Source of the DNA: Methanococcoides sp. LMO-2
Lineage (GTDB): Archaea; Halobacteriota; Methanosarcinia; Methanosarcinales; Methanosarcinaceae
Direction of reading: 5' to 3'
DNA: 64,000 bases
Assembly (NCBI RefSeq): GCF_038432375.1
Contig: NZ_JBCAUS010000007.1
Span: 124,001-188,000, forward strand
Shown: positions 1 to 64,000 of the stretch, in pieces
Position numbering within the stretch: position 1 is the first letter of the stretch
How the letters are laid out: every line of letters begins with the position of its first letter
The notes under the pieces: model-generated
Databases searched by the model: none
What the model was told of the DNA's origin: nothing
What the model saw: only the letters and a program-made list of their open reading frames with translations
Made by a program: the position numbers and the translations under genes

Positions 1-701
1 AGCTCCACCCATACACCCACCACTGGTTCAGGCCAGCCATGGTAACTGATATCTCTACCCTGCTATCAGGACCTGCTTCATATTCCGCATAGATAAAGCT
101 GTCATATTCGTAGAATTGGAATTCCTCTCCCGAGGAGAAAGGATATGCAGGATCGTGATCGACCATCCCAAGATCGTACTTTGGAGCCAGCATCGCCTCC
201 TTTCCAAAAGGATTCCTTGTGTCGATCTCCGATTCCACACCCAGGAGCATACCAAAGTCAAACGAACTCAGTACCGGGGTTTCATCCGAATATTCATCAG
301 AGGTCGACCACTCGTCTGCAACATCGGCATTATCAATAGAATCATCTTCAGGGACAGCAACAGGATACGAATGATATGTCGGGATGATCTCATCTGCAGT
401 AATACCGAGCATAGGACCATACTCCGTATCGACAAGACTAAAATTCCACCCATCCGGCATATTATGAAGGTTCTCTGAGATCAGGCTTTCAGCCACCTCT
501 GACCTGTTCTCAAAGACAGGGACTGGAAGGTAAAATGTTACGTATTCCAGTGTAGAGCTGGTCCTTATCACCACATTGTACTCATAATCGCTTCTGAAAC
601 TGTCCTCGTAGGACCTTTCAGAATCATGAAGTCCAATAACAGATATTACAATAATAAATAAAATAAAAACTGAGAGAACAACTCCCAATACTTTCCTCAT
701 A
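1..701 (-). CDS. Membrane-anchored protein of unknown function (3' end outside window)
   Basis: The reading frame is open from the ATG at 701 to the window edge, giving 233 visible residues; the C-terminus is missing. Residues about 4-22 form one hydrophobic segment (KVLGVVLSVFILF...), so the protein is probably anchored in the membrane with the rest outside. The visible extracytoplasmic part is acidic and aromatic (EYNVVIRTSSTLEYVTFYLP, later a Trp/Tyr-rich WWVYGW stretch) and suggests beta structure. A GGTGGTGG run just before the ATG can serve as ribosome binding site. It lies 84 bases after the LolA-like lipoprotein gene on the same strand, so the two may be cotranscribed. I do not recognise a family. 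Confidence 0.75.
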
Positions 702-785
702 TCATCCACCACCTTGACGGGAATTATGTCTTGGTCAGGCATTTGTTACAAAATGAAACTGACACCCGACCATATAAAAATAAAA

Positions 786-1868
786 TCAAATCATCGACCT
801 TGCAATCTCCAGTAGCTCATCCTTATCCAGAGAAGCGCTTATCGTCAGATCAATGCCATCCACATCCCATCGAAGCATGCTATTTCCATAAACCTCGACA
901 AAGTCTCCGGGAGAACCATTGACATCAACACTCTCGGAAGTAGAGAACTCCGTTGGTCCGGGAAAACCGGATTCATAGAATATTTCAGAAATCGACATCC
1001 GGGAGTCTCCATTAATGTAAACAAGAGTCACTCTTTGCATGACCTGGCTACCAGTTGCGAAATCACTGTTATCGAACACTAATGCATGATCGAAAACATA
1101 GTCCTCCGGCACATAGGCGGGAATAAGTATATCAAAATCAGCCTTATCCCCTGCTTCTTCTAACGTCATCTCCTCTGGAAGTGCAAACTCGTTCATATCA
1201 AATGTACTCACTTCCGCACCTTCAGGGATCTCGAACTCAAAAACATCGTCCGAAATACCGGCATTCACCTGCAGATCGCGGACTTCAACTGAAACGATAA
1301 CATTACCCTCGTTATCATACATTTCGTACTTCAACGGCATCCACGTCTCTTCATCCACCCAGACCTTGAGATTACCTGTAAATATAACATCAGAAGATCC
1401 TTCTTCTTTTGGCTCAAGGATCATTATAAAGGAATTCCTGCCATCGATCTTCTCAATTCCGGAAAAGGAAATATCACTTTCATTCAGGAACTGGGAGATC
1501 AGACCCGCGTAATCCATTTCCATATCGATATGAGGAACATCCATAATTACAACAGTGTTCTGATGGGGATCGTATGTCCACATTGTCTCTCCATTGTAAA
1601 CGGAAACCATCCCTGCCTGTTCTGCGGGCTGCCTGATAACAGTACGGCTCTTTTCCTTTTTCTGGATCATGTCCTGTTCAATTACTGTTTCCTCACCCAT
1701 GAGCGACATCGTCATATACAACGTGAACGAGGAATCCTCTATCAGGTCATTTTTCTGCTGCATTTGTTCTGCGATCTCTTCTGCTGAGACCTGATCATTC
1801 ACACATCCTGCTGATAAAAATGCAGAGAATACCATAAAGAAAACAAACAAGATCCTGATTCTTTTCAT
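786..1868 (-). CDS. LolA-like lipoprotein (outer-membrane-lipoprotein-sorting fold, archaeal)
   Basis: A 360-residue secreted lipoprotein. The signal peptide starts MKRIRILF and ends in a lipobox (FLSAGC) with lipid-anchor Cys22. The body resembles archaeal LolA/LppX-like proteins: an early helix (AEEIAEQMQQK), then alternating strands with phrases typical of the family (YNGETMWTYDP, KVWVDEETWMPLKYEMYDNEG). The last 130 residues (IPAYVPEDYVFDHALV...) look like a DUF4367-type domain. Archaea lack the Lol outer-membrane pathway, so a role in binding lipid or a hydrophobic ligand at the cell surface is inference. In-frame starts also exist at 1877 (ATG) and 1880 (GTG); I chose 1868 because AGTGAT lies 7 bases before it. 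Confidence 0.8.
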   Translation of the reverse strand: MKRIRILFVFFMVFSAFLSAGCVNDQVSAEEIAEQMQQKNDLIEDSSFTLYMTMSLMGEETVIEQDMIQKKEKSRTVIRQPAEQAGMVSVYNGETMWTYDPHQNTVVIMDVPHIDMEMDYAGLISQFLNESDISFSGIEKIDGRNSFIMILEPKEEGSSDVIFTGNLKVWVDEETWMPLKYEMYDNEGNVIVSVEVRDLQVNAGISDDVFEFEIPEGAEVSTFDMNEFALPEEMTLEEAGDKADFDILIPAYVPEDYVFDHALVFDNSDFATGSQVMQRVTLVYINGDSRMSISEIFYESGFPGPTEFSTSESVDVNGSPGDFVEVYGNSMLRWDVDGIDLTISASLDKDELLEIARSMI

Positions 1869-2025
1869 ATTGATCATCACTTCAGTTCAAATCCGGGTTT
1901 CTGCCGGAAGATTTAATGCTGAAAATTTATAATGTGATTAAACATAATAAAAGTTTTGCATTTTAAAAATAAAATTGTTATTTGAATATACAATTCCAGA
2001 TCAGGCAAATCCGGAGAAGAAGATT

Positions 2026-2394
2026 ATGAACAAGAAGACAGGGGCGGCATTGGGGATCACAGGTGGGACTTTAGCGATTATCATAGCAGCATTCATGTTT
2101 GCAGTTACAGTAGGAGGAATCGGACCAGGCGGGAGCAGTTTTATCTACGGAGTTCCAGCTGTTTGGGGGATATCCGATCCAGAGATCATCATGTCCGGAC
2201 TCTGCGCTTTGATAATGATATTCGGAGCGATGGGGGTAGCAGGAGGAATATATGCGGGGAAGAAAGATCAACTGGCAACCATGTTGATGCTCATCCCGGG
2301 CATTGCAGGATTTGTACTACTGAACGTGATGTGGACACCCATAGGTGCCCTGCTAATTCTGGGAGGGATACTTACCTTGAGATCACGGAAGTAA
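2026..2394 (+). CDS. Small integral membrane protein, unknown function
   Basis: A 122-residue hydrophobic protein. The start MNKKTGAALG is preceded by GGAGAAGAAG, which favours it over the TTG 51 bases upstream. About four membrane segments are visible: residues about 8-30, 37-60 with a loop, 66-82 and 88-118, separated by Gly-rich turns (GGIGPGGSS, GVAGGIYAGKK). The architecture resembles small DUF4064-like membrane proteins, but the match is only by general look. It is transcribed divergently from the LolA-like gene and converges on the CoA-binding protein gene. No functional residues can be named. Confidence 0.65.
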   Translation: MNKKTGAALGITGGTLAIIIAAFMFAVTVGGIGPGGSSFIYGVPAVWGISDPEIIMSGLCALIMIFGAMGVAGGIYAGKKDQLATMLMLIPGIAGFVLLNVMWTPIGALLILGGILTLRSRK

Positions 2395-2433
2395 GGCTTC
2401 TTCAGATCTAATTCTAAATGATCTGAAGTTGCT

Positions 2434-2856
2434 TCAATATTTTCCGGTCAGTTTGGCGATCGCCCTGTGTACGCCATGAATACTAAGATCACTACCCAGA
2501 TACATCATGGGACACCTGCCTGTGAAGCAATTGTGATCAGCGCATAGTTCCCGCACAGCAGGAGTGTCTGTCCTCCAGTGGATCCATATATTGACAACCC
2601 CTTTTTCAAAAAGCTGCTTCATGATATCAGCAGGTTCCATGAGAGTCACGCCTATCACTGCATTCTTAACACCATCTGGAGCCTCACCTGCAGATTTGAT
2701 AGTATCCAGGTCCGGCCTGTTGGAAAGGTCAACGTAATGAACTGTCTTGCCGCGCTTTTTCAGCTCATCGGCTGCCCATTTAATAGCAGGCTTTGTTTTG
2801 TCATTTACCACAATATACTCATCCGCATCCCAGAACTCTGAATAATCCATTCCCAT
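2434..2856 (-). CDS. CoA-binding domain protein (YccU-like)
   Basis: A 140-residue Rossmann-type protein of the CoA_binding_2 family, the single-domain relatives of the succinyl-CoA synthetase alpha N-terminal domain. Visible family features are an early strand-helix pair (YIVVNDKTKPAIKWAADELKKRGK), VHYVDL, a central AVIGVTLMEPADIMKQLFEKG and the end pattern NIWIHWRTDTPAVRELC followed by TGRCPMMYL, the usual C-terminal signature where a Cys precedes PMM. The physiological ligand is unknown for most members, and CoA binding is assumed from the family. It is monocistronic and convergent with the membrane protein gene. Confidence 0.85.
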   Translation of the reverse strand: MGMDYSEFWDADEYIVVNDKTKPAIKWAADELKKRGKTVHYVDLSNRPDLDTIKSAGEAPDGVKNAVIGVTLMEPADIMKQLFEKGVVNIWIHWRTDTPAVRELCADHNCFTGRCPMMYLGSDLSIHGVHRAIAKLTGKY

Positions 2857-3229
2857 ATTAACGCGCCCTCCATACCGGAAAATAATTTCTCAATAATAAA
2901 ATGAAATTAAGTAATTAAAATAATCTTATACCTCGCTCCTTAAAATACCTTCTATTTGCCTTCGAGTCATATTAACCCTTCCAAAGTTGCCTTATATTAC
3001 ACAACTATGTCCTGGAAGTACAGGATATCCATATACATTGTGCGAGACCTCCAGTGGAAATTGGGGGGTTTGTGTGGAGACACATCCGTATTCTCATTAA
3101 TGGAAAGGGCTTTCCTAATAAGATAGTAATTTCTGCAATAGATATTATTCTAAAAGGTAAGAACGCGGGCCAAAATATAACACATGTAAACGACCTACAA
3201 ACTGTAAGACCAATAAGGAGAAGAAAAAA
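2857..3229. other. 373-base intergenic region with three successive hairpins
   Basis: No credible ORF lies here. Three short stem-loops follow one another: TCCTG/CAGGA at 3010-3025, ACCTCC/GGGGGT at 3047-3069 (one G-U pair) and TGTGT/ACACA at 3071-3084. AT-rich TATA-like stretches occur near 2927-2934 and 2991-2999 on the plus strand. The region precedes the thioesterase gene, so it could be a long leader or hold a small RNA; this is only a structural suggestion. An AAGGAGAAG ribosome binding site at the right end (from about 3215) belongs to the thioesterase gene. Confidence 0.35.
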
Positions 3230-3643
3230 ATGAACCGCATAAAAGAGTTCTTCAAAAGGGACAAATTTGCAGAATATATCAATGCTGAGCTTCTGGAGGT
3301 ATCAGAAGGTTATGCAAAAGCAAAGATGGACATTCAGGAACACCACTTAAACGGTGTGGGTATTGTACAGGGAGGAGCAACTTTCACCCTGGCGGACTTC
3401 GCTTTTGCAGCTGCGGCCAATTCCCATGGAAATGTTGCGATCGCCATAAATGCAACCATATCCTTTGTCACCGCAGCAACATCAGGGACATTAATTGCCG
3501 AGGCAAAGGAAACATCAAGGAATCCGAAGATCGCCACATATACCATTGAGGTCACAGATGATAACAACAACACCATTGCCATCTTCCAGGGAATGGTATA
3601 CAGGAAAAAACAGACAGTTGAATCATTCATGGAGCAGGCGTAA
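3230..3643 (+). CDS. PaaI-family hotdog thioesterase
   Basis: A 137-residue single hotdog-fold protein. The typical PaaI pattern is visible: HHLNGVGIVQGGATFTLADFAFAAAANSHG, where the HLN...GG...D block carries the catalytic region on the long helix, followed by a strand-rich C-terminal half (NATISFVTAATSGTLIAEA...). The family hydrolyses acyl-CoA thioesters; the substrate here is unknown. A strong AAGGAGAAG precedes the ATG. The last 21 bases overlap the 3' end of the HAD phosphatase gene on the other strand. Confidence 0.88.
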   Translation: MNRIKEFFKRDKFAEYINAELLEVSEGYAKAKMDIQEHHLNGVGIVQGGATFTLADFAFAAAANSHGNVAIAINATISFVTAATSGTLIAEAKETSRNPKIATYTIEVTDDNNNTIAIFQGMVYRKKQTVESFMEQA

Positions 3644-4309
3644 GGATTCAACCTCTTCTTTTTCAGGATGTTCAAGCCCAAGCAGGAAGTCCTTTAGCAT
3701 ACGGTGATCATCCACGATCATGTCAGCCATTGCGATGCTCTCTTTGCTTACATAGGTAGGCACAGCAACACAGAAGATGCCCGCCCTGTTCGCAGCCTCC
3801 ACACCCATGGGAGCATTTTCCACAACAAGACATTCACTCCGGTCAACGTTCAGTATCTCGGCGACCTTCAGGAACGGATCCGGCTCAGGCTTGCCGCGCT
3901 CCAGGTCCTCGCCGCTGAGAACAACATCAAATATCCCGTCGAACAGCCTTCCAATAACATCATGTACGATGTTCCGGTCAGCTCCTGAGACTACAGAGAG
4001 AAGGAACCTTTCCTTCAATATCGGAAGGCATTCATCCATTTCTTTGAACGAGCTAAGCACAAGGATCCTTGCAAACTCCGCCCTGTATCTTTTGATAAGA
4101 CCATCAACATCAAAATTATTGGGATCGATACCCTCCTTCTCAAGGAGAGAACCAACGATCTCCACGGTCGGAGACCCTTCCAGGTCATAGATATCCTGCT
4201 TGTCCATAGCGATACCCAGATCATCAAAAATATGCTTCATGGCCTCGGTGTGGTAGGACATCGAATCCACCAGCACACCATCCATATCAAATATCAGGAC
4301 CTTTAACAC
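3623..4309 (-). CDS. HAD-superfamily hydrolase (beta-phosphoglucomutase-like phosphatase)
   Basis: A 228-residue haloacid dehalogenase subfamily I protein. Motif I is FDMDGVLVDS with the nucleophile Asp8 and acid Asp10; motif II is VVSGAD; motif III and IV are GKPEPDPFLKVAE and CLVVENAPMGVEAA. The last lacks the usual second Asp (VEN instead of VED), also seen in some members. The helical cap sits at about residues 15-90. The start is GTG at 4309 with AGGTGT upstream. Phosphatase or phosphomutase on a small phosphosugar is likely, but the substrate cannot be read. A perfect 6-bp-arm palindrome lies 26 bases upstream. Confidence 0.88.
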   Translation of the reverse strand: MLKVLIFDMDGVLVDSMSYHTEAMKHIFDDLGIAMDKQDIYDLEGSPTVEIVGSLLEKEGIDPNNFDVDGLIKRYRAEFARILVLSSFKEMDECLPILKERFLLSVVSGADRNIVHDVIGRLFDGIFDVVLSGEDLERGKPEPDPFLKVAEILNVDRSECLVVENAPMGVEAANRAGIFCVAVPTYVSKESIAMADMIVDDHRMLKDFLLGLEHPEKEEVESLRLLHE

Positions 4310-4334
4310 GAATTACACCTTCAGAATACACAGA

Positions 4335-4349
4335 TCCCGAATATCGGGA
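4335..4349. promoter_or_regulatory. Perfect palindrome upstream of the HAD phosphatase gene
   Basis: TCCCGA-ATA-TCGGGA, two perfect 6-base arms around a 3-base centre, 26 bases before the GTG start of the HAD gene. Size and position suit an operator for a dimeric regulator overlapping the promoter. No regulator is identified, so this is inference from symmetry and place. Confidence 0.35.
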
Positions 4350-4376
4350 ATCCGGGTTTGAAGGGCATATAACAGA

Positions 4377-4418
4377 GGTTATTGATATAGCTTATTAAAA
4401 TGAGCTATTGGAATAACC
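4377..4418. repeat. 42-base interrupted palindrome between two-component genes and HAD gene
   Basis: Outer arms GGTTATT (4377-4383) and AATAACC (4412-4418) are exact complements. Inner arms ATAGCT and AGCTAT also pair, around an A/T-rich centre. It lies after the receiver gene and before the HAD gene, both on the minus strand. It lacks a T-run on that side, so an operator or an RNA-processing hairpin is as likely as a terminator. Confidence 0.4.
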
Positions 4419-4483
4419 ATTTGACAAAAAAGGTAAACTAGAAAGAAAAAATGATCAAAGGACCTGTATAATACAATCAGAAT

Positions 4484-4876
4484 TTATCTTAACCGGATCT
4501 CTTTCTCATGCTTGTGGAGGGCCATCTCAATATTGGATTTGAGGTCCTGTTCCTTGAACGGCTTTGAAATATAACCATAAGGCTCAGCCAACTTTGCCCT
4601 CTCAAGGGTCTTATCATCGGTATATGCCGTAAGGAAGATCACCGGGATATCGAACTTTTCCCTGATCATTTTGGCAGCCTCGATGCCGTCCATCTCGCCC
4701 CTGAGCATGACATCCATCAGCACAAGATCAGGATAGAACAGGTCTGCTTTTACAATAGCATCCTCTCCTGAAGAAGCCGTATCAATCACTGAATATCCCA
4801 TAAGTTCAAGCTTTTTCTTTATGCTTAAAGCAACGATATTCTCATCCTCGACGACTAAAATATTTGCCTCTTTCAT
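4484..4876 (-). CDS. Stand-alone response regulator receiver protein
   Basis: A 130-residue CheY-like receiver with no output domain. Acidic pocket residues are Glu10-Asp11, the phosphoacceptor is Asp55 ([16 protein letters not shown]), the switch Thr is Thr83 (FLTAYTD) and the conserved Lys is Lys105 (SKPFKEQDL). I start at the ATG at 4876, because an ATG or TTG further up would extend into the kinase gene and add a non-family N-terminus. It follows the histidine kinase by 10 bases, so the two form an operon and phosphotransfer between them is the simple reading. Without a DNA-binding domain, its output must go through protein partners. Confidence 0.9.
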
Positions 4877-4886
4877 AGTGTACCCT

Positions 4887-7184
4887 TCACATCTTTCCCT
4901 TTTCGTCAAAAATTATTGTAAATGCTGTCCCGCAGGACCGATCCATTTCAATTGTACCACCTATCTGGTCCACCAGCGTGTTCAACAGCTGTAAACCCAG
5001 GGAAGTACTTTTCTTATGATCAAGTTCTTTCGGGAAACCTATTCCATTATCACTCACAATTAGTATAAATTTATTTTCATCCCCACGCTGAAGATCAATG
5101 CTGATCCTGCCCGAACTACCCTCAAAAGCATGCTTCAAAGAATTGGTGACCAGTTCATTTATGATAATGCCAAGGGGAATGGCAGTGTCCATGCTCAGGA
5201 AGATATCCTCTACATTAAGCTCGAGCTCAATATCCTTGTCAACTGAATATGAACTGATAAGTTCAGTAGAGAGCTTATGAATATAATCGGCAAAATTGAT
5301 GCTTTCCATGTCCGTTGACCTGTAAAGCTCCTCGTGGATCAGTGACATGGACATAACACGGTTCTTGCTGTCCATAAAAGCCTGCACAACATGATTATCA
5401 TCGAAATCCATGGAACAGAGGTCGAGCAGGCTGCATATTATCTGGAGGTTATTCTTTATGCGATGATGGATCTCCTTTTTACGCATCGCCTCGATCTCCA
5501 TCAGGGCCTTTTCCGCATCCTTGCGCTCGGTAAGATCATGTATCGTTATAATTACCCGGTCTTTGCCACCAATTTTAGCTGCCGTTGCTATGACATCGGT
5601 CCAGAAAAGCTCGCCATTCTTCTTACGGCCTTCCCATTCAGCGTTGGCAAATCCCTTTTCAGAAGCAGTGTCTATCAACCACCTGACCTTCTCCATTGAA
5701 AAAAGGGCCTTCCCCCGTTTTATGTCCTCAGCGGTCCTGCCAAGCACCTCTTCCCTGGAATACCCCGACATCTCGCAACCCCTGGCATTGATATCAAGCA
5801 GCCGGTAGTTCTCCTTTTCATGAATAGTGATGCCGTCAAGGGAAGCATTGAAAACAACACGGTATTTTTCTTCAGAACTTTTAAGGGCAGACTCTGCTTC
5901 CCTGAATTCGGTCACATCCTCACCGGAACATAACAAACCTGTGATCTGACCATCATCGTCTTTCAGAACCACAGTATGCCATGCAATGATACGTGCCTCA
6001 CCCATGCCTGTCACTATGCTGCTCTCCGAATATTCCATGACGTTCTTATCGCCTTTCATTATCTTCGGGAAAGTTTTCCGTCCCTGGAAACTGAACTCTT
6101 CTGAAAAGCCCAGGTCATACCACTTCTTCCCAATGATTTCAGATTCCGGACGCCCGAACATCCTGCAGCCTTTCCTGTTGATGCTGATAACGTTCTGGTC
6201 ACGGTCAACTGCAAAGATGATCACTCCAACGATATCCAGGTAGTTCTGGAGCTTATCCTTCTCCTTTTTGAGCAGGTGTTCAGCATTTTGACGGTCGGAT
6301 ATATCCCTGCATATAGCAAAGTAAGCATCTTTTCCATTCCATTTACCGGGAGTTACTTTCACTTCAACGGGAATTGAAACTCCTTGCTTTGTGACCATCG
6401 GGATAGAAAAGGAAGTGTGATTCTTCTCACGGACCTCCTTCATGACTTTCAGGACCTTAGCCCGATCTTCATCGGAATGCAGACCCATAGGACCCAGTCT
6501 GCAAAATTCATCCAAGTCATATCCCAGCCTATCAAGGGTCTTTTTGTTGGCATCGATAATGTTGCCGCCCATATCTATAACGAAAAAGAAGTCCTCAATG
6601 CTTTCAAAAAGGTTCTGGAGGTCCTTTTGTCTTTTTTCCAGTACCAGCTCAGACCTTATCCTTGCAATGAAACCACCGATCTGTGCACCGATAGCTTCCA
6701 GGGAATCCTTGATATCATAAGGAAGCTCATCGTGAGTGTGTGAAGCAACGTTCAGGCTGCCTACCACTTTTCCGTTGTGCATTATAGGGATGATACCGCA
6801 GCCACGCAAACTGTTTGTAAAAGGGTCTTCCGGGATGTTGCCCGCAAAATCAAGACATACTCCATACAGAGGGAAACCTTTTTTGAGGAGATTATTCTGA
6901 GAAGAATCTGAACTGTAATGAGAATTTCTGCGAATGAACTTCTCTGAAAGGCCCTTCTGCATTACAAGATAGATCTCACCGGTATCCTCATCTACAAAAT
7001 AGATTCCGCCACAATCGATCACACCGATATTAAGAGTGGTTTCCAGTAACCTCTCAAGACTCGTTAGAAGATTACTGCTGGAGCAGAGGGCAATACCTAT
7101 CTCCCGCTGTATGCGCAGCAACTTATCAGATACGGAAGCATTGAAATTGTCAGCTCCTTCATCCACATCCTCAGACACATTCAT
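4887..7184 (-). CDS. GAF-PAS-PAS-PAS sensor histidine kinase (HisKA_2 type)
   Basis: A 765-residue soluble kinase with no membrane segments. A GAF domain covers about residues 20-185, followed by three PAS domains at about 190-305, 310-430 and 437-555. A HisKA_2 dimerisation domain follows, with the phosphorylated His in [19 protein letters not shown], then an HATPase domain from about 655 with N box ([13 protein letters not shown]), G1 box (SDNGIGFP) and a GLQLL helix. The HisKA_2/HWE-like class is common in methanogens. The ligands of the GAF and PAS domains are unknown; the GAF domain has Cys residues (DCGGIYF), and redox or haem sensing is possible but unproven. The start follows AGAATTAGC and is not decided by a clear ribosome binding site. 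Confidence 0.92.
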
Positions 7185-7310
7185 GCTAATTCCCGAATAG
7201 AATAAGACAGGTATTCAATATTAAACTACCCAAAGTCTTGAAAATTACACTCTATTTTACTGAGGGAAATTGATTATTAATAGAAAATCATTATAATTCT
7301 TCGTGATACT

Positions 7311-7934
7311 ATGCCAGAAAACGTTGAAGCAAATCCAGTTACTTCATGGAATCCAGAAAGCAAGCATCCGGAGATCTCGGAAACCGCATACATCCACCCG
7401 CAGGCAACTGTAATCGGAGCAGTTTCCATCGGTGAAAAGGTTATGGTCGCACCCTATGCATCTGTAAGAGGAGATGAAGGCCTGGACATCAGGATCGATG
7501 ATCACAGCAATGTGCAGGACGCAGTTATCCTCCATGGGCGCCAGACCATCGACCAGAATGGGAATCCAATAAAAGAGAACCAGGTAGAAGTTGATGGGGA
7601 GAACTATTCGATATATATAGGAAAACGAGTGTCTCTTGCCCACCAGGCACAGGTTCATGGCCCTGCAATTGTTTTTGATAATGTGTTCGTAGGAATGCAG
7701 ACCTTTGTATATAAGGCAACAATTGGAAAAAACTCAGTACTTGAGCCAAAAGCCTGTGTGATAGGTGCAAATGTTCCAGAGAACAGATATGTGCCCTCAG
7801 GAGTTGTCATCACTTCCCAGGAAGATGCAGATGCATTACCTGAGATATACGAAGGATACCCATTCAGGCATACAAATGACGAGGTCGTTGAAGTTAACGT
7901 GGAACTTGCAGACGGATACAACCAAAGAAAATAA
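7311..7934 (+). CDS. cam: Gamma-class carbonic anhydrase (Cam-like), without signal peptide
   Basis: A 207-residue left-handed beta-helix enzyme that interconverts CO2 and bicarbonate. The metal ligands line up with Methanosarcina thermophila Cam: His75, His111 and His116 (Cam His81, His117, His122). Arg53, Glu56 and Gln69 match Arg59, Glu62 and Gln75. The loop after His75 that distinguishes Cam from CamH is present (about residues 76-98), but the residue aligned with proton-shuttle Glu84 is Gln78 (LHGRQTID). The protein begins MPENVEANP with no hydrophobic leader, whereas classical Cam is exported, so this one should be cytoplasmic unless a further start exists. It converges with the rhodanese lipoprotein gene with two bases between stops. 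Confidence 0.93.
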   Translation: MPENVEANPVTSWNPESKHPEISETAYIHPQATVIGAVSIGEKVMVAPYASVRGDEGLDIRIDDHSNVQDAVILHGRQTIDQNGNPIKENQVEVDGENYSIYIGKRVSLAHQAQVHGPAIVFDNVFVGMQTFVYKATIGKNSVLEPKACVIGANVPENRYVPSGVVITSQEDADALPEIYEGYPFRHTNDEVVEVNVELADGYNQRK

Positions 7935-7936
7935 AA

Positions 7937-8380
7937 TTAAGATGATGAGCCGCTCACATAAGGGTAGCCTGCAGCTTTCCATTTGTTGATGCCGCCAAGC
8001 ATGTTGTACACATCCATATAACCGGCATCAACGAGGATATTGCTTGCAGTAACACTTCTGGAACCAGAGCGACAATAGACAAGTATCGTTTCATCCCGGG
8101 GCACCTCATCCAGCCTTGAGCTGAGTTCGTTCACATTGATGTTCACAGCACCTTCGATGTGCTCGGTCTCGAACTCACCCACTGAACGGACGTCCAGCAG
8201 GAACACATCCCCTGAATCGATCATCTCTTTTGCTTCTTTTACAGATACATCAGTGTATCCATCTGAACCAACAGTCCCATCTGCCGGATCAGAAGTGCCG
8301 TAGCCTGCACACCCTAAAATAAGGCAGGAAACTATTACTATGGCAAGAACAAGTAATATTTTCTCAGACAACATACTCAT
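7937..8380 (-). CDS. Rhodanese-domain lipoprotein
   Basis: A 147-residue lipoprotein. Residues about 6-23 form a hydrophobic signal ending in a lipobox (LILGC, Cys24); a short linker precedes one rhodanese domain at about 43-140. The active-site loop is CRSGSRS with the catalytic Cys, and the family phrases LLDVRSVGEFETEHIEGAVNI and MLGGINKWKAAGYP are present. It should act outside the cell membrane in sulfane-sulfur transfer or as a related phosphatase-like fold; the substrate is unknown. Its ATG overlaps the stop of the DUF2769 gene by four bases, so the two are translationally coupled. Confidence 0.92.
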   Translation of the reverse strand: MSMLSEKILLVLAIVIVSCLILGCAGYGTSDPADGTVGSDGYTDVSVKEAKEMIDSGDVFLLDVRSVGEFETEHIEGAVNINVNELSSRLDEVPRDETILVYCRSGSRSVTASNILVDAGYMDVYNMLGGINKWKAAGYPYVSGSSS

Positions 8381-8622
8381 TCATCCTCTTCTCTGCAGAA
8401 ATATTCGCCTTCAAGAGCGAACTGGCTGTAAACATAGCACTCCTTACACAAACATCCCGCTTTTTCAGGGACAGGTAACTTGTTGCCCCTTGCACAGAAC
8501 ATATACCCCTCTCCGGGAGATGACGGGCAATGTTTACAATTACAGGCCTTGGAATGGTGGAAAGAGGGACATATACCGAAATATTTCCCGCCGATCTTTT
8601 CTTCTTCGCTACCGGACATCAT
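8377..8622 (-). CDS. DUF2769-family Cys-rich protein
   Basis: An 81-residue protein with many Cys: GICPSFHHSKACNCKHCPSS, then FCARGNK and CLCKECYVY. This spacing matches the methanogen DUF2769 family, small proteins thought to bind a metal or Fe-S centre. Starts at 8649, 8622 and 8619 are possible; I chose 8622 because GGGGAATCA lies just before ATG-ATG. It overlaps the downstream rhodanese lipoprotein gene by four bases. The pairing suggests a joint role in sulfur or metal handling, which is inference. Confidence 0.8.
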   Translation of the reverse strand: MMSGSEEEKIGGKYFGICPSFHHSKACNCKHCPSSPGEGYMFCARGNKLPVPEKAGCLCKECYVYSQFALEGEYFCREEDE

Positions 8623-8662
8623 TGATTCCCCATAAGATATAGGAAGCAACTTCCCTTTATCT

Positions 8663-9349
8663 TTATCTGCTAACTTTTTGTGCGATCAGACCCAGGTGAT
8701 CCTCGTGGAACGGAGCAAGGTCATGCTTTTTAAGAACCTCGAATTTTGTATCGAATTCCTTTTCCAGCTTCTTTACTTCTTCCTTGAAGATCTTTGCCGG
8801 ACTGGCCACAGTATCAATGCTCCTTGCCTTGATTGACAGAAGAAGATGACCCTCATCCTTGAGGAATTGCTCACAGTTCACTGCCGCGATCTGAGCCTGG
8901 TTGGGCTGTGCCACATCCTGGAAGACCACATCCACCTGTTCAACGATGTGCGCATAGGAAGCAGGATGATTGGCATCTGCAAGAATAGGTACGATGTTAG
9001 ATCTTGTATCGCATAGCTGGATCAGTTCCCTCATTGTACGTGGGGAGAACTCCACGGCATAAACAAGACCATCTGTCACGATATCCGAAACATGGCTCAC
9101 GGTGGTACCGGATGCTGCACCAAGGTACAATACGTGGGAATCGCTCTTTATCGGGATCTTCATCTTCTTGAGCACCATGGCACCAAGCTTGCTCCTGCGG
9201 GCATCCCAGATACGATACTCGTCTCCTTCCACCTCTACGAGCCTTTCCCCGTAGACAGCCGAACCGGGCACCGCATTCTTTGTGCCAAGGAATCTCTTGC
9301 CACTTTTCTGCACTTCAAAAATACTGTCTGAAAGCTCTTTTGCAGCCAT
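8663..9349 (-). CDS. flpA: Fibrillarin-like rRNA/tRNA 2'-O-methyltransferase
   Basis: A 228-residue class I SAM methyltransferase of the fibrillarin family, the catalytic part of archaeal C/D-box sRNPs. Motifs visible are the N-terminal TKNAVPGSAVYGER, SAM motif I VLYLGAASGTTVSHVSD, VYAVEFSPRTMREL and VDVVFQDVAQPNQA, followed by the LLSIKARSID strand. Length is normal. The ATG directly follows the stop of nop5 (no gap), as expected for two subunits made in equal amounts. Confidence 0.96.
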   Translation of the reverse strand: MAAKELSDSIFEVQKSGKRFLGTKNAVPGSAVYGERLVEVEGDEYRIWDARRSKLGAMVLKKMKIPIKSDSHVLYLGAASGTTVSHVSDIVTDGLVYAVEFSPRTMRELIQLCDTRSNIVPILADANHPASYAHIVEQVDVVFQDVAQPNQAQIAAVNCEQFLKDEGHLLLSIKARSIDTVASPAKIFKEEVKKLEKEFDTKFEVLKKHDLAPFHEDHLGLIAQKVSR

Positions 9350-10378
9350 TTAACGCCTCCCCCCTGAGTTCTTCTTACCCTTGCCCTTACCCTGTCCTTT
9401 CCCGGAAGGCTTTGCTCTTGCAGGAGGTTTCGGATTGGCAGTCTTTATTGAATTGATCTTCTTCTCAAGCTCGGTCTTGATTGTGGGATTCAGCTCTCCT
9501 GAATAGACATCCGTACGGCAGGCCAGACTGATCTTTGCGGCCAGTGACCGTGCGATCTTGCCCCGCTGCCACCAGGGAGAGTTCTTGATAAGCGGATGAT
9601 TGAATATCAGGCCGTGTTTCGGCGAGGGAGCACGGGACCTCAAATGCTTGAACAGCGCCCTGCTGGCACCCATGACCTGAACCGTGCTGGAAGGCATCTG
9701 TGCCAGCCTCTCAAGTCCGCCTGTCATACTGATCAGACGTGCACCGATGAGAGGACCGGCGATAACTGTAAGGTTTGGAGCGATCTCCTCCATGTTCCGG
9801 AGGATGCTTTCCTCGATGCTGTGCCGGTTGTCGTACAACTCACATACATTGGAAGCGAACTGCTTCACAAGTTCCTCATCAGCAGGAGGAAGTTCGGCAC
9901 CCATGGATGAGGAGGCCTTCGCGAACATCGGGTCATCGGCAGGGATGTTGGAACGTGCGCCATGCTCCTTTACAAATCTTGCAAGTTGCTCTGAGCTTAA
10001 TCCCAGTTCCGGGAAGTGCAGTCCATACCACTCCGACAGGCGCTCGGAGAGTGCATTTGCAGCATCATCGATGTCATCCAGCGCCTCAACTGCCTGGATG
10101 ATGCGCATGTCCGGCGTGTTGGTGCGGGAGATCCGCAGTTTTCCTGCACGTATGCTCACATCGCGGAGGAGGGAATCATATTCCCGATCATCTTCCACAA
10201 ATCCACAGGAAATTGCCGGAGTGCGGATATCAAAGCCTGCTTCAGGAGACTGTGCTCCTGTCATCTCACGATGGAGAAGGCCTTCTGCAAGCTCTTCGAC
10301 GTCCTTATTGAAAAGTTCGCAATCAATAGCACCATTTTCTTCAATGGCCAGGATCCCATACCATGTAATGATCTTCAA
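9350..10378 (-). CDS. nop5: Nop5/Nop56/58-like C/D-box sRNP core protein
   Basis: A 342-residue scaffold protein that holds fibrillarin, L7Ae and the guide RNA. The N-terminal domain (IITWYGILAI) binds fibrillarin, a coiled-coil helix pair follows at about 100-220, and the Nop domain has NLTVIAGPLIGARLISMTGGLERLAQMPSSTVQVMGA. The tail is Lys/Gly/Pro rich. No ATG fits; the TTG at 10378 gives the family N-terminus LKIITWYG, with GGGTGGATTGAT upstream. That ribosome binding site lies inside the 3' end of the beta-RFAP synthase gene, whose stop sits one base before the TTG. Confidence 0.95.
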   Translation of the reverse strand: MKIITWYGILAIEENGAIDCELFNKDVEELAEGLLHREMTGAQSPEAGFDIRTPAISCGFVEDDREYDSLLRDVSIRAGKLRISRTNTPDMRIIQAVEALDDIDDAANALSERLSEWYGLHFPELGLSSEQLARFVKEHGARSNIPADDPMFAKASSSMGAELPPADEELVKQFASNVCELYDNRHSIEESILRNMEEIAPNLTVIAGPLIGARLISMTGGLERLAQMPSSTVQVMGASRALFKHLRSRAPSPKHGLIFNHPLIKNSPWWQRGKIARSLAAKISLACRTDVYSGELNPTIKTELEKKINSIKTANPKPPARAKPSGKGQGKGKGKKNSGGRR

Positions 10379-10379
10379 A

Positions 10380-11339
10380 TCAATCCACCCATATTTTTGC
10401 ACCGGAGTTGTTCGCACGCGTCAGGACGACCTTTCCGCCAACGGTCTCGTCCAGGAACATCTGTGATTCGTTTCTTATCTGCTCGGCTATACGGCCGTGA
10501 TCCACAACACCGAATACCACAGGTCCGAAAGAGCTCATCCCTGCACCTGCCACACCAAGGTCCTGCATAAACTCGATAAGATCACGGACCTCGGGGGATT
10601 GCAGGGCAACTTCCCTCTTCTTGAAACCAACCATCTGCAAATGGTTCAGTGCCATCCCGAAGTTCTCTATGTCGCCTTCAATGATCGCAGGCATCATCTG
10701 CATCAACACAACATGACTGATCTCCTGAACCTCCTGAAGAGGGATAGGACACTCCTTCTTGAATATGTCCACTTCCTGGGCATCGTGTGCCCCTTTGGAA
10801 TCCGGAAGTGCCAGAATGATATCCCAGTCAGGGAAGTCATGCCTGAAGACAACCGGTGCAGGATCCGCCCGGCTGGCAGATGAAGGAGAAAATGAGCCTT
10901 TGTCGCTGAACTTATGCCCACAGTCAACAATGAAACCACCGCTCTCAAAAGAAGCAACACCTATACCGGAGGTCCCACCCCTGCCAACCTTTATGGCAAG
11001 TTCATTAACGCTCATCCCGAGGTCGTAAAGTTCGTTCACCGCTGCTGCAGCGCTCAGAGCGATCTGGGTACCTGATCCCAGGCCAACATGAGGCGGCATA
11101 TCCTCTTCCACATGGACTGATATCCCCTCGCCATCAGGGAGTAAAGCCTCTGCAGCTGCATATACCCTCTCCGAGAGAGCTGAACCACCGGTAACTTCGA
11201 TCCCATCACTTTTTTCAGCGGTCAGTGTGATGTTGGGATAATCAAGGGTTATCCCTGCACCGCCATCTACCCTGCCGAGCTCTGCATTCATGTCGATCAG
11301 CGACAGATGCAACCTTGATGGGGATCTTATTTTTATCAT
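10380..11339 (-). CDS. Beta-ribofuranosylaminobenzene 5'-phosphate synthase
   Basis: A 319-residue GHMP-kinase-fold enzyme that condenses 4-aminobenzoate-type substrate with PRPP, the first committed step of methanopterin synthesis. The N-terminus RSPSRLHLSLIDMNAELGRVDGGAGI and the glycine loop VGLGSGTQIALSAAAAV are characteristic; RGGTSGIGVASFESGGFIVD follows. The GHMP ATP loop is reused here, since the family uses PRPP rather than ATP. Length is normal. It shares a transcript with nop5 and flpA, given the contact at 10378-10382. Confidence 0.94.
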   Translation of the reverse strand: MIKIRSPSRLHLSLIDMNAELGRVDGGAGITLDYPNITLTAEKSDGIEVTGGSALSERVYAAAEALLPDGEGISVHVEEDMPPHVGLGSGTQIALSAAAAVNELYDLGMSVNELAIKVGRGGTSGIGVASFESGGFIVDCGHKFSDKGSFSPSSASRADPAPVVFRHDFPDWDIILALPDSKGAHDAQEVDIFKKECPIPLQEVQEISHVVLMQMMPAIIEGDIENFGMALNHLQMVGFKKREVALQSPEVRDLIEFMQDLGVAGAGMSSFGPVVFGVVDHGRIAEQIRNESQMFLDETVGGKVVLTRANNSGAKIWVD

Positions 11340-11364
11340 GCTCGTTTATTCGGTGTTCATAATA

Positions 11365-12078
11365 TTAAACACTAACACCCGAACTGGAAGACCCCCTGTT
11401 CCTCACAAACCACCAGCATGTCCTGAGAACTTTCATGCTGAATATGAACCTCAAAAGAGGAAAAAGAAGAGATGCGATCCTGAACCGGATATCGCCTGAC
11501 ATTTTCACATCCAGCCCTTCGTCGGCGAACCGGGGATTAAGAGAGTAATGGAACTTCCTGCAACCACTTTGAAACACAGAGGCCAAGGTGTGGAGATATC
11601 CGCAAAGCATACCCGTGTCTGCAGGATCAGGAAGACCATAATCCAGATCGCAGGACAGATCACGGATGTGTATAGCACTAAGGAGGCCTTTCAGCAGGCT
11701 AAGGACAGGATCGAGGATTCCATAGACCATACGCCCTTTTGCGTAATAATCATCAAAGGATTCACGTATGCCGGGTTCTTCACCTTTATCAATTTCACCC
11801 TTTTTTTCCTTATCTTTGCCTTTGCCTTTCCCCCCATCTTCGGTGCCACCGTTGTCAGCCTTATCCAACGACTGTTCTTTGGTGTCAGGTCCAGACTCCA
11901 GCGTTTTCTTCTTCGAAAAATGCTTAGAAATGATGGTCCACTTCACATCTGCTCTGCTATGAACGCCATCCAGACTACCCCTTACATTGAAAACTACGTC
12001 TATCGGGGCAAACAGTACAAGCCCCAGTAAAAGAACAATGCAAAGGCTAAGCGTGTAGATGAGAAGTGACATGTTCAA
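11365..12078 (-). CDS. DUF2953 membrane protein (YtfI-like)
   Basis: A 237-residue protein with an N-terminal membrane helix (about residues 4-24), a strand, then a highly charged Lys/Gly/Glu linker at about 60-100 (GGKGKGKDKEKKGE). The C-terminal part, about 150-225, carries the DUF2953 pattern LDYGLPDPADTGMLCGYLHTL and LNPRFADEGLDVKMSGDIRFRI. In Bacillus the DUF2953 gene ytfI stands beside ytfJ (GerW family), and here a GerW-like gene lies 35 bases upstream on the same strand. The biochemical function is not known. Confidence 0.87.
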   Translation of the reverse strand: MNMSLLIYTLSLCIVLLLGLVLFAPIDVVFNVRGSLDGVHSRADVKWTIISKHFSKKKTLESGPDTKEQSLDKADNGGTEDGGKGKGKDKEKKGEIDKGEEPGIRESFDDYYAKGRMVYGILDPVLSLLKGLLSAIHIRDLSCDLDYGLPDPADTGMLCGYLHTLASVFQSGCRKFHYSLNPRFADEGLDVKMSGDIRFRIASLLFPLLRFIFSMKVLRTCWWFVRNRGSSSSGVSV

Positions 12079-12113
12079 CTGATTACTATTCTGTCAAAAG
12101 AAGAGATAGCGGA

Positions 12114-12515
12114 TCATTCGCCATCATCGTCTTCCGGAACCTCGGGTTCCTTTCCTTCGTCCTTTTTCATCTTTCCTTTTGCAGATTTGATCTTCTCGAA
12201 GACCTCCGGAACAGCTTCGATCAGTTTTCCGAAGTCGCTCTTTCCGGAGATGGTCATCAGTCGCACACCTTCTTCTTCGATCACAATGAAAGCAACTGGC
12301 TCGATCTTGGCACCGCCACCGCCACCGCCACCAAATCCGGTTTCGGTTTCACCTTTGGAACCTTCTCCGCCACCGCTGCCAAAACCAAAGGAAACCTTGG
12401 TTACAGGAATTATGGTCTTGTTCCCGGCAACTACCGGATCTCCGATAACGGTCTTTGCGCTGACCATACGCTCAAGCTCGGTGGTCACTTCTTTTATAAC
12501 ATCTTCGACTCCCAT
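12114..12515 (-). CDS. GerW/YtfJ-family protein
   Basis: A 133-residue protein. The family pattern is clear: VEDVIKEVTTELERMVSAKTVIGDPVVAGNKTIIPVTKVSFGFGSGGG, then a glycine-rich stretch and AKIEPVAFIVIEEEGVRLM. The C-terminus has a charged helix and an acidic tail. YtfJ/GerW proteins are named from spore-germination work in Bacillus, but archaea do not sporulate, so that role does not carry over. It is followed by the DUF2953 gene, repeating the bacterial ytfJ-ytfI neighbourhood. The Gly run produces a (CCACCG)n-like DNA stretch near 12311-12332. Confidence 0.88.
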   Translation of the reverse strand: MGVEDVIKEVTTELERMVSAKTVIGDPVVAGNKTIIPVTKVSFGFGSGGGEGSKGETETGFGGGGGGGAKIEPVAFIVIEEEGVRLMTISGKSDFGKLIEAVPEVFEKIKSAKGKMKKDEGKEPEVPEDDDGE

Positions 12516-12643
12516 ATCAATAACCTCCCCATATCCTGAAAAGCCAGACCACAGGAATGATCACAGCATTCGGATATTGTGATGTATAAAAGAAATTATG
12601 GGAGACAACCGTATAAATGTATTCCCATAGAGAATTCCCAATG

Positions 12644-12655
12644 GGCAAAAATGCC
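12644..12655 (-). terminator. Short hairpin just after the helicase stop
   Basis: GGCATTTTTGCC on the minus strand directly follows the stop codon of the XPD-like gene. The 4-bp stem encloses T-rich sequence. It could help end transcription, but it is small and archaeal terminators usually need only a T-run, so the call is weak. Confidence 0.25.
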
Positions 12656-12656
12656 T

Positions 12657-14837
12657 TTACTGACCCTCATTGTCCATGAAGAAGTTCATCAGGGAATACT
12701 TCACCTTCTCAGGATCCACGTCCACGAACTCATTCCTCTCGGCAGGAGGGAATACATCGAAGACCGCGAACTTGCCGAACCTCTCCTTTGAATCTGTAAG
12801 GAACCTTCCATCAAGAAGTATACGTGCACCATAATCCTCCGGTGAACGTACGACCCTGCCCATGGCCTGCCTGATCTTGCGTATCGTTGGCACCTGTATG
12901 GCAAACTCCCAGCCTGCACCGTAACCAAATACATGGTCATATGCGGATTCCACAGCATTCATGCGGTCATTGAGTGCCGGATAACCCACACCCACAATAA
13001 CAACGGTGCGGCCCCTGCCATCACGGTAGTCGATGCCCTCACTCAGGGTTCCCCAGAGATAGGACATCAGTACGGCCTTTCCACCGGACTCACCGATCTC
13101 GAAGAAGTCCTGCCTGACCTCCTGGGAAGACACGCCCACCTCATCAAGGAACATAGGCACATCCACCACGGGTTCCAGCTTTGAATAGAAACGCTTCGCC
13201 TCAAAGGAGCTCTGGAAAAAGATGATCACATTGCCCTTCGAATTTTCGATTGAGTCCATCAGTGCCTGTTCCAGCAGTTCCACGGTATGAGGATCATCCC
13301 GGTTCTTTGCAAAAAGAGGAGGAATGGATACTGCAATTGAGAGCCTTTTTTCTTCAGGGAAGGATGTCCCGTAGGCTATTTCACACGTATCCCTTGTGAT
13401 TCCCAGAGTTTTCTTCACCATGTCAAAAGGATGAAGTGTCGCTGACATCAGTACCCCTGAGAAAAGGGAGTTGAAAAGTGGTTCCGTGACGTTCTTGGGG
13501 ATACAGGTGAACAGTTCTACACGGCCGTAGATCTCGTCGTTCATATCCCTGCGGACGTTCAGTATGGGATAATAATTTGGATTATGGGACAGCTCAAGGT
13601 AAGCTGAAAGGAAATCCGCAACATAGCGAATGTGGGAGCGCTTCATCACTCCTGTAAGGCCTTTCTTGTACTGCTCGCGATACATCTCATCGAGTTTGGC
13701 ACCGATCTCGCTGGCCTCTGAAAGAAGTATCTGTATATCGTCCTTGTCACCGAAGTCTTCCTTTGCGTTTCGAAGGAACCTTGCACGCACGATATCATTT
13801 CGGTCATAAGGGTCACTGATACGCATATCATACCAGTTCTTCCTTACACGCTCACGCTCTCCGAACTTGAACCTGGCATTATAGGTCTCAACAATGACAT
13901 CCTGGAAGACCTTGAACAGGTTATGGATGTTGTCATCTGCCAGAAGGTCTACGTTGGCCTCAAGTTCTGCCCTTGCCTTCTCGATGGAGTGCTCGGTCAG
14001 GGAAATAGATGAATGGGAGCGTGCTGCGGATTCGATATTATGCGCTTCATCGAAGATGGCGATGACGTCCTGCGGCTCCTTTTCCAGCCAGCCCAGCACG
14101 GTTGAGAAGATGTCAGAGTTGAGCACATGATGGTAATTGCAAATGAGAAGGTCCGCATGTTTGAGCTCGCGTTTTAGCAGTTCGTATCCGCACATGCCGT
14201 TCTGCAGGGCATGGTCGTTGACCTCCTCAGGAGTGCGAACTTCCTTAAAGAGCCAGTCACGGAACGTCTCGCTGTCCGACCTCAACACCTCATAGAGGTC
14301 ATTACAGGACCTATCCCTCAGGCCTTTGGCCTTCTCTTCCAGTGCATCGAGCTCCTTTGACAGCTCATCGCGCAGTGCCACAAACGCCTGGTCATGGGAT
14401 TTCTTGTAGCTTTCCCTGGCGGACCGAAGCTCCTGCCTCTTAAGATGCATTTCCCGCTCGGTTTCCATCAGTTCGAAAGTGTTCTCCCTTTTGACCGAAC
14501 ATTCCTCATAATCCGCCTCATGGGGACACATTGTCGTCTTTCCCTTGACGACTGCGACCTTGACGTCACGGATCTTTTTGATATCACGCGCCTCGTTGAT
14601 GAACTGGACCATCTGCTGGTGGACATTCGTAGCTATGATGACAGTCTTTCCAAGCTGTTTACCCACATGTAGTGATGGAGATAATGCACTCAGCGTCTTA
14701 CCGGTCCCGCATGCTCCCTCGAACAGCACGAACTGCTTCTGCATAAGGGCAGAATGAATTCGGTCCATTGCAGCCTGCTGATTTTGATAGCATGAGCTTT
14801 TTGGGAAATACTTCATATACGCGGGATTATCGGTCAT
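12657..14837 (-). CDS. XPD/Rad3-type ATP-dependent DNA helicase
   Basis: A 726-residue superfamily 2 helicase that moves 5'-3' on single-stranded DNA. Walker A is EGACGTGKTLSALSP (about residues 40-54), the DEAH box is FDEAHNIESAA, motif III-like GVLMSATLHPFD, and motif VI AIQVPTIRKIRQAMGRVVRS with the arginine finger. Between Walker A and DEAH are spaced Cys (MCPHEADYEEC, SCND, MCGYELL) that can hold the XPD 4Fe-4S cluster. A long charged helix region (about 125-170) forms the arch. A role in repair is inferred from the family. It stands alone between the GerW pair and the pilin gene. Confidence 0.92.
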   Translation of the reverse strand: MTDNPAYMKYFPKSSCYQNQQAAMDRIHSALMQKQFVLFEGACGTGKTLSALSPSLHVGKQLGKTVIIATNVHQQMVQFINEARDIKKIRDVKVAVVKGKTTMCPHEADYEECSVKRENTFELMETEREMHLKRQELRSARESYKKSHDQAFVALRDELSKELDALEEKAKGLRDRSCNDLYEVLRSDSETFRDWLFKEVRTPEEVNDHALQNGMCGYELLKRELKHADLLICNYHHVLNSDIFSTVLGWLEKEPQDVIAIFDEAHNIESAARSHSSISLTEHSIEKARAELEANVDLLADDNIHNLFKVFQDVIVETYNARFKFGERERVRKNWYDMRISDPYDRNDIVRARFLRNAKEDFGDKDDIQILLSEASEIGAKLDEMYREQYKKGLTGVMKRSHIRYVADFLSAYLELSHNPNYYPILNVRRDMNDEIYGRVELFTCIPKNVTEPLFNSLFSGVLMSATLHPFDMVKKTLGITRDTCEIAYGTSFPEEKRLSIAVSIPPLFAKNRDDPHTVELLEQALMDSIENSKGNVIIFFQSSFEAKRFYSKLEPVVDVPMFLDEVGVSSQEVRQDFFEIGESGGKAVLMSYLWGTLSEGIDYRDGRGRTVVIVGVGYPALNDRMNAVESAYDHVFGYGAGWEFAIQVPTIRKIRQAMGRVVRSPEDYGARILLDGRFLTDSKERFGKFAVFDVFPPAERNEFVDVDPEKVKYSLMNFFMDNEGQ

Positions 14838-14883
14838 CGCACTTCCTATGCTTTCACCCTACTTTAATGGTATTGATTGAACT

Positions 14884-15516
14884 TTACCCGACAGGTCTGA
14901 CGGATACAATATCCTCTGCGATCACCCGATCGGTGATACTATCGAACACCTTGACGGATACCTCACTGCCTCCCTTGAAGCCGTAATTGTTGGAAGTGTC
15001 CGAATACCCTCCCACACTGACCCGGACAGTGGAGGCGTCGGTGCCATTGATACTGTCATCACCATTGAGCACAAGGATCTCACCCACTGACCAGATCCCG
15101 TCTTCAATGCACGGATTGTTGCTTCTGTAGGTCGCACATGTGCCATCCGGCGTCAGGTCGAAGTATTTGGCAGTTACCTGCCCGTACACCTTGAAGCCGC
15201 CATAGCCAACTTTGCCCGCGTAACTGCTGCCATCGCCACTGAGGACAACGAAAGTGGAGTCCAGGTCCAGGGGATCTCCGCCTTTGTGCTCCAGGACCAG
15301 ATAATTCTCTTTGTACTGTACTGCATTCGGAACGCCACCGACAGCATCTTTGACCTCTATTACCGCCATGGGAGTAGAAGAGGAAATACTACCAAAGACA
15401 CCATCACCCATTACTGCTGCTGCGACCAGGCCACCAAGGACCACTGTCAGCATAACCAGCAGTAGCGCTCCGATTATTGGTGCAACTGCACCATCGTTTT
15501 TAAGGATCGCTACCAT
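14884..15516 (-). CDS. Archaeal type IV pilin (pilin/flagellin N-terminal class)
   Basis: A 210-residue secreted protein. The N-terminus MVAILKNDGAVAPIIGALLLVMLTVVL has the archaeal pilin layout: short basic leader, a cleavage point around DGAVAP, and a hydrophobic helix that packs in the filament core. The exported domain is beta-rich and has two Cys (GTCATYRSNNPC) that could form a disulfide, with N-x-S/T sites (NGT, NAVQ not) open to AglB. I start at the ATG at 15516, since the ATG 21 bases upstream adds a non-family extension. It is monocistronic, and no pilus assembly ATPase is adjacent except the archaellum set. Confidence 0.85.
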   Translation of the reverse strand: MVAILKNDGAVAPIIGALLLVMLTVVLGGLVAAAVMGDGVFGSISSSTPMAVIEVKDAVGGVPNAVQYKENYLVLEHKGGDPLDLDSTFVVLSGDGSSYAGKVGYGGFKVYGQVTAKYFDLTPDGTCATYRSNNPCIEDGIWSVGEILVLNGDDSINGTDASTVRVSVGGYSDTSNNYGFKGGSEVSVKVFDSITDRVIAEDIVSVRPVG

Positions 15517-15821
15517 AATTTCAACCGATCGGAACACAGCAAAGGAATATTAAACGATTTTGTCGGACAATCACTATATATAATTCAAGAGCTGGAATCA
15601 CACTCATTCTTTTATGAAAAGATTAAAAGGATCATAGAAGGAAACAAAGGATCAATGAATATGAACTGCCATTGTTAAACAGTACCGGCAGGAAAGATTT
15701 TTCCTTAAAGTGAAGAGCATATCAGGATTATCGATACCTTTTTATCTAACTTATTTAATGGGTATATTGCAAAATTTGCACTAATACAAGTTTAACCGAC
15801 TTGAATAAGGAGAGAATAATA

Positions 15822-15998
15822 ATGGTAGCTATAATTAACAGAGACGAATGTGTAGGATGCGGAACATGCGTAGACGACTGCCCATCCGAAGCAATCTCAA
15901 TGGACGGCGACAACATCGCTGTAGTAGACAATGATGAATGCCTTGACTGTGGTGCATGTGTGGACTCCTGTCCAACAGATGCTATCACAATGGAATAA
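15822..15998 (+). CDS. 2[4Fe-4S] ferredoxin
   Basis: A 58-residue bacterial-type ferredoxin with two CxxCxxCxxxCP motifs: Cys10, 13, 16, 20 and Cys40, 43, 46, 50. Each motif gives three ligands to one cluster and the fourth to the other. The protein is very acidic. It would carry low-potential electrons in methanogenesis or acetate metabolism. AAGGAGAG precedes the ATG at the right distance; the TTG at 15801 overlaps this site and is rejected. T-rich sequence after the stop (up to about 16075) should end transcription, so it is monocistronic. Confidence 0.96.
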
Positions 15999-16241
15999 GC
16001 CTGCTTATTCCATTTAATTTCTATTTTCCATTTCTATTTTTCATATCGCTTTTTTGTGTTGCTTTTCCAATTGTCCTTTAACCGGTCTTACTGCAGACAC
16101 CCTACAATTTAAAGCATGGTGGCTCATTTAATGGATAGGGAACACTAGCTTTTTTGAACCGCAAGTCAAAAGAAAGCCAGAGTTCTTTTTTGTTATGCCG
16201 ATAGATTTAAACCGTTGACAGCATTAGGAGGGAAGATCATC
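15999..16241. other. Intergenic: T-rich end of ferredoxin transcript and pyrH leader
   Basis: The first 80 bases carry several T-runs (TTTCTATTTTCC, CTTTTTTGTG), which suits archaeal termination after the ferredoxin gene. The last 20 bases hold the AGGAGGG ribosome binding site of pyrH. Nothing else is recognisable. Confidence 0.45.
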
Positions 16242-16946
16242 ATGTTAATCGTATTATCAGTAGGCGGATCCATACTCGCAAAGGACCTGGACCCTGAGCA
16301 TTTTGCTGCTTATGCATCAGCACTCCGGGAACTGGGAAAGGAACACAAATTAGTGATAGTAACCGGTGGCGGTGTTGCTGCGAGGGATTACATAAACGTT
16401 GCAAGGAAAGTAGGAGCCAACGAAGTAGTTTGCGATTTCATTGGAATTGACATAACAAGGCTCAACGCCCAACTCCTGATAGCAGCTCTTGGAAAAGACG
16501 CATATCCGGAACCTCCGACCAGCTACAAGGAAGCTGAGTCTGCAATCGCATCTGGTAAGATAGTGGTAATGGGCGGAGTTATTCCGGGCCAGACCACCGA
16601 TGCGGTCTCCGCGGTCCTTGCCGAATATCTCAACGCGGACATGATGGTTATCGCAACATCCGTTGATGGTGTCTATTCAAGTGATCCAAGGGAAGACCCC
16701 GATGCTAAGAAGTATGATGTGATGACCGCAAAGGAACTTGTGAGCGTTGTCATCTCCACTGAAATGAAGGCAGGTTCCAAATCACCTGTTGACCCTCTTG
16801 CATCCAAGATAATAGAGCGCTGCAACATCGATACCATCGTAATGGACGGTACCAACCCGGAGGATGTACTTCAGGTAGTGCTTCAGGAAGCTTCTAAAGT
16901 AGGCGAGATAAGCGGTGTCCATCTGGGAACACGCATTATCGGCTGA
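16242..16946 (+). CDS. pyrH: UMP kinase (archaeal type)
   Basis: A 234-residue amino-acid-kinase-fold enzyme that makes UDP from UMP and ATP. Visible are LSVGGSILAK, VTGGGVAARDYINVARKVGA, GGVIPGQTTDAV, VDGVYSSDPREDPDAKKYD and PVDPLASKIIERCNID; the DPREDPDAK block is the usual archaeal PyrH loop. AGGAGGG stands 12 bases before the ATG at 16242. The longer start at 16215 would place this site inside the gene, so I reject it. It lies before the archaellum operon but has its own T-rich tail near 17053-17060. Confidence 0.94.
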   Translation: MLIVLSVGGSILAKDLDPEHFAAYASALRELGKEHKLVIVTGGGVAARDYINVARKVGANEVVCDFIGIDITRLNAQLLIAALGKDAYPEPPTSYKEAESAIASGKIVVMGGVIPGQTTDAVSAVLAEYLNADMMVIATSVDGVYSSDPREDPDAKKYDVMTAKELVSVVISTEMKAGSKSPVDPLASKIIERCNIDTIVMDGTNPEDVLQVVLQEASKVGEISGVHLGTRIIG

Positions 16947-17066
16947 CTGCGGAACCAGAAATCCATAAATATCAGATAATGTAGTCTGATCATTACGGGC
17001 TATAAAACCACCTTGTGATGGAAAACTTAACAAATCCATCGCAGGGAAGCACCTTTTTTTGGAATA

Positions 17067-17080
17067 TTTTTATATAATAG
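17067..17080 (+). promoter_or_regulatory. Probable TATA box of the archaellum operon
   Basis: TTTTTATATAATAG is a good archaeal TATA element, about 75-88 bases before the first ATG of the operon. A start of transcription near 17100 would leave a leader of about 55 bases. No BRE beyond the preceding purines is clear. Confidence 0.5.
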
Positions 17081-17154
17081 CGTTGTACAATGTATATTAA
17101 TACATATATGTTTGAGGTTAAATATACAGTCTAATTACAACATTCCGTGAAAAT

Positions 17155-18474
17155 ATGGCTGGATTCAGTGACAAGTTGAAGAGCCTTACAAATGGTATTC
17201 TTCGAAAAAAAGGGAACAGCGGAACAGGATCTCCATTCGATTCCCAACCATCTCCATTCGGTGCACCGCAATCTCCTTTTGCAGCAGGCCCTCCTGATTT
17301 TGGTGATGCCACTGGTTTCCCCGGAGGAGCACCTTCGGGACCACCGGGAGGTTCGCCTTTCGGAGCACCAGCTTCACCCCCCTTACCGCCGGGAATGAGC
17401 GGGCCGGGCATGGATAAAGATCCAGAGCTGGAACCTGTTGATAATAAGCAGATAAATGAGAATACTGAAAAGATCAAGGCGCTTGAAACAAAGCTCTCAA
17501 AGGTGGATACTGCCATTTCCACAGTACAAAGAGAGAGCCAGAGTGTGAAGACAACGGTCGAGAAGATAGACCAGAGCGTACTGGAACTGCTCTCACTTTA
17601 CGAACTCGTTTCAAATCAGGTAAATCCCTTTGTAGGGGATGAGCTTGGAGGCCGTGCCACCATTGAACGCTTTGACAAGGCTGAAAAAAGGATATCTGAA
17701 GTTGCTGATTTTGTAATGATGTTACAAAATGAGGTTGAAGGGCTTAACCAGAGCCTCCAGATGCCGGGCCTTCCTGTAGAAGCTGAAGAAAAAATAGATG
17801 ATATAACCACAAAGATGGACGTCTTTGCGGATTCTCTTGTTACACTCCAGGAAAGTGTCACCGAGATCTCACAGCAGGTCCATGATGCATATGAAAGGCA
17901 AAAGCAACTTGATATAGACATCGTGGATATCGCACATACAACAAGCACTTTTGCAGGCAGGATCGATGAACTTGAGAAGATCGACCTTTCCGAGCTGAAG
18001 AAAGAGCTTGAAGAATCCATCCTGAAAAGATCACAGCAAAATGATAGCTCCAAACCGGGTCAGACCGATGAGTTCGGAGAACCTACAGGCGAAGGAAAAC
18101 AGGCAGGAGAAAGAAATCCACTGGTACGTCTGGATTCCATAAAGAAGAACCCGATGAGTGTCGTGGTGTTGTTGAACTGGATCGAGTTCCTGATGGAAAG
18201 GGTAGGCAGGAACAACCTTATGGACGCTCTTGATTATTATGTTGATATTGGCTGGATAAGTGAAGAGGTCAGATCAGAGATCATGGCCTATGCCAGAGGA
18301 ATAGACTACTATGTGGAAAAACCCACATGGAGGCTTTTGCCGGAAGACCACACAAAGTCACTCCTTTTCATCGAAAGGCTTTGCGGACGCAAGATCGACA
18401 GGAACATGCTCAGTATGATCGACAGGGAGATGGCGAAAGTGAAGCATGGCCTGGAGGAACTTTATGGGATTTGA
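17155..18474 (+). CDS. flaD: Archaellum protein FlaD/E (ArlD/E)
   Basis: A 439-residue cytosolic archaellum protein, part of the switch complex that links the motor to the chemotaxis adaptor CheF in euryarchaea. A short N-terminus is followed by a Pro/Gly/Ser-rich stretch at about residues 25-85 (GAPQSPFAAGPPDFG). Coiled coils follow at about 95-150 and 170-295, and a globular FlaD/E domain at about 318-439 holds NPLVRLDSIKKNPMSVVVLLNWIEFLMERVG and the YYVDIGWISEEVR motif. FlaC is not a separate gene here, so its function may be fused into this protein. The stop overlaps the flaF start by 11 bases. Confidence 0.92.
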   Translation: MAGFSDKLKSLTNGILRKKGNSGTGSPFDSQPSPFGAPQSPFAAGPPDFGDATGFPGGAPSGPPGGSPFGAPASPPLPPGMSGPGMDKDPELEPVDNKQINENTEKIKALETKLSKVDTAISTVQRESQSVKTTVEKIDQSVLELLSLYELVSNQVNPFVGDELGGRATIERFDKAEKRISEVADFVMMLQNEVEGLNQSLQMPGLPVEAEEKIDDITTKMDVFADSLVTLQESVTEISQQVHDAYERQKQLDIDIVDIAHTTSTFAGRIDELEKIDLSELKKELEESILKRSQQNDSSKPGQTDEFGEPTGEGKQAGERNPLVRLDSIKKNPMSVVVLLNWIEFLMERVGRNNLMDALDYYVDIGWISEEVRSEIMAYARGIDYYVEKPTWRLLPEDHTKSLLFIERLCGRKIDRNMLSMIDREMAKVKHGLEELYGI

Positions 18475-19249
18475 GACCACTGTCGTCATATCCATATTCT
18501 TTGTTTCGGTCCTTGTCCTGGGGACAAACTCTTACGCTGTGATGAGCAGTTCAAATGATATCGTCAGTGATGCTGAGGACATCAGGTATGAAATGCAATA
18601 TAACAAGCTGAACAGTGCAGTGACCCCGGTTTCGATGAACTTCGACAACGAAAGTTCCATATTAACGGTAGAGATAACAAACTCAGGGAAAATTGTCCTT
18701 GATTCTGATGAGATCAGCATACTTGTTGATGGTTATCTCTTAAATTACGATTACTACCCGGAGACTTTAAAATGGTATCCGGGAGAAACAAAGATCTTCG
18801 CAGTCGAAGATCCGGACGGTTCAACCAATAAAAGAGTGAAGGTCGTCACAGACAGCGGCGTAACCGGCTACATAGGTGGAGTTCCGAGCAGTGGAGATGG
18901 CACAATCCCGGACATTGACTGGGATATTGAACCACCGGAAACCGAACCGGAAGATTTCATTACCATCGATATGGTGGGAATAAACAATAAGAACTCACAA
19001 TTGGTGATACAGGCAACAAACCATGGGACAAACACCCTCTATGCGGATGAGCTAAGCATACTGGTGGAAGGCAGGGTCAAACTCTATAGCTATTCCCCCG
19101 ATACAAGAACATGGTTCCCCAGAGAAACTAAAACATTCATAGTGGAAGGAATTTCAGGAACTACCCATACAAAAGTTGATCTCATCACCGACACGGGAAT
19201 ATCTGCAACATTCAGTGGAGTTCCTGAAAAAATAAAGGATAATAATTGA
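18464..19249 (+). CDS. flaF: Archaellum stator-anchor protein FlaF with duplicated S-layer-binding domain
   Basis: A 261-residue protein with one N-terminal membrane helix (FETTVVISIFFVSVLVLG, residues 3-20) and an outer part. FlaF binds the S-layer through a beta-sandwich. Here that unit occurs twice: about residues 64-145 (LTVEITNSG...DEISILVDG...WYPGETKIF) and about 177-255 (LVIQATNHG...DELSILVEG...WFPRETKTF), joined by a Pro/Glu-rich linker. Usual FlaF proteins have one copy. GGAGGAACTTT before the ATG at 18464 decides the start over 18446. Confidence 0.88.
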   Translation: MGFETTVVISIFFVSVLVLGTNSYAVMSSSNDIVSDAEDIRYEMQYNKLNSAVTPVSMNFDNESSILTVEITNSGKIVLDSDEISILVDGYLLNYDYYPETLKWYPGETKIFAVEDPDGSTNKRVKVVTDSGVTGYIGGVPSSGDGTIPDIDWDIEPPETEPEDFITIDMVGINNKNSQLVIQATNHGTNTLYADELSILVEGRVKLYSYSPDTRTWFPRETKTFIVEGISGTTHTKVDLITDTGISATFSGVPEKIKDNN

Positions 19250-19291
19250 ACATTGATTTTATAAATAATCGGATCAGAAAAAGGTGTACAG

Positions 19292-19804
19292 ATGGCATTC
19301 CTAAAAAGGTCAGAAGGGTCCAGCTTTACCAGGAACGGGGAAGCTGAGACTGCAATTTCCCACATGATATTTTTCATAGCTGCCATAGTCATTGCTATGA
19401 CAGTCATAGTGGTAATGTCCTCAAATGTCCAGTCCCTCACAGGTGCCACTGCTTCAAGCAGCAAGGTACTATCAGAGCAGATAAAGACAGATATAACCAT
19501 CATCAGTGATCCTGAGGCAGTACCATACAACACAACCTTAAAAGAATACACATTCTATGCCAAGAACACCGGCCGGACAAATCTGGACACCGAATACCTT
19601 GATATGTTCATAGATGGACTGCTTATAGATCACGGTGAACTGGAAATGATCCTTCCTGAACAGGATGTGCTCTGGCGACCCGGGACCACTCTTGAGATCA
19701 GGATGAAGGCCGAAAATCAAATGACTGAGGGAGATCACAGGATACTGATAGCTGCAGAAAACGGGAAATCCGACTCAATGGATTTCAGAATAACATGGGT
19801 GTAA
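19292..19804 (+). CDS. flaG: Archaellum protein FlaG
   Basis: A 170-residue membrane-anchored protein. A helix at about residues 22-45 (AISHMIFFIAAIVIAMTVIVV) precedes a helical linker and a beta-sandwich domain (YTFYAKNTGRTNLDTEYLDMFIDG, WRPGTTLEIRMKAEN). FlaG forms filaments capped by FlaF and anchors the motor in the envelope. Its folded domain has the same strand order as the FlaF repeats. It sits 42 bases after flaF, with AGGTGTACAG as ribosome binding site, and 1 base before flaH. Confidence 0.9.
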   Translation: MAFLKRSEGSSFTRNGEAETAISHMIFFIAAIVIAMTVIVVMSSNVQSLTGATASSSKVLSEQIKTDITIISDPEAVPYNTTLKEYTFYAKNTGRTNLDTEYLDMFIDGLLIDHGELEMILPEQDVLWRPGTTLEIRMKAENQMTEGDHRILIAAENGKSDSMDFRITWV

Positions 19805-19805
19805 T

Positions 19806-20501
19806 ATGTCAGCGATCCGCTCTTTTGAAATTCCCAGGGATGAGTTCAATGGAAAGCTTGGCGGAGGTTTTCCCGCCGGCTCCCTCGTAGTGATAGAAGG
19901 AGGTAGCGGAGGAGGAAAAAGCACCATCTGCCAGCGCATTACCTATGGCATGATCGAAGAGGATACAAGTGTTACTTTCATCTCAACGCAGCTGACAACA
20001 AAGGGTTACATCAACCAGATGTACTCTCTTGATTATCCCATCGCACCACATTTGTTGAAAGGAAGGTTACTCTATATCCCGGTAATCCCCCTTGTACAAT
20101 CTGCAAAATCAAGGATCGATTTCATTGAAAGATTAATGGGTGCGGAAGAACTGTTCGAGAAGGATGTCATAGTGATAGACACAATATCCTCCCTCATAAA
20201 ATACAGTGCAAACGCTGAAAAGAGCCTGGACCTGATCTCTTTCTTCAAAAAGCTTAACGGAATGGGGAAGGTAATAATCCTTACAATTGAACCCAGTGAA
20301 CTTGGAGACGAACTGGCGTCAATGTTCCGTTCATCCTGTGACATTTACATGTCACTTCGTTCAAAAGCAATGGGTGCTGAGGTTAAGCGTACAGTTATCG
20401 TAAACAAGTTTACCGGAGCAAAAGGTCCTGTGGGACAGATGATAGGTTTCAGGATCGAACCAAAAGTAGGACTGGTCGTCGAGATAGCATCCGTTGCGTA
20501 A
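19806..20501 (+). CDS. flaH: Archaellum KaiC-like ATP-binding protein FlaH
   Basis: A 231-residue RecA/KaiC-fold protein that forms a ring on FlaI. Walker A is GGSGGGKST at residues 32-40; the Walker B strand is KDVIVIDTISSLIKY. The rest (FISTQLTTKGYINQMYSLDYP) matches FlaH. The Walker B region has Asp but no following catalytic Glu, in line with FlaH binding ATP with little hydrolysis. It has an entry GAGGAGG-type purine-rich stretch within the gene and is followed by flaI after 23 bases. Confidence 0.95.
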   Translation: MSAIRSFEIPRDEFNGKLGGGFPAGSLVVIEGGSGGGKSTICQRITYGMIEEDTSVTFISTQLTTKGYINQMYSLDYPIAPHLLKGRLLYIPVIPLVQSAKSRIDFIERLMGAEELFEKDVIVIDTISSLIKYSANAEKSLDLISFFKKLNGMGKVIILTIEPSELGDELASMFRSSCDIYMSLRSKAMGAEVKRTVIVNKFTGAKGPVGQMIGFRIEPKVGLVVEIASVA

Positions 20502-20524
20502 AAAGATAAGCTGAGGTATATTAA

Positions 20525-22177
20525 GTGGAAGCTGAGTATCAAAAAGCATTACAAAGGAACCCTCATCTGGGAGTGTACATTCAGGACTTTGTAAACAGGA
20601 CAGGCAATAACCCTGAGTTCGTGACCAGCCTCTCAAAAGATATACAGGACGATGAGTACATCAACCTGTTACTCCCTGTGGGAGATCCTGTTTTCATTCA
20701 CCTTTACGGAACTCCCGAAATGGGGGAGATCGGATACTATACAATAGAACCTCCACTCAATGACCTTGAGAAGGCAAAATACGATGCCATCATGGACATA
20801 ATCCTTGAAAGGTCTGCAAGCGAACCTGTGCCAAAGAACGAAGAAAAACTGAAGGAGTTGATCGCAAAGCTCCTGAACGAAGCAGTTGATATCGGAGCAG
20901 GAGGGCAGATCTCCAGTGATGAAAAAGTAAGCATTATCGAGAAGCTCATTCCCACACAGAAGAAGATCCCTGTTACCCAGCAGGAATTCAATAATCTGCA
21001 GTATCACATCGAGAGGAACATCATCGGTTCCGGGCCTATCGAGCCAATTATCAGGGACCCTCACCTTGAGGATATACACAGTATCGGCGTAGCCGGAGTA
21101 TTTATCGTCCACAAGATCCTGGGCATGATGAAGACCGACCTTTCTTTCGGAAATGAGGAAGGTCTTGACCACTGGCTCAGGAGCATGAGTGAGAGGATAG
21201 GAAGACCTGTGAGCGATGCCAGACCGATCGCCGACGGTGCCCTTCCTGACGGGTCACGTATCAACATCATTTACAGTCTTGACGTCAGTAAACGTGGAAG
21301 CAGTTTCACCATGCGTAAGTTCAGTGAGGTACCGGTGAGTATCATTGAACTTATCATGTGGGGAGCCATCAGTTGTGAGATGGGGGCTTACATGTGGATG
21401 TGCCTTGAAAATGGTATGAGCGTTTTCTTCAGTGGTGAGACCGCAAGTGGTAAGACCACAATGCTGAACGCATGCCTCGCTTTTGTCAACCCGAAGTCTA
21501 AGATATTCACCGCAGAGGATACTGCTGAGGTCCAGCCACCCCAGCCCGTTTGGCAGCAGTTGATCACCCGTGAGGACGGACCACCTGACTCCAGGGTCGA
21601 TACCTTCGCACTTCTGAAGGCAGCTTTGAGATCCAGGCCGAACTACATCATCGTTGGTGAGATTCGTGGTGAAGAGGGAGCTGTGGCTTTCCAGGGTATG
21701 CAGACCGGTCACCCGGTAATGGCAACTTTCCACGCATCCGCTGTTACAAAGATGATCCAGCGTCTTACCGGTGATCCTATCAACGTCCCGGTCACTTTCA
21801 TCGATAACCTCAATGTGGCAATGATCTTGCAGGCAGTATACCGGAAAGGAAAATTCCTCAGACGTTGCCTTGCCATCGAAGAGATCGAAGGATACTACGA
21901 GGACGCAGGCGGAGTAGTCACAAGGGCTGTCTTCCAGTGGGACCCGGATACCGATACCCACAATTTCAGGGGCCTTAACAACAGCTTCATCCTTGAGAAC
22001 AAGATCGCTACCAAGCTCGGATATGAAGATAAGAGACAGATATACAATGACCTTATGCTCAGGGCAAGGATACTGGAAGAAATGAAAGAAAGAGGAATCA
22101 AGGACTACTACGATGTCCTGGAGATCGTTATCAACTTCTACAAGTATGGTGTTGAAGGACTGCCTTTTGCAATTTGA
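20525..22177 (+). CDS. flaI: Archaellum assembly and rotation ATPase FlaI
   Basis: A 550-residue type II/IV secretion ATPase. The N-terminal domain reaches to about 230; the catalytic core has Walker A FFSGETASGKTTML, Asp box FTAEDTAE, Walker B YIIVGEIRGEEG and His box QTGHPVMATFHAS. The start is GTG at 20525, preceded by GAGGT. FlaI powers filament assembly and rotation, acting with FlaH and FlaJ. It is followed by flaJ after 11 bases with AGGAG. Confidence 0.96.
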   Translation: MEAEYQKALQRNPHLGVYIQDFVNRTGNNPEFVTSLSKDIQDDEYINLLLPVGDPVFIHLYGTPEMGEIGYYTIEPPLNDLEKAKYDAIMDIILERSASEPVPKNEEKLKELIAKLLNEAVDIGAGGQISSDEKVSIIEKLIPTQKKIPVTQQEFNNLQYHIERNIIGSGPIEPIIRDPHLEDIHSIGVAGVFIVHKILGMMKTDLSFGNEEGLDHWLRSMSERIGRPVSDARPIADGALPDGSRINIIYSLDVSKRGSSFTMRKFSEVPVSIIELIMWGAISCEMGAYMWMCLENGMSVFFSGETASGKTTMLNACLAFVNPKSKIFTAEDTAEVQPPQPVWQQLITREDGPPDSRVDTFALLKAALRSRPNYIIVGEIRGEEGAVAFQGMQTGHPVMATFHASAVTKMIQRLTGDPINVPVTFIDNLNVAMILQAVYRKGKFLRRCLAIEEIEGYYEDAGGVVTRAVFQWDPDTDTHNFRGLNNSFILENKIATKLGYEDKRQIYNDLMLRARILEEMKERGIKDYYDVLEIVINFYKYGVEGLPFAI

Positions 22178-22188
22178 GGAGAAGATAA

Positions 22189-23844
22189 ATGGACTTTAAA
22201 AAGGCGTTCAATGCACTGGAAATGGAACCAAAGGCCTATGCTAAAAAGGTAGCTTTGCCAGTGGTCGCCTTTGGATTCATATTCTCGATCCTTATATACA
22301 CATTATTGCCCGACCTTTTTACCGGAAGTACTCAGATGATCCCGGCACTCATACCGGTGATATGTATAGGCTTTGCTTTTTACTACCCGTTCACGGCACT
22401 TGGAGGCAAGGCTGCCCAGATTGATAACAACATGCACTACTACATCACACAGATGGGTGCAATATCCACTGCGGAAACACCGAGACTGGATATCATAAAG
22501 ATCGTTTCCAAAAATGAGAGCTACAAGTTCCTGGCAAAAGAAAGTGAAAAGATATACAACCTTGTAACTGTCTGGAACATGAGCCTCTCGGATGCATGCC
22601 GTTTCGCATCAAAGAGGACACCTTCTGTCCTTTATGAGGATTTCCTGGACAGGTTTGCACACGGTCTTGAATCCGGAGAGGATATCAAGGCATTCCTTGC
22701 AGCAGAACAGAATGTCGTGATGAACGAATATGAATCAATGTACAACGGTGCCCTCTATGCAATAGAGGTCATCAAAGAACTGTTCGTCTCCCTGATCATG
22801 GCATTGATCTTCCTTGCATCTTTTGCAGTCATCATGCCTGTGATCACCGGAATGGATGCAGTCCTCCTGATGGGAGTGGTGGTGGTTGTTTTCGTGGTAA
22901 CTGACCTTGTGATGATCACTTTCACTAAATCAAAGGTACCAAAGGACCCTATCTGGCAGCAGACAAAGATACCGACAAAAGCCAAGACAAAATTATACCA
23001 GTCGATCCCTATCTCAATTGCAGGATGTATTATCGTTGCTATAGCCGTCATGCTATACGGCAAACTTGAGTTACCCATTGCAGTTGCAGCAATATTGACA
23101 CCACTGACATACATCGGTCATGTTGCAAAGAAGGTCGAGAAGGATATCAAGCGTAAAGATGAAAACTACCCTTCATTCATCCGCTCCCTTGGAAGTTCTG
23201 CAGGTGCAAGAGGCGGACTCATCGATGAAGCGCTTAAATCCTTGAGAATACATGACTTCGGACCACTTACAAAAGATGTAAACTCACTTTTCAAGCGAAT
23301 AAACACCCGTGTGGACAAGAAAAAGTCATGGGAATTCTTTTCAGCTAACACCGGCAGCAATCTCATACAGAGATTCAGCGCCATGTTCGTTGAAGCCACC
23401 AATCTCGGAGGACAGCCGGAAGTTATAGGTGATATGATAGCAACGAACTTCCACCGCATCGTTACCCTGAGAAAAAAGAGATACCAGTCAGCTTCCAGCC
23501 TGGTAGGAGTAATGTACGGACTTACAGCAGGTATCGGCTTTACCCTTTACATATCACTGGGAGTCGTTGACCTGATGCAGGACATGTTCACTACTGTCAC
23601 CATGCCTGATGGAATGGGAATGGGAATGATCCTGAACACGGATATCGGGAACATGGAACTCCTCTCAGCCATGGTATTGTTCATAATGTTAGCTCATTCC
23701 CTGATGTCAGCCCTCCTTATCAGATTCGTTGACGGAGGCCATATACTCTGTTCGATGAAGGATTTCGTAATAATGGTATGGATATCCGGCATCAGCGCAG
23801 TGTTCACAACATCAGGAGTGGCCTCACTTCTGGGAACCGCGTGA
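22189..23844 (+). CDS. flaJ: Archaellum membrane platform protein FlaJ
   Basis: A 551-residue GspF/TadC-like membrane protein. Membrane segments cluster at about residues 20-65, 195-245, 270-305 and 430-550; the cytosolic loops (GKAAQIDNNMHYYITQMGAI and RKDENYPSFIRSLGSSAGARGG) carry the family signature and bind FlaI. It ends the operon. No flagellin or prepilin peptidase gene follows. Confidence 0.95.
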   Translation: MDFKKAFNALEMEPKAYAKKVALPVVAFGFIFSILIYTLLPDLFTGSTQMIPALIPVICIGFAFYYPFTALGGKAAQIDNNMHYYITQMGAISTAETPRLDIIKIVSKNESYKFLAKESEKIYNLVTVWNMSLSDACRFASKRTPSVLYEDFLDRFAHGLESGEDIKAFLAAEQNVVMNEYESMYNGALYAIEVIKELFVSLIMALIFLASFAVIMPVITGMDAVLLMGVVVVVFVVTDLVMITFTKSKVPKDPIWQQTKIPTKAKTKLYQSIPISIAGCIIVAIAVMLYGKLELPIAVAAILTPLTYIGHVAKKVEKDIKRKDENYPSFIRSLGSSAGARGGLIDEALKSLRIHDFGPLTKDVNSLFKRINTRVDKKKSWEFFSANTGSNLIQRFSAMFVEATNLGGQPEVIGDMIATNFHRIVTLRKKRYQSASSLVGVMYGLTAGIGFTLYISLGVVDLMQDMFTTVTMPDGMGMGMILNTDIGNMELLSAMVLFIMLAHSLMSALLIRFVDGGHILCSMKDFVIMVWISGISAVFTTSGVASLLGTA

Positions 23845-23912
23845 CAGGGAAAAGTTAACCTCCGCAAGTCAGGGCCAATGAAATTTAATATTAACTTAAT
23901 GTAACCTGAGCC

Positions 23913-23928
23913 GAAGGTCTGTACCTTC
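23913..23928. terminator. Hairpin between convergent flaJ and dehydrogenase genes
   Basis: GAAGGT-CTGT-ACCTTC, a perfect 6-bp stem, lies 69 bases after the flaJ stop and between convergent genes. It may end transcription on both strands. No strong T-run follows closely, so support is modest. Confidence 0.35.
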
Positions 23929-24027
23929 AAAATGATATTGTCAGGTCAATTTAGGAAAAGCCATTTCGAGAAATAATGATCAACTAATGGATATCAATTG
24001 ATCAAAAATAAGGTAAACGGGATGAGA

Positions 24028-25041
24028 TCATCCATCCAGCATGTTGCGAACGTGATCTGCAATTGCCCTGCCAACCTCAATGGTGCTGGCACTCCCGCCA
24101 AGGTCAGGAGTGGTGATCTTTTCAGTTATGCACCTTCCTACAGCCTCTTCAACAATATCAGCTTCTTTCTGGAGACCCATCCACTCCAGCATCATCTTCA
24201 TGCTCAGGATAGCTGCGATGGGGTTTGCAATTCCTTTGCCTGCAATATCAGGACCACTCCCGTGTACCGGCTCAAAGAAAGCATACTTATCGCCGATGTT
24301 TGCACTGGGAGCAAGCCCCAGGCTTCCCACAAGGGCAGCGGACATGTCGCTCAGTATGTCACCAAACAGATTGGTAGTGACCACAACATCATACCTTTCA
24401 GGATAGGTCATCAAGCTGTAAGCCATGGCATCCACAAGCATGTCCCTATGCCCCACATTCTCGGACTCTGCCACCTCACGACAGGTGTTCAGGAACATGT
24501 TGTCAGACTTCAGTACATTGGATTTGTGAACAATAGTAAGATCGTTATGGCGCTCTTTGGCCAGCCTGCAGGCAGTCTTGGCAATGCGCTCGGAACCTTT
24601 TCTGGAGACCACCCTTTTGGTATATGACACATCCTCATGGAATTCCTCGATGGATGAATACATACCCTCGGTGTTCTCCCTCACGATCACAAAGTCAAAA
24701 TCACTCCTGCCGGTCACGCCCGTTACACCAGGAAGCGGCTTGATCGGACGGATGTTCGCATACATATCAAGCTCCTTGCGTATGGTAAGGAGCACGCTCT
24801 TGTAATTCGGATCAGGTGGCGTGGTGATCGCTCCGAAAAGAACGCAATCACAGCTCTTCAGCACATCAAGGTCATTGTCATCGATGGCAATACCGCATTT
24901 CTCCCATTTCCCGTATCCCAGCTCAAGCGGGACCTTCTCGATGGGAAGACCAAGTACATCAAGGACCTCCACAGCCGCAGGGATGACCTCCCTCCCAATA
25001 CCGTCTCCTTCGACAATTGCAACTCTCATTTTTTCAGACAT
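24028..25041 (-). CDS. aksF: Isopropylmalate/homoisocitrate dehydrogenase family enzyme (AksF/LeuB type)
   Basis: A 337-residue NAD(P)-dependent beta-decarboxylating dehydrogenase. Family motifs: EGDGIGREVIP, the substrate helix YKSVLLTIRKELDMYANIRPIKPL, VIVRENTEGMYSS, the metal-binding DMLVDAMAYSLMTYPERYDVVVTTNLFGDILSD and FEPVHGSGPDIAGKG. It is in one operon with a dehydratase small subunit whose loop is YLRT, the homoaconitase type. That favours homoisocitrate dehydrogenase for coenzyme B over leucine synthesis. A second paralogue lies at 59703-60830. The symbol is inferred from context and could equally be leuB. Confidence 0.85.
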   Translation of the reverse strand: MSEKMRVAIVEGDGIGREVIPAAVEVLDVLGLPIEKVPLELGYGKWEKCGIAIDDNDLDVLKSCDCVLFGAITTPPDPNYKSVLLTIRKELDMYANIRPIKPLPGVTGVTGRSDFDFVIVRENTEGMYSSIEEFHEDVSYTKRVVSRKGSERIAKTACRLAKERHNDLTIVHKSNVLKSDNMFLNTCREVAESENVGHRDMLVDAMAYSLMTYPERYDVVVTTNLFGDILSDMSAALVGSLGLAPSANIGDKYAFFEPVHGSGPDIAGKGIANPIAAILSMKMMLEWMGLQKEADIVEEAVGRCITEKITTPDLGGSASTIEVGRAIADHVRNMLDG

Positions 25042-25044
25042 AAC

Positions 25045-25911
25045 TCACTTCCTCTTTTCCGCAATGTCCAGTGCAAGGTCCCGGATAGCTTCTGCCACGA
25101 AGAACTCGGACGCTCCCCAGTGGACTACGACACCTTCGATACCGTTAATGGTAACCCGGCCTGACTTTTCGGAACGACAGCATCTGGTGATGAAGGGCTT
25201 TGTAGGTTCAAATATATCAGACTTGAAAGGACAGATGTTCACCAGTGAATACTCAACATCCGGGAACCTTGTCTCAAAAAGCTTCTTAGATATCTCACAA
25301 CCAACAAGCAAAGTGCCATCCTCAGTTATTGTATCGCAATCAAGAAACTTGCCTTTGAGTCCGGAACAGGAACATGGGAACACCGTCTTCGGACCCTCGA
25401 ACTGTGAAAGATCTATAACGTCCTCAGTAAAACGCACTCCAAAGTCCCCGAATATGCCACTCGACTCAAGCCGTCTTACCACATGGGACAGCCAGGAAGG
25501 TTCTGGAGGCACCACATCAACGATCTCGATATCTATGATCTCCGACATCGATGGTTCGTGCACGAATGTCACGTGATTGTCCACACCTGTGAAGATAACG
25601 GTATTTACACCATCCTTGCACAGGTTCACTGCCGTCTCGATAAGAAGGGCGCGGTCCTTGATGTTCAATTTCTGGTCATACTTTATGACCTGCTCTTTCG
25701 CTGCAACCAGCTCAAGTTTTTCCACCTCACGCAAAAGGTCATCGCCCTTCTTTGTTACATGATAGATGGAATATTCGATCTCTTCCTCACCCACACAGTC
25801 CTCAACGACCATGTATTCGGAAAGGAAATAGATGATGTTCTCTTCTGCATCATCCGGATGTATGCCGGTCACTCCGACATACTTGTATTCATCTGGAAAT
25901 ATCATGGCCAA
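25045..25911 (-). CDS. Conserved methanogen protein of unknown function in the aks/leu operon
   Basis: A 288-residue soluble protein I do not recognise by function. It begins IFPDEYKYVGVTGIHPDDAEENIIYFLSEYMVVED, has a middle with a nucleotide-binding-like strand pair (VNTVIFTGVDNHVTFVHEP) and a Cys-rich part (FPCSCSGLKGKFLDCD, LVGCEISKK, NICPFKS, ITRCCRSEKS), then VVVHWGASEFFVAEAIRDL. The paired Cys might bind metal. Its stop lies 3 bases before the dehydrogenase start and its start 2 bases after the leuD-like stop, so it is tightly kept between two steps of 2-oxoacid chain elongation. A supporting role there is inference. Confidence 0.7.
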   Translation of the reverse strand: MAMIFPDEYKYVGVTGIHPDDAEENIIYFLSEYMVVEDCVGEEEIEYSIYHVTKKGDDLLREVEKLELVAAKEQVIKYDQKLNIKDRALLIETAVNLCKDGVNTVIFTGVDNHVTFVHEPSMSEIIDIEIVDVVPPEPSWLSHVVRRLESSGIFGDFGVRFTEDVIDLSQFEGPKTVFPCSCSGLKGKFLDCDTITEDGTLLVGCEISKKLFETRFPDVEYSLVNICPFKSDIFEPTKPFITRCCRSEKSGRVTINGIEGVVVHWGASEFFVAEAIRDLALDIAEKRK

Positions 25912-25913
25912 CG

Positions 25914-26414
25914 TTATTTGTTCTGTTCTTGTAATTTCTTGCGGTGTTCCACAAGACCACCATCTGTGAGGATCTCAAGCAGGAAGTCCGGAAGCTTGTT
26001 ACCCTTGAAATCCTTTCCGTTGACACTCACAGTCCCTTCAAGCAGGTCGACCTCAACAATGTCACCTTCGTTGCATTCGATATCAGATTCCATTAAAGGA
26101 AGTCCGACATTGATGGCATTACGGAAAAAGATGCGACCGAATGACTTTGCAACAACACAGGAAACCCCAGCATACTTAAGGGCAAGAGCAGCCTGCTCCC
26201 TTGAGGAACCGCAGCCGAAGTTGTTACCACCGACCACAACGTCTCCTTTCTCGACCTTTTTAGAAAAATCAGGGTCAATGCCTTCCATTGCATGATCAGC
26301 AAATACCTGCATATCAGTGGTCCTGAGATATTTTCCCGGAATGATAACATCCGTGTCAATATCATCGCCAAAAATCCATGCCTTTCCTTTGATCTTACTT
26401 TCCAATATTGTCAC
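25914..26414 (-). CDS. aksE: Homoaconitase/isopropylmalate dehydratase small subunit (YLRT loop)
   Basis: A 166-residue aconitase small-domain protein. The family pattern [16 protein letters not shown] is followed by the substrate loop YLRT at residues 29-32; further motifs are [19 protein letters not shown] and [16 protein letters not shown]. In Methanocaldococcus work, YLRT marks the homoaconitase small subunit of coenzyme B synthesis, while YLVY/M marks isopropylmalate dehydratase. The matching large subunit is not in the window. It begins an operon with the unknown protein and the dehydrogenase. LeuD remains the alternative. Confidence 0.85.
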
Positions 26415-26492
26415 CTGTGATGTAGCTTTTACTCGATAATATTTGTATGTAGCGGAAAAAGAAAAATTAATGTGACCACTATACCGGAGCGA

Positions 26493-27359
26493 TCAAAGAT
26501 CCGGAATGGACCTCAGGTATTCCTTCACACTTGGACCGAAATCCTCACTGCAAAGTGCAAAATCAATAACAGCCTGAACATACCCCAGCTTGTCACCGGT
26601 ATCATACCGTTTGCCTGCGAACTTGTAAGCATAGACCTTCTGCATATCGTTGAGCATACGGATACCATCGGTCAGCTGAATTTCACCACCTACACCTGTG
26701 CCGGCATCCCTGATGCAATCGAATATCTCAGGTGTAAAAACGTACCTTCCTATGGCACCAATGTTGGATGGAGCTTCCTCTATAGAGGGTTTTTCCACAA
26801 TATCCTCCAGGATACAAAGTGACTCATCAAGTGGTTTACCCTTTATGATACCATAGCTGCTGACCTTTTCACTTGGAACCTCTTCCACCGCAATAGTAGA
26901 GCACCTGTATTTCTGGAAGACATCGATCAGTTGCCGAATACAGGGAGTGTGATTTACAATTATATCATCACCAAGAAGGACAGCAAATGGATCACCGCTT
27001 ATGTGCTTTCGGGCGGTCATTATGGCATCACCAAGACCTCTTGGTTCTTTCTGTCTGATGTAATGGATGTCCACCATGGAAGAAATGTCTTCTACCATTT
27101 TGAGAAGGTCGTCCTTATGCTTTTCCTTAAGATGCATTTCCAGTTCAGGAGAATCGTCAAAATAATCCTCAATGGAACGCTTACTCCTTCCAGTGACAAA
27201 TATTATATCATCGATACCTGCAGCTATAGCCTCCTCCACGACATAATGAATCACCGGCTTATCGATTATCGGAAGCATTTCTTTAGGCATGGACTTGGTC
27301 ACCGGCAGGAACCGGGTCCCAAGACCTGCAGCAGGAATTACAGCTTTTTTGACATCCAT
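26493..27359 (-). CDS. galU: UTP-glucose-1-phosphate uridylyltransferase
   Basis: A 288-residue nucleotidyltransferase making UDP-glucose. The signature AVIPAAGLGTRFLPVTKSMPKEM lies at the N-terminus, with the Lys and Arg of the triphosphate site; VLLGDDIIV and VEKPSIEEAPSNIGAIGRYVF follow. Length is typical. UDP-glucose would feed UDP-glucuronate and the downstream UDP-xylose-type enzyme at 43118-44050. It is a single gene next to aglB. Confidence 0.95.
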   Translation of the reverse strand: MDVKKAVIPAAGLGTRFLPVTKSMPKEMLPIIDKPVIHYVVEEAIAAGIDDIIFVTGRSKRSIEDYFDDSPELEMHLKEKHKDDLLKMVEDISSMVDIHYIRQKEPRGLGDAIMTARKHISGDPFAVLLGDDIIVNHTPCIRQLIDVFQKYRCSTIAVEEVPSEKVSSYGIIKGKPLDESLCILEDIVEKPSIEEAPSNIGAIGRYVFTPEIFDCIRDAGTGVGGEIQLTDGIRMLNDMQKVYAYKFAGKRYDTGDKLGYVQAVIDFALCSEDFGPSVKEYLRSIPDL

Positions 27360-27493
27360 TTAAACATCCCTTATTAAGGTCATAATTTTGATATTTATCG
27401 ATCGTTATTACAAGTTAATTATCAGATTATAAAAGGGAAATCCCATCAAAACATTAGAAAATGCACTGATGGGAGTTGTACAAAATCTGCGCA

Positions 27494-29950
27494 TTAGACC
27501 TCTATCACATTTCCGTCCAGTACATCCCTTTCGTCGACATCCACTTCTTCCTGAACATTACCATAGCTTATCTTGTAAGGGCCAACAGGCATGGTGTCGA
27601 ACTGTGTCTCACCTTCAATAGGACCAAGTGTTGAATATGGTACTGTGAAAGAGTAGGTTCCATCCGAAACTGTCGACTGGGAGTATACGAAGGTCCTTCC
27701 GATGTTTGTCAATATGGTCACTGAGATGGTCACGTCCTCGCCTTCAGGCGCTTCGCCGACGATCTGTGCACCCTCAACATACTCGAATATCTTCACATAC
27801 CCGGTATTTTCAAGAGGAATGTTTCCTTCGAAGAGCGCATTGTACACGTTCTTGTAACCTGTCTCAGCAGAATTTCCGGCAGGAGATTCGTGCACCATAC
27901 GATACTCTTCCATTCCTCTTGCATCAAAGATATGGAGCCTTGATTCCATGGAATTGAAATATCTTGGCCCGGGAACGGTCTGCACTCCCTGGTCGGTCTG
28001 CACAGGAATGTAATAATCAGCTGTATCAAGGGTCCATGCGGTCATGGCATAGAACTTGCCAGTTGCCATCTCAACATCGGACACAATGTACCTTGCACCG
28101 GCCTTCTCCGGGTCAGGATGAACTGCCTCAAGAACTGCGGTGGCCTCTTCTTCAGACTGTGCAGTGAAGAATGTCGCTGCACCTGGTTTGTTCTCTTCAT
28201 CAATGCTGTTCCTTCTGCCACCTATTCCCTGCTGGAATGGATTGGCATTCGGAATCCGGTGACCGATCACCTCAATCCAGTGGCCGTAGTCCCACCAGGA
28301 CATCACGCCATATGCGGTGTCGGGATACTGGTAGCTCTCACCTTCTGCGGGCGTTTCATAGCTTTCGTAGTAATCCAGTCCTGGATCAGGAGTGTTTGAG
28401 TCAAGCCACATGCTAGCTTCGATCCAGTATCCATTGGGTCCTCCTGTATACTGTGACTGCTTCATTGACATGTCATAGGATGGATACATGAAGACCAGCA
28501 GTATGACAAGAACTGATAGTATAGGCCATATCTTAATGCTTTTAATGTCGAACTTATCCTTTAGTTTGATCTCATCAAGAAGATCCTTCCAGCCTGCAAG
28601 ATCCAGGATCTTGATACCAACATAAGCAGACAGGATGGCAGCGTTCACTGAATAGTAGTATGCAAAACGGTTCTGCTGGAGCATGGCCCAGATGATCATG
28701 AAGGTCCAGACAAGCAGGAATGTCCTTTCAGGAGTGTTGTTCTTCTTGAATGCCTCATAACCGAGGTAGATTATTGCAATGAGTGAGATGTAGCCCATAG
28801 TTGTGAAGTTGCCCCAGAAAGGAGCAATGGAGAACTGGCCACCTACGGAGAGGAGGGGGGAGGCTTCAGCGATTGTGAGGCCGCCCCCTGTGCGCATGAA
28901 GTAGCTTGCTAAACTTGATATTAAGCCATAGATTGATGGTGAAAGTATCTTTGCGAACACAATCCCTACAATGGAAAGTGATGCTATTGAGATCGGGTAG
29001 TAATATTTTTTGAGATCTCTTTTGTTGAGTTCAATTGAAATAAGGGTGAAAATGGGGAATGCTATGGTTCCGGCGAAGAGACCTTTTATCAGGAGACCTC
29101 TGGAAGAAAGATTCGGAACCATTAATACCATTAGCAAAGCAATACCAAAAATAATAACGCCGCCGACTGCGAGATAATCGGTCGAGCGATTATGCATGTG
29201 ATCTATTATATGCTGCACTGTGATGTAGATGCCAAGAATAAAACTGAAGAATACTGCTCCATACCATGCGAGTGAGTAAGCGCCCAGTGACACTCCTGCA
29301 AGTATAAAATACGCGAGTGCAGGTCTTAATTCAGCAAACTTCCCGGCCCTGATGCTTTCAAAAGTAAATGGGTGTTCACGACCGACCTTCAATGCCATTA
29401 TCAGGAACATGGCAACAATGGTGGTTAGGAGGGTCTCTGCTATGTGGTGGTCATTGAACCCGATCATAGACCTTGAGAGAAACTGCCCCGGTGCAATCGC
29501 AATTAGCAAAGCTGCAAGCAAACCGACCCTGCGATCGAACAGCCACTTGGCTACGAAGTATGTTGGGATCACTACTATTGCACCAAGAAATGCAGGGTAA
29601 TATGCACAAACCTTGTAGATCAGATCCTGATCCGGGTTCCCAAAACCGAGGATCCAGATGATCGAAGATAATACCAGATCGAACAGGGGTGCAAAGATCT
29701 GACGAGTACCACTTGGATACTGTGTGTAGGCATCGAACCACAGTATATTAGGGAAATTGTGCACAATGGATTCTACGTTTCGCAAGTGATACCATGGATC
29801 ATTTCCGCCAAAACGTACGAAACCGTTTGACAGGAATACACTTGCTTTGGGTATGGTTCTGATATATAATGCAACCAGGAATGAGATAAGCACCCCTGCA
29901 ATGTAAGGTAAGGATCTAGTAATTTGGGTTTTTTTGTTTTCACCGGTCAT
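27494..29950 (-). CDS. aglB: Archaeal oligosaccharyltransferase AglB (STT3)
   Basis: An 818-residue enzyme that moves a lipid-linked glycan to Asn in N-x-S/T. About 13 membrane helices fill residues 1-480, with the first acidic motif in GGNDPWYHLRN and the SPLLSVGGQFSIAPFWGNF loop with a Glu-less variant region. The catalytic C-terminal domain starts with YGVMSWWDYGHWIEVIGHR, where WWDYG is the defining motif, followed by DVEMATGKFYAM (DK-type motif) and a beta-sandwich end. I start at MTGENKKTQ (29950) after GAGTGA; longer starts add a non-family stretch. It sits at the edge of the glycan locus. Confidence 0.95.
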   Translation of the reverse strand: MTGENKKTQITRSLPYIAGVLISFLVALYIRTIPKASVFLSNGFVRFGGNDPWYHLRNVESIVHNFPNILWFDAYTQYPSGTRQIFAPLFDLVLSSIIWILGFGNPDQDLIYKVCAYYPAFLGAIVVIPTYFVAKWLFDRRVGLLAALLIAIAPGQFLSRSMIGFNDHHIAETLLTTIVAMFLIMALKVGREHPFTFESIRAGKFAELRPALAYFILAGVSLGAYSLAWYGAVFFSFILGIYITVQHIIDHMHNRSTDYLAVGGVIIFGIALLMVLMVPNLSSRGLLIKGLFAGTIAFPIFTLISIELNKRDLKKYYYPISIASLSIVGIVFAKILSPSIYGLISSLASYFMRTGGGLTIAEASPLLSVGGQFSIAPFWGNFTTMGYISLIAIIYLGYEAFKKNNTPERTFLLVWTFMIIWAMLQQNRFAYYYSVNAAILSAYVGIKILDLAGWKDLLDEIKLKDKFDIKSIKIWPILSVLVILLVFMYPSYDMSMKQSQYTGGPNGYWIEASMWLDSNTPDPGLDYYESYETPAEGESYQYPDTAYGVMSWWDYGHWIEVIGHRIPNANPFQQGIGGRRNSIDEENKPGAATFFTAQSEEEATAVLEAVHPDPEKAGARYIVSDVEMATGKFYAMTAWTLDTADYYIPVQTDQGVQTVPGPRYFNSMESRLHIFDARGMEEYRMVHESPAGNSAETGYKNVYNALFEGNIPLENTGYVKIFEYVEGAQIVGEAPEGEDVTISVTILTNIGRTFVYSQSTVSDGTYSFTVPYSTLGPIEGETQFDTMPVGPYKISYGNVQEEVDVDERDVLDGNVIEV

Positions 29951-30171
29951 ATGCTTCACTCGCATTAAGTGCATATTGAATATTTTAAACAATGAAGAGA
30001 TAGATAACATAATGCAGGTATCTACCCTATATTAAAGGGAACTTTCTTTTAAATTTGCAATGTATTAATTCATCATTCGATATATAACTATTATCGAACA
30101 AACTACCATATATTGCAATTGGATTGTTACAAACTAGAGATAATAGACACTGACATACACAATTAATTACG

Positions 30172-31038
30172 TCATTGGTTTTTTTGTTTCAAAATAACGT
30201 TCTTTTTGTGAGAAAGCCCGGTCACAAAACGTTTCCCAAAATTAACCAGATACCTCGTATTCTTATCTCCAAGTATCCTATTTAAAACTGGATAACAAAT
30301 AGCCCACGCATATGAGATGAGCCAGGGGATCGTGACAACCTTTAAACTATGAGTTCGCCTTGCTCTGGCAGTTTCCTTAACAAGGTTAGTACAGTTGGCA
30401 GTGACACCACCGGTTTGCATTCCAGCTACAATCAGTCCATTTACAAAAAGAGCATCTCCACCTTCCTTAAAGACCCTGATAAGTAACTCATAATCCCCTA
30501 CGATCCTATAAGATTCATCGAACTTTCCATATGTTTCAAACAGGCTGCGGTGGTGGAACATTCCCTGATGCGTAAAAGTACATACCCCATCTTCAACAAT
30601 ACCATTCCATGTATAATCCCATGGATTGCCATCGACACAACATATCTCATCAGCTGCTGTTACTCTTGCAACCTGCCCATAGACCAGTTGAATATTTTCG
30701 GATGCACCCTTCATCAGATGTGATGCCATCTCCTGAAATACGCTATTCTTCCAAAGATAGTCGTCAGATCCCAAAAAATAGATCCATTCCCCACTGACAT
30801 GGTCCAGTGCCTTATTCCAGGCATTGTAAATTCCAGTATCTGGCTCTGATTTCCAGTAAGCTATCTTGTCGTTGTTTCTTTTTAGGATGTCTACAGTATC
30901 ATCTGTAGAACCCCCATCAAGAACTATAAGCTCCTTATTGGGATAAGTCTGATCGAATACACTATCAATACAACGCTGTAAGGTCTTGTCACCATTATAC
31001 ACGGCCACAATTACGGAGATCAGTGGTTGTGAGGTCAT
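30172..31038 (-). CDS. Family 2 glycosyltransferase
   Basis: A 288-residue GT-A enzyme. The N-terminus ISVIVAVYNGDKTLQRCIDSV and LIVLDGGSTDDTVDIL bind the nucleotide sugar, and FLGSDDYLW is the DxD-type metal site. The phrase EPDTGIYNAWNKAL is common in WcaA-like enzymes. The C-terminal part has a possible membrane-binding hydrophobic stretch (PWLISYAWAICYPVL). Donor and acceptor are unknown. It is upstream of aglB on the same strand with 221 bases between. Confidence 0.9.
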   Translation of the reverse strand: MTSQPLISVIVAVYNGDKTLQRCIDSVFDQTYPNKELIVLDGGSTDDTVDILKRNNDKIAYWKSEPDTGIYNAWNKALDHVSGEWIYFLGSDDYLWKNSVFQEMASHLMKGASENIQLVYGQVARVTAADEICCVDGNPWDYTWNGIVEDGVCTFTHQGMFHHRSLFETYGKFDESYRIVGDYELLIRVFKEGGDALFVNGLIVAGMQTGGVTANCTNLVKETARARRTHSLKVVTIPWLISYAWAICYPVLNRILGDKNTRYLVNFGKRFVTGLSHKKNVILKQKNQ

Positions 31039-31118
31039 TTAATTCGCCATTGGATCCTTATGACTTTTATATCATCATTGAATATAGCATTGAATATTCC
31101 ATCAGTTATTATGTACTA

Positions 31119-32063
31119 TTATGCCGGTTCATTTCCACTTTTGTACCACTCATATGTTTCCGTAATTCCGTCCTTGAGCGATATCCTGGCTTCCCATCCA
31201 AGTCCGTTCAGCCTGCTAACATCCAGCAACTTCTGAGGAGTACCATCCGGTTTTGATGTATCATAAACTATCTCACCCTCATATCCCACAATATCTCCTA
31301 TGAGCTCAGCAAGCTCCTGAATAGTGATATCTTTTCCAACCCCGATATTAACGAACTCACCTACATCGGACTCATCATAGTTCTCCATAAGATGAACACA
31401 GGCATCCGCCATATCATCAACATGCAGGAACTCACGCCTCGGCAGGCCTGTGCCCCAAATCACGATCTCTGGCTTACCCTCTACCTTTGCCTCATGGAAC
31501 TTGCGGATGAGTGCAGGCATCACATGAGATGATTCAAGATCGAAATTATCATTCTGCCCGTAAAGGTTTGTTGGCATGACAGACATGAAGTTTGTCCCAT
31601 ATTGCTGATTATAGTGCTTGCAAAGTCTTATCCCGGCGATCTTTGCTATTGCATATGCCTCGTTTGTAACTTCAAGTTCCCCGGTAAGCAGATATTCTTC
31701 CTTCATGGGCTGGGGTGCAAACTTTGGATATATGCAGGATGAACCAAGGAAAAGAAGCTTTTTGGCACCGTAGGTATAGGCAGCATGGATGACATTTGCC
31801 TCGATCATGATGTTCTGGTAGATAAACTCTGCAGGATACGTGCTGTTTGCAAGGATACCACCTACTTTAGCTGCTGCTAGGAAGACGTACTCTGGTTTCT
31901 CTGATTGGAAGAACTCATTGACTGCTTTTTGATCTGTCAGATCGAGTCCATTATGTGTTTTACATAGCAAATTAGTATAACCATTTGATTCCAGTTTTCT
32001 CTTTATAGCTGAACCAACCATACCCCTGTGACCAGCAATAAAAATCCTGCTATTCTTATCCAT
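31119..32063 (-). CDS. fcl: GDP-L-fucose synthase
   Basis: A 314-residue short-chain dehydrogenase/reductase that epimerises and reduces GDP-4-keto-6-deoxymannose to GDP-fucose. NADP motif [41 protein letters not shown], the YAIAK catalytic Tyr/Lys pair and [25 protein letters not shown] identify it. Gmd, which makes its substrate, is at 42011-43042, and ManC at 46224-47594 supplies GDP-mannose. Thus the full GDP-fucose route is within this locus. Confidence 0.95.
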
Positions 32064-32086
32064 TAAAAATCCTCAATCAGTATTAA

Positions 32087-33334
32087 TTATAATTCTGAAT
32101 ATAAATCTGCATATTTTTTGGCAATCGATTTTAGTTCAAAATTCTTTTCTACATACTTTCTGGAAGCTTCACTTAAGTATTCCTTTCTTTGATCCTGCTC
32201 AACAACCCACTCTATACCTTTTGCCAGATCATCCACATCAAAGGGTTTTGCCAGATACCCATTTTCTTTGTGCACGATCATGTCTGACATCCCACCAATA
32301 TCAAAAGCTACCGATGGAGTTCCACATGCAAGAGATTCCATGATCGTATTTGGTAAATTGTCCTGTACAGATGGTGCTACAAAAACATCAGCTGCAGAGT
32401 ATATTGAATTTAGCATGTTATCCGGTAATCTGCCCATATAATTTATTGGAATATCCAATTGATCACCATCATCCGAATTCCCAAACACGATGGCTTCAAA
32501 ATCAAACTCATCAGAAAGCATACCTACTGCAGATCTTAAATATTGAAAACCTTTTCTTTTATCCCCTGTGGAGTTCAATGCCCCAAAAAGAATCAAATTC
32601 TTGTCCAAAGGTAATTTTAAAGCTCTTCTGGCTTCATCCTTTGAAACCGGTTTGTATTTTTGAAGATCAAGGCCATTCGGGATCACTTCGATTTTCTTAT
32701 CCTCAAATAAAGAACTGGAACTTGCACAATTCGCCAGCCAACGGCTGGGTGTAACAACAGTAAAATCCAGATCAGCCCAATATTTTTTCTTGCGTTTCCA
32801 GACCCAATTACTCAGATCATTTCCTTTACCAGAACTAAGTTGTGGACATGTACCACACTTATTTTTGTAACCATCACATGTACCATTATAGTGACAGCCG
32901 CCGGTAAAAGCCCACATATCATGCAGAGTCCACACAAGAGGTTGCTTTATTTTAGCAACTTCCTGAACAGGAACAAAACCCTGACATATCCAGTGGAAAT
33001 GTACAACATCAGGATGTATCCGGTTAATTTTCTTGTGTATATTGTGAGGTAGCCACTGTGGACTCCAATCCATTTGCTGGAAATTATGATAATCGTAATA
33101 TGCTAAAGGCAATCGATCTACAAGATAACGTGCAACAGCCATTAGATTCCAGCTAGATGACCTTGGACCTTTTATATTTGTCTTTGGACCTATTACAGAA
33201 TTATCAGTACTCGTTTTTTTCTGTACTAACATTCTTGATTCAACACCAATTTCCTGAAGTCCCTGATGTAACCTGTAAGCTGCTCGAGCTGCACCACCCT
33301 GGAGGTCAGAAGTATTGATGAGAAGAGGTTTCAT
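32087..33334 (-). CDS. Family 4 glycosyltransferase (WcaC-like)
   Basis: A 415-residue GT-B enzyme. The N-terminus LLINTSDLQGGAARAAYRLHQGLQEIG and the Cys-rich loop WAFTGGCHYNGTCDGYKNKCGTCPQLSS are typical of WcaC-like colanic-acid transferases; the C-terminal donor site has PNGLDLQKYKP and ESLACGTPSVAFDIGGMSDMI. I start at the ATG at 33334 (MKPLLINTSD). It lies 23 bases before fcl in the same direction. The four Cys may bind zinc. Confidence 0.9.
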   Translation of the reverse strand: MKPLLINTSDLQGGAARAAYRLHQGLQEIGVESRMLVQKKTSTDNSVIGPKTNIKGPRSSSWNLMAVARYLVDRLPLAYYDYHNFQQMDWSPQWLPHNIHKKINRIHPDVVHFHWICQGFVPVQEVAKIKQPLVWTLHDMWAFTGGCHYNGTCDGYKNKCGTCPQLSSGKGNDLSNWVWKRKKKYWADLDFTVVTPSRWLANCASSSSLFEDKKIEVIPNGLDLQKYKPVSKDEARRALKLPLDKNLILFGALNSTGDKRKGFQYLRSAVGMLSDEFDFEAIVFGNSDDGDQLDIPINYMGRLPDNMLNSIYSAADVFVAPSVQDNLPNTIMESLACGTPSVAFDIGGMSDMIVHKENGYLAKPFDVDDLAKGIEWVVEQDQRKEYLSEASRKYVEKNFELKSIAKKYADLYSEL

Positions 33335-33446
33335 ATTTTTCACAAATTTAATACTAGTTAGTAGCATAAGGATTTGTTAAATCATATATAACTCTTGGGT
33401 TAAAATGGGATTGTTCAGGACATTGATTTTGCAAGTTCCACTTTTT

Positions 33447-33456
33447 TTATAAATAG
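33447..33456 (+). promoter_or_regulatory. Possible TATA box of the FkbM methyltransferase gene
   Basis: TTATAAATAG after a T-run, about 90 bases before the ATG at 33543, between divergent genes. It fits an archaeal TATA box, but the whole 208-base gap is AT-rich and other candidates exist (TTTATAATCG near 33489). Confidence 0.3.
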
Positions 33457-33542
33457 TAGTACACCATATTACAGATTTAATAGTACTATTTATAATCGCA
33501 AATATAAAAAATAAATACTGTGAGCTATAAAGAGGGGGAATA

Positions 33543-34238
33543 ATGAGCCAATTATTAAAAAATATTTTTTTAAAATTTTACGAACTAATTAAATTTAGGA
33601 TTTACAAGAATAATCTTGCTAATTGCCAAATCGAATATTTAGGATCTGATTATGGTGGGTGGGCATTTTGTCCTGTAAACATCGATGAGAATAGTATTGT
33701 TTATTCTTTTGGCATTGGTGAAGATATTTCTTGGGATGAGGCTTTGATTAAACAAAAAAATGTAATAGTTAATGGATTTGATCCTACCCCAAGAGCAATT
33801 GAATTTGCAAAAAATAAGAATATAGATAAATTTGTAATTCACCCGAAGGGTATTGCTTCATCAAATGGGTACATGGACTTTTTCCCTCCAAAAAATCCAG
33901 ACCATGTGTCACACTCTTTGGTGGCAAAGAACAATAGTTCAGATGAAGCTATAAAAGTAAAGGTTGAAACAATCGACACAATAATGGAGGAATTAGGTCA
34001 CAAAAAGATCGATATTCTAAAGATGGATATCGAGGGCTCAGAATATGAAGTCATAGCAGACATGCTCAATAAAAGAATTTATCCTGAACAATTACTAATA
34101 GAATTTCATCATCGTTTTGAACCTTTCACCATAGATGAAACTATTGAAACTATCAACAAATTAATTGAAAACTCATATAAGATCAATTACATTTCTAAGA
34201 ACAATCAGGATTTTTCGTTTATCAGAAAACTCGACTGA
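33543..34238 (+). CDS. FkbM-family methyltransferase
   Basis: A 231-residue SAM-dependent O-methyltransferase. Motif I region is IVYSFGIGEDISWDEALI, motif II-like VNGFDPTPRAIEFAKN, and the FkbM signature is IDILKMDIEGSEYEVIADML. It probably methylates a glycan hydroxyl. It is the only gene on the plus strand inside the glycan cluster, and its last 17 bases overlap the neighbouring glycosyltransferase on the other strand. The gene is AT-rich with many AAA/ATT codons, unlike the housekeeping genes here. Confidence 0.9.
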   Translation: MSQLLKNIFLKFYELIKFRIYKNNLANCQIEYLGSDYGGWAFCPVNIDENSIVYSFGIGEDISWDEALIKQKNVIVNGFDPTPRAIEFAKNKNIDKFVIHPKGIASSNGYMDFFPPKNPDHVSHSLVAKNNSSDEAIKVKVETIDTIMEELGHKKIDILKMDIEGSEYEVIADMLNKRIYPEQLLIEFHHRFEPFTIDETIETINKLIENSYKINYISKNNQDFSFIRKLD

Positions 34239-35160
34239 TCAATGAAATAAAAGGGTCGATAAATTTGCCAAATCTGTGATGACAAACATAAAACATTTTT
34301 TTAAACAAATTTCCAGTCTGAAAATCAGAATAGGATTTTACAATCCTATTATCAGGAATTATTGCATCAGGGAATGCAATTGTGCTTGTTTTTTGCTTAT
34401 TGATCTGGACATCATATCTTCCATCAGCAGAACAATGAACCCCACTGCCATCATGCCCTATATTCATTATCCTGGACCTCACCGGATTTATGGAAAGCCC
34501 ATCATGCATAATTATGTTGATAGCCCAAAAAACAGCCCACGAATCGATCTTGCCTTCGATCTGCCATTTTAACATTGTATACAAATCCAACCCTGCACGA
34601 TCTACTTTTTTCTTTATTGATATTGAACTATCAATTGTCTTTAGTATCCCGGAATCCTTGGAATAGTATTTCCATGCCCTTCTCCAAGTACCCCATCCCC
34701 ATGATGAAAAGCGGTAAGAGAAATATATGTCGTAAGTATAATCATCTGGTATCATGATTGGGGGAGCATAACCACTCACATTCATTATTCTTTCATCAGA
34801 TTCATAATTATCAAGGCAAATGTTCATGAACTGTAAGAAATCCTGAGAAGGATAACAATCATCCTCTAAAACAATTATACGATCATGCTTCTGCAATACA
34901 TAATTTATACCATCTACAAGAGACCTTGCCAACCCTTTATTGCACTCATTCTCAATGATTGTGACATTTTCCAGTTCATAAGAATGGATTAATTCACGTG
35001 TCGATCGAACAGAATCCAAATCCTTTTCGCTCTTTGCTCCATCACAGAAAACATAAAGTAAGCTTTCTGTAAATCCAGGATTTGTCACAAGACTTTCAAG
35101 TGTCCTGCGGGTGTGATTACGTCGATTGTATACGAATAAGGCTATTGGAGCAAGTTTCAT
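34222..35160 (-). CDS. Glycosyltransferase (GT-A, GNT-I/family 2-like)
   Basis: A 312-residue GT-A protein. It begins LAPIALFVYNRRNHTRRTLESL, with LYVFCDGAKSEKDLDSV and the metal-binding IIVLEDDCYPSQDFLQFMN. The SSWGWGTWRRAWKYY block is typical of a group of sugar transferases near O-antigen loci. Donor and acceptor are unknown. It starts a run of minus-strand genes that differ from the flanking genes in base composition. Confidence 0.85.
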   Translation of the reverse strand: MKLAPIALFVYNRRNHTRRTLESLVTNPGFTESLLYVFCDGAKSEKDLDSVRSTRELIHSYELENVTIIENECNKGLARSLVDGINYVLQKHDRIIVLEDDCYPSQDFLQFMNICLDNYESDERIMNVSGYAPPIMIPDDYTYDIYFSYRFSSWGWGTWRRAWKYYSKDSGILKTIDSSISIKKKVDRAGLDLYTMLKWQIEGKIDSWAVFWAINIIMHDGLSINPVRSRIMNIGHDGSGVHCSADGRYDVQINKQKTSTIAFPDAIIPDNRIVKSYSDFQTGNLFKKMFYVCHHRFGKFIDPFISLISRVF

Positions 35161-35249
35161 ATTAGACCTTGTTGATTACCACTAATGTTTTCTCATTGAT
35201 TCTAACTTATGATTGCTGATCATAATATGGAAATTAAACAATTATCCCT

Positions 35250-36398
35250 TCAATTTTGTAATAATGAAGAATATAAGCTTATCATCTTTTTGTTTTGCAC
35301 ATCTGATGAAAAAAAAGCTTTTGCTCTCGACTTTCCAGACTGTCCCATCATGTATCTAAATTTTTCATTATCTAGTAGTTTAATAATTTGTGCCACAAAA
35401 CATTCTATGTCATCGGGTGGACAGATAAAACCAGTTTCACCATTTATAACTGATTCAGGTAAGCCACCAACATCGGATGTAACACAGGGTAATCCATGTG
35501 CCATAGCTTCTACAACTGATATTCCATGGCTTTCGAGTAGACTTGGCTGGAAATAGATAGTGCTCTGTTTATACAAGGATTCTACGTTGCTTTGATGTCC
35601 TATGAATTTAATGCCTTCTAACCCCATCTGTTTCACTATATAGTTACATTCTTCCAGAAGATTTCCTTCTCCTGCCCAGATGAATTCAATTGGTATATCT
35701 GGTCTTTGTCTAATTACTTCTTGGGCTACTCCTATCCATATTTTTGGGTTTTTGTACCATATGACATGTCCTAATGTTAGAACTCGGTAAATGTTTGTAT
35801 TTTCATTCTGGATATGGCCTTCAACAAAACATTTTTTGCTCACAGAATTGTAAATTACTTTAATATAATCGCTTTTTTGTGCAGGCACCCATAAGTCTAG
35901 AATCTGCTTTTTTGAATATTCTGAAACCGTAGTTAGCATTTTATTACGATTTAAAAAAATCCTCAAAAACGTTTTTTGTATACTGCTAAGACATATTATC
36001 TTGGTCCATAAAGGATAGGTATGAAAGGTATAAATAAACTTTACAGGAAATAAAATCAATCCTATGAACATACCAGGAGTACCATTTGATACTACTATCA
36101 TATCTGGATTTTCTTTAATGTAGATCGGCAAAATTGAAATGATATCAAAAAGAAGGTTCACTGGAAAATAACGCAGGAATCTCATAAAACCTTTATCTCT
36201 TGAAGGAATTATATGGAATCTGCACTTGTAACACTCTAAGAGAGACTTTATTTCATCATCCAACTGATTTCTGCACAGTGCAATTGAAACTTCATAGCCC
36301 TGTGAAGAATAAAAGTTAAGCAAATAATAAAAATAATTGCGTGTACCTCCGGATGAGCTGAATTCCGGAACCAACAATAATTTATATTCATCAGACAT
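35250..36398 (-). CDS. Family 4 glycosyltransferase
   Basis: A 382-residue GT-B enzyme. The N-terminal FSSSGGTRNYFYYLLNFYSSQGYEV binds the acceptor side, and the donor domain has LGHVIWYKNPKIWIGVAQEVI, FIGHQSNVESLYKQ and the Glu-rich SLLESHGISVVEAMAHGLPCVTSD, where E-x7-E holds the nucleotide sugar. The protein retains the mechanism, so it is likely functional. It is AT-rich. It begins 10 bases after the stop of the amber-interrupted transferase gene. Confidence 0.9.
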   Translation of the reverse strand: MSDEYKLLLVPEFSSSGGTRNYFYYLLNFYSSQGYEVSIALCRNQLDDEIKSLLECYKCRFHIIPSRDKGFMRFLRYFPVNLLFDIISILPIYIKENPDMIVVSNGTPGMFIGLILFPVKFIYTFHTYPLWTKIICLSSIQKTFLRIFLNRNKMLTTVSEYSKKQILDLWVPAQKSDYIKVIYNSVSKKCFVEGHIQNENTNIYRVLTLGHVIWYKNPKIWIGVAQEVIRQRPDIPIEFIWAGEGNLLEECNYIVKQMGLEGIKFIGHQSNVESLYKQSTIYFQPSLLESHGISVVEAMAHGLPCVTSDVGGLPESVINGETGFICPPDDIECFVAQIIKLLDNEKFRYMMGQSGKSRAKAFFSSDVQNKKMISLYSSLLQN

Positions 36399-36408
36399 TT
36401 CTACTCGT

Positions 36409-37410
36409 TTAGGCTATTAAGGATTTAGCAAGTATATATACATGCTTATAAAAAATACTATGCTTTCTTAATGGCGAATTCCAGTAAATTGACCATGTAT
36501 TTAACCCCAATCCTGCAGCTGCTCTACATATGAAAAACCATCTTTCAGCAAGAACACGAGTAAATTGTGGTTCGGGATAAAAATGTGTTTTTGAATTTGC
36601 TTTTTGAAGTTTTAAGAGCCATTCATTAGCAAACAAAATAAAATCATTTGACGCTTCAAATTTCCAACCTCCTATTTTTTGGTGCATTTGTTTTTCTTCA
36701 TTTGAAGGCAAAACATGCATTTTTTTAAGTTGTCTTTCTTGTATGTTCCAAACAGATGATTTTTGATTAAGTACATTTATTTTAGAGGTTTGATTATCAT
36801 GAATACGGTAGTATGTCAAAAATTTAGGAATGTTTGTTATTTTATAACAACCAGAAAGACGCTCCCATAAATCATAATCTTCTGCAGGAGGATAGTTCAA
36901 GTCAAAATGTTGATTCTACCCAATAAATAATTTTTTTCTTAGCATAACTGATGAAGTCGCCAATGGATCATCAAAAAGCATTCGACCGCGTATAAAATTA
37001 GGATTTGTGGGATAACGCCATTTGTGAGTCACTTTAGTACCAATCGTTTTCACCCATGTTCCACAAATTCCTACATCGGGATGACTATCCAGTAATTTTA
37101 CTTGCTTCTCTAATCTTAATGGATGACTTATGTCATCAGCATCCAACCATGCAATATATTCGCCTTTTGCTTCATAGATGCCTTTATTTCTTACTTTTGC
37201 CAAACCACTATTTTCTTCATTATTAAGTAATCTAATGCGCGAATCATTGTGTGATTCAATAATTGCTTTACTTTTATCATTTGACCCATCGTTTATAATC
37301 AAAAGTTCAAAGTTTTTAAATGATTGATTCAAAATACTTTCGATAGCATCTTTCAGATATTTTTCTGCATTATATACAGGCATAATAACTGATACTTTAA
37401 AATCTTTCAA
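36409..37410 (-). CDS. Family 2 glycosyltransferase with an in-frame amber codon
   Basis: One GT2 gene of 334 codons broken only by a TAG at 36916-36918 (codon 165). Upstream is the normal donor-binding half: VSVIMPVYNAEKYLKDAIES, LLIINDGSNDKSKAI, YIAWLDADD and SSVMLRKKLFIG. After TAG the same frame continues NQHFDLNYPPAEDYDLWERL, the usual acceptor-side motif of the family, and runs 168 codons without another stop to TAA. There is no frameshift or deletion. It can be a recent nonsense mutation, or the TAG can be decoded as pyrrolysine, as in Methanosarcinaceae. The start TTG at 37410 follows GAGGTTGAG; TTG at 37419 is possible. Confidence 0.75.
36916..36918 (-). other. In-frame UAG codon, possible pyrrolysine site
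   Basis: The codon context is ATT GGG TAG AAT CAA. Homologous GT2 proteins have an ordinary residue here, just before the conserved ED(Y)DLW motif. No other in-frame stop interrupts the gene. Decoding needs PylT and PylS, which are not in this window. Whether it is read through is not shown by sequence. Confidence 0.5.
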
Positions 37411-38446
37411 ATTGCTCAACCTCTTTAATGCTATCTAGGTCATTTCGTTTTGTAAATGTAATATCAATTTCCTGATGTGCACTTTCGTTTACAAAACCAT
37501 AAAGTGCACGATAATCGATTTGCATTCCATGATTCCACTGATTTAATAAATAATCTTGGTGAATTGTTCCATGTATATTATCATTAGTATCTTGAACTTT
37601 ATTCATTGGAATGTTAATAATTTTTGATTTCTTGTAGCATACACCATATCGATGTTTGAAATACCTAAGTTGTTTCTGTAAATTGCTCTCAAATGTGTTA
37701 GGAGAATTAAAATTTATACTCTTTGCAAGAGCAATTATTTCACGTGTTAAAAAAAGATTGCCATCTACTGATAATGGATATGCCCAATCCAACTCTCCAT
37801 CTTCCCATTTCCAACAAAGTTTATCTGAATCTTGGATTATATCTGAAATGAATGGTGGTAATTGTTGTTCTTTCTGTAAAGTGTATGCTCTTTTTAAGTT
37901 TGCTCCTAAGCGAAGAGATATGATTGTAGTTCGAGGATCAAACTTTGCGAAATCGAACACATCCATATCTTCGATAAATATAATGTCATCTACTAAAAAG
38001 AATACCTTTTCAGCTTTTATGGATTCAAGGATTGTGATAAGCTGCTTTTTAAAAGAACCTTTGTCTTTTTGAGAAACTGGAAAAATCTGCTTCTCATCAA
38101 AAAGAGAAAAAACACTATCATAAGCTTTTTGATGAGGATTTGATGATGCTCTGTATAAGACATGCACTGGAACTGACGGGGTTACTTTCTCAAAGTAAGA
38201 CGAAAGTAATGCGTGAAGTTGAATTGCCCTATCCATAGAAAAAATAATACATTCAGCTGGGTGTTCATTATTGGTTTTATGTGGAGTTGTATAAACATCA
38301 ACTAATTTTTTACAAATACAATTTTCTTTCTTAACAATAATGAAATTTAGACTTAACAGTAGTACATTAATAAATCGAACAATCAAACCAATACATTTTT
38401 GGATAGCAGAATTAATAACACTCATAAGAAGTTTTAATATTGCCAT
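37397..38446 (-). CDS. Probable glycosyltransferase-like protein of the surface-glycan locus
   Basis: A 349-residue protein with an N-terminal hydrophobic region (about 25-40), then CIIFSMDRAIQLHALLSSYFE, VPVHVLYRAS and a KVFFLVDDIIFIEDMDVF stretch whose DD could be the metal site of a GT-A fold. WKWEDGELDWAYPLSVDGNLFLTREII resembles the acceptor side of such enzymes. I cannot assign a family firmly. The ATG at 38446 follows GGTGAAAGGG; a GTG lies 15 bases upstream. Its end overlaps the start region of the amber GT2 gene. Confidence 0.65.
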   Translation of the reverse strand: MAILKLLMSVINSAIQKCIGLIVRFINVLLLSLNFIIVKKENCICKKLVDVYTTPHKTNNEHPAECIIFSMDRAIQLHALLSSYFEKVTPSVPVHVLYRASSNPHQKAYDSVFSLFDEKQIFPVSQKDKGSFKKQLITILESIKAEKVFFLVDDIIFIEDMDVFDFAKFDPRTTIISLRLGANLKRAYTLQKEQQLPPFISDIIQDSDKLCWKWEDGELDWAYPLSVDGNLFLTREIIALAKSINFNSPNTFESNLQKQLRYFKHRYGVCYKKSKIINIPMNKVQDTNDNIHGTIHQDYLLNQWNHGMQIDYRALYGFVNESAHQEIDITFTKRNDLDSIKEVEQFERF

Positions 38447-38717
38447 ATTATTCCCTTTCACCCTTTTTTAAACCAAAAACATCCACACGATAATTTTGTT
38501 TATTGCCCATATTATCTCCACCTTCCAATATTAAACCACGCTTTCAAAACGCTTAGTAACAATATTAAAGCAAATACTTATAACTTGAAATTTTAAAAGA
38601 GTTATTTTAAGCTATCGTTATATTGAGTCTACACAAATGTTTAAGATTAATTTATGTCATCTAAATTTTTTAGATCTATTTAAAAGTAATCATAGGGATA
38701 TGCTTTAGACATTTATT
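38447..38717. other. Intergenic region before the insertion sequence
   Basis: 271 bases, strongly AT-rich, with no ORF. The last seven bases (ATTTATT, 38711-38717) are the left copy of the direct repeat flanking the insertion sequence. The rest would have been the upstream region of the glycosyltransferase-like gene. TATA-like candidates are many, and none stands out. Confidence 0.4.
38711..38717. repeat. Left copy of target-site direct repeat
   Basis: ATTTATT, matched by an identical copy at 39653-39659 on the other side of the insertion sequence. A seven-base match in AT-rich DNA could partly be chance, but both copies touch the inverted ends. Confidence 0.5.
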
Positions 38718-39652
38718 GGCTTTGTAGAAATCCTCACTATAACTAAAAACACAATCTTGACAAATCTCTCAAGATTGTGCAATATCACTTTGAATTTGAC
38801 TTCCTTTACCTGATTTCTATACTTTCTTGCTCACAAATTCTCCCCATATTTCCTCATCAAATTCATTTAACATCTTCTTTCGATATCTTCCTCTCTCGTT
38901 GTCTTAATGGAACAACTGCTATTGACCTGAGTTTTTCTCTTGTCAGCTCATGGATAGTTTCAGAATCATATGCTTTATCCATCACATAATAGAGTGATCT
39001 CCTGTTACGATGACAATGCAATAGCAATGTTTTTGCATGCTTAGCATCATGAACAGGTTTCCCGGAGATCTTTTATCCAGTAATCACAAATCTGTGAACA
39101 TCAACTGAAATACTTGTTTTGACATAACTTCTTCTCCATTTTTGATTCTCTAGGAGTAATAGTTACTACAATAACCACTTGTAAAACCAGTTGAATCAAT
39201 ACCATTAACGTCAATTGACTCGCCATTTTTGTAAAATAGGTCCAATGTTCTCTTAAAGATATGATCAAGTATTGCAGAATAAATTCTAGTAACGAACTTT
39301 TGAAGTGTTGTAAAATGGGTTACCTTATCCAATTCAAATTTTGATTGAATAGAATCCATTAATTCAACGATCTCAACAAAATCTCGATAATCTTCTCCTA
39401 AATACTCATTGAACAAAACCAATGTCAATAGCTGATGTTGTGTATATGTTTGTTTTGAGTATTTGCAACTGTAGAGTGGAAAGTGTGAATATCGTGTTAC
39501 TTGCAATGCTATATCAATAAAATTTAAGTACTTGTTAGACAAAACACAGTCATATCCTTGTGTTTTTGTTGGCAAACAGTCACAGGTGACTTATTCTTAT
39601 AAAAAATGTAGTGACTCAGTTGAGGTTAGAGAAGAGGATTTCTACAGAGCCC
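38718..39652 (-). mobile_element. Decayed insertion sequence of the IS4/IS5-like DDE group
   Basis: A 935-base element. Inverted ends match over 18 bases with one mismatch: left 38718-38735 (GGCTTTGTAGAAATCCTC) and right 39634-39651 (reverse complement GGCTCTGTAGAAATCCTC). The flanks are ATTTATT at 38711-38717 and 39653-39659, a likely target duplication. It holds one broken transposase. It separates the glycosyltransferase-like gene from the flippase gene, so it inserted in the glycan locus. Family placement comes from the protein look, not a search. Confidence 0.8.
38725..39575 (-). pseudogene. Transposase remnant
   Basis: The intact first part (141 residues, 39575 to 39150) reads LLTLVLFNEYLGEDYRDFVE and ends GIDSTGFTSGY with the first DDE Asp. 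It is then cut by TAG, and the protein continues in another frame with SYVKTSISVDVHRFVITG, a TAA, and ISGKPVHDAKHAKTLL and YVMDKAYDSETIHEL (second Asp). About 50 residues are missing before the terminal KFKVILHNLERFVKIV. One frameshift, more than one stop and a deletion show that it is dead. Confidence 0.85.
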
Positions 39653-39659
39653 ATTTATT
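39653..39659. repeat. Right copy of target-site direct repeat
   Basis: ATTTATT directly after the right inverted end, equal to 38711-38717. Confidence 0.5.
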
Positions 39660-39706
39660 TGGGATTTAAGTATGAATTTATCAATATAGAAAATTATCCT
39701 AGAATT

Positions 39707-41176
39707 TTATTGGATAAACTGATTGAAAATTCTCTCAATTTCACCATAAACTCTATCATCAAACTTTAACAACAATATTCCATAAACCATTCCCCCAATA
39801 AAAACCGCAATTATAGCTAACCAAACATTTGAAAGTGGTATTATCAACCTATATACACCAACAATCATTCCCATAAGAAGGGATGCTTTCAGTATATTGA
39901 AGAAAGTACTATATTCAAATTTGATTTGTATTGTTGTTGCCAACATTTTCCGCGCTAGAATTCCATTTATCCCAATTGTAGTCAAGGTGGCTATTGCGGC
40001 ACCTACAATACCGACCAAAGGGATAAGTATCGCATTCATAACAATATTTAAAGTAGCTGCAATGGATGTAACTTTAAATGCTTTCTTTTGCATGTCCAGA
40101 GCACTGAGGTATGCCAAAAAGAAAAGTTGAAACACACTTATTATTTGGGTCATGCACAAAATTACAAGAACAGGATAACCTTGAACAAACTCATCCCCAT
40201 AAAAATAATAGAGTAATTTGTCACCAACCACAACTCCCCCTATACAAATAGGCATAGCTATAAGAAGTGCATATTTGATAGCTTCGGAAAGAGAACTCTC
40301 AACTAATCTTATTTCTCCTGTTTTCCCCCACCGACTTATTCTGGGCCAGAGTGTAACCTGCATTGAAGTGGTTGCTAATGCTGCAATGGATGTAAATTGG
40401 ACCGCCACTCTGTATATACCTATATCTGAATTACTCAAATAATAACCAATCATGATTGTGTCTGCATATGAATAGAGCATAACACCACTTGATGTCAAAA
40501 ATAACCAAAATGAGAATGAGGATAGGTTTTTCACATGGCGCCATTTAAAAGGAGTTAGTCGTAGATCAAAGAAACGCAACTCTATAATAGTAGCAACGAT
40601 CATCCCAATGACAAAACCACCTGCCAAACCTGCGATACCGTACCCAAAAAACACTGCGATTACTTGAGTAAAGATGCGGGCAATTTCATTGATAAAACAA
40701 CATGTTTCCCGTATACCGACCTTTGCAAGCCCTGCAAGAGCATTATTCAATGGTCCATAAAAGAGTGATACGGCTAAAGCTATTAACAACCAATTAAAGA
40801 TGTCCTCATCATTCAGATCTGTAAAATGGCCTTTCAATGTAAGTAAACATAGAATAACTGTGATTAAAAAGAGAGAGCGCAATACAAAAAATGCACTGAA
40901 ATAAGCATTCTGTTCTTTTCCTTCGCTAATACGTTTGATTGCAGCCCCACCAAGTCCCCCATCACTAAACAAATTAATTACACCAAAATATGCCGTGAAA
41001 AGAAAATAAACACCCAAAATCCCTGCACCTACTGTATGAGCAAAGTACATAGTGCTCAGGAAACCAATAAATGTCAGTGAGATTTTCCATACAAAAGAGA
41101 TGAGACTCTGGCGCCGTATTGGTTCAACAGACATCACTCGAGAGAAGATTGTATTGAGGTTAAGCATAAATGACAT
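39707..41176 (-). CDS. Oligosaccharide flippase (MATE/Wzx family)
   Basis: A 489-residue membrane protein with about 12-14 helices. Typical Wzx pieces are SLISFVWKISLTFIGFLSTMYFAHTVGAGILGVYFLF, LFSDGGLGGAAIKRISEGKEQ and YSYADTIMIGYYLSNSDIGIYRVA. It would turn a lipid-linked glycan to the outer face for AglB. No Wzy polymerase gene was recognised nearby. It is AT-rich. Confidence 0.9.
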   Translation of the reverse strand: MSFMLNLNTIFSRVMSVEPIRRQSLISFVWKISLTFIGFLSTMYFAHTVGAGILGVYFLFTAYFGVINLFSDGGLGGAAIKRISEGKEQNAYFSAFFVLRSLFLITVILCLLTLKGHFTDLNDEDIFNWLLIALAVSLFYGPLNNALAGLAKVGIRETCCFINEIARIFTQVIAVFFGYGIAGLAGGFVIGMIVATIIELRFFDLRLTPFKWRHVKNLSSFSFWLFLTSSGVMLYSYADTIMIGYYLSNSDIGIYRVAVQFTSIAALATTSMQVTLWPRISRWGKTGEIRLVESSLSEAIKYALLIAMPICIGGVVVGDKLLYYFYGDEFVQGYPVLVILCMTQIISVFQLFFLAYLSALDMQKKAFKVTSIAATLNIVMNAILIPLVGIVGAAIATLTTIGINGILARKMLATTIQIKFEYSTFFNILKASLLMGMIVGVYRLIIPLSNVWLAIIAVFIGGMVYGILLLKFDDRVYGEIERIFNQFIQ

Positions 41177-41279
41177 CTTTTAGTGGTATATTTAACAAGT
41201 TAAGTCGCCTAAGATTGCCATATTAAAATTATCTTACTCAAGCGATATGAACTATTTCATTCAATTGCCATTCCAAAAA

Positions 41280-41951
41280 TCAATAAATGTTCCCACGTAA
41301 CATTCCACGAGCCGCCAATTTCAAGCCATTTAAAACAGTACTTTTATTAGCACGACAATACTCATCCCACCTTTTGGTAACTAGGCCTTGGAAAAAAGCT
41401 TTAATATGCTTACTATTTTGATCTGGAAAGATGTAAATTACATCTTCAAAAATCAACAAATCCCAATTTGTTGGGACAATATCCAAAATATCACCCAATG
41501 AAGGCCAATTCAAAATTTTGTGTGGTAATGGAGGAGGTGCTAAAAAGAGTCTTGCATCATCTATTAAGATAATATGATTTTTGTCGTGGCTAAATATTAT
41601 GCTAAGCTCTTCTAAAAGTGGACATTCATCATTTTCACCGTAAGTATCGCCACCACTCCAATGTGCATCAAGCCAAAAAAGTATATTGTCATTATTTTCA
41701 AGAATTTTGTCTAAGTGATTTCTGGTATCTCCTTTAAGTAAAAATATATTATTAATTGATTTCAGACTTCCTTCAGCTAAACTAAACATTGCATCTGATT
41801 TTTCTATTGTGTAAACCAGACTAAATTTATCACTCATTTTTTTTGCAGTTGTACCTTTGTATGTCCCCCCTTCCACAAAGACATCCAGATTCAAGTTATC
41901 TCTCAAGTATTCTACTTCATTTTCTGGAACACCTAAATTAACTAAACCCAT
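41280..41951 (-). CDS. SAM-methyltransferase-like protein
   Basis: A 223-residue Rossmann-fold protein. LDVFVEGGTYKGTTAKKMSDKF resembles motif I of class I methyltransferases, VYTIEKSDAMFSLAEGSL is a motif II place, and NILFWLDAHWSGGDTYGEN with HIILIDDARLF contain conserved acids. Proteins of this look stand in glycan loci and may methylate sugars, but the SAM site is only inferred. It is 59 bases before gmd, same strand. Confidence 0.7.
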   Translation of the reverse strand: MGLVNLGVPENEVEYLRDNLNLDVFVEGGTYKGTTAKKMSDKFSLVYTIEKSDAMFSLAEGSLKSINNIFLLKGDTRNHLDKILENNDNILFWLDAHWSGGDTYGENDECPLLEELSIIFSHDKNHIILIDDARLFLAPPPLPHKILNWPSLGDILDIVPTNWDLLIFEDVIYIFPDQNSKHIKAFFQGLVTKRWDEYCRANKSTVLNGLKLAARGMLRGNIY

Positions 41952-42010
41952 TCAATCACCTTAAATTAATTATAAACATAATACCTACAACAAAAAAGTG
42001 TGAAATATTA

Positions 42011-43042
42011 TTACTTTTCAAAATCGTTTGTCATCATCGTCTTTACCAGATCTTCAAACCCAACATTAGCTGTCCATCCCAGTTTCTCCCTAGCCTTAGA
42101 TGGATCTCCAATCAATATATCCACTTCAGTTGGTCTGTAATACCGAGGATCGATCTCTATCAGCACGTTACCGGTTTCCCTATCCACACCAACTTCATCA
42201 ACACCTTCGCCCTGCCAGTTAATCTCGACATCCACTTCCCTGAATGCAAGTTCCACAAATTCCCTCACGGAATGGGTCTCACCAGTAGCTATCACATAAT
42301 CATCAGGTTCATCCTGCTGGAGCATTAACCACATGGCTTCCACATAGTCCCCTGCAAATCCCCAATCCCTCTTTGCATCAAGATTTCCAAGGTAAAGTTT
42401 TTCCTGAAGACCTTTTTTGATATTAGCAACTGCCATTGTGATCTTCCTTGTGACAAAAGTCTCACCGCGGATCGGGGATTCGTGGTTGAAAAGAATTCCA
42501 TTACATGCGAACATATCATAGGCTTCACGGTAGTTCACAGTTATCCAGTAGGCGTATAACTTTGCTGCAGCATACGGACTTCTTGGGTAAAATGGCGTTG
42601 TCTCCTTTTGAGGAATCTCCTGGACCTTCCCGTAAAGCTCGCTGGTTGAGGCTTGGTAGAACCTAGTTTTCTTTTCCAGACCAAGTATGCGTATGGCTTC
42701 CAGAAGCCTCAGGGGTCCAATGGCATCCGAGTTTGCTGTGTATTCCGGGGTTTCAAATGAGACCTGCACATGACTCTGGGCTGCAAGGTTATATATCTCG
42801 TCTGGCTGGGTTTCCTGTATGATCCTGATCAGGTTTGTTGAATCGGTAAGATCACCATAGTGCATGAAGAAGTTCACATTCCTCTCATGTGGGTCCTTGT
42901 AGAGATGGTCGATACGTGCAGTATTAAACGAAGAAGATCTTCTTTTGATGCCGTGTACAATATATCCCTTGCCAAGCAGGAACTCTGCAAGATATGCTCC
43001 ATCCTGGCCTGTGATTCCAGTTATCAAAGCTGTTTTACCCAT
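42011..43042 (-). CDS. gmd: GDP-mannose 4,6-dehydratase
   Basis: A 343-residue SDR enzyme that makes GDP-4-keto-6-deoxymannose. NAD motif [48 protein letters not shown], the catalytic region [16 protein letters not shown] and [10 protein letters not shown], and [19 protein letters not shown] are all as in the family. Product goes to Fcl. Its length and codon use look like the flanking conserved genes rather than the AT-rich middle. Confidence 0.96.
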
Positions 43043-43117
43043 ATTATTTACCCCTGGTTTATGAACTTCAATGTTTTAAATCGCTTTAAACTGAACATAA
43101 ATTAAATATTGAGATTA

Positions 43118-44050
43118 TTACTCTTTGAAATAATCAATTGTCTGCTTCAAACCTTCTTTCAATCCGACCTTTGGTTCCCATCCAAGAACTTCCTTCGCCC
43201 TACTGATGTCCGGCCTTCGAACCTTTGGGTCATCAACTGGCAGATCTTCGAAGACGATATTTGAATCGCTTTCTATGATATCAAGAACCTCTTCTGCAAA
43301 CTCCAGCACTGACATCTCCGCCGGGTTTCCAATATTCACGGGCTCTGTGAAGTCTGACATCATCAACCTGTAGATCCCACCTACAAGATCTGAGACATAG
43401 CAGAATGAACGTGTCTGGGAACCGTCTCCGTAAACGGTTATATCATCACCTTTTAAAGCCTGGTTTATGAAATTCGGGACAACCCTGCCGTCATGTGCAC
43501 GCATACGTGGTCCGTATGTATTAAATATTCTTACGATCCTTGTATCAATTCCATGGTATCGATGGTATGCCATTGTTATCGCCTCAGCATACCTCTTTGC
43601 TTCATCGTAAACCCCGCGAGGGCCTATTGGATTCACATTGCCCCAGTAAATCTCAGGCTGTGGGTTCACTAATGGGTCACCGTATACCTCTGATGTGGAT
43701 GCGATCAATAATCTGGCACCTTGCTCTTTTGCAAGCCCAAGCATATTGTACGTGCCGAGGGCACCAACCTTCAGAGTCTGTATAGGCAGCTCGAGATAAT
43801 CAACGGGAGAAGCGGGACTTGCGAGATGGAATATGTAATCGATCTTGTCCCCGAAATAGATCGGTTTTGTTATGTCATGTTTCAAATATGTGAATCTATC
43901 TGAATTAATGTGATCGATGTTTCTTGTATTTCCTGTTACGAGGTTATCTATGCAAATTACCTCATGTCCGTTTTCGATCAGAAGGTCGCAAAGGTGTGAT
44001 CCTAAAAAACCTGCACCTCCAGTTACTATTGACTTCATGTTATCACTCAT
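43118..44050 (-). CDS. UDP-glucuronate decarboxylase-like epimerase/dehydratase
   Basis: A 310-residue extended SDR protein close to UDP-xylose synthase. [74 protein letters not shown] (YxxxK) and [20 protein letters not shown] match Uxs. UDP-glucuronate must come from a dehydrogenase not seen here. The first ATG (44050) overlaps the stop of the upstream gene by one base; a second ATG (44038) follows GAGTGAT and may be the true start. Confidence 0.88.
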
Positions 44051-45060
44051 CAGAACTCTATTGAAGAAGAGTCCCCTATATTTAAAGAGTTGTGCTTACC
44101 AACGACGTTTGCATCATCCCCAACTATAGATGACTGCAGATTCACTTTCGATATGTGTGTGCGAGAGCCTATCACACTGTCAGAAATAATGGAGCTCTCC
44201 ACCACAGTATCTTCTGCTATCGATGCATATGGACCAATGACAGAATTGACTATTTTCACATTTCCCCCGATCGCTACAGGATGTATGATCACAGAATCCA
44301 CGCTTTCATAGCCAGAGCTAATCTTCTCTTTTTCATTCAACAATACCTGATTTGTCTCAAGAAGTGATCTAGCATGCCCACAGTCATACCAGCTTGAAAC
44401 CTCGAAGATCTTCAGGCTGCTACCCTGTTGTATCATTTCCTGAAGTGCATCTGTCAGTTGGTACTCCCCACGTGACCTCACATCATCATCTATCATCATA
44501 TCCAAGACATCGAATAGCATCTGTGTATCCTTTACAAAATATACTCCTGCGATACCAAGGTTTGATGCCGGCCTCTCAGGTTTCTCTTCCAGTTTCTTTA
44601 TGCAGGGTGAATCCTGCTCAAGTTCAACGATCCCATATTTCCTAGGCTCTTCAACCTCCCTTACACCTATTGAACCTGCACACTTTTCATTCCCAGAATG
44701 CTTATTATAAAAATCAAGATATCCCGATTTAAAGATCATATCTCCAAGGGCTATCATGACATCAGAACCTCTCACATATTCTCGAGTAATATATATCGAA
44801 TGACCAAGCCCCAGGCGGTTTTCCTGCTCCACATACCTAATATTAAATATGCCCTGATATTGTTCATCCACATAAGATATCAGCTGCTCCTTATGATACC
44901 CAACAACAAGTATGACCTCCTCTGGCTCAAGCTCTATCATCCTATCAAGGATATGTCCTATGATCGGCTTACCAGCAATATAGACCATCGGCTTTGGTTT
45001 TGTATGGGTATGCGGGAACAGGCGTGTTCCAGTACCAGCAGCTGGAATTATTACTTTCAT
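44050..45060 (-). CDS. Sugar-1-phosphate nucleotidylyltransferase with beta-helix tail (RmlA/GlmU-like)
   Basis: A 336-residue enzyme. The N-terminal nucleotidyltransferase starts [42 protein letters not shown] and [12 protein letters not shown] follow. After about residue 245 a left-handed beta-helix with [29 protein letters not shown] repeats appears. Archaeal enzymes of this form make dTDP-glucose, UDP-GlcNAc or UDP-GalNAc; the substrate cannot be told from sequence. It is coupled to the epimerase gene (TGATG overlap). Confidence 0.87.
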
Positions 45061-45195
45061 CGAGATTCTCCGGGTAAACGAATTAATCAGCTATATTGAC
45101 CTGGTAAAGTATTACTTTTGAACCTAAGCATTTTCAAATATCAATTCAAATGAACGATAGTGGTTACACTCGATAAATTTATTTCTTTAAAGGAT

Positions 45196-46170
45196 TCATA
45201 TTTGATCTATCAAAGACTGTGCCGTTTCCCTAACACTTCTTATAGATGAATACTCTGGAGCCCATCCAAGACTTTTCAATTTCTCGATTCCAAGCAGCAT
45301 TCTTGGAACATCTCCTTTCCATCCACGATTGCCGCCTGTGTATGTAAATTCAACATTCTCAAGTCCCATTTCCTCAACAACGGTCTCACCGATCCCGGTT
45401 GCATTGATGGTGTCCTCAGAACCGACATTGAAAATGTTAACAGATTCATTACTGTTATTTACAGTAAACATTATCGCATTGACACATTCAGCAACATGAA
45501 GATATGATTTGGATTGCCTTCCGTCACCAAGGATCTCAAGTTGATCTGGATTATTTCTGAGCTTCTGGATGAAATCAACGATTATTCCGTGTGTACTTCG
45601 ATCACCTACGATGTTTGCGAACCTGAATATCCAGGACTTCATGTCAAATGTGTGTGAATAGGACGTGATGAGAGCCTCACATGCAAGTTTGGATGCCCCA
45701 TACAGTGAGATCGGTACAAGCGGTCCATAATCTTCAGGAGTAGGGATAATTTCAGCTTCGCCATAGACAGTGGATGTGGAAGTGAATGCAATATTTGGAA
45801 CATTGTTCTTGCGCATTGCTTCAAGCAGATTGTAGGTTGCTGTGATGTTCTGGTCAAAATGTACTCTTGTATCCACAGCACCAAGTTTTACATCGGGATT
45901 TGCAGCTACATGGTAAACAAGATCAACACTTTCGCATGCCTTATCGATCTCTTCGGTGCTAAGCAGGTCCCCTTTTATGAGTTTAAATTTGGAATTCCCA
46001 ACATGGTGTTCTATAAATCCCATGTTCCCGGAACTGAAGTTATCGAACACAATTACCTCATTTCCGGATTCCATCAACCTGTCGACAATATGGCTTCCAA
46101 TAAAACCTGCACCGCCTGTGACAAGTATCTTTTTCACCCGATTTTCAGTTTTTGCGTTCATGATAATCAT
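45196..46170 (-). CDS. UDP-glucose 4-epimerase-like enzyme
   Basis: A 324-residue extended SDR protein. NAD motif ILVTGGAGFIGSHIVDRLM, VIVFDNFSSGNMGFIEHHV, VYHVAANPDVKLGAVD, TSTSTVYGEAEIIPTPEDYGPL, and LYGASKLACE (YxxxK). This is the short archaeal GalE-like group acting on UDP-Glc/Gal or the N-acetyl forms. An ATG nine bases into the gene (46161) is an alternative start. Confidence 0.9.
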   Translation of the reverse strand: MIIMNAKTENRVKKILVTGGAGFIGSHIVDRLMESGNEVIVFDNFSSGNMGFIEHHVGNSKFKLIKGDLLSTEEIDKACESVDLVYHVAANPDVKLGAVDTRVHFDQNITATYNLLEAMRKNNVPNIAFTSTSTVYGEAEIIPTPEDYGPLVPISLYGASKLACEALITSYSHTFDMKSWIFRFANIVGDRSTHGIIVDFIQKLRNNPDQLEILGDGRQSKSYLHVAECVNAIMFTVNNSNESVNIFNVGSEDTINATGIGETVVEEMGLENVEFTYTGGNRGWKGDVPRMLLGIEKLKSLGWAPEYSSIRSVRETAQSLIDQI

Positions 46171-46223
46171 TTAAATCCTGAAATCTGTCTAATATTCAAT
46201 TGGCCTGAAGGAGCTTTAAAAGT

Positions 46224-47594
46224 TTATTCGTGTCTCCCATACTCATCATCGAACCGGACAATATCATCCTCACCAACATACTCCCCAAGCTGCACCTCAA
46301 TAATCTCAAGCGGCAACTTTCCGGGATTCGACAACCTGTGCCTGATGCCAGCCTTGATGAACGTACTCTCACCCTGCCTGAGGAAATACCTCTCACCATC
46401 ATTCTCAACGCAGGCCATTCCTTCAACAACGACCCAGTGCTCGCTCCTGTGGTGGTGCATCTGGAGGCTCAGTTTCTTGTGTGGAAATACGACCAGGTTC
46501 TTGATCTTGTGCCTTTCCGAATCTTCCAGAATGGTGTAGGAGCCCCAGGGCCTGTATACGGTCTGGTGTAGCTGTACGCGCTCATCCTCGTCATCCTTGA
46601 GGGCAGAGACGACCTCTTTCACTTTCTGGCTGCTTTTCCTGGGGCAGACAAGCAGTGCATCCGGAGTGTCCACAACGACCATGTCATTGACATCGATCAT
46701 TGAAACGATCTTCCCGGGTTTCGAATAAACGAGATTGTCAGTCGAATCGAGAAGCATGTCATCACAGTTGTAGATGACATTGCCATTTTCATCCTTGTCG
46801 AACTCATTGTATATAGCATCGAAGTTCCCGAGATCGTTCCACCGGTGATCGATCTTTACAGTGGCCACACGATCTGACTTTTCCATTATACCGTAATCGA
46901 TAGATATCGATGGAACTTTCGAATAGATCTCCTGTACATCCTCTGATTTCTCGAATGCGTCGGATACATCCGGTGCATTGGATTTCATTTCATTGAAGAA
47001 AACGTCCGTATCAAAGAGGAACATACCGCTGTTCCAGAGGCAGCCTTCTTTGATGTACTTTTTAGCGACCTCAAGGTCGGGTTTTTCTTTGAATTCCGAG
47101 ACTTTACATCCTACACCGAGAGCTTCACCGGGCTTGATGTAACCGTAGCCTGTTTGTGGTGATGTCGGAGAGATACCAAAGGTTATCAGGTACTCAGATG
47201 CAAGTTCTTCTGCACTTGCAATGGTTTCCATTGCCCCGGTGTCAAGAACATGGTCCGATGAGAAGATTCCTACAACGGACCTTCCGAACTTTCTGTAGAT
47301 CTCCTTCATACCGTAGCATATCGCAGGAAGGGTGTTCTTGCCTTCAGGTTCGAGAAGGAGATTCTCAACAGGGAGCTCATGGCCCAGTTCTTCTATCTGC
47401 CCGATAACAAAGAACTTCTGAGATTCATTTGTCACTACGAATATATCAGAGATATCTGATACTTCGAGGCATCTGAGGACGGTATCCTGAAAAAGTGAAG
47501 TGTCATTCAGCTTTAAGAATTGTTTTGGGTATTTTTCACGGCTTAAGGGCCAGAGGCGTGTTCCCGAACCACCTGCAAGAATGATGGATTTTAT
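46224..47594 (-). CDS. manC: Mannose-1-phosphate guanylyltransferase / mannose-6-phosphate isomerase
   Basis: A 456-residue bifunctional enzyme making GDP-mannose. The guanylyltransferase signature IILAGGSGTRLWPLSREKYP lies at residues 4-23, and the cupin isomerase part ends the protein (RPWGSYTILEDSE, MHHHRSEHWVVVEG). Before the signature the frame has no ATG, GTG or TTG back to the stop at about 47620. The only fitting start is ATA at 47594, with GGAG eight bases before it. GTG at 47435 would remove the active site. So either translation starts at AUA or the sequence has an error here. Confidence 0.85.
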   Translation of the reverse strand: MKSIILAGGSGTRLWPLSREKYPKQFLKLNDTSLFQDTVLRCLEVSDISDIFVVTNESQKFFVIGQIEELGHELPVENLLLEPEGKNTLPAICYGMKEIYRKFGRSVVGIFSSDHVLDTGAMETIASAEELASEYLITFGISPTSPQTGYGYIKPGEALGVGCKVSEFKEKPDLEVAKKYIKEGCLWNSGMFLFDTDVFFNEMKSNAPDVSDAFEKSEDVQEIYSKVPSISIDYGIMEKSDRVATVKIDHRWNDLGNFDAIYNEFDKDENGNVIYNCDDMLLDSTDNLVYSKPGKIVSMIDVNDMVVVDTPDALLVCPRKSSQKVKEVVSALKDDEDERVQLHQTVYRPWGSYTILEDSERHKIKNLVVFPHKKLSLQMHHHRSEHWVVVEGMACVENDGERYFLRQGESTFIKAGIRHRLSNPGKLPLEIIEVQLGEYVGEDDIVRFDDEYGRHE

Positions 47595-47825
47595 TTTCTC
47601 AGCTCCGTAATTAAAAACTTTTTAATGGAATAGATTAATCTAAGCTCGAAATCGATGAATAAGTACTGACGTTAATTAATGGAATAACACATATTAAGTT
47701 CTTTTGTACTAATGCCCAATTGGTAACGAAAATATCCAATTCCAAAATAAGAAGAAACAGATAAGATACTGAATTAGCATCATTTCCAGAATCGAACGGA
47801 AATGTCTACATGCTATTGAAAGTTG
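47595..47825. other. Intergenic between manC and a membrane protein gene
   Basis: 231 AT-rich bases with no ORF. It carries the leader of manC, including GGAG at 47603-47606 on the minus strand, and the 3' side of the DUF5658-like gene. No structure of note was seen. Confidence 0.35.
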
Positions 47826-48221
47826 TTACAAATGCATTATACCCAGCAATTGCATTATCCCGAAGTTCCCCCAGATAACCATCAGATTGTTAACAACAAG
47901 GAACACACCAACAAAAGTGATGATTCCCCTGACCATTGGCCACATCTCGGAAACCTTCGAATCTGAAGAGGACATGATGTCCTTGTAGAACCAGTAAACT
48001 ACAAAGATAAAAGCGATCTTCAGAACAAAGAATGCCCACACTCCAAACTCTGCTATCAATAATGCCAGGAATCCGTTCTCTTCAACACCAACACTCAATG
48101 CCTGGGCTGTTGTGATGAAATCCCCGAGTACGTAGAATAGCAGAATATACCTGATATCATAAAGGAAGCTGTTGAACGCCCTGAGTGAATACCAGTTCTG
48201 TGTGGAAAGCTCCTGCTGCAT
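47826..48221 (-). CDS. Small membrane protein (DUF5658-like)
   Basis: A 131-residue protein with four membrane helices: about 23-40, 50-66, 68-84 and 96-120. The phrase YILLFYVLGDFITTAQALSVG with an Asp and Thr inside a helix, then ENGFLALLI, resembles DUF5658-type proteins of archaea. The function is unknown. It stands alone. Confidence 0.65.
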   Translation of the reverse strand: MQQELSTQNWYSLRAFNSFLYDIRYILLFYVLGDFITTAQALSVGVEENGFLALLIAEFGVWAFFVLKIAFIFVVYWFYKDIMSSSDSKVSEMWPMVRGIITFVGVFLVVNNLMVIWGNFGIMQLLGIMHL

Positions 48222-48383
48222 AAATAAATGTATCCATGTACATTGTTATGTATGAAATGTCCACATAATTCGATGCTGTGTACACACCCCATGATGACAA
48301 GGCTACAATTGCCGATTTACTAAACATCACTTAAAAAAGAATTACCATGTATGCTTATGTAGTAGAATAACAAATGCCATTAC

Positions 48384-49559
48384 ATGGAACAAAACAAGAA
48401 TACAATAGACATATCCACATCACTTTCTGACAACAACTGTGATGCATACCTGATGATAGGAAACTCGAACAATGCGGACATGTATTATTCGACACACTTC
48501 ATCGCGGGCGACCCTTTCGCATACATCCAGACAAAGCAGGGAGAGGAGATCCTCATCGTTTCCACCATGGAGCTGAACAGAGCGAAGATGGAATCCAGAG
48601 TCTCCAATGTACACACCATGCAGGAATATGGATTCATGGAAAAACTGAAGGCAAGGAAGGACGGAGAGCTTGCCTACTGCGACTGCCTTGCAGAACTTTT
48701 CCAGCAGAAAGGAGTCAGGCACATCATGGTACCACATGACTTCCCGCTTTTCACTGCCCAGACGTTGAAGGAAGAGGGATTCTCAGTGATCCCTGCAAAG
48801 AGCCCTTTCAGGGAAATGAGGAAGAAAAAGGACCACGAGGAGATCGAAAAGATCAGGGCATCCCAGCAGGCCTGTGAGAAGGCGATGGGAACTGCCATCG
48901 ACCTGATAGCTGATGCAACAGTGGAGAATGGAGTCCTTTACTCAGGAGAGGAAGCCCTTACATCGGAAGCCATCCGTGCGGCGATCGAGCATACCCTCCT
49001 TGACCACGGGTGTGAGGCTGAGAGCACCATCGTTGCCTGCGGGTTAAAATCATCGAATCCCCACTGGGAGGGGGAGGGAGAGATTACTGTCGACCAGCCA
49101 ATTGTTATTGACATATTCCCGCGCAGTAAGAGGAGCCGGTACTTTGCAGACATGACAAGGACCGTGTTCAAGGGAGAGGCATCGGAAGAACTAAAAAAGA
49201 TGTACGAAGCAGTGCATGCTGCACAGGAAGCAGCTTTTGCTGTACTGAAACCCGGGGCTCTTTATAGCGAAGTTCATAATGCTGTCTGTGACGAGTTCGA
49301 GAAACGAGGTTATGATACCATCAGGAACGAATCCAAGGTTGGCTTCATACACTCCACTGGGCATGGCGTGGGATTGGATATCCACGAGCAGCCATCTGTG
49401 GCCATTCAGGATGGAGAGATTGAGATCGGGCATGTTGTCACCATCGAACCGGGACTTTACTATCCGGAACTTGGAGGAATCCGCCTGGAGGACATGGTTG
49501 TGATCACAGAGGACGGGTTTGAGAATTTGACAAAAATGGAAAAGGAATTTGTAGTTTAA
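48384..49559 (+). CDS. pepQ: Xaa-Pro dipeptidase/aminopeptidase (M24)
   Basis: A 391-residue M24B peptidase that cuts X-Pro bonds. The N-terminal creatinase-like domain is at about 1-150. Metal ligands are in VIDIFPRSKRSRYFADMTRTV (two Asp), STGHGVGLDIHE (His), TIEPGLYYPELGGIRLED (Glu, Glu). All five are present. It is followed 42 bases later by methionine aminopeptidase on the same strand, giving two related N-terminal peptidases side by side. Confidence 0.92.
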   Translation: MEQNKNTIDISTSLSDNNCDAYLMIGNSNNADMYYSTHFIAGDPFAYIQTKQGEEILIVSTMELNRAKMESRVSNVHTMQEYGFMEKLKARKDGELAYCDCLAELFQQKGVRHIMVPHDFPLFTAQTLKEEGFSVIPAKSPFREMRKKKDHEEIEKIRASQQACEKAMGTAIDLIADATVENGVLYSGEEALTSEAIRAAIEHTLLDHGCEAESTIVACGLKSSNPHWEGEGEITVDQPIVIDIFPRSKRSRYFADMTRTVFKGEASEELKKMYEAVHAAQEAAFAVLKPGALYSEVHNAVCDEFEKRGYDTIRNESKVGFIHSTGHGVGLDIHEQPSVAIQDGEIEIGHVVTIEPGLYYPELGGIRLEDMVVITEDGFENLTKMEKEFVV

Positions 49560-49601
49560 ACTTACTAAGACCAATCATATACCTAAAGCTGGTGCAAACA
49601 T

Positions 49602-50495
49602 ATGGCAGATAAACTTCATGAGATCGAGGAGATAATCGGAAAGTACAGGAAGGCCGGAGAGATCCTCTCAACAGTTAGAAGCGAGGCAAAGGACAAGATA
49701 AAGGTCGGAGCAAGCCTTCTGGAAGTTGCCGACCATGTGGAGCAGAGGACAATCGAACTTGGGGGATTCCCTGCATTCCCATGCAACATTTCAAGAAATG
49801 ACGAGGCAGCACATGCAACGCCACTTGCAGGCGATGAAACAATCTTCGGAGAAGATGTTGTAAAGCTCGACCTTGGAGTTCATGTTGACGGCTATATTGC
49901 AGATTCAGCCCTTACAGTGGACCTCACAAATGAATACGGAGACCTTGTAAAGGCATCTGAGGCTGCATTGTATGCTGCTATCGACACAGTTCAGAGTGGT
50001 GTGAACACCGCAGAACTTGGAGCAGTCATTGAGGACACCATCCATGAACATGGATTCAAGCCCATCGTCAATCTCACAGGTCACGGTGTCGGACCATACC
50101 TCGCACATGTGCCACCAAGCATTCCGAACAGGCACATAGACCACGGCGCAGTTCTTGAAGCAGGAGACATCATTGCCATCGAACCATTCGCCACAGATGG
50201 TGCGGGAATAATCTCCGACGGTGCACTTACAGAGATATTCTCACTGGTCGGGAAAAAACCAATACGCTTACCTGCTGCAAGGAAAGTGCTGAAAGAGATC
50301 GAACAGTACAGGACACTTCCTTTCGCAAGAAGATGGCTCACCTCTGACAAGCTCGACTACTCACTTATGCAGCTTGAGAAGGCAGGGATCATCACCTCAT
50401 ATCCTGTGCTCAAAGAGATCGAGGGAGGAATGGTCTCCCAGGCAGAGCACACCGTTATTGTCACCGAAGACGGATGTGAGATAACAACCAAATGA
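49602..50495 (+). CDS. map: Methionine aminopeptidase, type II
   Basis: A 297-residue enzyme removing the start Met. Type II insertion region is present after about residue 190. Active residues: His in AAHATPLAG, Asp in KLDLGVHVDGYIADSAL, His in LTGHGVGPYLAH, Glu in IAIEPFATDG and Glu near GGMVSQAEHTVIV. Length fits archaeal MAP. It leads into the secreted hypothetical gene after 10 bases, so an operon is likely. Confidence 0.96.
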   Translation: MADKLHEIEEIIGKYRKAGEILSTVRSEAKDKIKVGASLLEVADHVEQRTIELGGFPAFPCNISRNDEAAHATPLAGDETIFGEDVVKLDLGVHVDGYIADSALTVDLTNEYGDLVKASEAALYAAIDTVQSGVNTAELGAVIEDTIHEHGFKPIVNLTGHGVGPYLAHVPPSIPNRHIDHGAVLEAGDIIAIEPFATDGAGIISDGALTEIFSLVGKKPIRLPAARKVLKEIEQYRTLPFARRWLTSDKLDYSLMQLEKAGIITSYPVLKEIEGGMVSQAEHTVIVTEDGCEITTK

Positions 50496-50505
50496 AGGGT
50501 TACTA

Positions 50506-51195
50506 ATGAGATCAGCACTGATAATGGCATTGACAATTGTATGTTTCATGTCCATCATACCTGCATCATCCGCACTCACATGGACCAATGATATCGTCCT
50601 GGAAGAGGACGGCATGTCATGGGATTATACTGAAAACTATGAAGGACAGGTTGCCACAGCTTACAGGGCATTTATCGATTCCGAGGTTGGAAATAATGAT
50701 GACCATGTCAGTGCCTGGGAACTCATGAAAGTGGACCATTTCATAAGGAACAGGCTCAGAACAACACTTGAAGAAGAACTGGACGTCAAATTTGACAGCA
50801 GTTCAAAGAACGTGCATGTTACAGATGTGGATGCAGAGATCGCACTGGATGTCCTGGGAAGCACTTCAAAGACAGACGAGATCACCAACATGTATTTTGT
50901 CACCTATGATTTTGAGAAGAACTTCTTTGACATGGGCAGCAGCCTGAGCTTTGAAGGGGAACCTAAGACAGAGGTCACTATCATCATGCCAGAAGGTGCA
51001 GAGCTGTTATCCTACGATGGCATAAAGATAAAGACCATTGATACGAAAGAGAACAGGACAGAGGTCAAAGGTTTCTTTGAAGATGAAGGGAAGATCACCA
51101 TCGATTTTGCCAGGGAAGAAGCCAAACCTGAGGCTGAAGACGACGTTGAAGCTGAAGCAGAGTCTGAAACAGAGGTTGATGAAGCAGCAGAGTGA
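50506..51195 (+). CDS. Secreted protein of unknown function with acidic tail
   Basis: A 229-residue exported protein. A signal peptide (ALIMALTIVCFMSIIPASSALT) covers about residues 3-25; no lipobox. The body has a helix LMKVDHFIRNRLRTTLEEEL, then beta strands. The last 30 residues are nearly all Glu, Asp, Ala (EAEDDVEAEAESETEVDEAAE). A retained surface protein is inferred. It has a CDS spacing of 10 bases after map. Confidence 0.75.
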   Translation: MRSALIMALTIVCFMSIIPASSALTWTNDIVLEEDGMSWDYTENYEGQVATAYRAFIDSEVGNNDDHVSAWELMKVDHFIRNRLRTTLEEELDVKFDSSSKNVHVTDVDAEIALDVLGSTSKTDEITNMYFVTYDFEKNFFDMGSSLSFEGEPKTEVTIIMPEGAELLSYDGIKIKTIDTKENRTEVKGFFEDEGKITIDFAREEAKPEAEDDVEAEAESETEVDEAAE

Positions 51196-51242
51196 GAGAG
51201 CCCTTAAAAACATTAATATAAATTGAAACAATCCTTTCTTTC

Positions 51243-51530
51243 ATGATAATAGAACAGATACCACTTGAAAATGGCACTGCAATGGGACTGAAGTTTGAGA
51301 TGCAGAACGCCCCCCTCCTTGTGATAAAAGCTGACAAAGGCTTTGTCATGTGCGGCTACCTCGACACTGAGATCGCAAACAAGTTAGGAGATGTTGCGGC
51401 AAAGGTCAGAGGTGTGAACACCTTTGAGGATGTCCTCCACGCCGAAGTGCTGGATGTCACGAACCACGCAAAGGCCCTTGGCATCAAAGCCGGCATGAAG
51501 GGACATGAAGCACTTGAACTGATGTTCTGA
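51243..51530 (+). CDS. DUF1805 protein (YunC-like)
   Basis: A 95-residue protein. The family pattern is APLLVIKADKGFVMCGYLDTEIANKLGDVAAKVRGVNTFEDVL. Members are small and have no assigned reaction. The gene lies 17 bases before the Trm-G10 gene on the same strand. Confidence 0.9.
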   Translation: MIIEQIPLENGTAMGLKFEMQNAPLLVIKADKGFVMCGYLDTEIANKLGDVAAKVRGVNTFEDVLHAEVLDVTNHAKALGIKAGMKGHEALELMF

Positions 51531-51547
51531 GAACATCTTTTTTTAAC

Positions 51548-52588
51548 ATGTTATACGCATTTGAACTGTCAGGCGAGCACGACGAGCTGCCACGTGCGGA
51601 AGTCCTTGCCTGCCTTGACCTTGTTGAGCTTGAGTATGAAGAGAGTGACTACTTCGACCAGTGCCTTGTTGTGGACATTAAAGGCAACCCACAGGAAGTG
51701 GAAAGCAAACTCGATTACGTGGCAGAACGTGTTGCAATGGCACACCACATACTGAAGGTCATCGAAGTATGCCCGGATGACGTTGAAACCATCCTGGAGA
51801 TAGCAGAGAAGGCCGATGTATCGGACCACATCAACAGGGAACAGAAATACGTCGTGCGCGCAAAGCGCATCAAGCACAATTCCACCATTGTCTGTGCAGA
51901 CATGGAGAAACGTGTTGGTGGTGCCATCTACAGGAAAGGTTTCAATGCCAACCTGAAACACCCTGATGTGGAATTCAGGCTGATCCTTTCTGAGAAATGC
52001 GTCTTCGGATCCATCATTGCATCAGTGGACCGCAGTGCCTACGAAGCGCGTGCGCCTCACAAGAAACCATTCTTCTACCCAGGCGTGCTTCGCCCACGTG
52101 TGGCACGAGCACTTGTGAACATGGCCATGGTCAAAAAGCATGATGTTGTGTTCGACCCGTTCTGCGGTACCGCAGGAATCCTTGTGGAAGCAGGAATTGT
52201 CGGAGGAAGGGTCATCGGGCTGGAAGTCCGCTACAAGATCGCAGTGGGCGCACACATGAACCTTCAGCACTTCAATACTGACCACACCATGATGCTCGGA
52301 GATGCCTGCAGGGTCCCTCTTGTGGACGCATCGGTTAACGTCGTTATTGCAGACCCCCCATATGGTCGTTCGGCAAGGATAGAGGCAGAATCCATTCACC
52401 ATCTGTACGAAGAGTCATTTGCTGAGATGTACAGGGTGCTCAGACCTGGCGGAAGGGCGATCATCGTTTCAGAGATGGACATTTCTGAATTTGTAAAGGA
52501 TGCGGGCTTTGCCACTAAGGCACAATATCTGCAAAGAGTACACAAAAGCCTGACAAGAAAGATAACCGTACTTGAGAAAGCCAAATAA
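51548..52588 (+). CDS. tRNA (guanine(10)-N2)-dimethyltransferase
   Basis: A 346-residue protein with an N-terminal THUMP domain (about 50-150, RNA binding) and a C-terminal class I methyltransferase. Motif I is VVFDPFCGTAGILVEAGIVGG; the catalytic motif IV is VIADPPYGRSARI (DPPY). The family dimethylates G10 of many archaeal tRNAs. Length agrees. It is the last gene of this plus-strand run. Confidence 0.93.
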   Translation: MLYAFELSGEHDELPRAEVLACLDLVELEYEESDYFDQCLVVDIKGNPQEVESKLDYVAERVAMAHHILKVIEVCPDDVETILEIAEKADVSDHINREQKYVVRAKRIKHNSTIVCADMEKRVGGAIYRKGFNANLKHPDVEFRLILSEKCVFGSIIASVDRSAYEARAPHKKPFFYPGVLRPRVARALVNMAMVKKHDVVFDPFCGTAGILVEAGIVGGRVIGLEVRYKIAVGAHMNLQHFNTDHTMMLGDACRVPLVDASVNVVIADPPYGRSARIEAESIHHLYEESFAEMYRVLRPGGRAIIVSEMDISEFVKDAGFATKAQYLQRVHKSLTRKITVLEKAK

Positions 52589-52627
52589 AGCCAATCACTT
52601 TTTACAGATAGAGATCTGTCACAAACC

Positions 52628-53197
52628 TCATTTATGAATGTGGTCCTGTATCAGATACCAGTAAGCTGAAAGTTCCCTGTCATAATGCACCCGGTTATCG
52701 AACCTGGAATCAATGATCTGCCAGAAACACGGGCTGTGCCTTAGTTCTATGAGATGTGCCATTTCGTGAAAGACCACATACTCCACAAGGTCGTCAGGAA
52801 GGTGCATCAAATGCCTGTTAAAGTTCAGCCTGCCTGCAGAACTGCAGCTTCCCCACTTTGTTTTCATTTTTCTGAAGGTCACTTTCTCAGGTTGAACTCC
52901 AAGATCTTCTGAGATCTTACCGGTAAAAGAGAATATAAGCTCCCGAAACTCACTATCCGACCTTTGAACGAGCTCTTTGGAAGCGGCGTTCTCGATGGTC
53001 GCCAGTGAACTGGCATAACGCCTGTAGACCCACAGTTTGTGCCTCAGGATAAGTTCCTCGTGATCCGGAAACCCTTTCGGGACCACAACGTTCAGCCTGC
53101 CTGAGCGGAACTCCAGTCGTGCACGCTTCACTTTGCGATGAGTAAGACTGTATGGGATGTCAATTCCATTGATTCCGATGGAATACTCCAGGCTCAT
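52628..53197 (-). CDS. YgjP-like zinc metallopeptidase (DUF45, WLM/SprT-like)
   Basis: A 189-residue protein. The zinc site is VVFHEMAHLIELRHSPCFW with HExxH and a third His; the family stretch MKTKWGSCSSAGRLNFNRHLMHLP comes before. No substrates are known for most members. Its ATG overlaps the TruA stop by four bases (53194-53197), so translation is coupled. Confidence 0.92.
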   Translation of the reverse strand: MSLEYSIGINGIDIPYSLTHRKVKRARLEFRSGRLNVVVPKGFPDHEELILRHKLWVYRRYASSLATIENAASKELVQRSDSEFRELIFSFTGKISEDLGVQPEKVTFRKMKTKWGSCSSAGRLNFNRHLMHLPDDLVEYVVFHEMAHLIELRHSPCFWQIIDSRFDNRVHYDRELSAYWYLIQDHIHK

Positions 53198-54021
53198 ATC
53201 TCGTCTGAAGGAGGGACTATCGGCAGGAGGTGTTCCAGCACATCGGCCATGACCCTGTAGCGTACAAGGTGGTCATGGACACGCTCGTGAGCCCTGCGTA
53301 TGGCATAGCCGTCCTCGACCCATTCAATGGGTATCGGGTATTTCACATCCATGAAAACAAGACCGTATGCGTGTGCCGATCCCATGCCTTCCTCATAGGA
53401 ATCAGGATCAAGCATTTGTTCCAGCCATTCCTCGTCACGGACACCGCTTCCCACCATCATTAATGCAGTTACGATCTTTCGGACCATGTTCCACAGGAAG
53501 CTGTTGGCCTCCACATCGATACGTGTCAGGTTCCCGCTGACCCTTACATCTATGCGTTCAACTGTCCTGACCGTTCCCCTGCCTGGCTCATTGGTACAGA
53601 AATTTGAGAAATCATGAGTTCCCTGCAGGAGCTTTGAAGCTGAACGAATTCTGGAGATATCATATTGCTCCCCGCACATAATGTAGCGGTAGGTTCTGCT
53701 TACAGCATGCCTGCGAGGATCAAAATTGTCCGGCACAAGTGAATGTGCCCATGCCCAGATGGTTCCAGGAAGCTTTGAATTGATCACACGGGGGATCGCC
53801 AGGTTGGGTACGTCGGTATCAAAGGCAACGACCTGACCCATGGCATGAACTCCGGAATCTGTTCGTCCGGAACTGGTAAAATTAGCTGACTTTGGATCCT
53901 TGATTATTTCCAGCTCTTTCAGTGCCTTGAACAGTTCACCCTCTACTGTAGGGACATTAGGCTGAATTTGGGAACCGTGATAATTCGATCCTATATATGC
54001 AATTTTGAGCGCAACTCTCAT
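53194..54021 (-). CDS. truA: tRNA pseudouridine synthase TruA
   Basis: A 275-residue enzyme that converts U38-U40 of tRNA. The catalytic Asp is in SSGRTDSGVHAMGQVVAFD; FDPRRHAVSRTYRYIM and FLWNMVRKIVTALMMVG are typical. Length is normal. Confidence 0.95.
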   Translation of the reverse strand: MRVALKIAYIGSNYHGSQIQPNVPTVEGELFKALKELEIIKDPKSANFTSSGRTDSGVHAMGQVVAFDTDVPNLAIPRVINSKLPGTIWAWAHSLVPDNFDPRRHAVSRTYRYIMCGEQYDISRIRSASKLLQGTHDFSNFCTNEPGRGTVRTVERIDVRVSGNLTRIDVEANSFLWNMVRKIVTALMMVGSGVRDEEWLEQMLDPDSYEEGMGSAHAYGLVFMDVKYPIPIEWVEDGYAIRRAHERVHDHLVRYRVMADVLEHLLPIVPPSDEI

Positions 54022-54164
54022 GGAATCACTGCTGCCACTTATGGAACTCTCTCTATAATATAGTTACCATAATTCCACACATATTCGAGTATATTGAATT
54101 ACAGTGAGAATATATTTTATCGGCATGCAGTAAAGGAGTATCTTAAAGAACTATAGACCACAAG

Positions 54165-54172
54165 TTTAAATA
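54165..54172 (+). promoter_or_regulatory. TATA box of purP
   Basis: TTTAAATA in AAGTTTAAATACAAG, 41 bases before the ATG. With a start site about 25 bases downstream the leader is short. TTGAGGCG just before the ATG is the ribosome binding site. Confidence 0.5.
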
Positions 54173-54212
54173 CAAGATAATACAATCTAATCTAAATTTT
54201 TGAGGCGAAACT

Positions 54213-55283
54213 ATGATATCAAAACAACAGATCTCTGAAATAATAAGCAAGTACGATCAAGAGAATCTTGCTATTGCAACCGTCTGCTCACACTCAAGCC
54301 TCCAGATCTTCGATGGAGCCCGCAAAGAGGGACTAAAGACGATAGGGATCTGTGTAGGCCAGCCTCCTCGTTTTTATGATGCTTTCCCAAAAGCAAAGCC
54401 TGACGAATATATCGTTGTTGAGAGCTATGCCGATATCCCAAAGATAGCACAGGAACTTGTTGAGAAGAATGCGATCATTATCCCTCACGGTTCTTTTGTA
54501 GAATACATGGGAGCTAAGAACTTCGCAGAGCTTCCGGTTCCAACCTTTGGTAACCGTGAGGTACTGGAATGGGAGTCAGACAGGGAAAAGGAAAGGGAAT
54601 GGCTCGAAGGCGCGGGAATTCACATGCCAAAGAACGTTCCCGACCCAAAGGACATTAACAGCCCGGTCATGGTAAAATACTACGGTGCAAAGGGCGGAAG
54701 AGGTTTCTTCATTGCCAAGACCTATGAGGAGTTCCTGGAGAACATCGACCCGAATGAGAAGTTCACCATACAGGAGTTCATTCTGGGTACAAGGTACTAC
54801 CTACACTATTTCTATTCACCACTTGAAACCGAAGGCTACAGTTTAAGCGAGGGAACCCTGGAAATGCTGAGCATGGACAGGAGGGTCGAATCAAACGCAG
54901 ACGAGATCTTCAGACTGGGTTCACCAAGAGAACTTGAAGAGGCAGGCATACACCCCACATACGTGGTTACCGGAAACGTACCTCTGGTCGCCAGGGAATC
55001 CCTGTTGCCACTCATATTCTCCCTTGGAGAAAAAGTGGTTGAAGAATCAATAAAGCTCTTTGGCGGTATGGTCGGTCCGTTCTGCCTTGAGACCGTGTTC
55101 ACAGACCACCTCGAGATAAAGGTCTTCGAGATCTCCGCACGTATCGTTGCAGGAACGAACTTCTACATATCTGGCTCACCCTACGCAGACCTGGTAGAAC
55201 CCGATCTCTCTACCGGTAAAAGAATAGCAAAAGAGATCAAACTTGCAAAAGACATGGGTCAGCTGGATAAGATCCTCTCTTAA
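54213..55283 (+). CDS. purP: 5-formaminoimidazole-4-carboxamide ribonucleotide synthetase
   Basis: A 356-residue ATP-grasp ligase that uses formate and ATP instead of formyl-folate at the ninth step of archaeal purine synthesis. Seen are TVCSHSSLQIFDGARKEG, PHGSFVEYMG, VKYYGAKGGRGFFIAK (ATP loop), EFILGTRYYLHYFYSP and CLETVFTDHLEIKVFEISARIVAGTN. Length is typical. It is monocistronic, with a stem-loop and T-run after it. Confidence 0.96.
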   Translation: MISKQQISEIISKYDQENLAIATVCSHSSLQIFDGARKEGLKTIGICVGQPPRFYDAFPKAKPDEYIVVESYADIPKIAQELVEKNAIIIPHGSFVEYMGAKNFAELPVPTFGNREVLEWESDREKEREWLEGAGIHMPKNVPDPKDINSPVMVKYYGAKGGRGFFIAKTYEEFLENIDPNEKFTIQEFILGTRYYLHYFYSPLETEGYSLSEGTLEMLSMDRRVESNADEIFRLGSPRELEEAGIHPTYVVTGNVPLVARESLLPLIFSLGEKVVEESIKLFGGMVGPFCLETVFTDHLEIKVFEISARIVAGTNFYISGSPYADLVEPDLSTGKRIAKEIKLAKDMGQLDKILS

Positions 55284-55328
55284 GCGAAACATCAACACAA
55301 GATCGGACCACTTCACTGTGGCCAACAT

Positions 55329-55364
55329 GGTTCCGGAAAACTACCGGAGCCAAATACTTTTTTT
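55329..55364 (+). terminator. Terminator of purP
   Basis: An 8-bp stem GGTTCCGG/CCGGAGCC (one G-U pair, loop AAAACTA) at 55329-55351 is followed by AAATAC and seven T's at 55358-55364. It lies 45 bases after the purP stop. It looks like a rho-independent type site, which archaea can also use by its T-run. Confidence 0.65.
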
Positions 55365-55526
55365 GATCAGGATTTTCAAGCGGTATGCGATTGCCTGAAT
55401 TGACATTTGGCAAATGCAGTACTGAAAAGAGATAGAGAGACATCGAATAAAGCATCTAAAGTATAATGGATTATGTTGTATTGCAACCACTTGAATACAT
55501 GCTCGGATAAATGCTGGAAGCCCCCT

Positions 55527-56015
55527 TCAGACCCCCTGCTCCGCCATGTCAGAGATCTGTCCGATGAGTTCAGAGGTCTCGTTCATTAGCTCAAGGGTTC
55601 TCTCAATAGTCTTGAAATCGATTTCCTGAGAACTTGTTTCCACAAACTCCCCAAACTCGTAGGACCGCTGGAGAAAGTCCCTGTACTCAGTTGCAACACC
55701 CTCTACGGAAGAAGATAAAGAGAACCCATCCAGTTCCTCAAGATACATCCCAGAGTCCTCCCTGAGCTTTATACCGCTTTCCCTGAGCAGAACCTCATCC
55801 CGTTCGGAAGATGCGGCCTTGATCGCTTCATAGTCATCCAGGATGACCCCTGCAGAATCTGAGGCCCATCTCAGGAAATCGATGTCCTCCATGGTCTGCG
55901 ATACCGAACCTTCGATATCATCCACGCCATTCCCAATATCCTCACAGCCTGCAGCTGATAATGAAAAGACAACGATCAGCAATAAGACAACATTTCGACA
56001 AAGACCTGGTTTCAT
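55527..56015 (-). CDS. Small secreted lipoprotein, unknown function
   Basis: A 162-residue protein with an N-terminal signal (VVLLLIVVFSLSAAGC) and lipobox Cys about 24. The mature part is almost all helical and acidic (QTMEDIDFLRWASDSAGVILDD, LNETSELIGQISDMAEQ). No family is recognised. It faces the purP terminator and shares no tight operon. Confidence 0.75.
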   Translation of the reverse strand: MKPGLCRNVVLLLIVVFSLSAAGCEDIGNGVDDIEGSVSQTMEDIDFLRWASDSAGVILDDYEAIKAASSERDEVLLRESGIKLREDSGMYLEELDGFSLSSSVEGVATEYRDFLQRSYEFGEFVETSSQEIDFKTIERTLELMNETSELIGQISDMAEQGV

Positions 56016-56073
56016 AATATATTCCCTAACTTTTCAATAAAAGGTAAATGGATAGGTAGATCCAGCAATATAC

Positions 56074-56694
56074 TCAGGCAGTTATCGATATATAAATATT
56101 GACCAGAAACTGCACGGCAAGCATTCCCAGAAGGGCTGCAAACGGAACGGTGAGGTTGTCATGGCTACCGGAACGGGATTCCACATACATGCCTGTGATA
56201 GCACCAGCCAGGGCGGTCGGGCCTGCAAAGGGCAAACTGCATATCGCTGCCCCCAGGATTCCCGCAATGGTTCCTTCAATTGTCTTCGACGAACTACCAT
56301 AGCACATCTTCCCGTGTATACCCACCATGGTGGCCAGGCCATCACCAACTGCAAGGACTACAATGGAAGCATAACAGATACCCTCATCCAGTCTGTATGA
56401 TAGCAACAGGAGCGATAGTATTGAGAGTAGATATAGCAGGGGCTCAATGGCAAATTCCTCATACTCATTCTTCCTCCAGAGGAGCCTGAAAAATGAGTAG
56501 CCCCTTATTTTGGGCTTGATCAGCTCGATCCCGAGAAAAAGAAGTGTGAGGAACAGGACAAATCCCAATGCGACCTCCTTTCCCGAATAGATTGCCAGAA
56601 TCGGGAAAAGAGCACCGGAGAGGTGCACTATTTTTCTTAGCCTGAGATAGGAAAGGAATCTGGGGACAGTACATGCAAAGTTTTTCAGCACCAT
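56074..56694 (-). CDS. CTP-dependent polyprenol/dolichol kinase-like membrane protein
   Basis: A 206-residue protein with about six or seven membrane helices. The C-terminal half matches the SEC59/phosphatidate cytidylyltransferase-like group: IVVLAVGDGLATMVGIHGK, SSSKTIEGTIAGILGA and ESRSGSHDNLTVPFAALLG. In eukaryotes and some archaea such enzymes phosphorylate dolichol, the glycan carrier for AglB; that role is inference here. It is divergent from the HerA-like gene. Confidence 0.82.
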   Translation of the reverse strand: MVLKNFACTVPRFLSYLRLRKIVHLSGALFPILAIYSGKEVALGFVLFLTLLFLGIELIKPKIRGYSFFRLLWRKNEYEEFAIEPLLYLLSILSLLLLSYRLDEGICYASIVVLAVGDGLATMVGIHGKMCYGSSSKTIEGTIAGILGAAICSLPFAGPTALAGAITGMYVESRSGSHDNLTVPFAALLGMLAVQFLVNIYISITA

Positions 56695-56743
56695 TTGTTC
56701 ACCGGTGAAAAATCATATATGCATAGTTATTGATTAGAACTCA

Positions 56744-58027
56744 ATGATAAACCTAAAGGATGACATTCAGGCAGGAGTGGTCAAAAAACGATACATACTC
56801 GGCAGGAGGGATGAAAATGAGGATGGTGTGCTGGATATCGGCAGGTACCTTGCACTTGACAGGTCCTCAGGTTCACATGTTGCCATTGATGCACTGAAAC
56901 CACACGCTATCCTGATATGCGGCAAAAGAGGATATGGGAAGTCCTACACCATGGGCGCCCTAATAGAGGAGATCTCCCTTTTACCGGAAAACATCAGGCA
57001 GAACCTTGCATCCCTGGTTATCGATACAATGGGAATTTTCTGGACCCTGGGCAGAGGGAACGATCCACAGAAAGAGCTATTGCAGGAATGGAACATGGAA
57101 CCTGCAGGGTTTGACGCAGAGGTCTTTGTGCCTGCAGGCCATGTGGATGAATACACGGAAAGGCATATCGAGGTGACACCGTTCTCCATACCTGTGGCGC
57201 AATTACATGGTTACGACTGGTGTGAACTATTCAGCATAAAGACCACTTCCCCTCTTGGAGTGCTTCTGGTAAGAATAATCGAGGAAATGAGGGAAAGTAA
57301 TGAGAGCTTTTCCTTCAAAGATATCATCAGCAGGATCAATGCGGACGACAGGTCCGATGACGTCACAAAGATGGCTGCTGAGAACTACCTGAGGACAGCA
57401 GCCTCATGGGGAGTATTTGAGAAAGATGCCTGCGGCATTTCCGAACTTATCAGAAAGGGATGCACTTCGGTACTCGATGTGAGCAGCATCGAAGACAAGG
57501 TCGTGCGCTCCGCAGTTGTCGGGATCATTGCCAGGGACACCTACAACAGGCGTCTTAAGGAGAGGCGCTCCTACGAGAGAATGGCCATGGGAGATGAGGA
57601 TATAGAGCAGAAGATGCCCATGGTATGGATGTTCATCGATGAGGCGCACCTCTTCGTGCCCTCGCAGGGAGAAACACTGGCATCGGATGTCCTGATCAAC
57701 GAATGGGTACGACAGGGAAGGCAGCCGGGACTGTCAATAATATTCGCGACCCAGAGACCTGCGGCACTGCATCCGGATATTATATCCCAGTCAGACATAG
57801 TGATATGCCACAGGCTTACCGCAAGAGATGATATTGAGGCACTGGAAGCGATCCGGCCCACATACATGAAGGAGAACATCGGGGATGCCATCAGGAAGAT
57901 GGGACTTGAGAGAGGCATAGCATTCGTTGTGGATGACACCTCGGAGAGCACGCACCTTGTAAAGATCAGGCCAAGATACAGCTGGCATGGCGGGAACGAA
58001 CCAAGTGCATTGAATGAAAGGAGATGA
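56744..58027 (+). CDS. HerA-like ATPase (FtsK/HerA superfamily)
   Basis: A 427-residue P-loop ATPase. A small N-terminal barrel-like part precedes Walker A ILICGKRGYGKSYTMGALI, and Walker B is VWMFIDEAHLFVPS, followed by WVRQGRQPGLSIIFATQRPAALHPDIISQSDIVICHRL and an arginine finger region. HerA enzymes translocate DNA, often with NurA, which is not adjacent. The stop overlaps the ATG of the M29 peptidase by four bases (58024-58027). Confidence 0.9.
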   Translation: MINLKDDIQAGVVKKRYILGRRDENEDGVLDIGRYLALDRSSGSHVAIDALKPHAILICGKRGYGKSYTMGALIEEISLLPENIRQNLASLVIDTMGIFWTLGRGNDPQKELLQEWNMEPAGFDAEVFVPAGHVDEYTERHIEVTPFSIPVAQLHGYDWCELFSIKTTSPLGVLLVRIIEEMRESNESFSFKDIISRINADDRSDDVTKMAAENYLRTAASWGVFEKDACGISELIRKGCTSVLDVSSIEDKVVRSAVVGIIARDTYNRRLKERRSYERMAMGDEDIEQKMPMVWMFIDEAHLFVPSQGETLASDVLINEWVRQGRQPGLSIIFATQRPAALHPDIISQSDIVICHRLTARDDIEALEAIRPTYMKENIGDAIRKMGLERGIAFVVDDTSESTHLVKIRPRYSWHGGNEPSALNERR

Positions 58028-58974
58028 GAATAATGGATATGAAGAAAAGTGCTGACATGGTGATCAACACCTGCATGGGTGCAAAGGAAGGGGAAACTGT
58101 GCTTATCGTGACCGATACATGCACAGATGAGAAGATAACGAAGGCATTGTATACCTCAGCAGTCGATGCCGGATGCGAGGCACTGCTACTTACGATGGAA
58201 CCAAGGGCACAGCATGGTGCCGAACCACCTGCACTTGTTGAAGAAGCCATGAAGAACGCCGATGTACTGCTCGCCCCGGCATCAAAGTCACTTACCCACA
58301 CAAAGGCACGCAAACATGCATCCGAGAACGGAACAAGGACCGCTACAATGCCGGGAATTACCATCGGGATGATGGAGGAAGGCGGCCTGAACGCGGATTA
58401 TGAGAAGATCAACAGCCTTGCGGATGAGCTTCTTGAGACACTTAAGGGGTCAAAAGAAGTGCGCATCACCACGGAACTTGGAACTGATCTTGTCATTGAT
58501 GTCGACGGCGGAGAATGGATGGCAGACACTGGCATGTGCCAGGAAAAAGGCCAGACCACCAACCTGCCGGCAGGGGAGATGTACATCGCTCCGAAGAACG
58601 TGAACGGTAAAGCCGTTATCGATGGTTCCATGGCAGGTATCGGATTGCTTGAAGAACCACTGGTCATCGATATCCGGGACCGTAAGGCTGTGAGCTTTGA
58701 AGGCGAAGGAGCTGAAAAGCTTGAAGAGATGGTTAACAGGGTAGAACCCGATGGAAGAAACATTGCCGAGCTGGGAATAGGCATCAATTCCGCTGCAATG
58801 CTCATCGGCGTGATCCTTGAGGACGAAAAGGTGGGCGGTACCATACACATTGCACTGGGAGACAATTCCACTTTCGGAGGAGATGTTTCCGTTGACCTTC
58901 ATCTGGACGGTATTATCACAGGACCGAAAGTGCTTGTTGATGGCAAGGACCTGAAAGTAGAACGCTTTGCATGA
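58024..58974 (+). CDS. M29-family aminopeptidase (AmpS-like)
   Basis: A 316-residue protein. The N-terminal domain EGETVLIVTDTCTDEKITKALY and the C-terminal GELGIGINSAAMLIGVILEDEKVGGTIHIALGDNSTFGG carry the M29 pattern, with Glu, His and Asp as metal ligands. The last H in HIALGDN and the later LHLDGII fit. It is shorter than bacterial AmpS (about 400), as in archaeal members. Coupled to the HerA-like gene by overlap, although no common role is known. Confidence 0.87.
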   Translation: MRIMDMKKSADMVINTCMGAKEGETVLIVTDTCTDEKITKALYTSAVDAGCEALLLTMEPRAQHGAEPPALVEEAMKNADVLLAPASKSLTHTKARKHASENGTRTATMPGITIGMMEEGGLNADYEKINSLADELLETLKGSKEVRITTELGTDLVIDVDGGEWMADTGMCQEKGQTTNLPAGEMYIAPKNVNGKAVIDGSMAGIGLLEEPLVIDIRDRKAVSFEGEGAEKLEEMVNRVEPDGRNIAELGIGINSAAMLIGVILEDEKVGGTIHIALGDNSTFGGDVSVDLHLDGIITGPKVLVDGKDLKVERFA

Positions 58975-59114
58975 GATATTCCGGACCTGCAGCTTTGTGA
59001 CCGGGTCATTTATTGACACGGAAATATTTTTCCGGTAGAAAGTACTTAAATAACTGAAAGATATTATCTGAGCAAAGAATTCACGATCATTTGAAAATTT
59101 CACCGGTGATTATA

Positions 59115-59597
59115 ATGAAAGGAAGAGTATGGAAGTTCGGAGATGACGTTGACACTGATGCCGTTATCCCTGGAAGATACCTCGTGATGAACACTCCCGA
59201 GGAACTTGCCCCGTATACCTTTGTCGGGGTACGCCCGGAATTTGCTGAAAATGTCAAGGAGAACGACATCGTTGTTGCAGGCAACAACTTCGGATGCGGA
59301 TCTTCAAGAGAACACGCACCAATCGCCCTCAAGGGAACAAAGGTCGGATGCGTTATCGCAAAGTCCTTTGCAAGGATCTTCTTCAGGAACGCGATCAACA
59401 TTGGTGTTGCGCTCCTTGAGTGCCCTGACACCGACAAGATCGATGATGGGGATGAGATCTCCGTAGACTTTGAATCCGGTACTATTGAGAACCTTACAAA
59501 AGGCGAGAAGTACCAGGCTACACCTTTACCTGATTTTGTCCGCGGTATCGTAGATGCAGGCGGATTAAAGGAATACACAAGGAAGATCATTGATTGA
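59115..59597 (+). CDS. leuD: 3-isopropylmalate dehydratase small subunit (YLVM loop)
   Basis: A 160-residue aconitase small-domain protein, paralogue of 25914-26414. FGDDVDTDAVIPGRYLVM places YLVM at residues 22-25, the hydrophobic loop of isopropylmalate dehydratase rather than the YLRT of homoaconitase. [19 protein letters not shown] and [15 protein letters not shown] follow. GGTGAT before the ATG at 59115 sets the start; the TTG at 59091 is rejected. LeuB follows 105 bases later, so the pair serves leucine synthesis (inference). Confidence 0.88.
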   Translation: MKGRVWKFGDDVDTDAVIPGRYLVMNTPEELAPYTFVGVRPEFAENVKENDIVVAGNNFGCGSSREHAPIALKGTKVGCVIAKSFARIFFRNAINIGVALLECPDTDKIDDGDEISVDFESGTIENLTKGEKYQATPLPDFVRGIVDAGGLKEYTRKIID

Positions 59598-59620
59598 TCT
59601 TGCCTTTCCTTTTTGTTCTT

Positions 59621-59643
59621 AACGTTCGATGCCTATCGACGTT
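59621..59643. repeat. Inverted repeat between leuD and leuB
   Basis: AACGTTCGAT (59621-59630) and ATCGACGTT (59635-59643) pair with one bulged base, around GCCT. A T-run (59608-59614) lies before it. It could be a hairpin that reduces readthrough into leuB, or an operator. Confidence 0.35.
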
Positions 59644-59702
59644 CACGCTAACTGAATAAAATATGAAGATCTAAATCTTGAATAACCAATTGGAGGAAAT
59701 TT

Positions 59703-60830
59703 ATGGCACAATATAAAGTACCAGTCCTGCCTGGTGACGGTATCGGCCCTGAGATCATAGCTGAGGGTAAGAAGGTCATCGACGCAGCTGGAGAGAAGTT
59801 CGGATTCGATGTTGACTGGATAGAGTTCCCACACGGTGCAGACCACTATCTTGAGACAGGCGAACTCATATCCGAGGATTCACTTAAAGAGCTTTCAGAC
59901 TACGAGGCGATCTATCTCGGTTCCATCGGAGATGACAGGATCGCACCCGGTGTACTTGAGAAAGGTATCCTGCTCGCTGCAAGGTTCTACTTCGACCAGT
60001 ACATCAACCTGCGTCCTATCAAGCTTCTGGAAGGCGTATGGTGCCCACTCAAGGACAAGACCCCTGCAGACGTTGACTTCGTTGTTGTCAGAGAGAACAC
60101 CGAGGACTTCTACATCGGTATCGGCGGACGTGCAAAGTCCGGCATGAGCAAGGACCTGCTTGAGGTCAACAGGACACTCTACAACGCTAAGTTCGGACTT
60201 GACATAGAGACCGACAGCGAGGAGATCGCATACCAGATCGGTATGATCTCAAAGGAAGGTACACAGAGAGTAATGGAATACTCCTTCGACCTTGCTGAGA
60301 AGAGGAACAAGCACGTTTCATCCGTTGACAAGGCAAACGTTCTTTCAGACATCTACGGATTCTGGAGAGAGGAGTTCAACGCAATTGCTGAGAAACACCC
60401 TGATGTCAAGACAGACTTCAACTTCGTTGACGCTATCACCATGTGGTTCGTCAAGAATCCAGAGTGGTTCGACGTTGTCGTTACACCGAACATGTTCGGT
60501 GACATCATCACTGACCTTGGTGCAATGGTACAGGGCGGTCTTGGACTCGCACCTGGTGGAAACATCAACCCGAACGGTACAAGCATGTTCGAGCCTATCC
60601 ACGGTTCAGCTCCAAAGTACAAGGGCCAGAACAAGGTCAACCCTATCGCAACCATCTGGGCAGGCGCAATGCTCATCGAACAGCTCGGTGAGAAAGAAGC
60701 TGCAGACTCCATCGTCTCTGCTATCGAGCAGAACATCAAGGAAGCAAAGGTCCAGACCTACGACATGGGCGGCTCAAACACTACCACCAATGTTGGTGAC
60801 GACATCGCAAGGATCCTGCTCGAGCAGTAA
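59703..60830 (+). CDS. leuB: 3-isopropylmalate dehydrogenase-type enzyme
   Basis: A 375-residue beta-decarboxylating dehydrogenase, longer than its paralogue at 24028. [19 protein letters not shown], then [24 protein letters not shown] as substrate helix, [62 protein letters not shown] and [15 protein letters not shown]. The sequence resembles the IPMDH/tartrate dehydrogenase group. Codon use is strongly biased (GAC, AAC, AAG), which points to high expression. TTGGAGG precedes the ATG. Isocitrate as substrate cannot be ruled out by sequence. Confidence 0.88.
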
Positions 60831-61157
60831 ATCCAGCATATCAATATTTTCTTTTTTGCCTTCACGTCTGCAAAGGCGTGGAGGAACTTTCATTTTAGGG
60901 AGCTTTGGTTTTAGAGATAGTACTCCATCCTATTGAGCAGAGAGAACAGCTGAAAGCTTATCACTGAACATGGATGTTTAGTTCTGGCCGATCAACACCA
61001 CCACAACCAGTTAGTGAAGCGTTTATCGATGGCATGCTCCAAACAGACATCCAAAAAAAGGAAACTATATATGAGCAGGAACGAGATATATGATAATGGG
61101 CACAAATCGTGTTCCATTGATACAAAATAATAAAAGGGACTATTGTGGGGAACGGTC
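60831..61157. other. 327-base intergenic region between leuB and the PARIS-like pair
   Basis: Besides the T-run at 60847-60857 it has no ORF. TATA-like AACTATATATG occurs at 61063-61073 and AGATATATGA at about 61084-61093, either of which could start the ATPase gene. The GGGG at 61146-61149 is its ribosome binding site. No integrase, att-like repeat or tRNA end is seen. Confidence 0.4.
60847..60857 (+). terminator. T-rich terminator after leuB
   Basis: TTTTCTTTTTT begins 17 bases after the stop of leuB, with a small GCCTT/AAGGC hairpin just after (60858-60877). Archaeal RNA polymerase stops at such T-runs. Confidence 0.4.
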
Positions 61158-62513
61158 ATGAAGATAAAGAGAATAGTAGTAAAGAACCTTTTTGGGACGT
61201 TCGATCATGATATCCCGCTGAATATGGAAGAGCATATCACCATTCTTCACGGGCCGAATGGTATCGGCAAGACCGTGCTGCTCCAGATGCTCAATTCTCT
61301 TTTCCGTTCCAACTACTTCGAACTCCACCGCATCCCTTTCAGCAAACTGACAGTTGAGTTCAGTGACAGGAGCAAACTCGTTGTGAAGAAAAAGATCCAT
61401 CTGGATGAAAATACTCCACACCCACCGGAAGATAATTCCTACAGGGAACTGGGATTTGAACTGCTGAGGCCAGGAAAAAAGAAACAGCGCTATACTGTCA
61501 AACCCATCGACATCGAGGAAGTCTTCTCATCTTTCAAGGTCGAGCACATGATACCCGAACTTGAAAGGATCGATAACGATACATGGGTCCACTTCACCAC
61601 GCAGGAAAAACTAACATCTGAGGAAGTGATGAACCTTTTCAGTGATCGCCTTCCCCAGAAAAGAAAGGATGAACCTGCATGGCTCAAGAACGCACTGAAC
61701 TCGATCAATATCTGTTTTATCAAGACGCAGCGACTTCTAAGCATTTCATACTCTCAACCGGTGGAAACCGAGAGAAAGACAGCGGTTACCCCTTCGGTTA
61801 TCAGTTATTCCGAAGAGCTGGCAAACCTTATGCAGAAGAAACTTGCCGAGTATGCAACCCTTTCCCAATCCCTTGACCGTACCTTCCCTACGCGGATGTT
61901 AAAGAACGGGGAGCACCCTGAAACATCCATAGATGATCTTAAAAAGGAATTAAGGGAGCTTGAACAAAAGCGCAAGTGCCTGATCGATGCTGGATTCATT
62001 GATACCGAGGAAGGAATTGACGTTGATGAGCTCAAGGAGATCAGTGAAAAGAACAAGAACTTCCTGCAACTGTACATCGGGGATGTCGAACAGAAGCTCA
62101 GCGTCTTTGATGAGCTTACCCGGAGGATAGACCTCCTTATCAGGATCATCAATTGCAGGTTCCTTTACAAGAAATTATCCGTGAACAAAAAGGATGGTTT
62201 CATATTCACAACCTCAGAGGACATGCGCCTCTCCCCTACCAAACTATCTTCAGGAGAACAGCAGGAACTTGTCCTGTTCTATGAACTGTTGTTCCATGTA
62301 GACCCTGAATCCCTGATACTCATTGACGAACCTGAGATCTCACTGCATGTCCTGTGGCAGCAGCAATTCCTCAGGGACCTGCAGTCAATAACAGAACTAG
62401 CTGGCTTCGACATCCTCATTGCTACGCATTCGCCACAGATCATACATGACCGCTGGGACCTCACCGTCGAACTTAGAGGACGTGACGATGAAGAAATACC
62501 TGACAGCCGATGA
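61158..62513 (+). CDS. ariA: AAA ATPase, AriA-like (PARIS defence system candidate)
   Basis: A 451-residue ABC/SMC-type ATPase. Walker A is GPNGIGKT (residues 32-39), the signature LSSGEQQELVLFYELL, Walker B SLILIDEPEISLHVLWQQQFL and the His switch IATHSPQIIHD. Between them is a coiled-coil insertion (DDLKKELRELEQKRKCLIDAG and DELKEISEKNKNFLQ). No nuclease domain is fused. The next gene overlaps by 26 bases and encodes a DUF4435 protein. AAA ATPase plus DUF4435 is the make-up of PARIS, where AriA holds AriB until a phage trigger appears. The start at 61158 follows GGGGAACGGTC. Confidence 0.85.
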   Translation: MKIKRIVVKNLFGTFDHDIPLNMEEHITILHGPNGIGKTVLLQMLNSLFRSNYFELHRIPFSKLTVEFSDRSKLVVKKKIHLDENTPHPPEDNSYRELGFELLRPGKKKQRYTVKPIDIEEVFSSFKVEHMIPELERIDNDTWVHFTTQEKLTSEEVMNLFSDRLPQKRKDEPAWLKNALNSINICFIKTQRLLSISYSQPVETERKTAVTPSVISYSEELANLMQKKLAEYATLSQSLDRTFPTRMLKNGEHPETSIDDLKKELRELEQKRKCLIDAGFIDTEEGIDVDELKEISEKNKNFLQLYIGDVEQKLSVFDELTRRIDLLIRIINCRFLYKKLSVNKKDGFIFTTSEDMRLSPTKLSSGEQQELVLFYELLFHVDPESLILIDEPEISLHVLWQQQFLRDLQSITELAGFDILIATHSPQIIHDRWDLTVELRGRDDEEIPDSR

Positions 62514-63339
62514 TATAGCCAATAGCGCCAGAATGATGCGAACCCAGTATAGCGGGAGCATCGTGATAATCGAAGGCAGCACCGATATGAGGCTGTACAA
62601 GCGCTTTGTGGATGACAGGAAATGCAGGCTTATTCCTGCCAACGGCAAGGAGAACGCTATTAAGGTCGTTAATATCCTTGAAAGATCGAATTTTGAAGGG
62701 ATACTGACGATAGTTGATGCCGATTTCTGGCGACTTGACGGAGTTGATTTTGAAGAAAGGAATGTTCTTGTCACCGATACACACGACCTTGAAACAATGC
62801 TCATCGAATCGGAAGCACTCGACAGGCTCCTGGAAGAGTTCGCAGCACCTTTCAAACTCCAGAAAATAAAAACTCCTGTGAGAGAGTTACTCCTTGAGGC
62901 GGCTATGCCCATAGGACTTTTCAGATGGCTTTCCTCATCCTCAAAGGATAAGCTATCACTAAGGTTCAAGGACATGCATTTCGACAGCTTCATGGAGAAG
63001 TTCCCGCTATCTGTCAATATCAGGCACATGATCAGAGAGGTCAAGGAGAACTCACATGAGTACTCACTGAACGAAAAGAAGGTCAAGAAAAAGATCATCG
63101 GCCTTCTTAAGGAAGAACACGATCCCTGGCAGGCATGTTCGGGTCATGATATAGTAGAGATACTTGCATTCGGACTACGAGAGGTTTTCGGCAACTCCGA
63201 TTCCCGCTATGCTACAGAAGGTATCGTTGACAGGAGCCTGAGGCTCGCCTATGACATAACGATGTTCCGGGAAACTGAGCTTTACCGATCGATACAGGAA
63301 TGGGAAGAACAGAACCAGCCCTTTGTGGTACTTCAGTAA
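62488..63339 (+). CDS. ariB: DUF4435 TOPRIM-like protein, AriB-like effector
   Basis: A 283-residue protein. The N-terminal TOPRIM-like part has VIIEGSTDMRLYKRF with Glu29, then LTIVDADFWRL with Asp77 and Asp79, and VTDTHDLETML, the DUF4435 mark. These acids suit metal-dependent RNA cleavage. In E. coli PARIS, AriB is a TOPRIM RNase that cuts tRNA-Lys after phage Ocr releases it; whether the same target applies here is unknown. The ATG at 62488 is inside the ATPase gene after GGACGTGACG, showing tight coupling. The earlier frame start at 62419 is rejected. Confidence 0.85.
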   Translation: MKKYLTADDIANSARMMRTQYSGSIVIIEGSTDMRLYKRFVDDRKCRLIPANGKENAIKVVNILERSNFEGILTIVDADFWRLDGVDFEERNVLVTDTHDLETMLIESEALDRLLEEFAAPFKLQKIKTPVRELLLEAAMPIGLFRWLSSSSKDKLSLRFKDMHFDSFMEKFPLSVNIRHMIREVKENSHEYSLNEKKVKKKIIGLLKEEHDPWQACSGHDIVEILAFGLREVFGNSDSRYATEGIVDRSLRLAYDITMFRETELYRSIQEWEEQNQPFVVLQ

Positions 63340-63347
63340 AAGCGATC

Positions 63348-64000
63348 TCAAAGCCTGGTCATGTTTCCATAATCAAGGACCATAGAAACAGGAGATGTTG
63401 TTACAGGAATACCAGCTTCCTCAACTGCAGCCACAAGGTTCACACCCACAGCCACCAGTACGCCGGCCATTCCTTCTTCCACAGGGGCACCCACCATAGA
63501 TTCAGAGCCTCCAATGCCCAGTACACCCCCAATGCCGGAATTCTCCAGATCTTTCAGGACCTCTTTTGTTTTTTCAACTGCCGAGGAGGGTATGTTCCGC
63601 ATGTTGGCAAGAATGCGACCATTACCGGTATCCAGTACATCAAGAACAGATGTCGACTGGCGTATCAGGAATATCTTGACAGGGTCGATGGATGTACCTG
63701 AATATGAGATCATATCAAGGAACTGAACGGGGTCGTTGTGCTCCATCTGAATTAGACCACCATAGGCAGGTTTGATAGGAATTCCGCTCTTGAGAAGCAG
63801 ACCATCGAAAGTCATGCTGCAAACGGTCGCGATGTTCACACATCCGGGAGGCACATATACCCTTGAGTCAGAATCCTCTTCAAAGACCTTTATGTAGGGA
63901 CTAATGCTGACACCGCCTGAAGAAGCGTACTTCATGACATCAATGGCATTATCAAAATCGTCCTTGTCCACCGTGGACAGGTTCACTATGACATTGCCTT
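63348..64000 (-). CDS. nrpR: NrpR-type regulator, DUF128 domain (5' part outside window)
   Basis: The frame is open to the window edge, giving about 217 residues of the C-terminus. The DUF128/NrpR pattern is visible: VNLSTVDKDDFDNAIDVMKYASSGGVSISPYIKVFEE, GCVNIATVCSMTFDGLLLKSGIPI and GGVLGIGGSESMVGAPVEEGMAGVLVAVGVNLVAAVEEAGI. NrpR represses nitrogen-fixation and glutamine synthetase genes and is released by 2-oxoglutarate binding in this domain. Whether this copy has the HTH (NrpRI) or only DUF128 domains (NrpRII) cannot be seen. Confidence 0.85.
   Translation of the reverse strand, partial: GNVIVNLSTVDKDDFDNAIDVMKYASSGGVSISPYIKVFEEDSDSRVYVPPGCVNIATVCSMTFDGLLLKSGIPIKPAYGGLIQMEHNDPVQFLDMISYSGTSIDPVKIFLIRQSTSVLDVLDTGNGRILANMRNIPSSAVEKTKEVLKDLENSGIGGVLGIGGSESMVGAPVEEGMAGVLVAVGVNLVAAVEEAGIPVTTSPVSMVLDYGNMTRL

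Follow-up and report, generated by a model that had tools for sequence, protein, structure and literature searches.

On the minus strand of the window (the whole stretch of DNA analysed here, 64,000 nt of the LMO-2 genome, hereafter G000), a cluster of glycan genes includes a GT2 glycosyltransferase gene with a single in-frame TAG (Table 1). The GT4-type gene downstream begins 10 bases past the TAA of GT2, and G089, a genome of another genus, has the upstream gene, GT2 and GT4 in the same arrangement. No ATG start was found for the GT2 frame, leaving two TTG candidates, of which the one at 37410 lines up with the start, likewise TTG, of the 74% identical orthologue in G089. From this TTG the frame runs to 36409 with the TAG (36918-36916) as its sole internal stop, confirming the original prediction that the frame is kept on both sides of one TAG at codon 165. 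That prediction had also stated that all complete genes of the window whose stops were read (more than 50) use TAA or TGA and none TAG, and this holds for all 53 other called genes; the only other TAG-ended ORF of the window (39575-39150) is a piece of a decayed transposase.

Table 1. Coordinates of GT2, its internal TAG, and neighbouring genes within the window.
Feature	Position	Strand	Remarks
GT2 glycosyltransferase gene	36409..37419	minus	TTG start 37410 (likely) or 37419; TAA stop 36411-36409
Single in-frame TAG of GT2	36916..36918	minus	codon 165 from TTG 37410; 168/336 from TTG 37419
Gene directly upstream in operon, overlaps GT2 start	37397..38461	minus	no Pfam match; 71% identical counterpart in G089
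GT4-type glycosyltransferase directly downstream	35250..36398	minus	PF00534 E 3.8e-33; 66% identical counterpart in G089
Further GT2-like gene of the cluster	34222..35160	minus	PF00535 E 9e-7

The GT2 gene product is predicted, from sequence and modelled structure, to be a sugar-transferring enzyme. Its assignment to the GT2 family is based on a profile match above cut-off (Pfam Glycos_transf_2, PF00535, E 1.8e-40, 139 bits against a cut-off of 23.3), a GT-A fold, and conserved acidic DxD and ED motifs, with D93, D95 and D96 being invariant and D181 nearly so. A second profile, Glyco_tranf_2_2 (PF10111), covers residues 10-204 and thus spans the TAG, which is residue 168 in the longer numbering. 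In an AF2 model built with lysine at the TAG position (pLDDT 91, pTM 0.88), GT2 forms one continuous fold, in which the TAG residue opens the loop between the helix of residues 163-167 and the EDYDLW helix. Judging from this model, termination at the TAG would strip the ED motif and the C-terminal helices from the protein. Both sequence and fold match solved GT-A enzymes, namely the WrtF fucosyltransferase, SpsA, and the chondroitin polymerase K4CP.

Full-length orthologues of GT2 were found in two genomes of another genus, G089 (74% identity) and G075 (67%). Because these homologues align over the codon without a gap (E 1e-177 and 2e-153), a chance origin of the intact frame is excluded. Aligning relatives at the codon, a check that the original prediction had suggested, found the TAG not to be conserved: the aligned codon is GAT in G089 and CAT in G075, and more distant homologues have F, N or L (TTT, AAT, CTT), so the position is a variable one. 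The TAG was found in no relative compared and is unique to the LMO-2 genome. At a threshold of E 1e-30, GT2 itself is missing from the close relatives, with the exception of a partial homologue in G006, and a scan of named GTDB contigs returned distant homologues only. Changes on the GT2 branch, counted as amino-acid to synonymous, stand at 9:14 before the TAG and at 15:7 after it; the latter may hint at relaxed constraint, at a level that is not significant (p 0.075), and a relative-rate test of GT2 against G089 was likewise not significant.

The pylTSBCD genes, on whose presence the original prediction depended, are complete in G000 (2.31 Mb in 14 contigs, 99.9% complete), where tRNA-Pyl(cta), pylS, pylB, pylC and pylD lie in one cluster. 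PylS, PylB, PylC and PylD each exceed their NCBIfam equivalog cut-off, and PylS hits pyrrolysyl-tRNA synthetases of known structure at E 8e-130. Eight methylamine methyltransferase genes of this genome have one internal TAG each (MttB 3 of 4, MtmB-family 2 of 5, MtbB 3 of 3). Three features looked for in a UAG-encoded pyrrolysine protein (a host pyl set, homology on either side of the codon in one frame, and known Pyl proteins in the host) were found in the case of GT2. The genome has a single aRF1, in which the usual stop-recognition motifs NIKS and YxCxxxF are intact; a reassignment of TAG through the loss of these motifs was accordingly rejected.

Genome-wide, TAG is rarely the end of a gene. 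In a sample of 1.645 Mb (71% of the genome), gene calling with the standard code gave 1300 gene-like ORFs, which end in TGA (697), TAA (581) or TAG (22). Since TAG makes up a 0.186 share of stop triplets in noncoding sequence, about 240 TAG ends would be expected from composition, in line with the amber depletion that the original prediction anticipated. The 22 TAG-ended ORFs include the eight methyltransferases, GT2, and seven more in which one protein family continues past the TAG: FpoH, IorA, Lyase_1 (of the aspartase/fumarase type), NAD(P)H-hydrate dehydratase, a histidine kinase, an FrhB-like protein, and a response regulator. Further cases are a DNA-repair glycosylase with a cysteine motif past its TAG (a weak family match) and a surface-repeat protein (L161) whose counterpart in the sister genome G010 has a TAG between matching flanks. 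Judged by sequence, the majority of the 22 TAGs are internal to their genes, and TAG lies inside many genes beyond methylamine metabolism, core ones included, as looked for under a Pyl code. A large protein (L175:9757-12522, minus strand, contig C8) also has a TAG, at roughly codon 713, beyond which lies a weak match to TOTE primase; its gene may belong to a mobile element or a conflict system.

Had nonsense mutation produced these TAGs, one would expect genes broken by TAA or TGA to be about four times commoner. Raw counts of in-frame extensions past TAA and TGA run too high where adjacent genes share the frame, and were therefore replaced by a start-distance filter (which restricts the control to candidates lacking an early start codon) together with a check of domain continuity. 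Of the 1278 TAA- or TGA-ended ORFs, 11 are followed by at least 40 codons of coding-like sequence in which no plausible start comes early, and in the 10 candidates checked against Pfam no domain crosses the stop; these candidates resemble neighbouring genes. With the methyltransferases and GT2 excluded, all seven within-family interruptions are TAG, an outcome with a chance of about 8e-6 at a TAG share of 0.186.

Two of these genes were followed into relatives. FpoH, a membrane subunit of F420H2 dehydrogenase (L174:16397-17440, minus strand, contig C4), has its TAG at codon 61 and scores 597 bits over the whole model, across the TAG. There is one FpoH match per genome within the genus; the TAG is shared with G010, where the protein is 100% identical, no stop is present in the nine other genus members, and the rest of the family lacks the TAG. 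IorA, the alpha subunit of indolepyruvate ferredoxin oxidoreductase (L119:13363-15246, plus strand, contig C2), has its TAG at codon 208 and scores 720 bits over residues 4-620, again across the TAG. One TAG is also found in the IorA gene of G005 and none in that of G010 (96% identical), and it follows that TAG sites come and go. In a 400 kb sample of G010, 5 of 326 genes end in TAG, at least four of these TAGs being internal, and internal TAGs were seen there in genes named by eye as biotin-carboxylase-like (L182:14466-15701, plus strand) and TnpB-like (L177:10567-11475, minus strand, with a zinc ribbon after the TAG). A sample of G006 has 11 TAG ends in 295 genes, five with short extensions, and TAG may be more bifunctional in that genome. 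In Pyl-containing archaea, UAG accounts for less than 6% of terminators (PMC9723677).

True TAG ends among the 22 could include those of pylB, hypF and an ambiguous gene in L118. In pylB (L081:7052-8164, plus strand, contig C6) the terminal TAG touches the start of pylC (TAGGATG). By residue 368 of 370 the PylB profile has already been matched in full, and one TAG is kept in the matched frame in 9 of 9 genus members searched and absent in two genomes of another genus; pylB probably ends at TAG in the nine genus members examined. A genus-conserved extension of 42 codons past the TAG was considered as selected coding sequence and rejected, as it overlaps pylC and its base differences sit on third positions of pylC codons, which seems to account for its conservation. 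The junction might serve to link the supply of Pyl with translation of pylC. The HypF-like gene (L140:5139-7415, plus strand) has a TAG followed directly by TGA, as if by a backup stop. As pylB is probably TAG-ended, TAG may still terminate somewhere.

What, then, might the TAG in GT2 be? One option is that GT2 is a young pseudogene, in which a nonsense TAG has arisen in a variable glycan cluster and yields a truncated, inactive protein or an incidental and useless read-through product. The cluster is indeed variable and holds a decayed transposase (38700-39640), the TAG is found in this genome only, GT2 is nearly absent from close relatives, and the changes after the TAG lean weakly to relaxed constraint. 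However, GT2 has a single lesion in a frame unbroken over 336 codons, and its identity to G089 (74%) equals or exceeds that of its neighbours (71% and 66%). Among the single-codon, within-family interruptions checked, all are TAG and none is TAA or TGA, and, provided that the codon is decoded, Pyl would be inserted even at a TAG of nonsense origin. We consider a pseudogene unlikely. The transposase remnant (39640-38700, minus strand) has several stops, one of them TAG, along with frame changes, and related copies occur in stretches of G006; by its sequence it is an example of what decay looks like here, in contrast to GT2.

A sequencing or assembly error, with a sense codon being the true one, would take only one base change, but the same TAG pattern recurs in many genes of this genome and in FpoH of G010, an independent genome, so that true TAGs are to be expected; we regard an error as very improbable. 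It is more improbable still, to the point of being barely credible, that GT2 is translated as two proteins, through a stop at the TAG and a restart just after it, with the halves acting together. An in-frame TTG does lie six codons past the TAG (ORF 36409-36900), yet there is no ATG and no Shine-Dalgarno-like start within 60 codons past the TAG, and the modelled fold is continuous, such that the cut would part the ED motif from the nucleotide-binding half.

The explanation that we favour, and consider likely, is that GT2 is made full length with pyrrolysine at the TAG, following a near-neutral change from a sense codon. The TAG is most likely read as pyrrolysine because TAG in this genome behaves almost wholly as a coding word. 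In the proposed mechanism, tRNA-Pyl(CUA) and PylS would insert pyrrolysine at the sole UAG of the GT2 mRNA, in competition with aRF1 and with no signal in cis, allowing a GT2 of about 333 residues, encoded in a surface-glycan operon, to be synthesised full length. No cis signal is required for Pyl insertion (PMC9499178, PMC8211752), and no PYLIS-like structured element was found 3' of the GT2 TAG (z 0.12). The TAG itself would have arisen recently, by a near-neutral substitution in a loop where the residue varies, and would be tolerated since this genome uses TAG in effect as a Pyl sense codon and almost never as a terminator. We infer efficient decoding of the UAG, pyrrolysine as the inserted residue, and no part for this residue in catalysis; its presence at this site is probably neutral, as has been proposed for Thg1.

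The Pyl reading of the original prediction is thus well supported by pylTSBCD, eight TAG-containing methyltransferases, the rarity of TAG ends, and housekeeping TAGs inside conserved domains. Its further suggestion, that full-length GT2 would be made in a growth-dependent way tied to methylamine use, found no support, given that the single, core FpoH gene carries a TAG shared with the sister species. Expression that depends on methylamines is in general unlikely, since cells growing on other substrates would then lack FpoH, and constitutive Pyl decoding is the more likely. We lean towards a wider reading, in which UAG is now a regular Pyl sense codon in this species and GT2, FpoH and other housekeeping proteins would contain Pyl in all growth conditions, despite the aRF1 motifs being kept.

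Our findings thereby point to a genome in which TAG nears a pure sense codon. Consequently, genes of this kind, FpoH included, will be truncated or missed by gene finders set to the standard code. The FpoH TAG also leads to a prediction, namely that pylT or pylS would be required for growth even without methylamines.

With respect to known systems, GT2 shares the GT-A fold and the conserved acidic motifs of WrtF, SpsA and K4CP, which to our knowledge are ordinary enzymes without Pyl. A "Pyl code", under which all TAG is pyrrolysine, has reportedly been described in archaea (by Kivenson et al. in Science in 2025). G000 is like these archaea in its near-absence of TAG terminators and in having TAG within housekeeping genes, and may depart from a pure Pyl code in that TAG could still be the terminator of pylB and hypF. 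The MtmB, MtbB and MttB proteins of Methanosarcinaceae have, like GT2, a single in-frame UAG served by the same pylTSBCD machinery; their pyrrolysine is conserved and in the active site, whereas the GT2 site is variable, in a loop, and a TAG in this genome only. As early as 2005, read-through candidates were predicted in Methanosarcina and Methanococcoides, the residues aligned with the UAG being varied (PMC1242214). UAG is also reported in the tRNA-His guanylyltransferase Thg1 and in transposases of some Methanosarcinales, the case of Thg1 being explained by neutral evolution (PMC8211752). Thg1 resembles GT2 in having its UAG outside methylamine metabolism and differs in protein family. Pyrrolysine outside the methyltransferases is already known, and GT2 adds one candidate to the short list of pyrrolysine proteins beyond methylamine metabolism.
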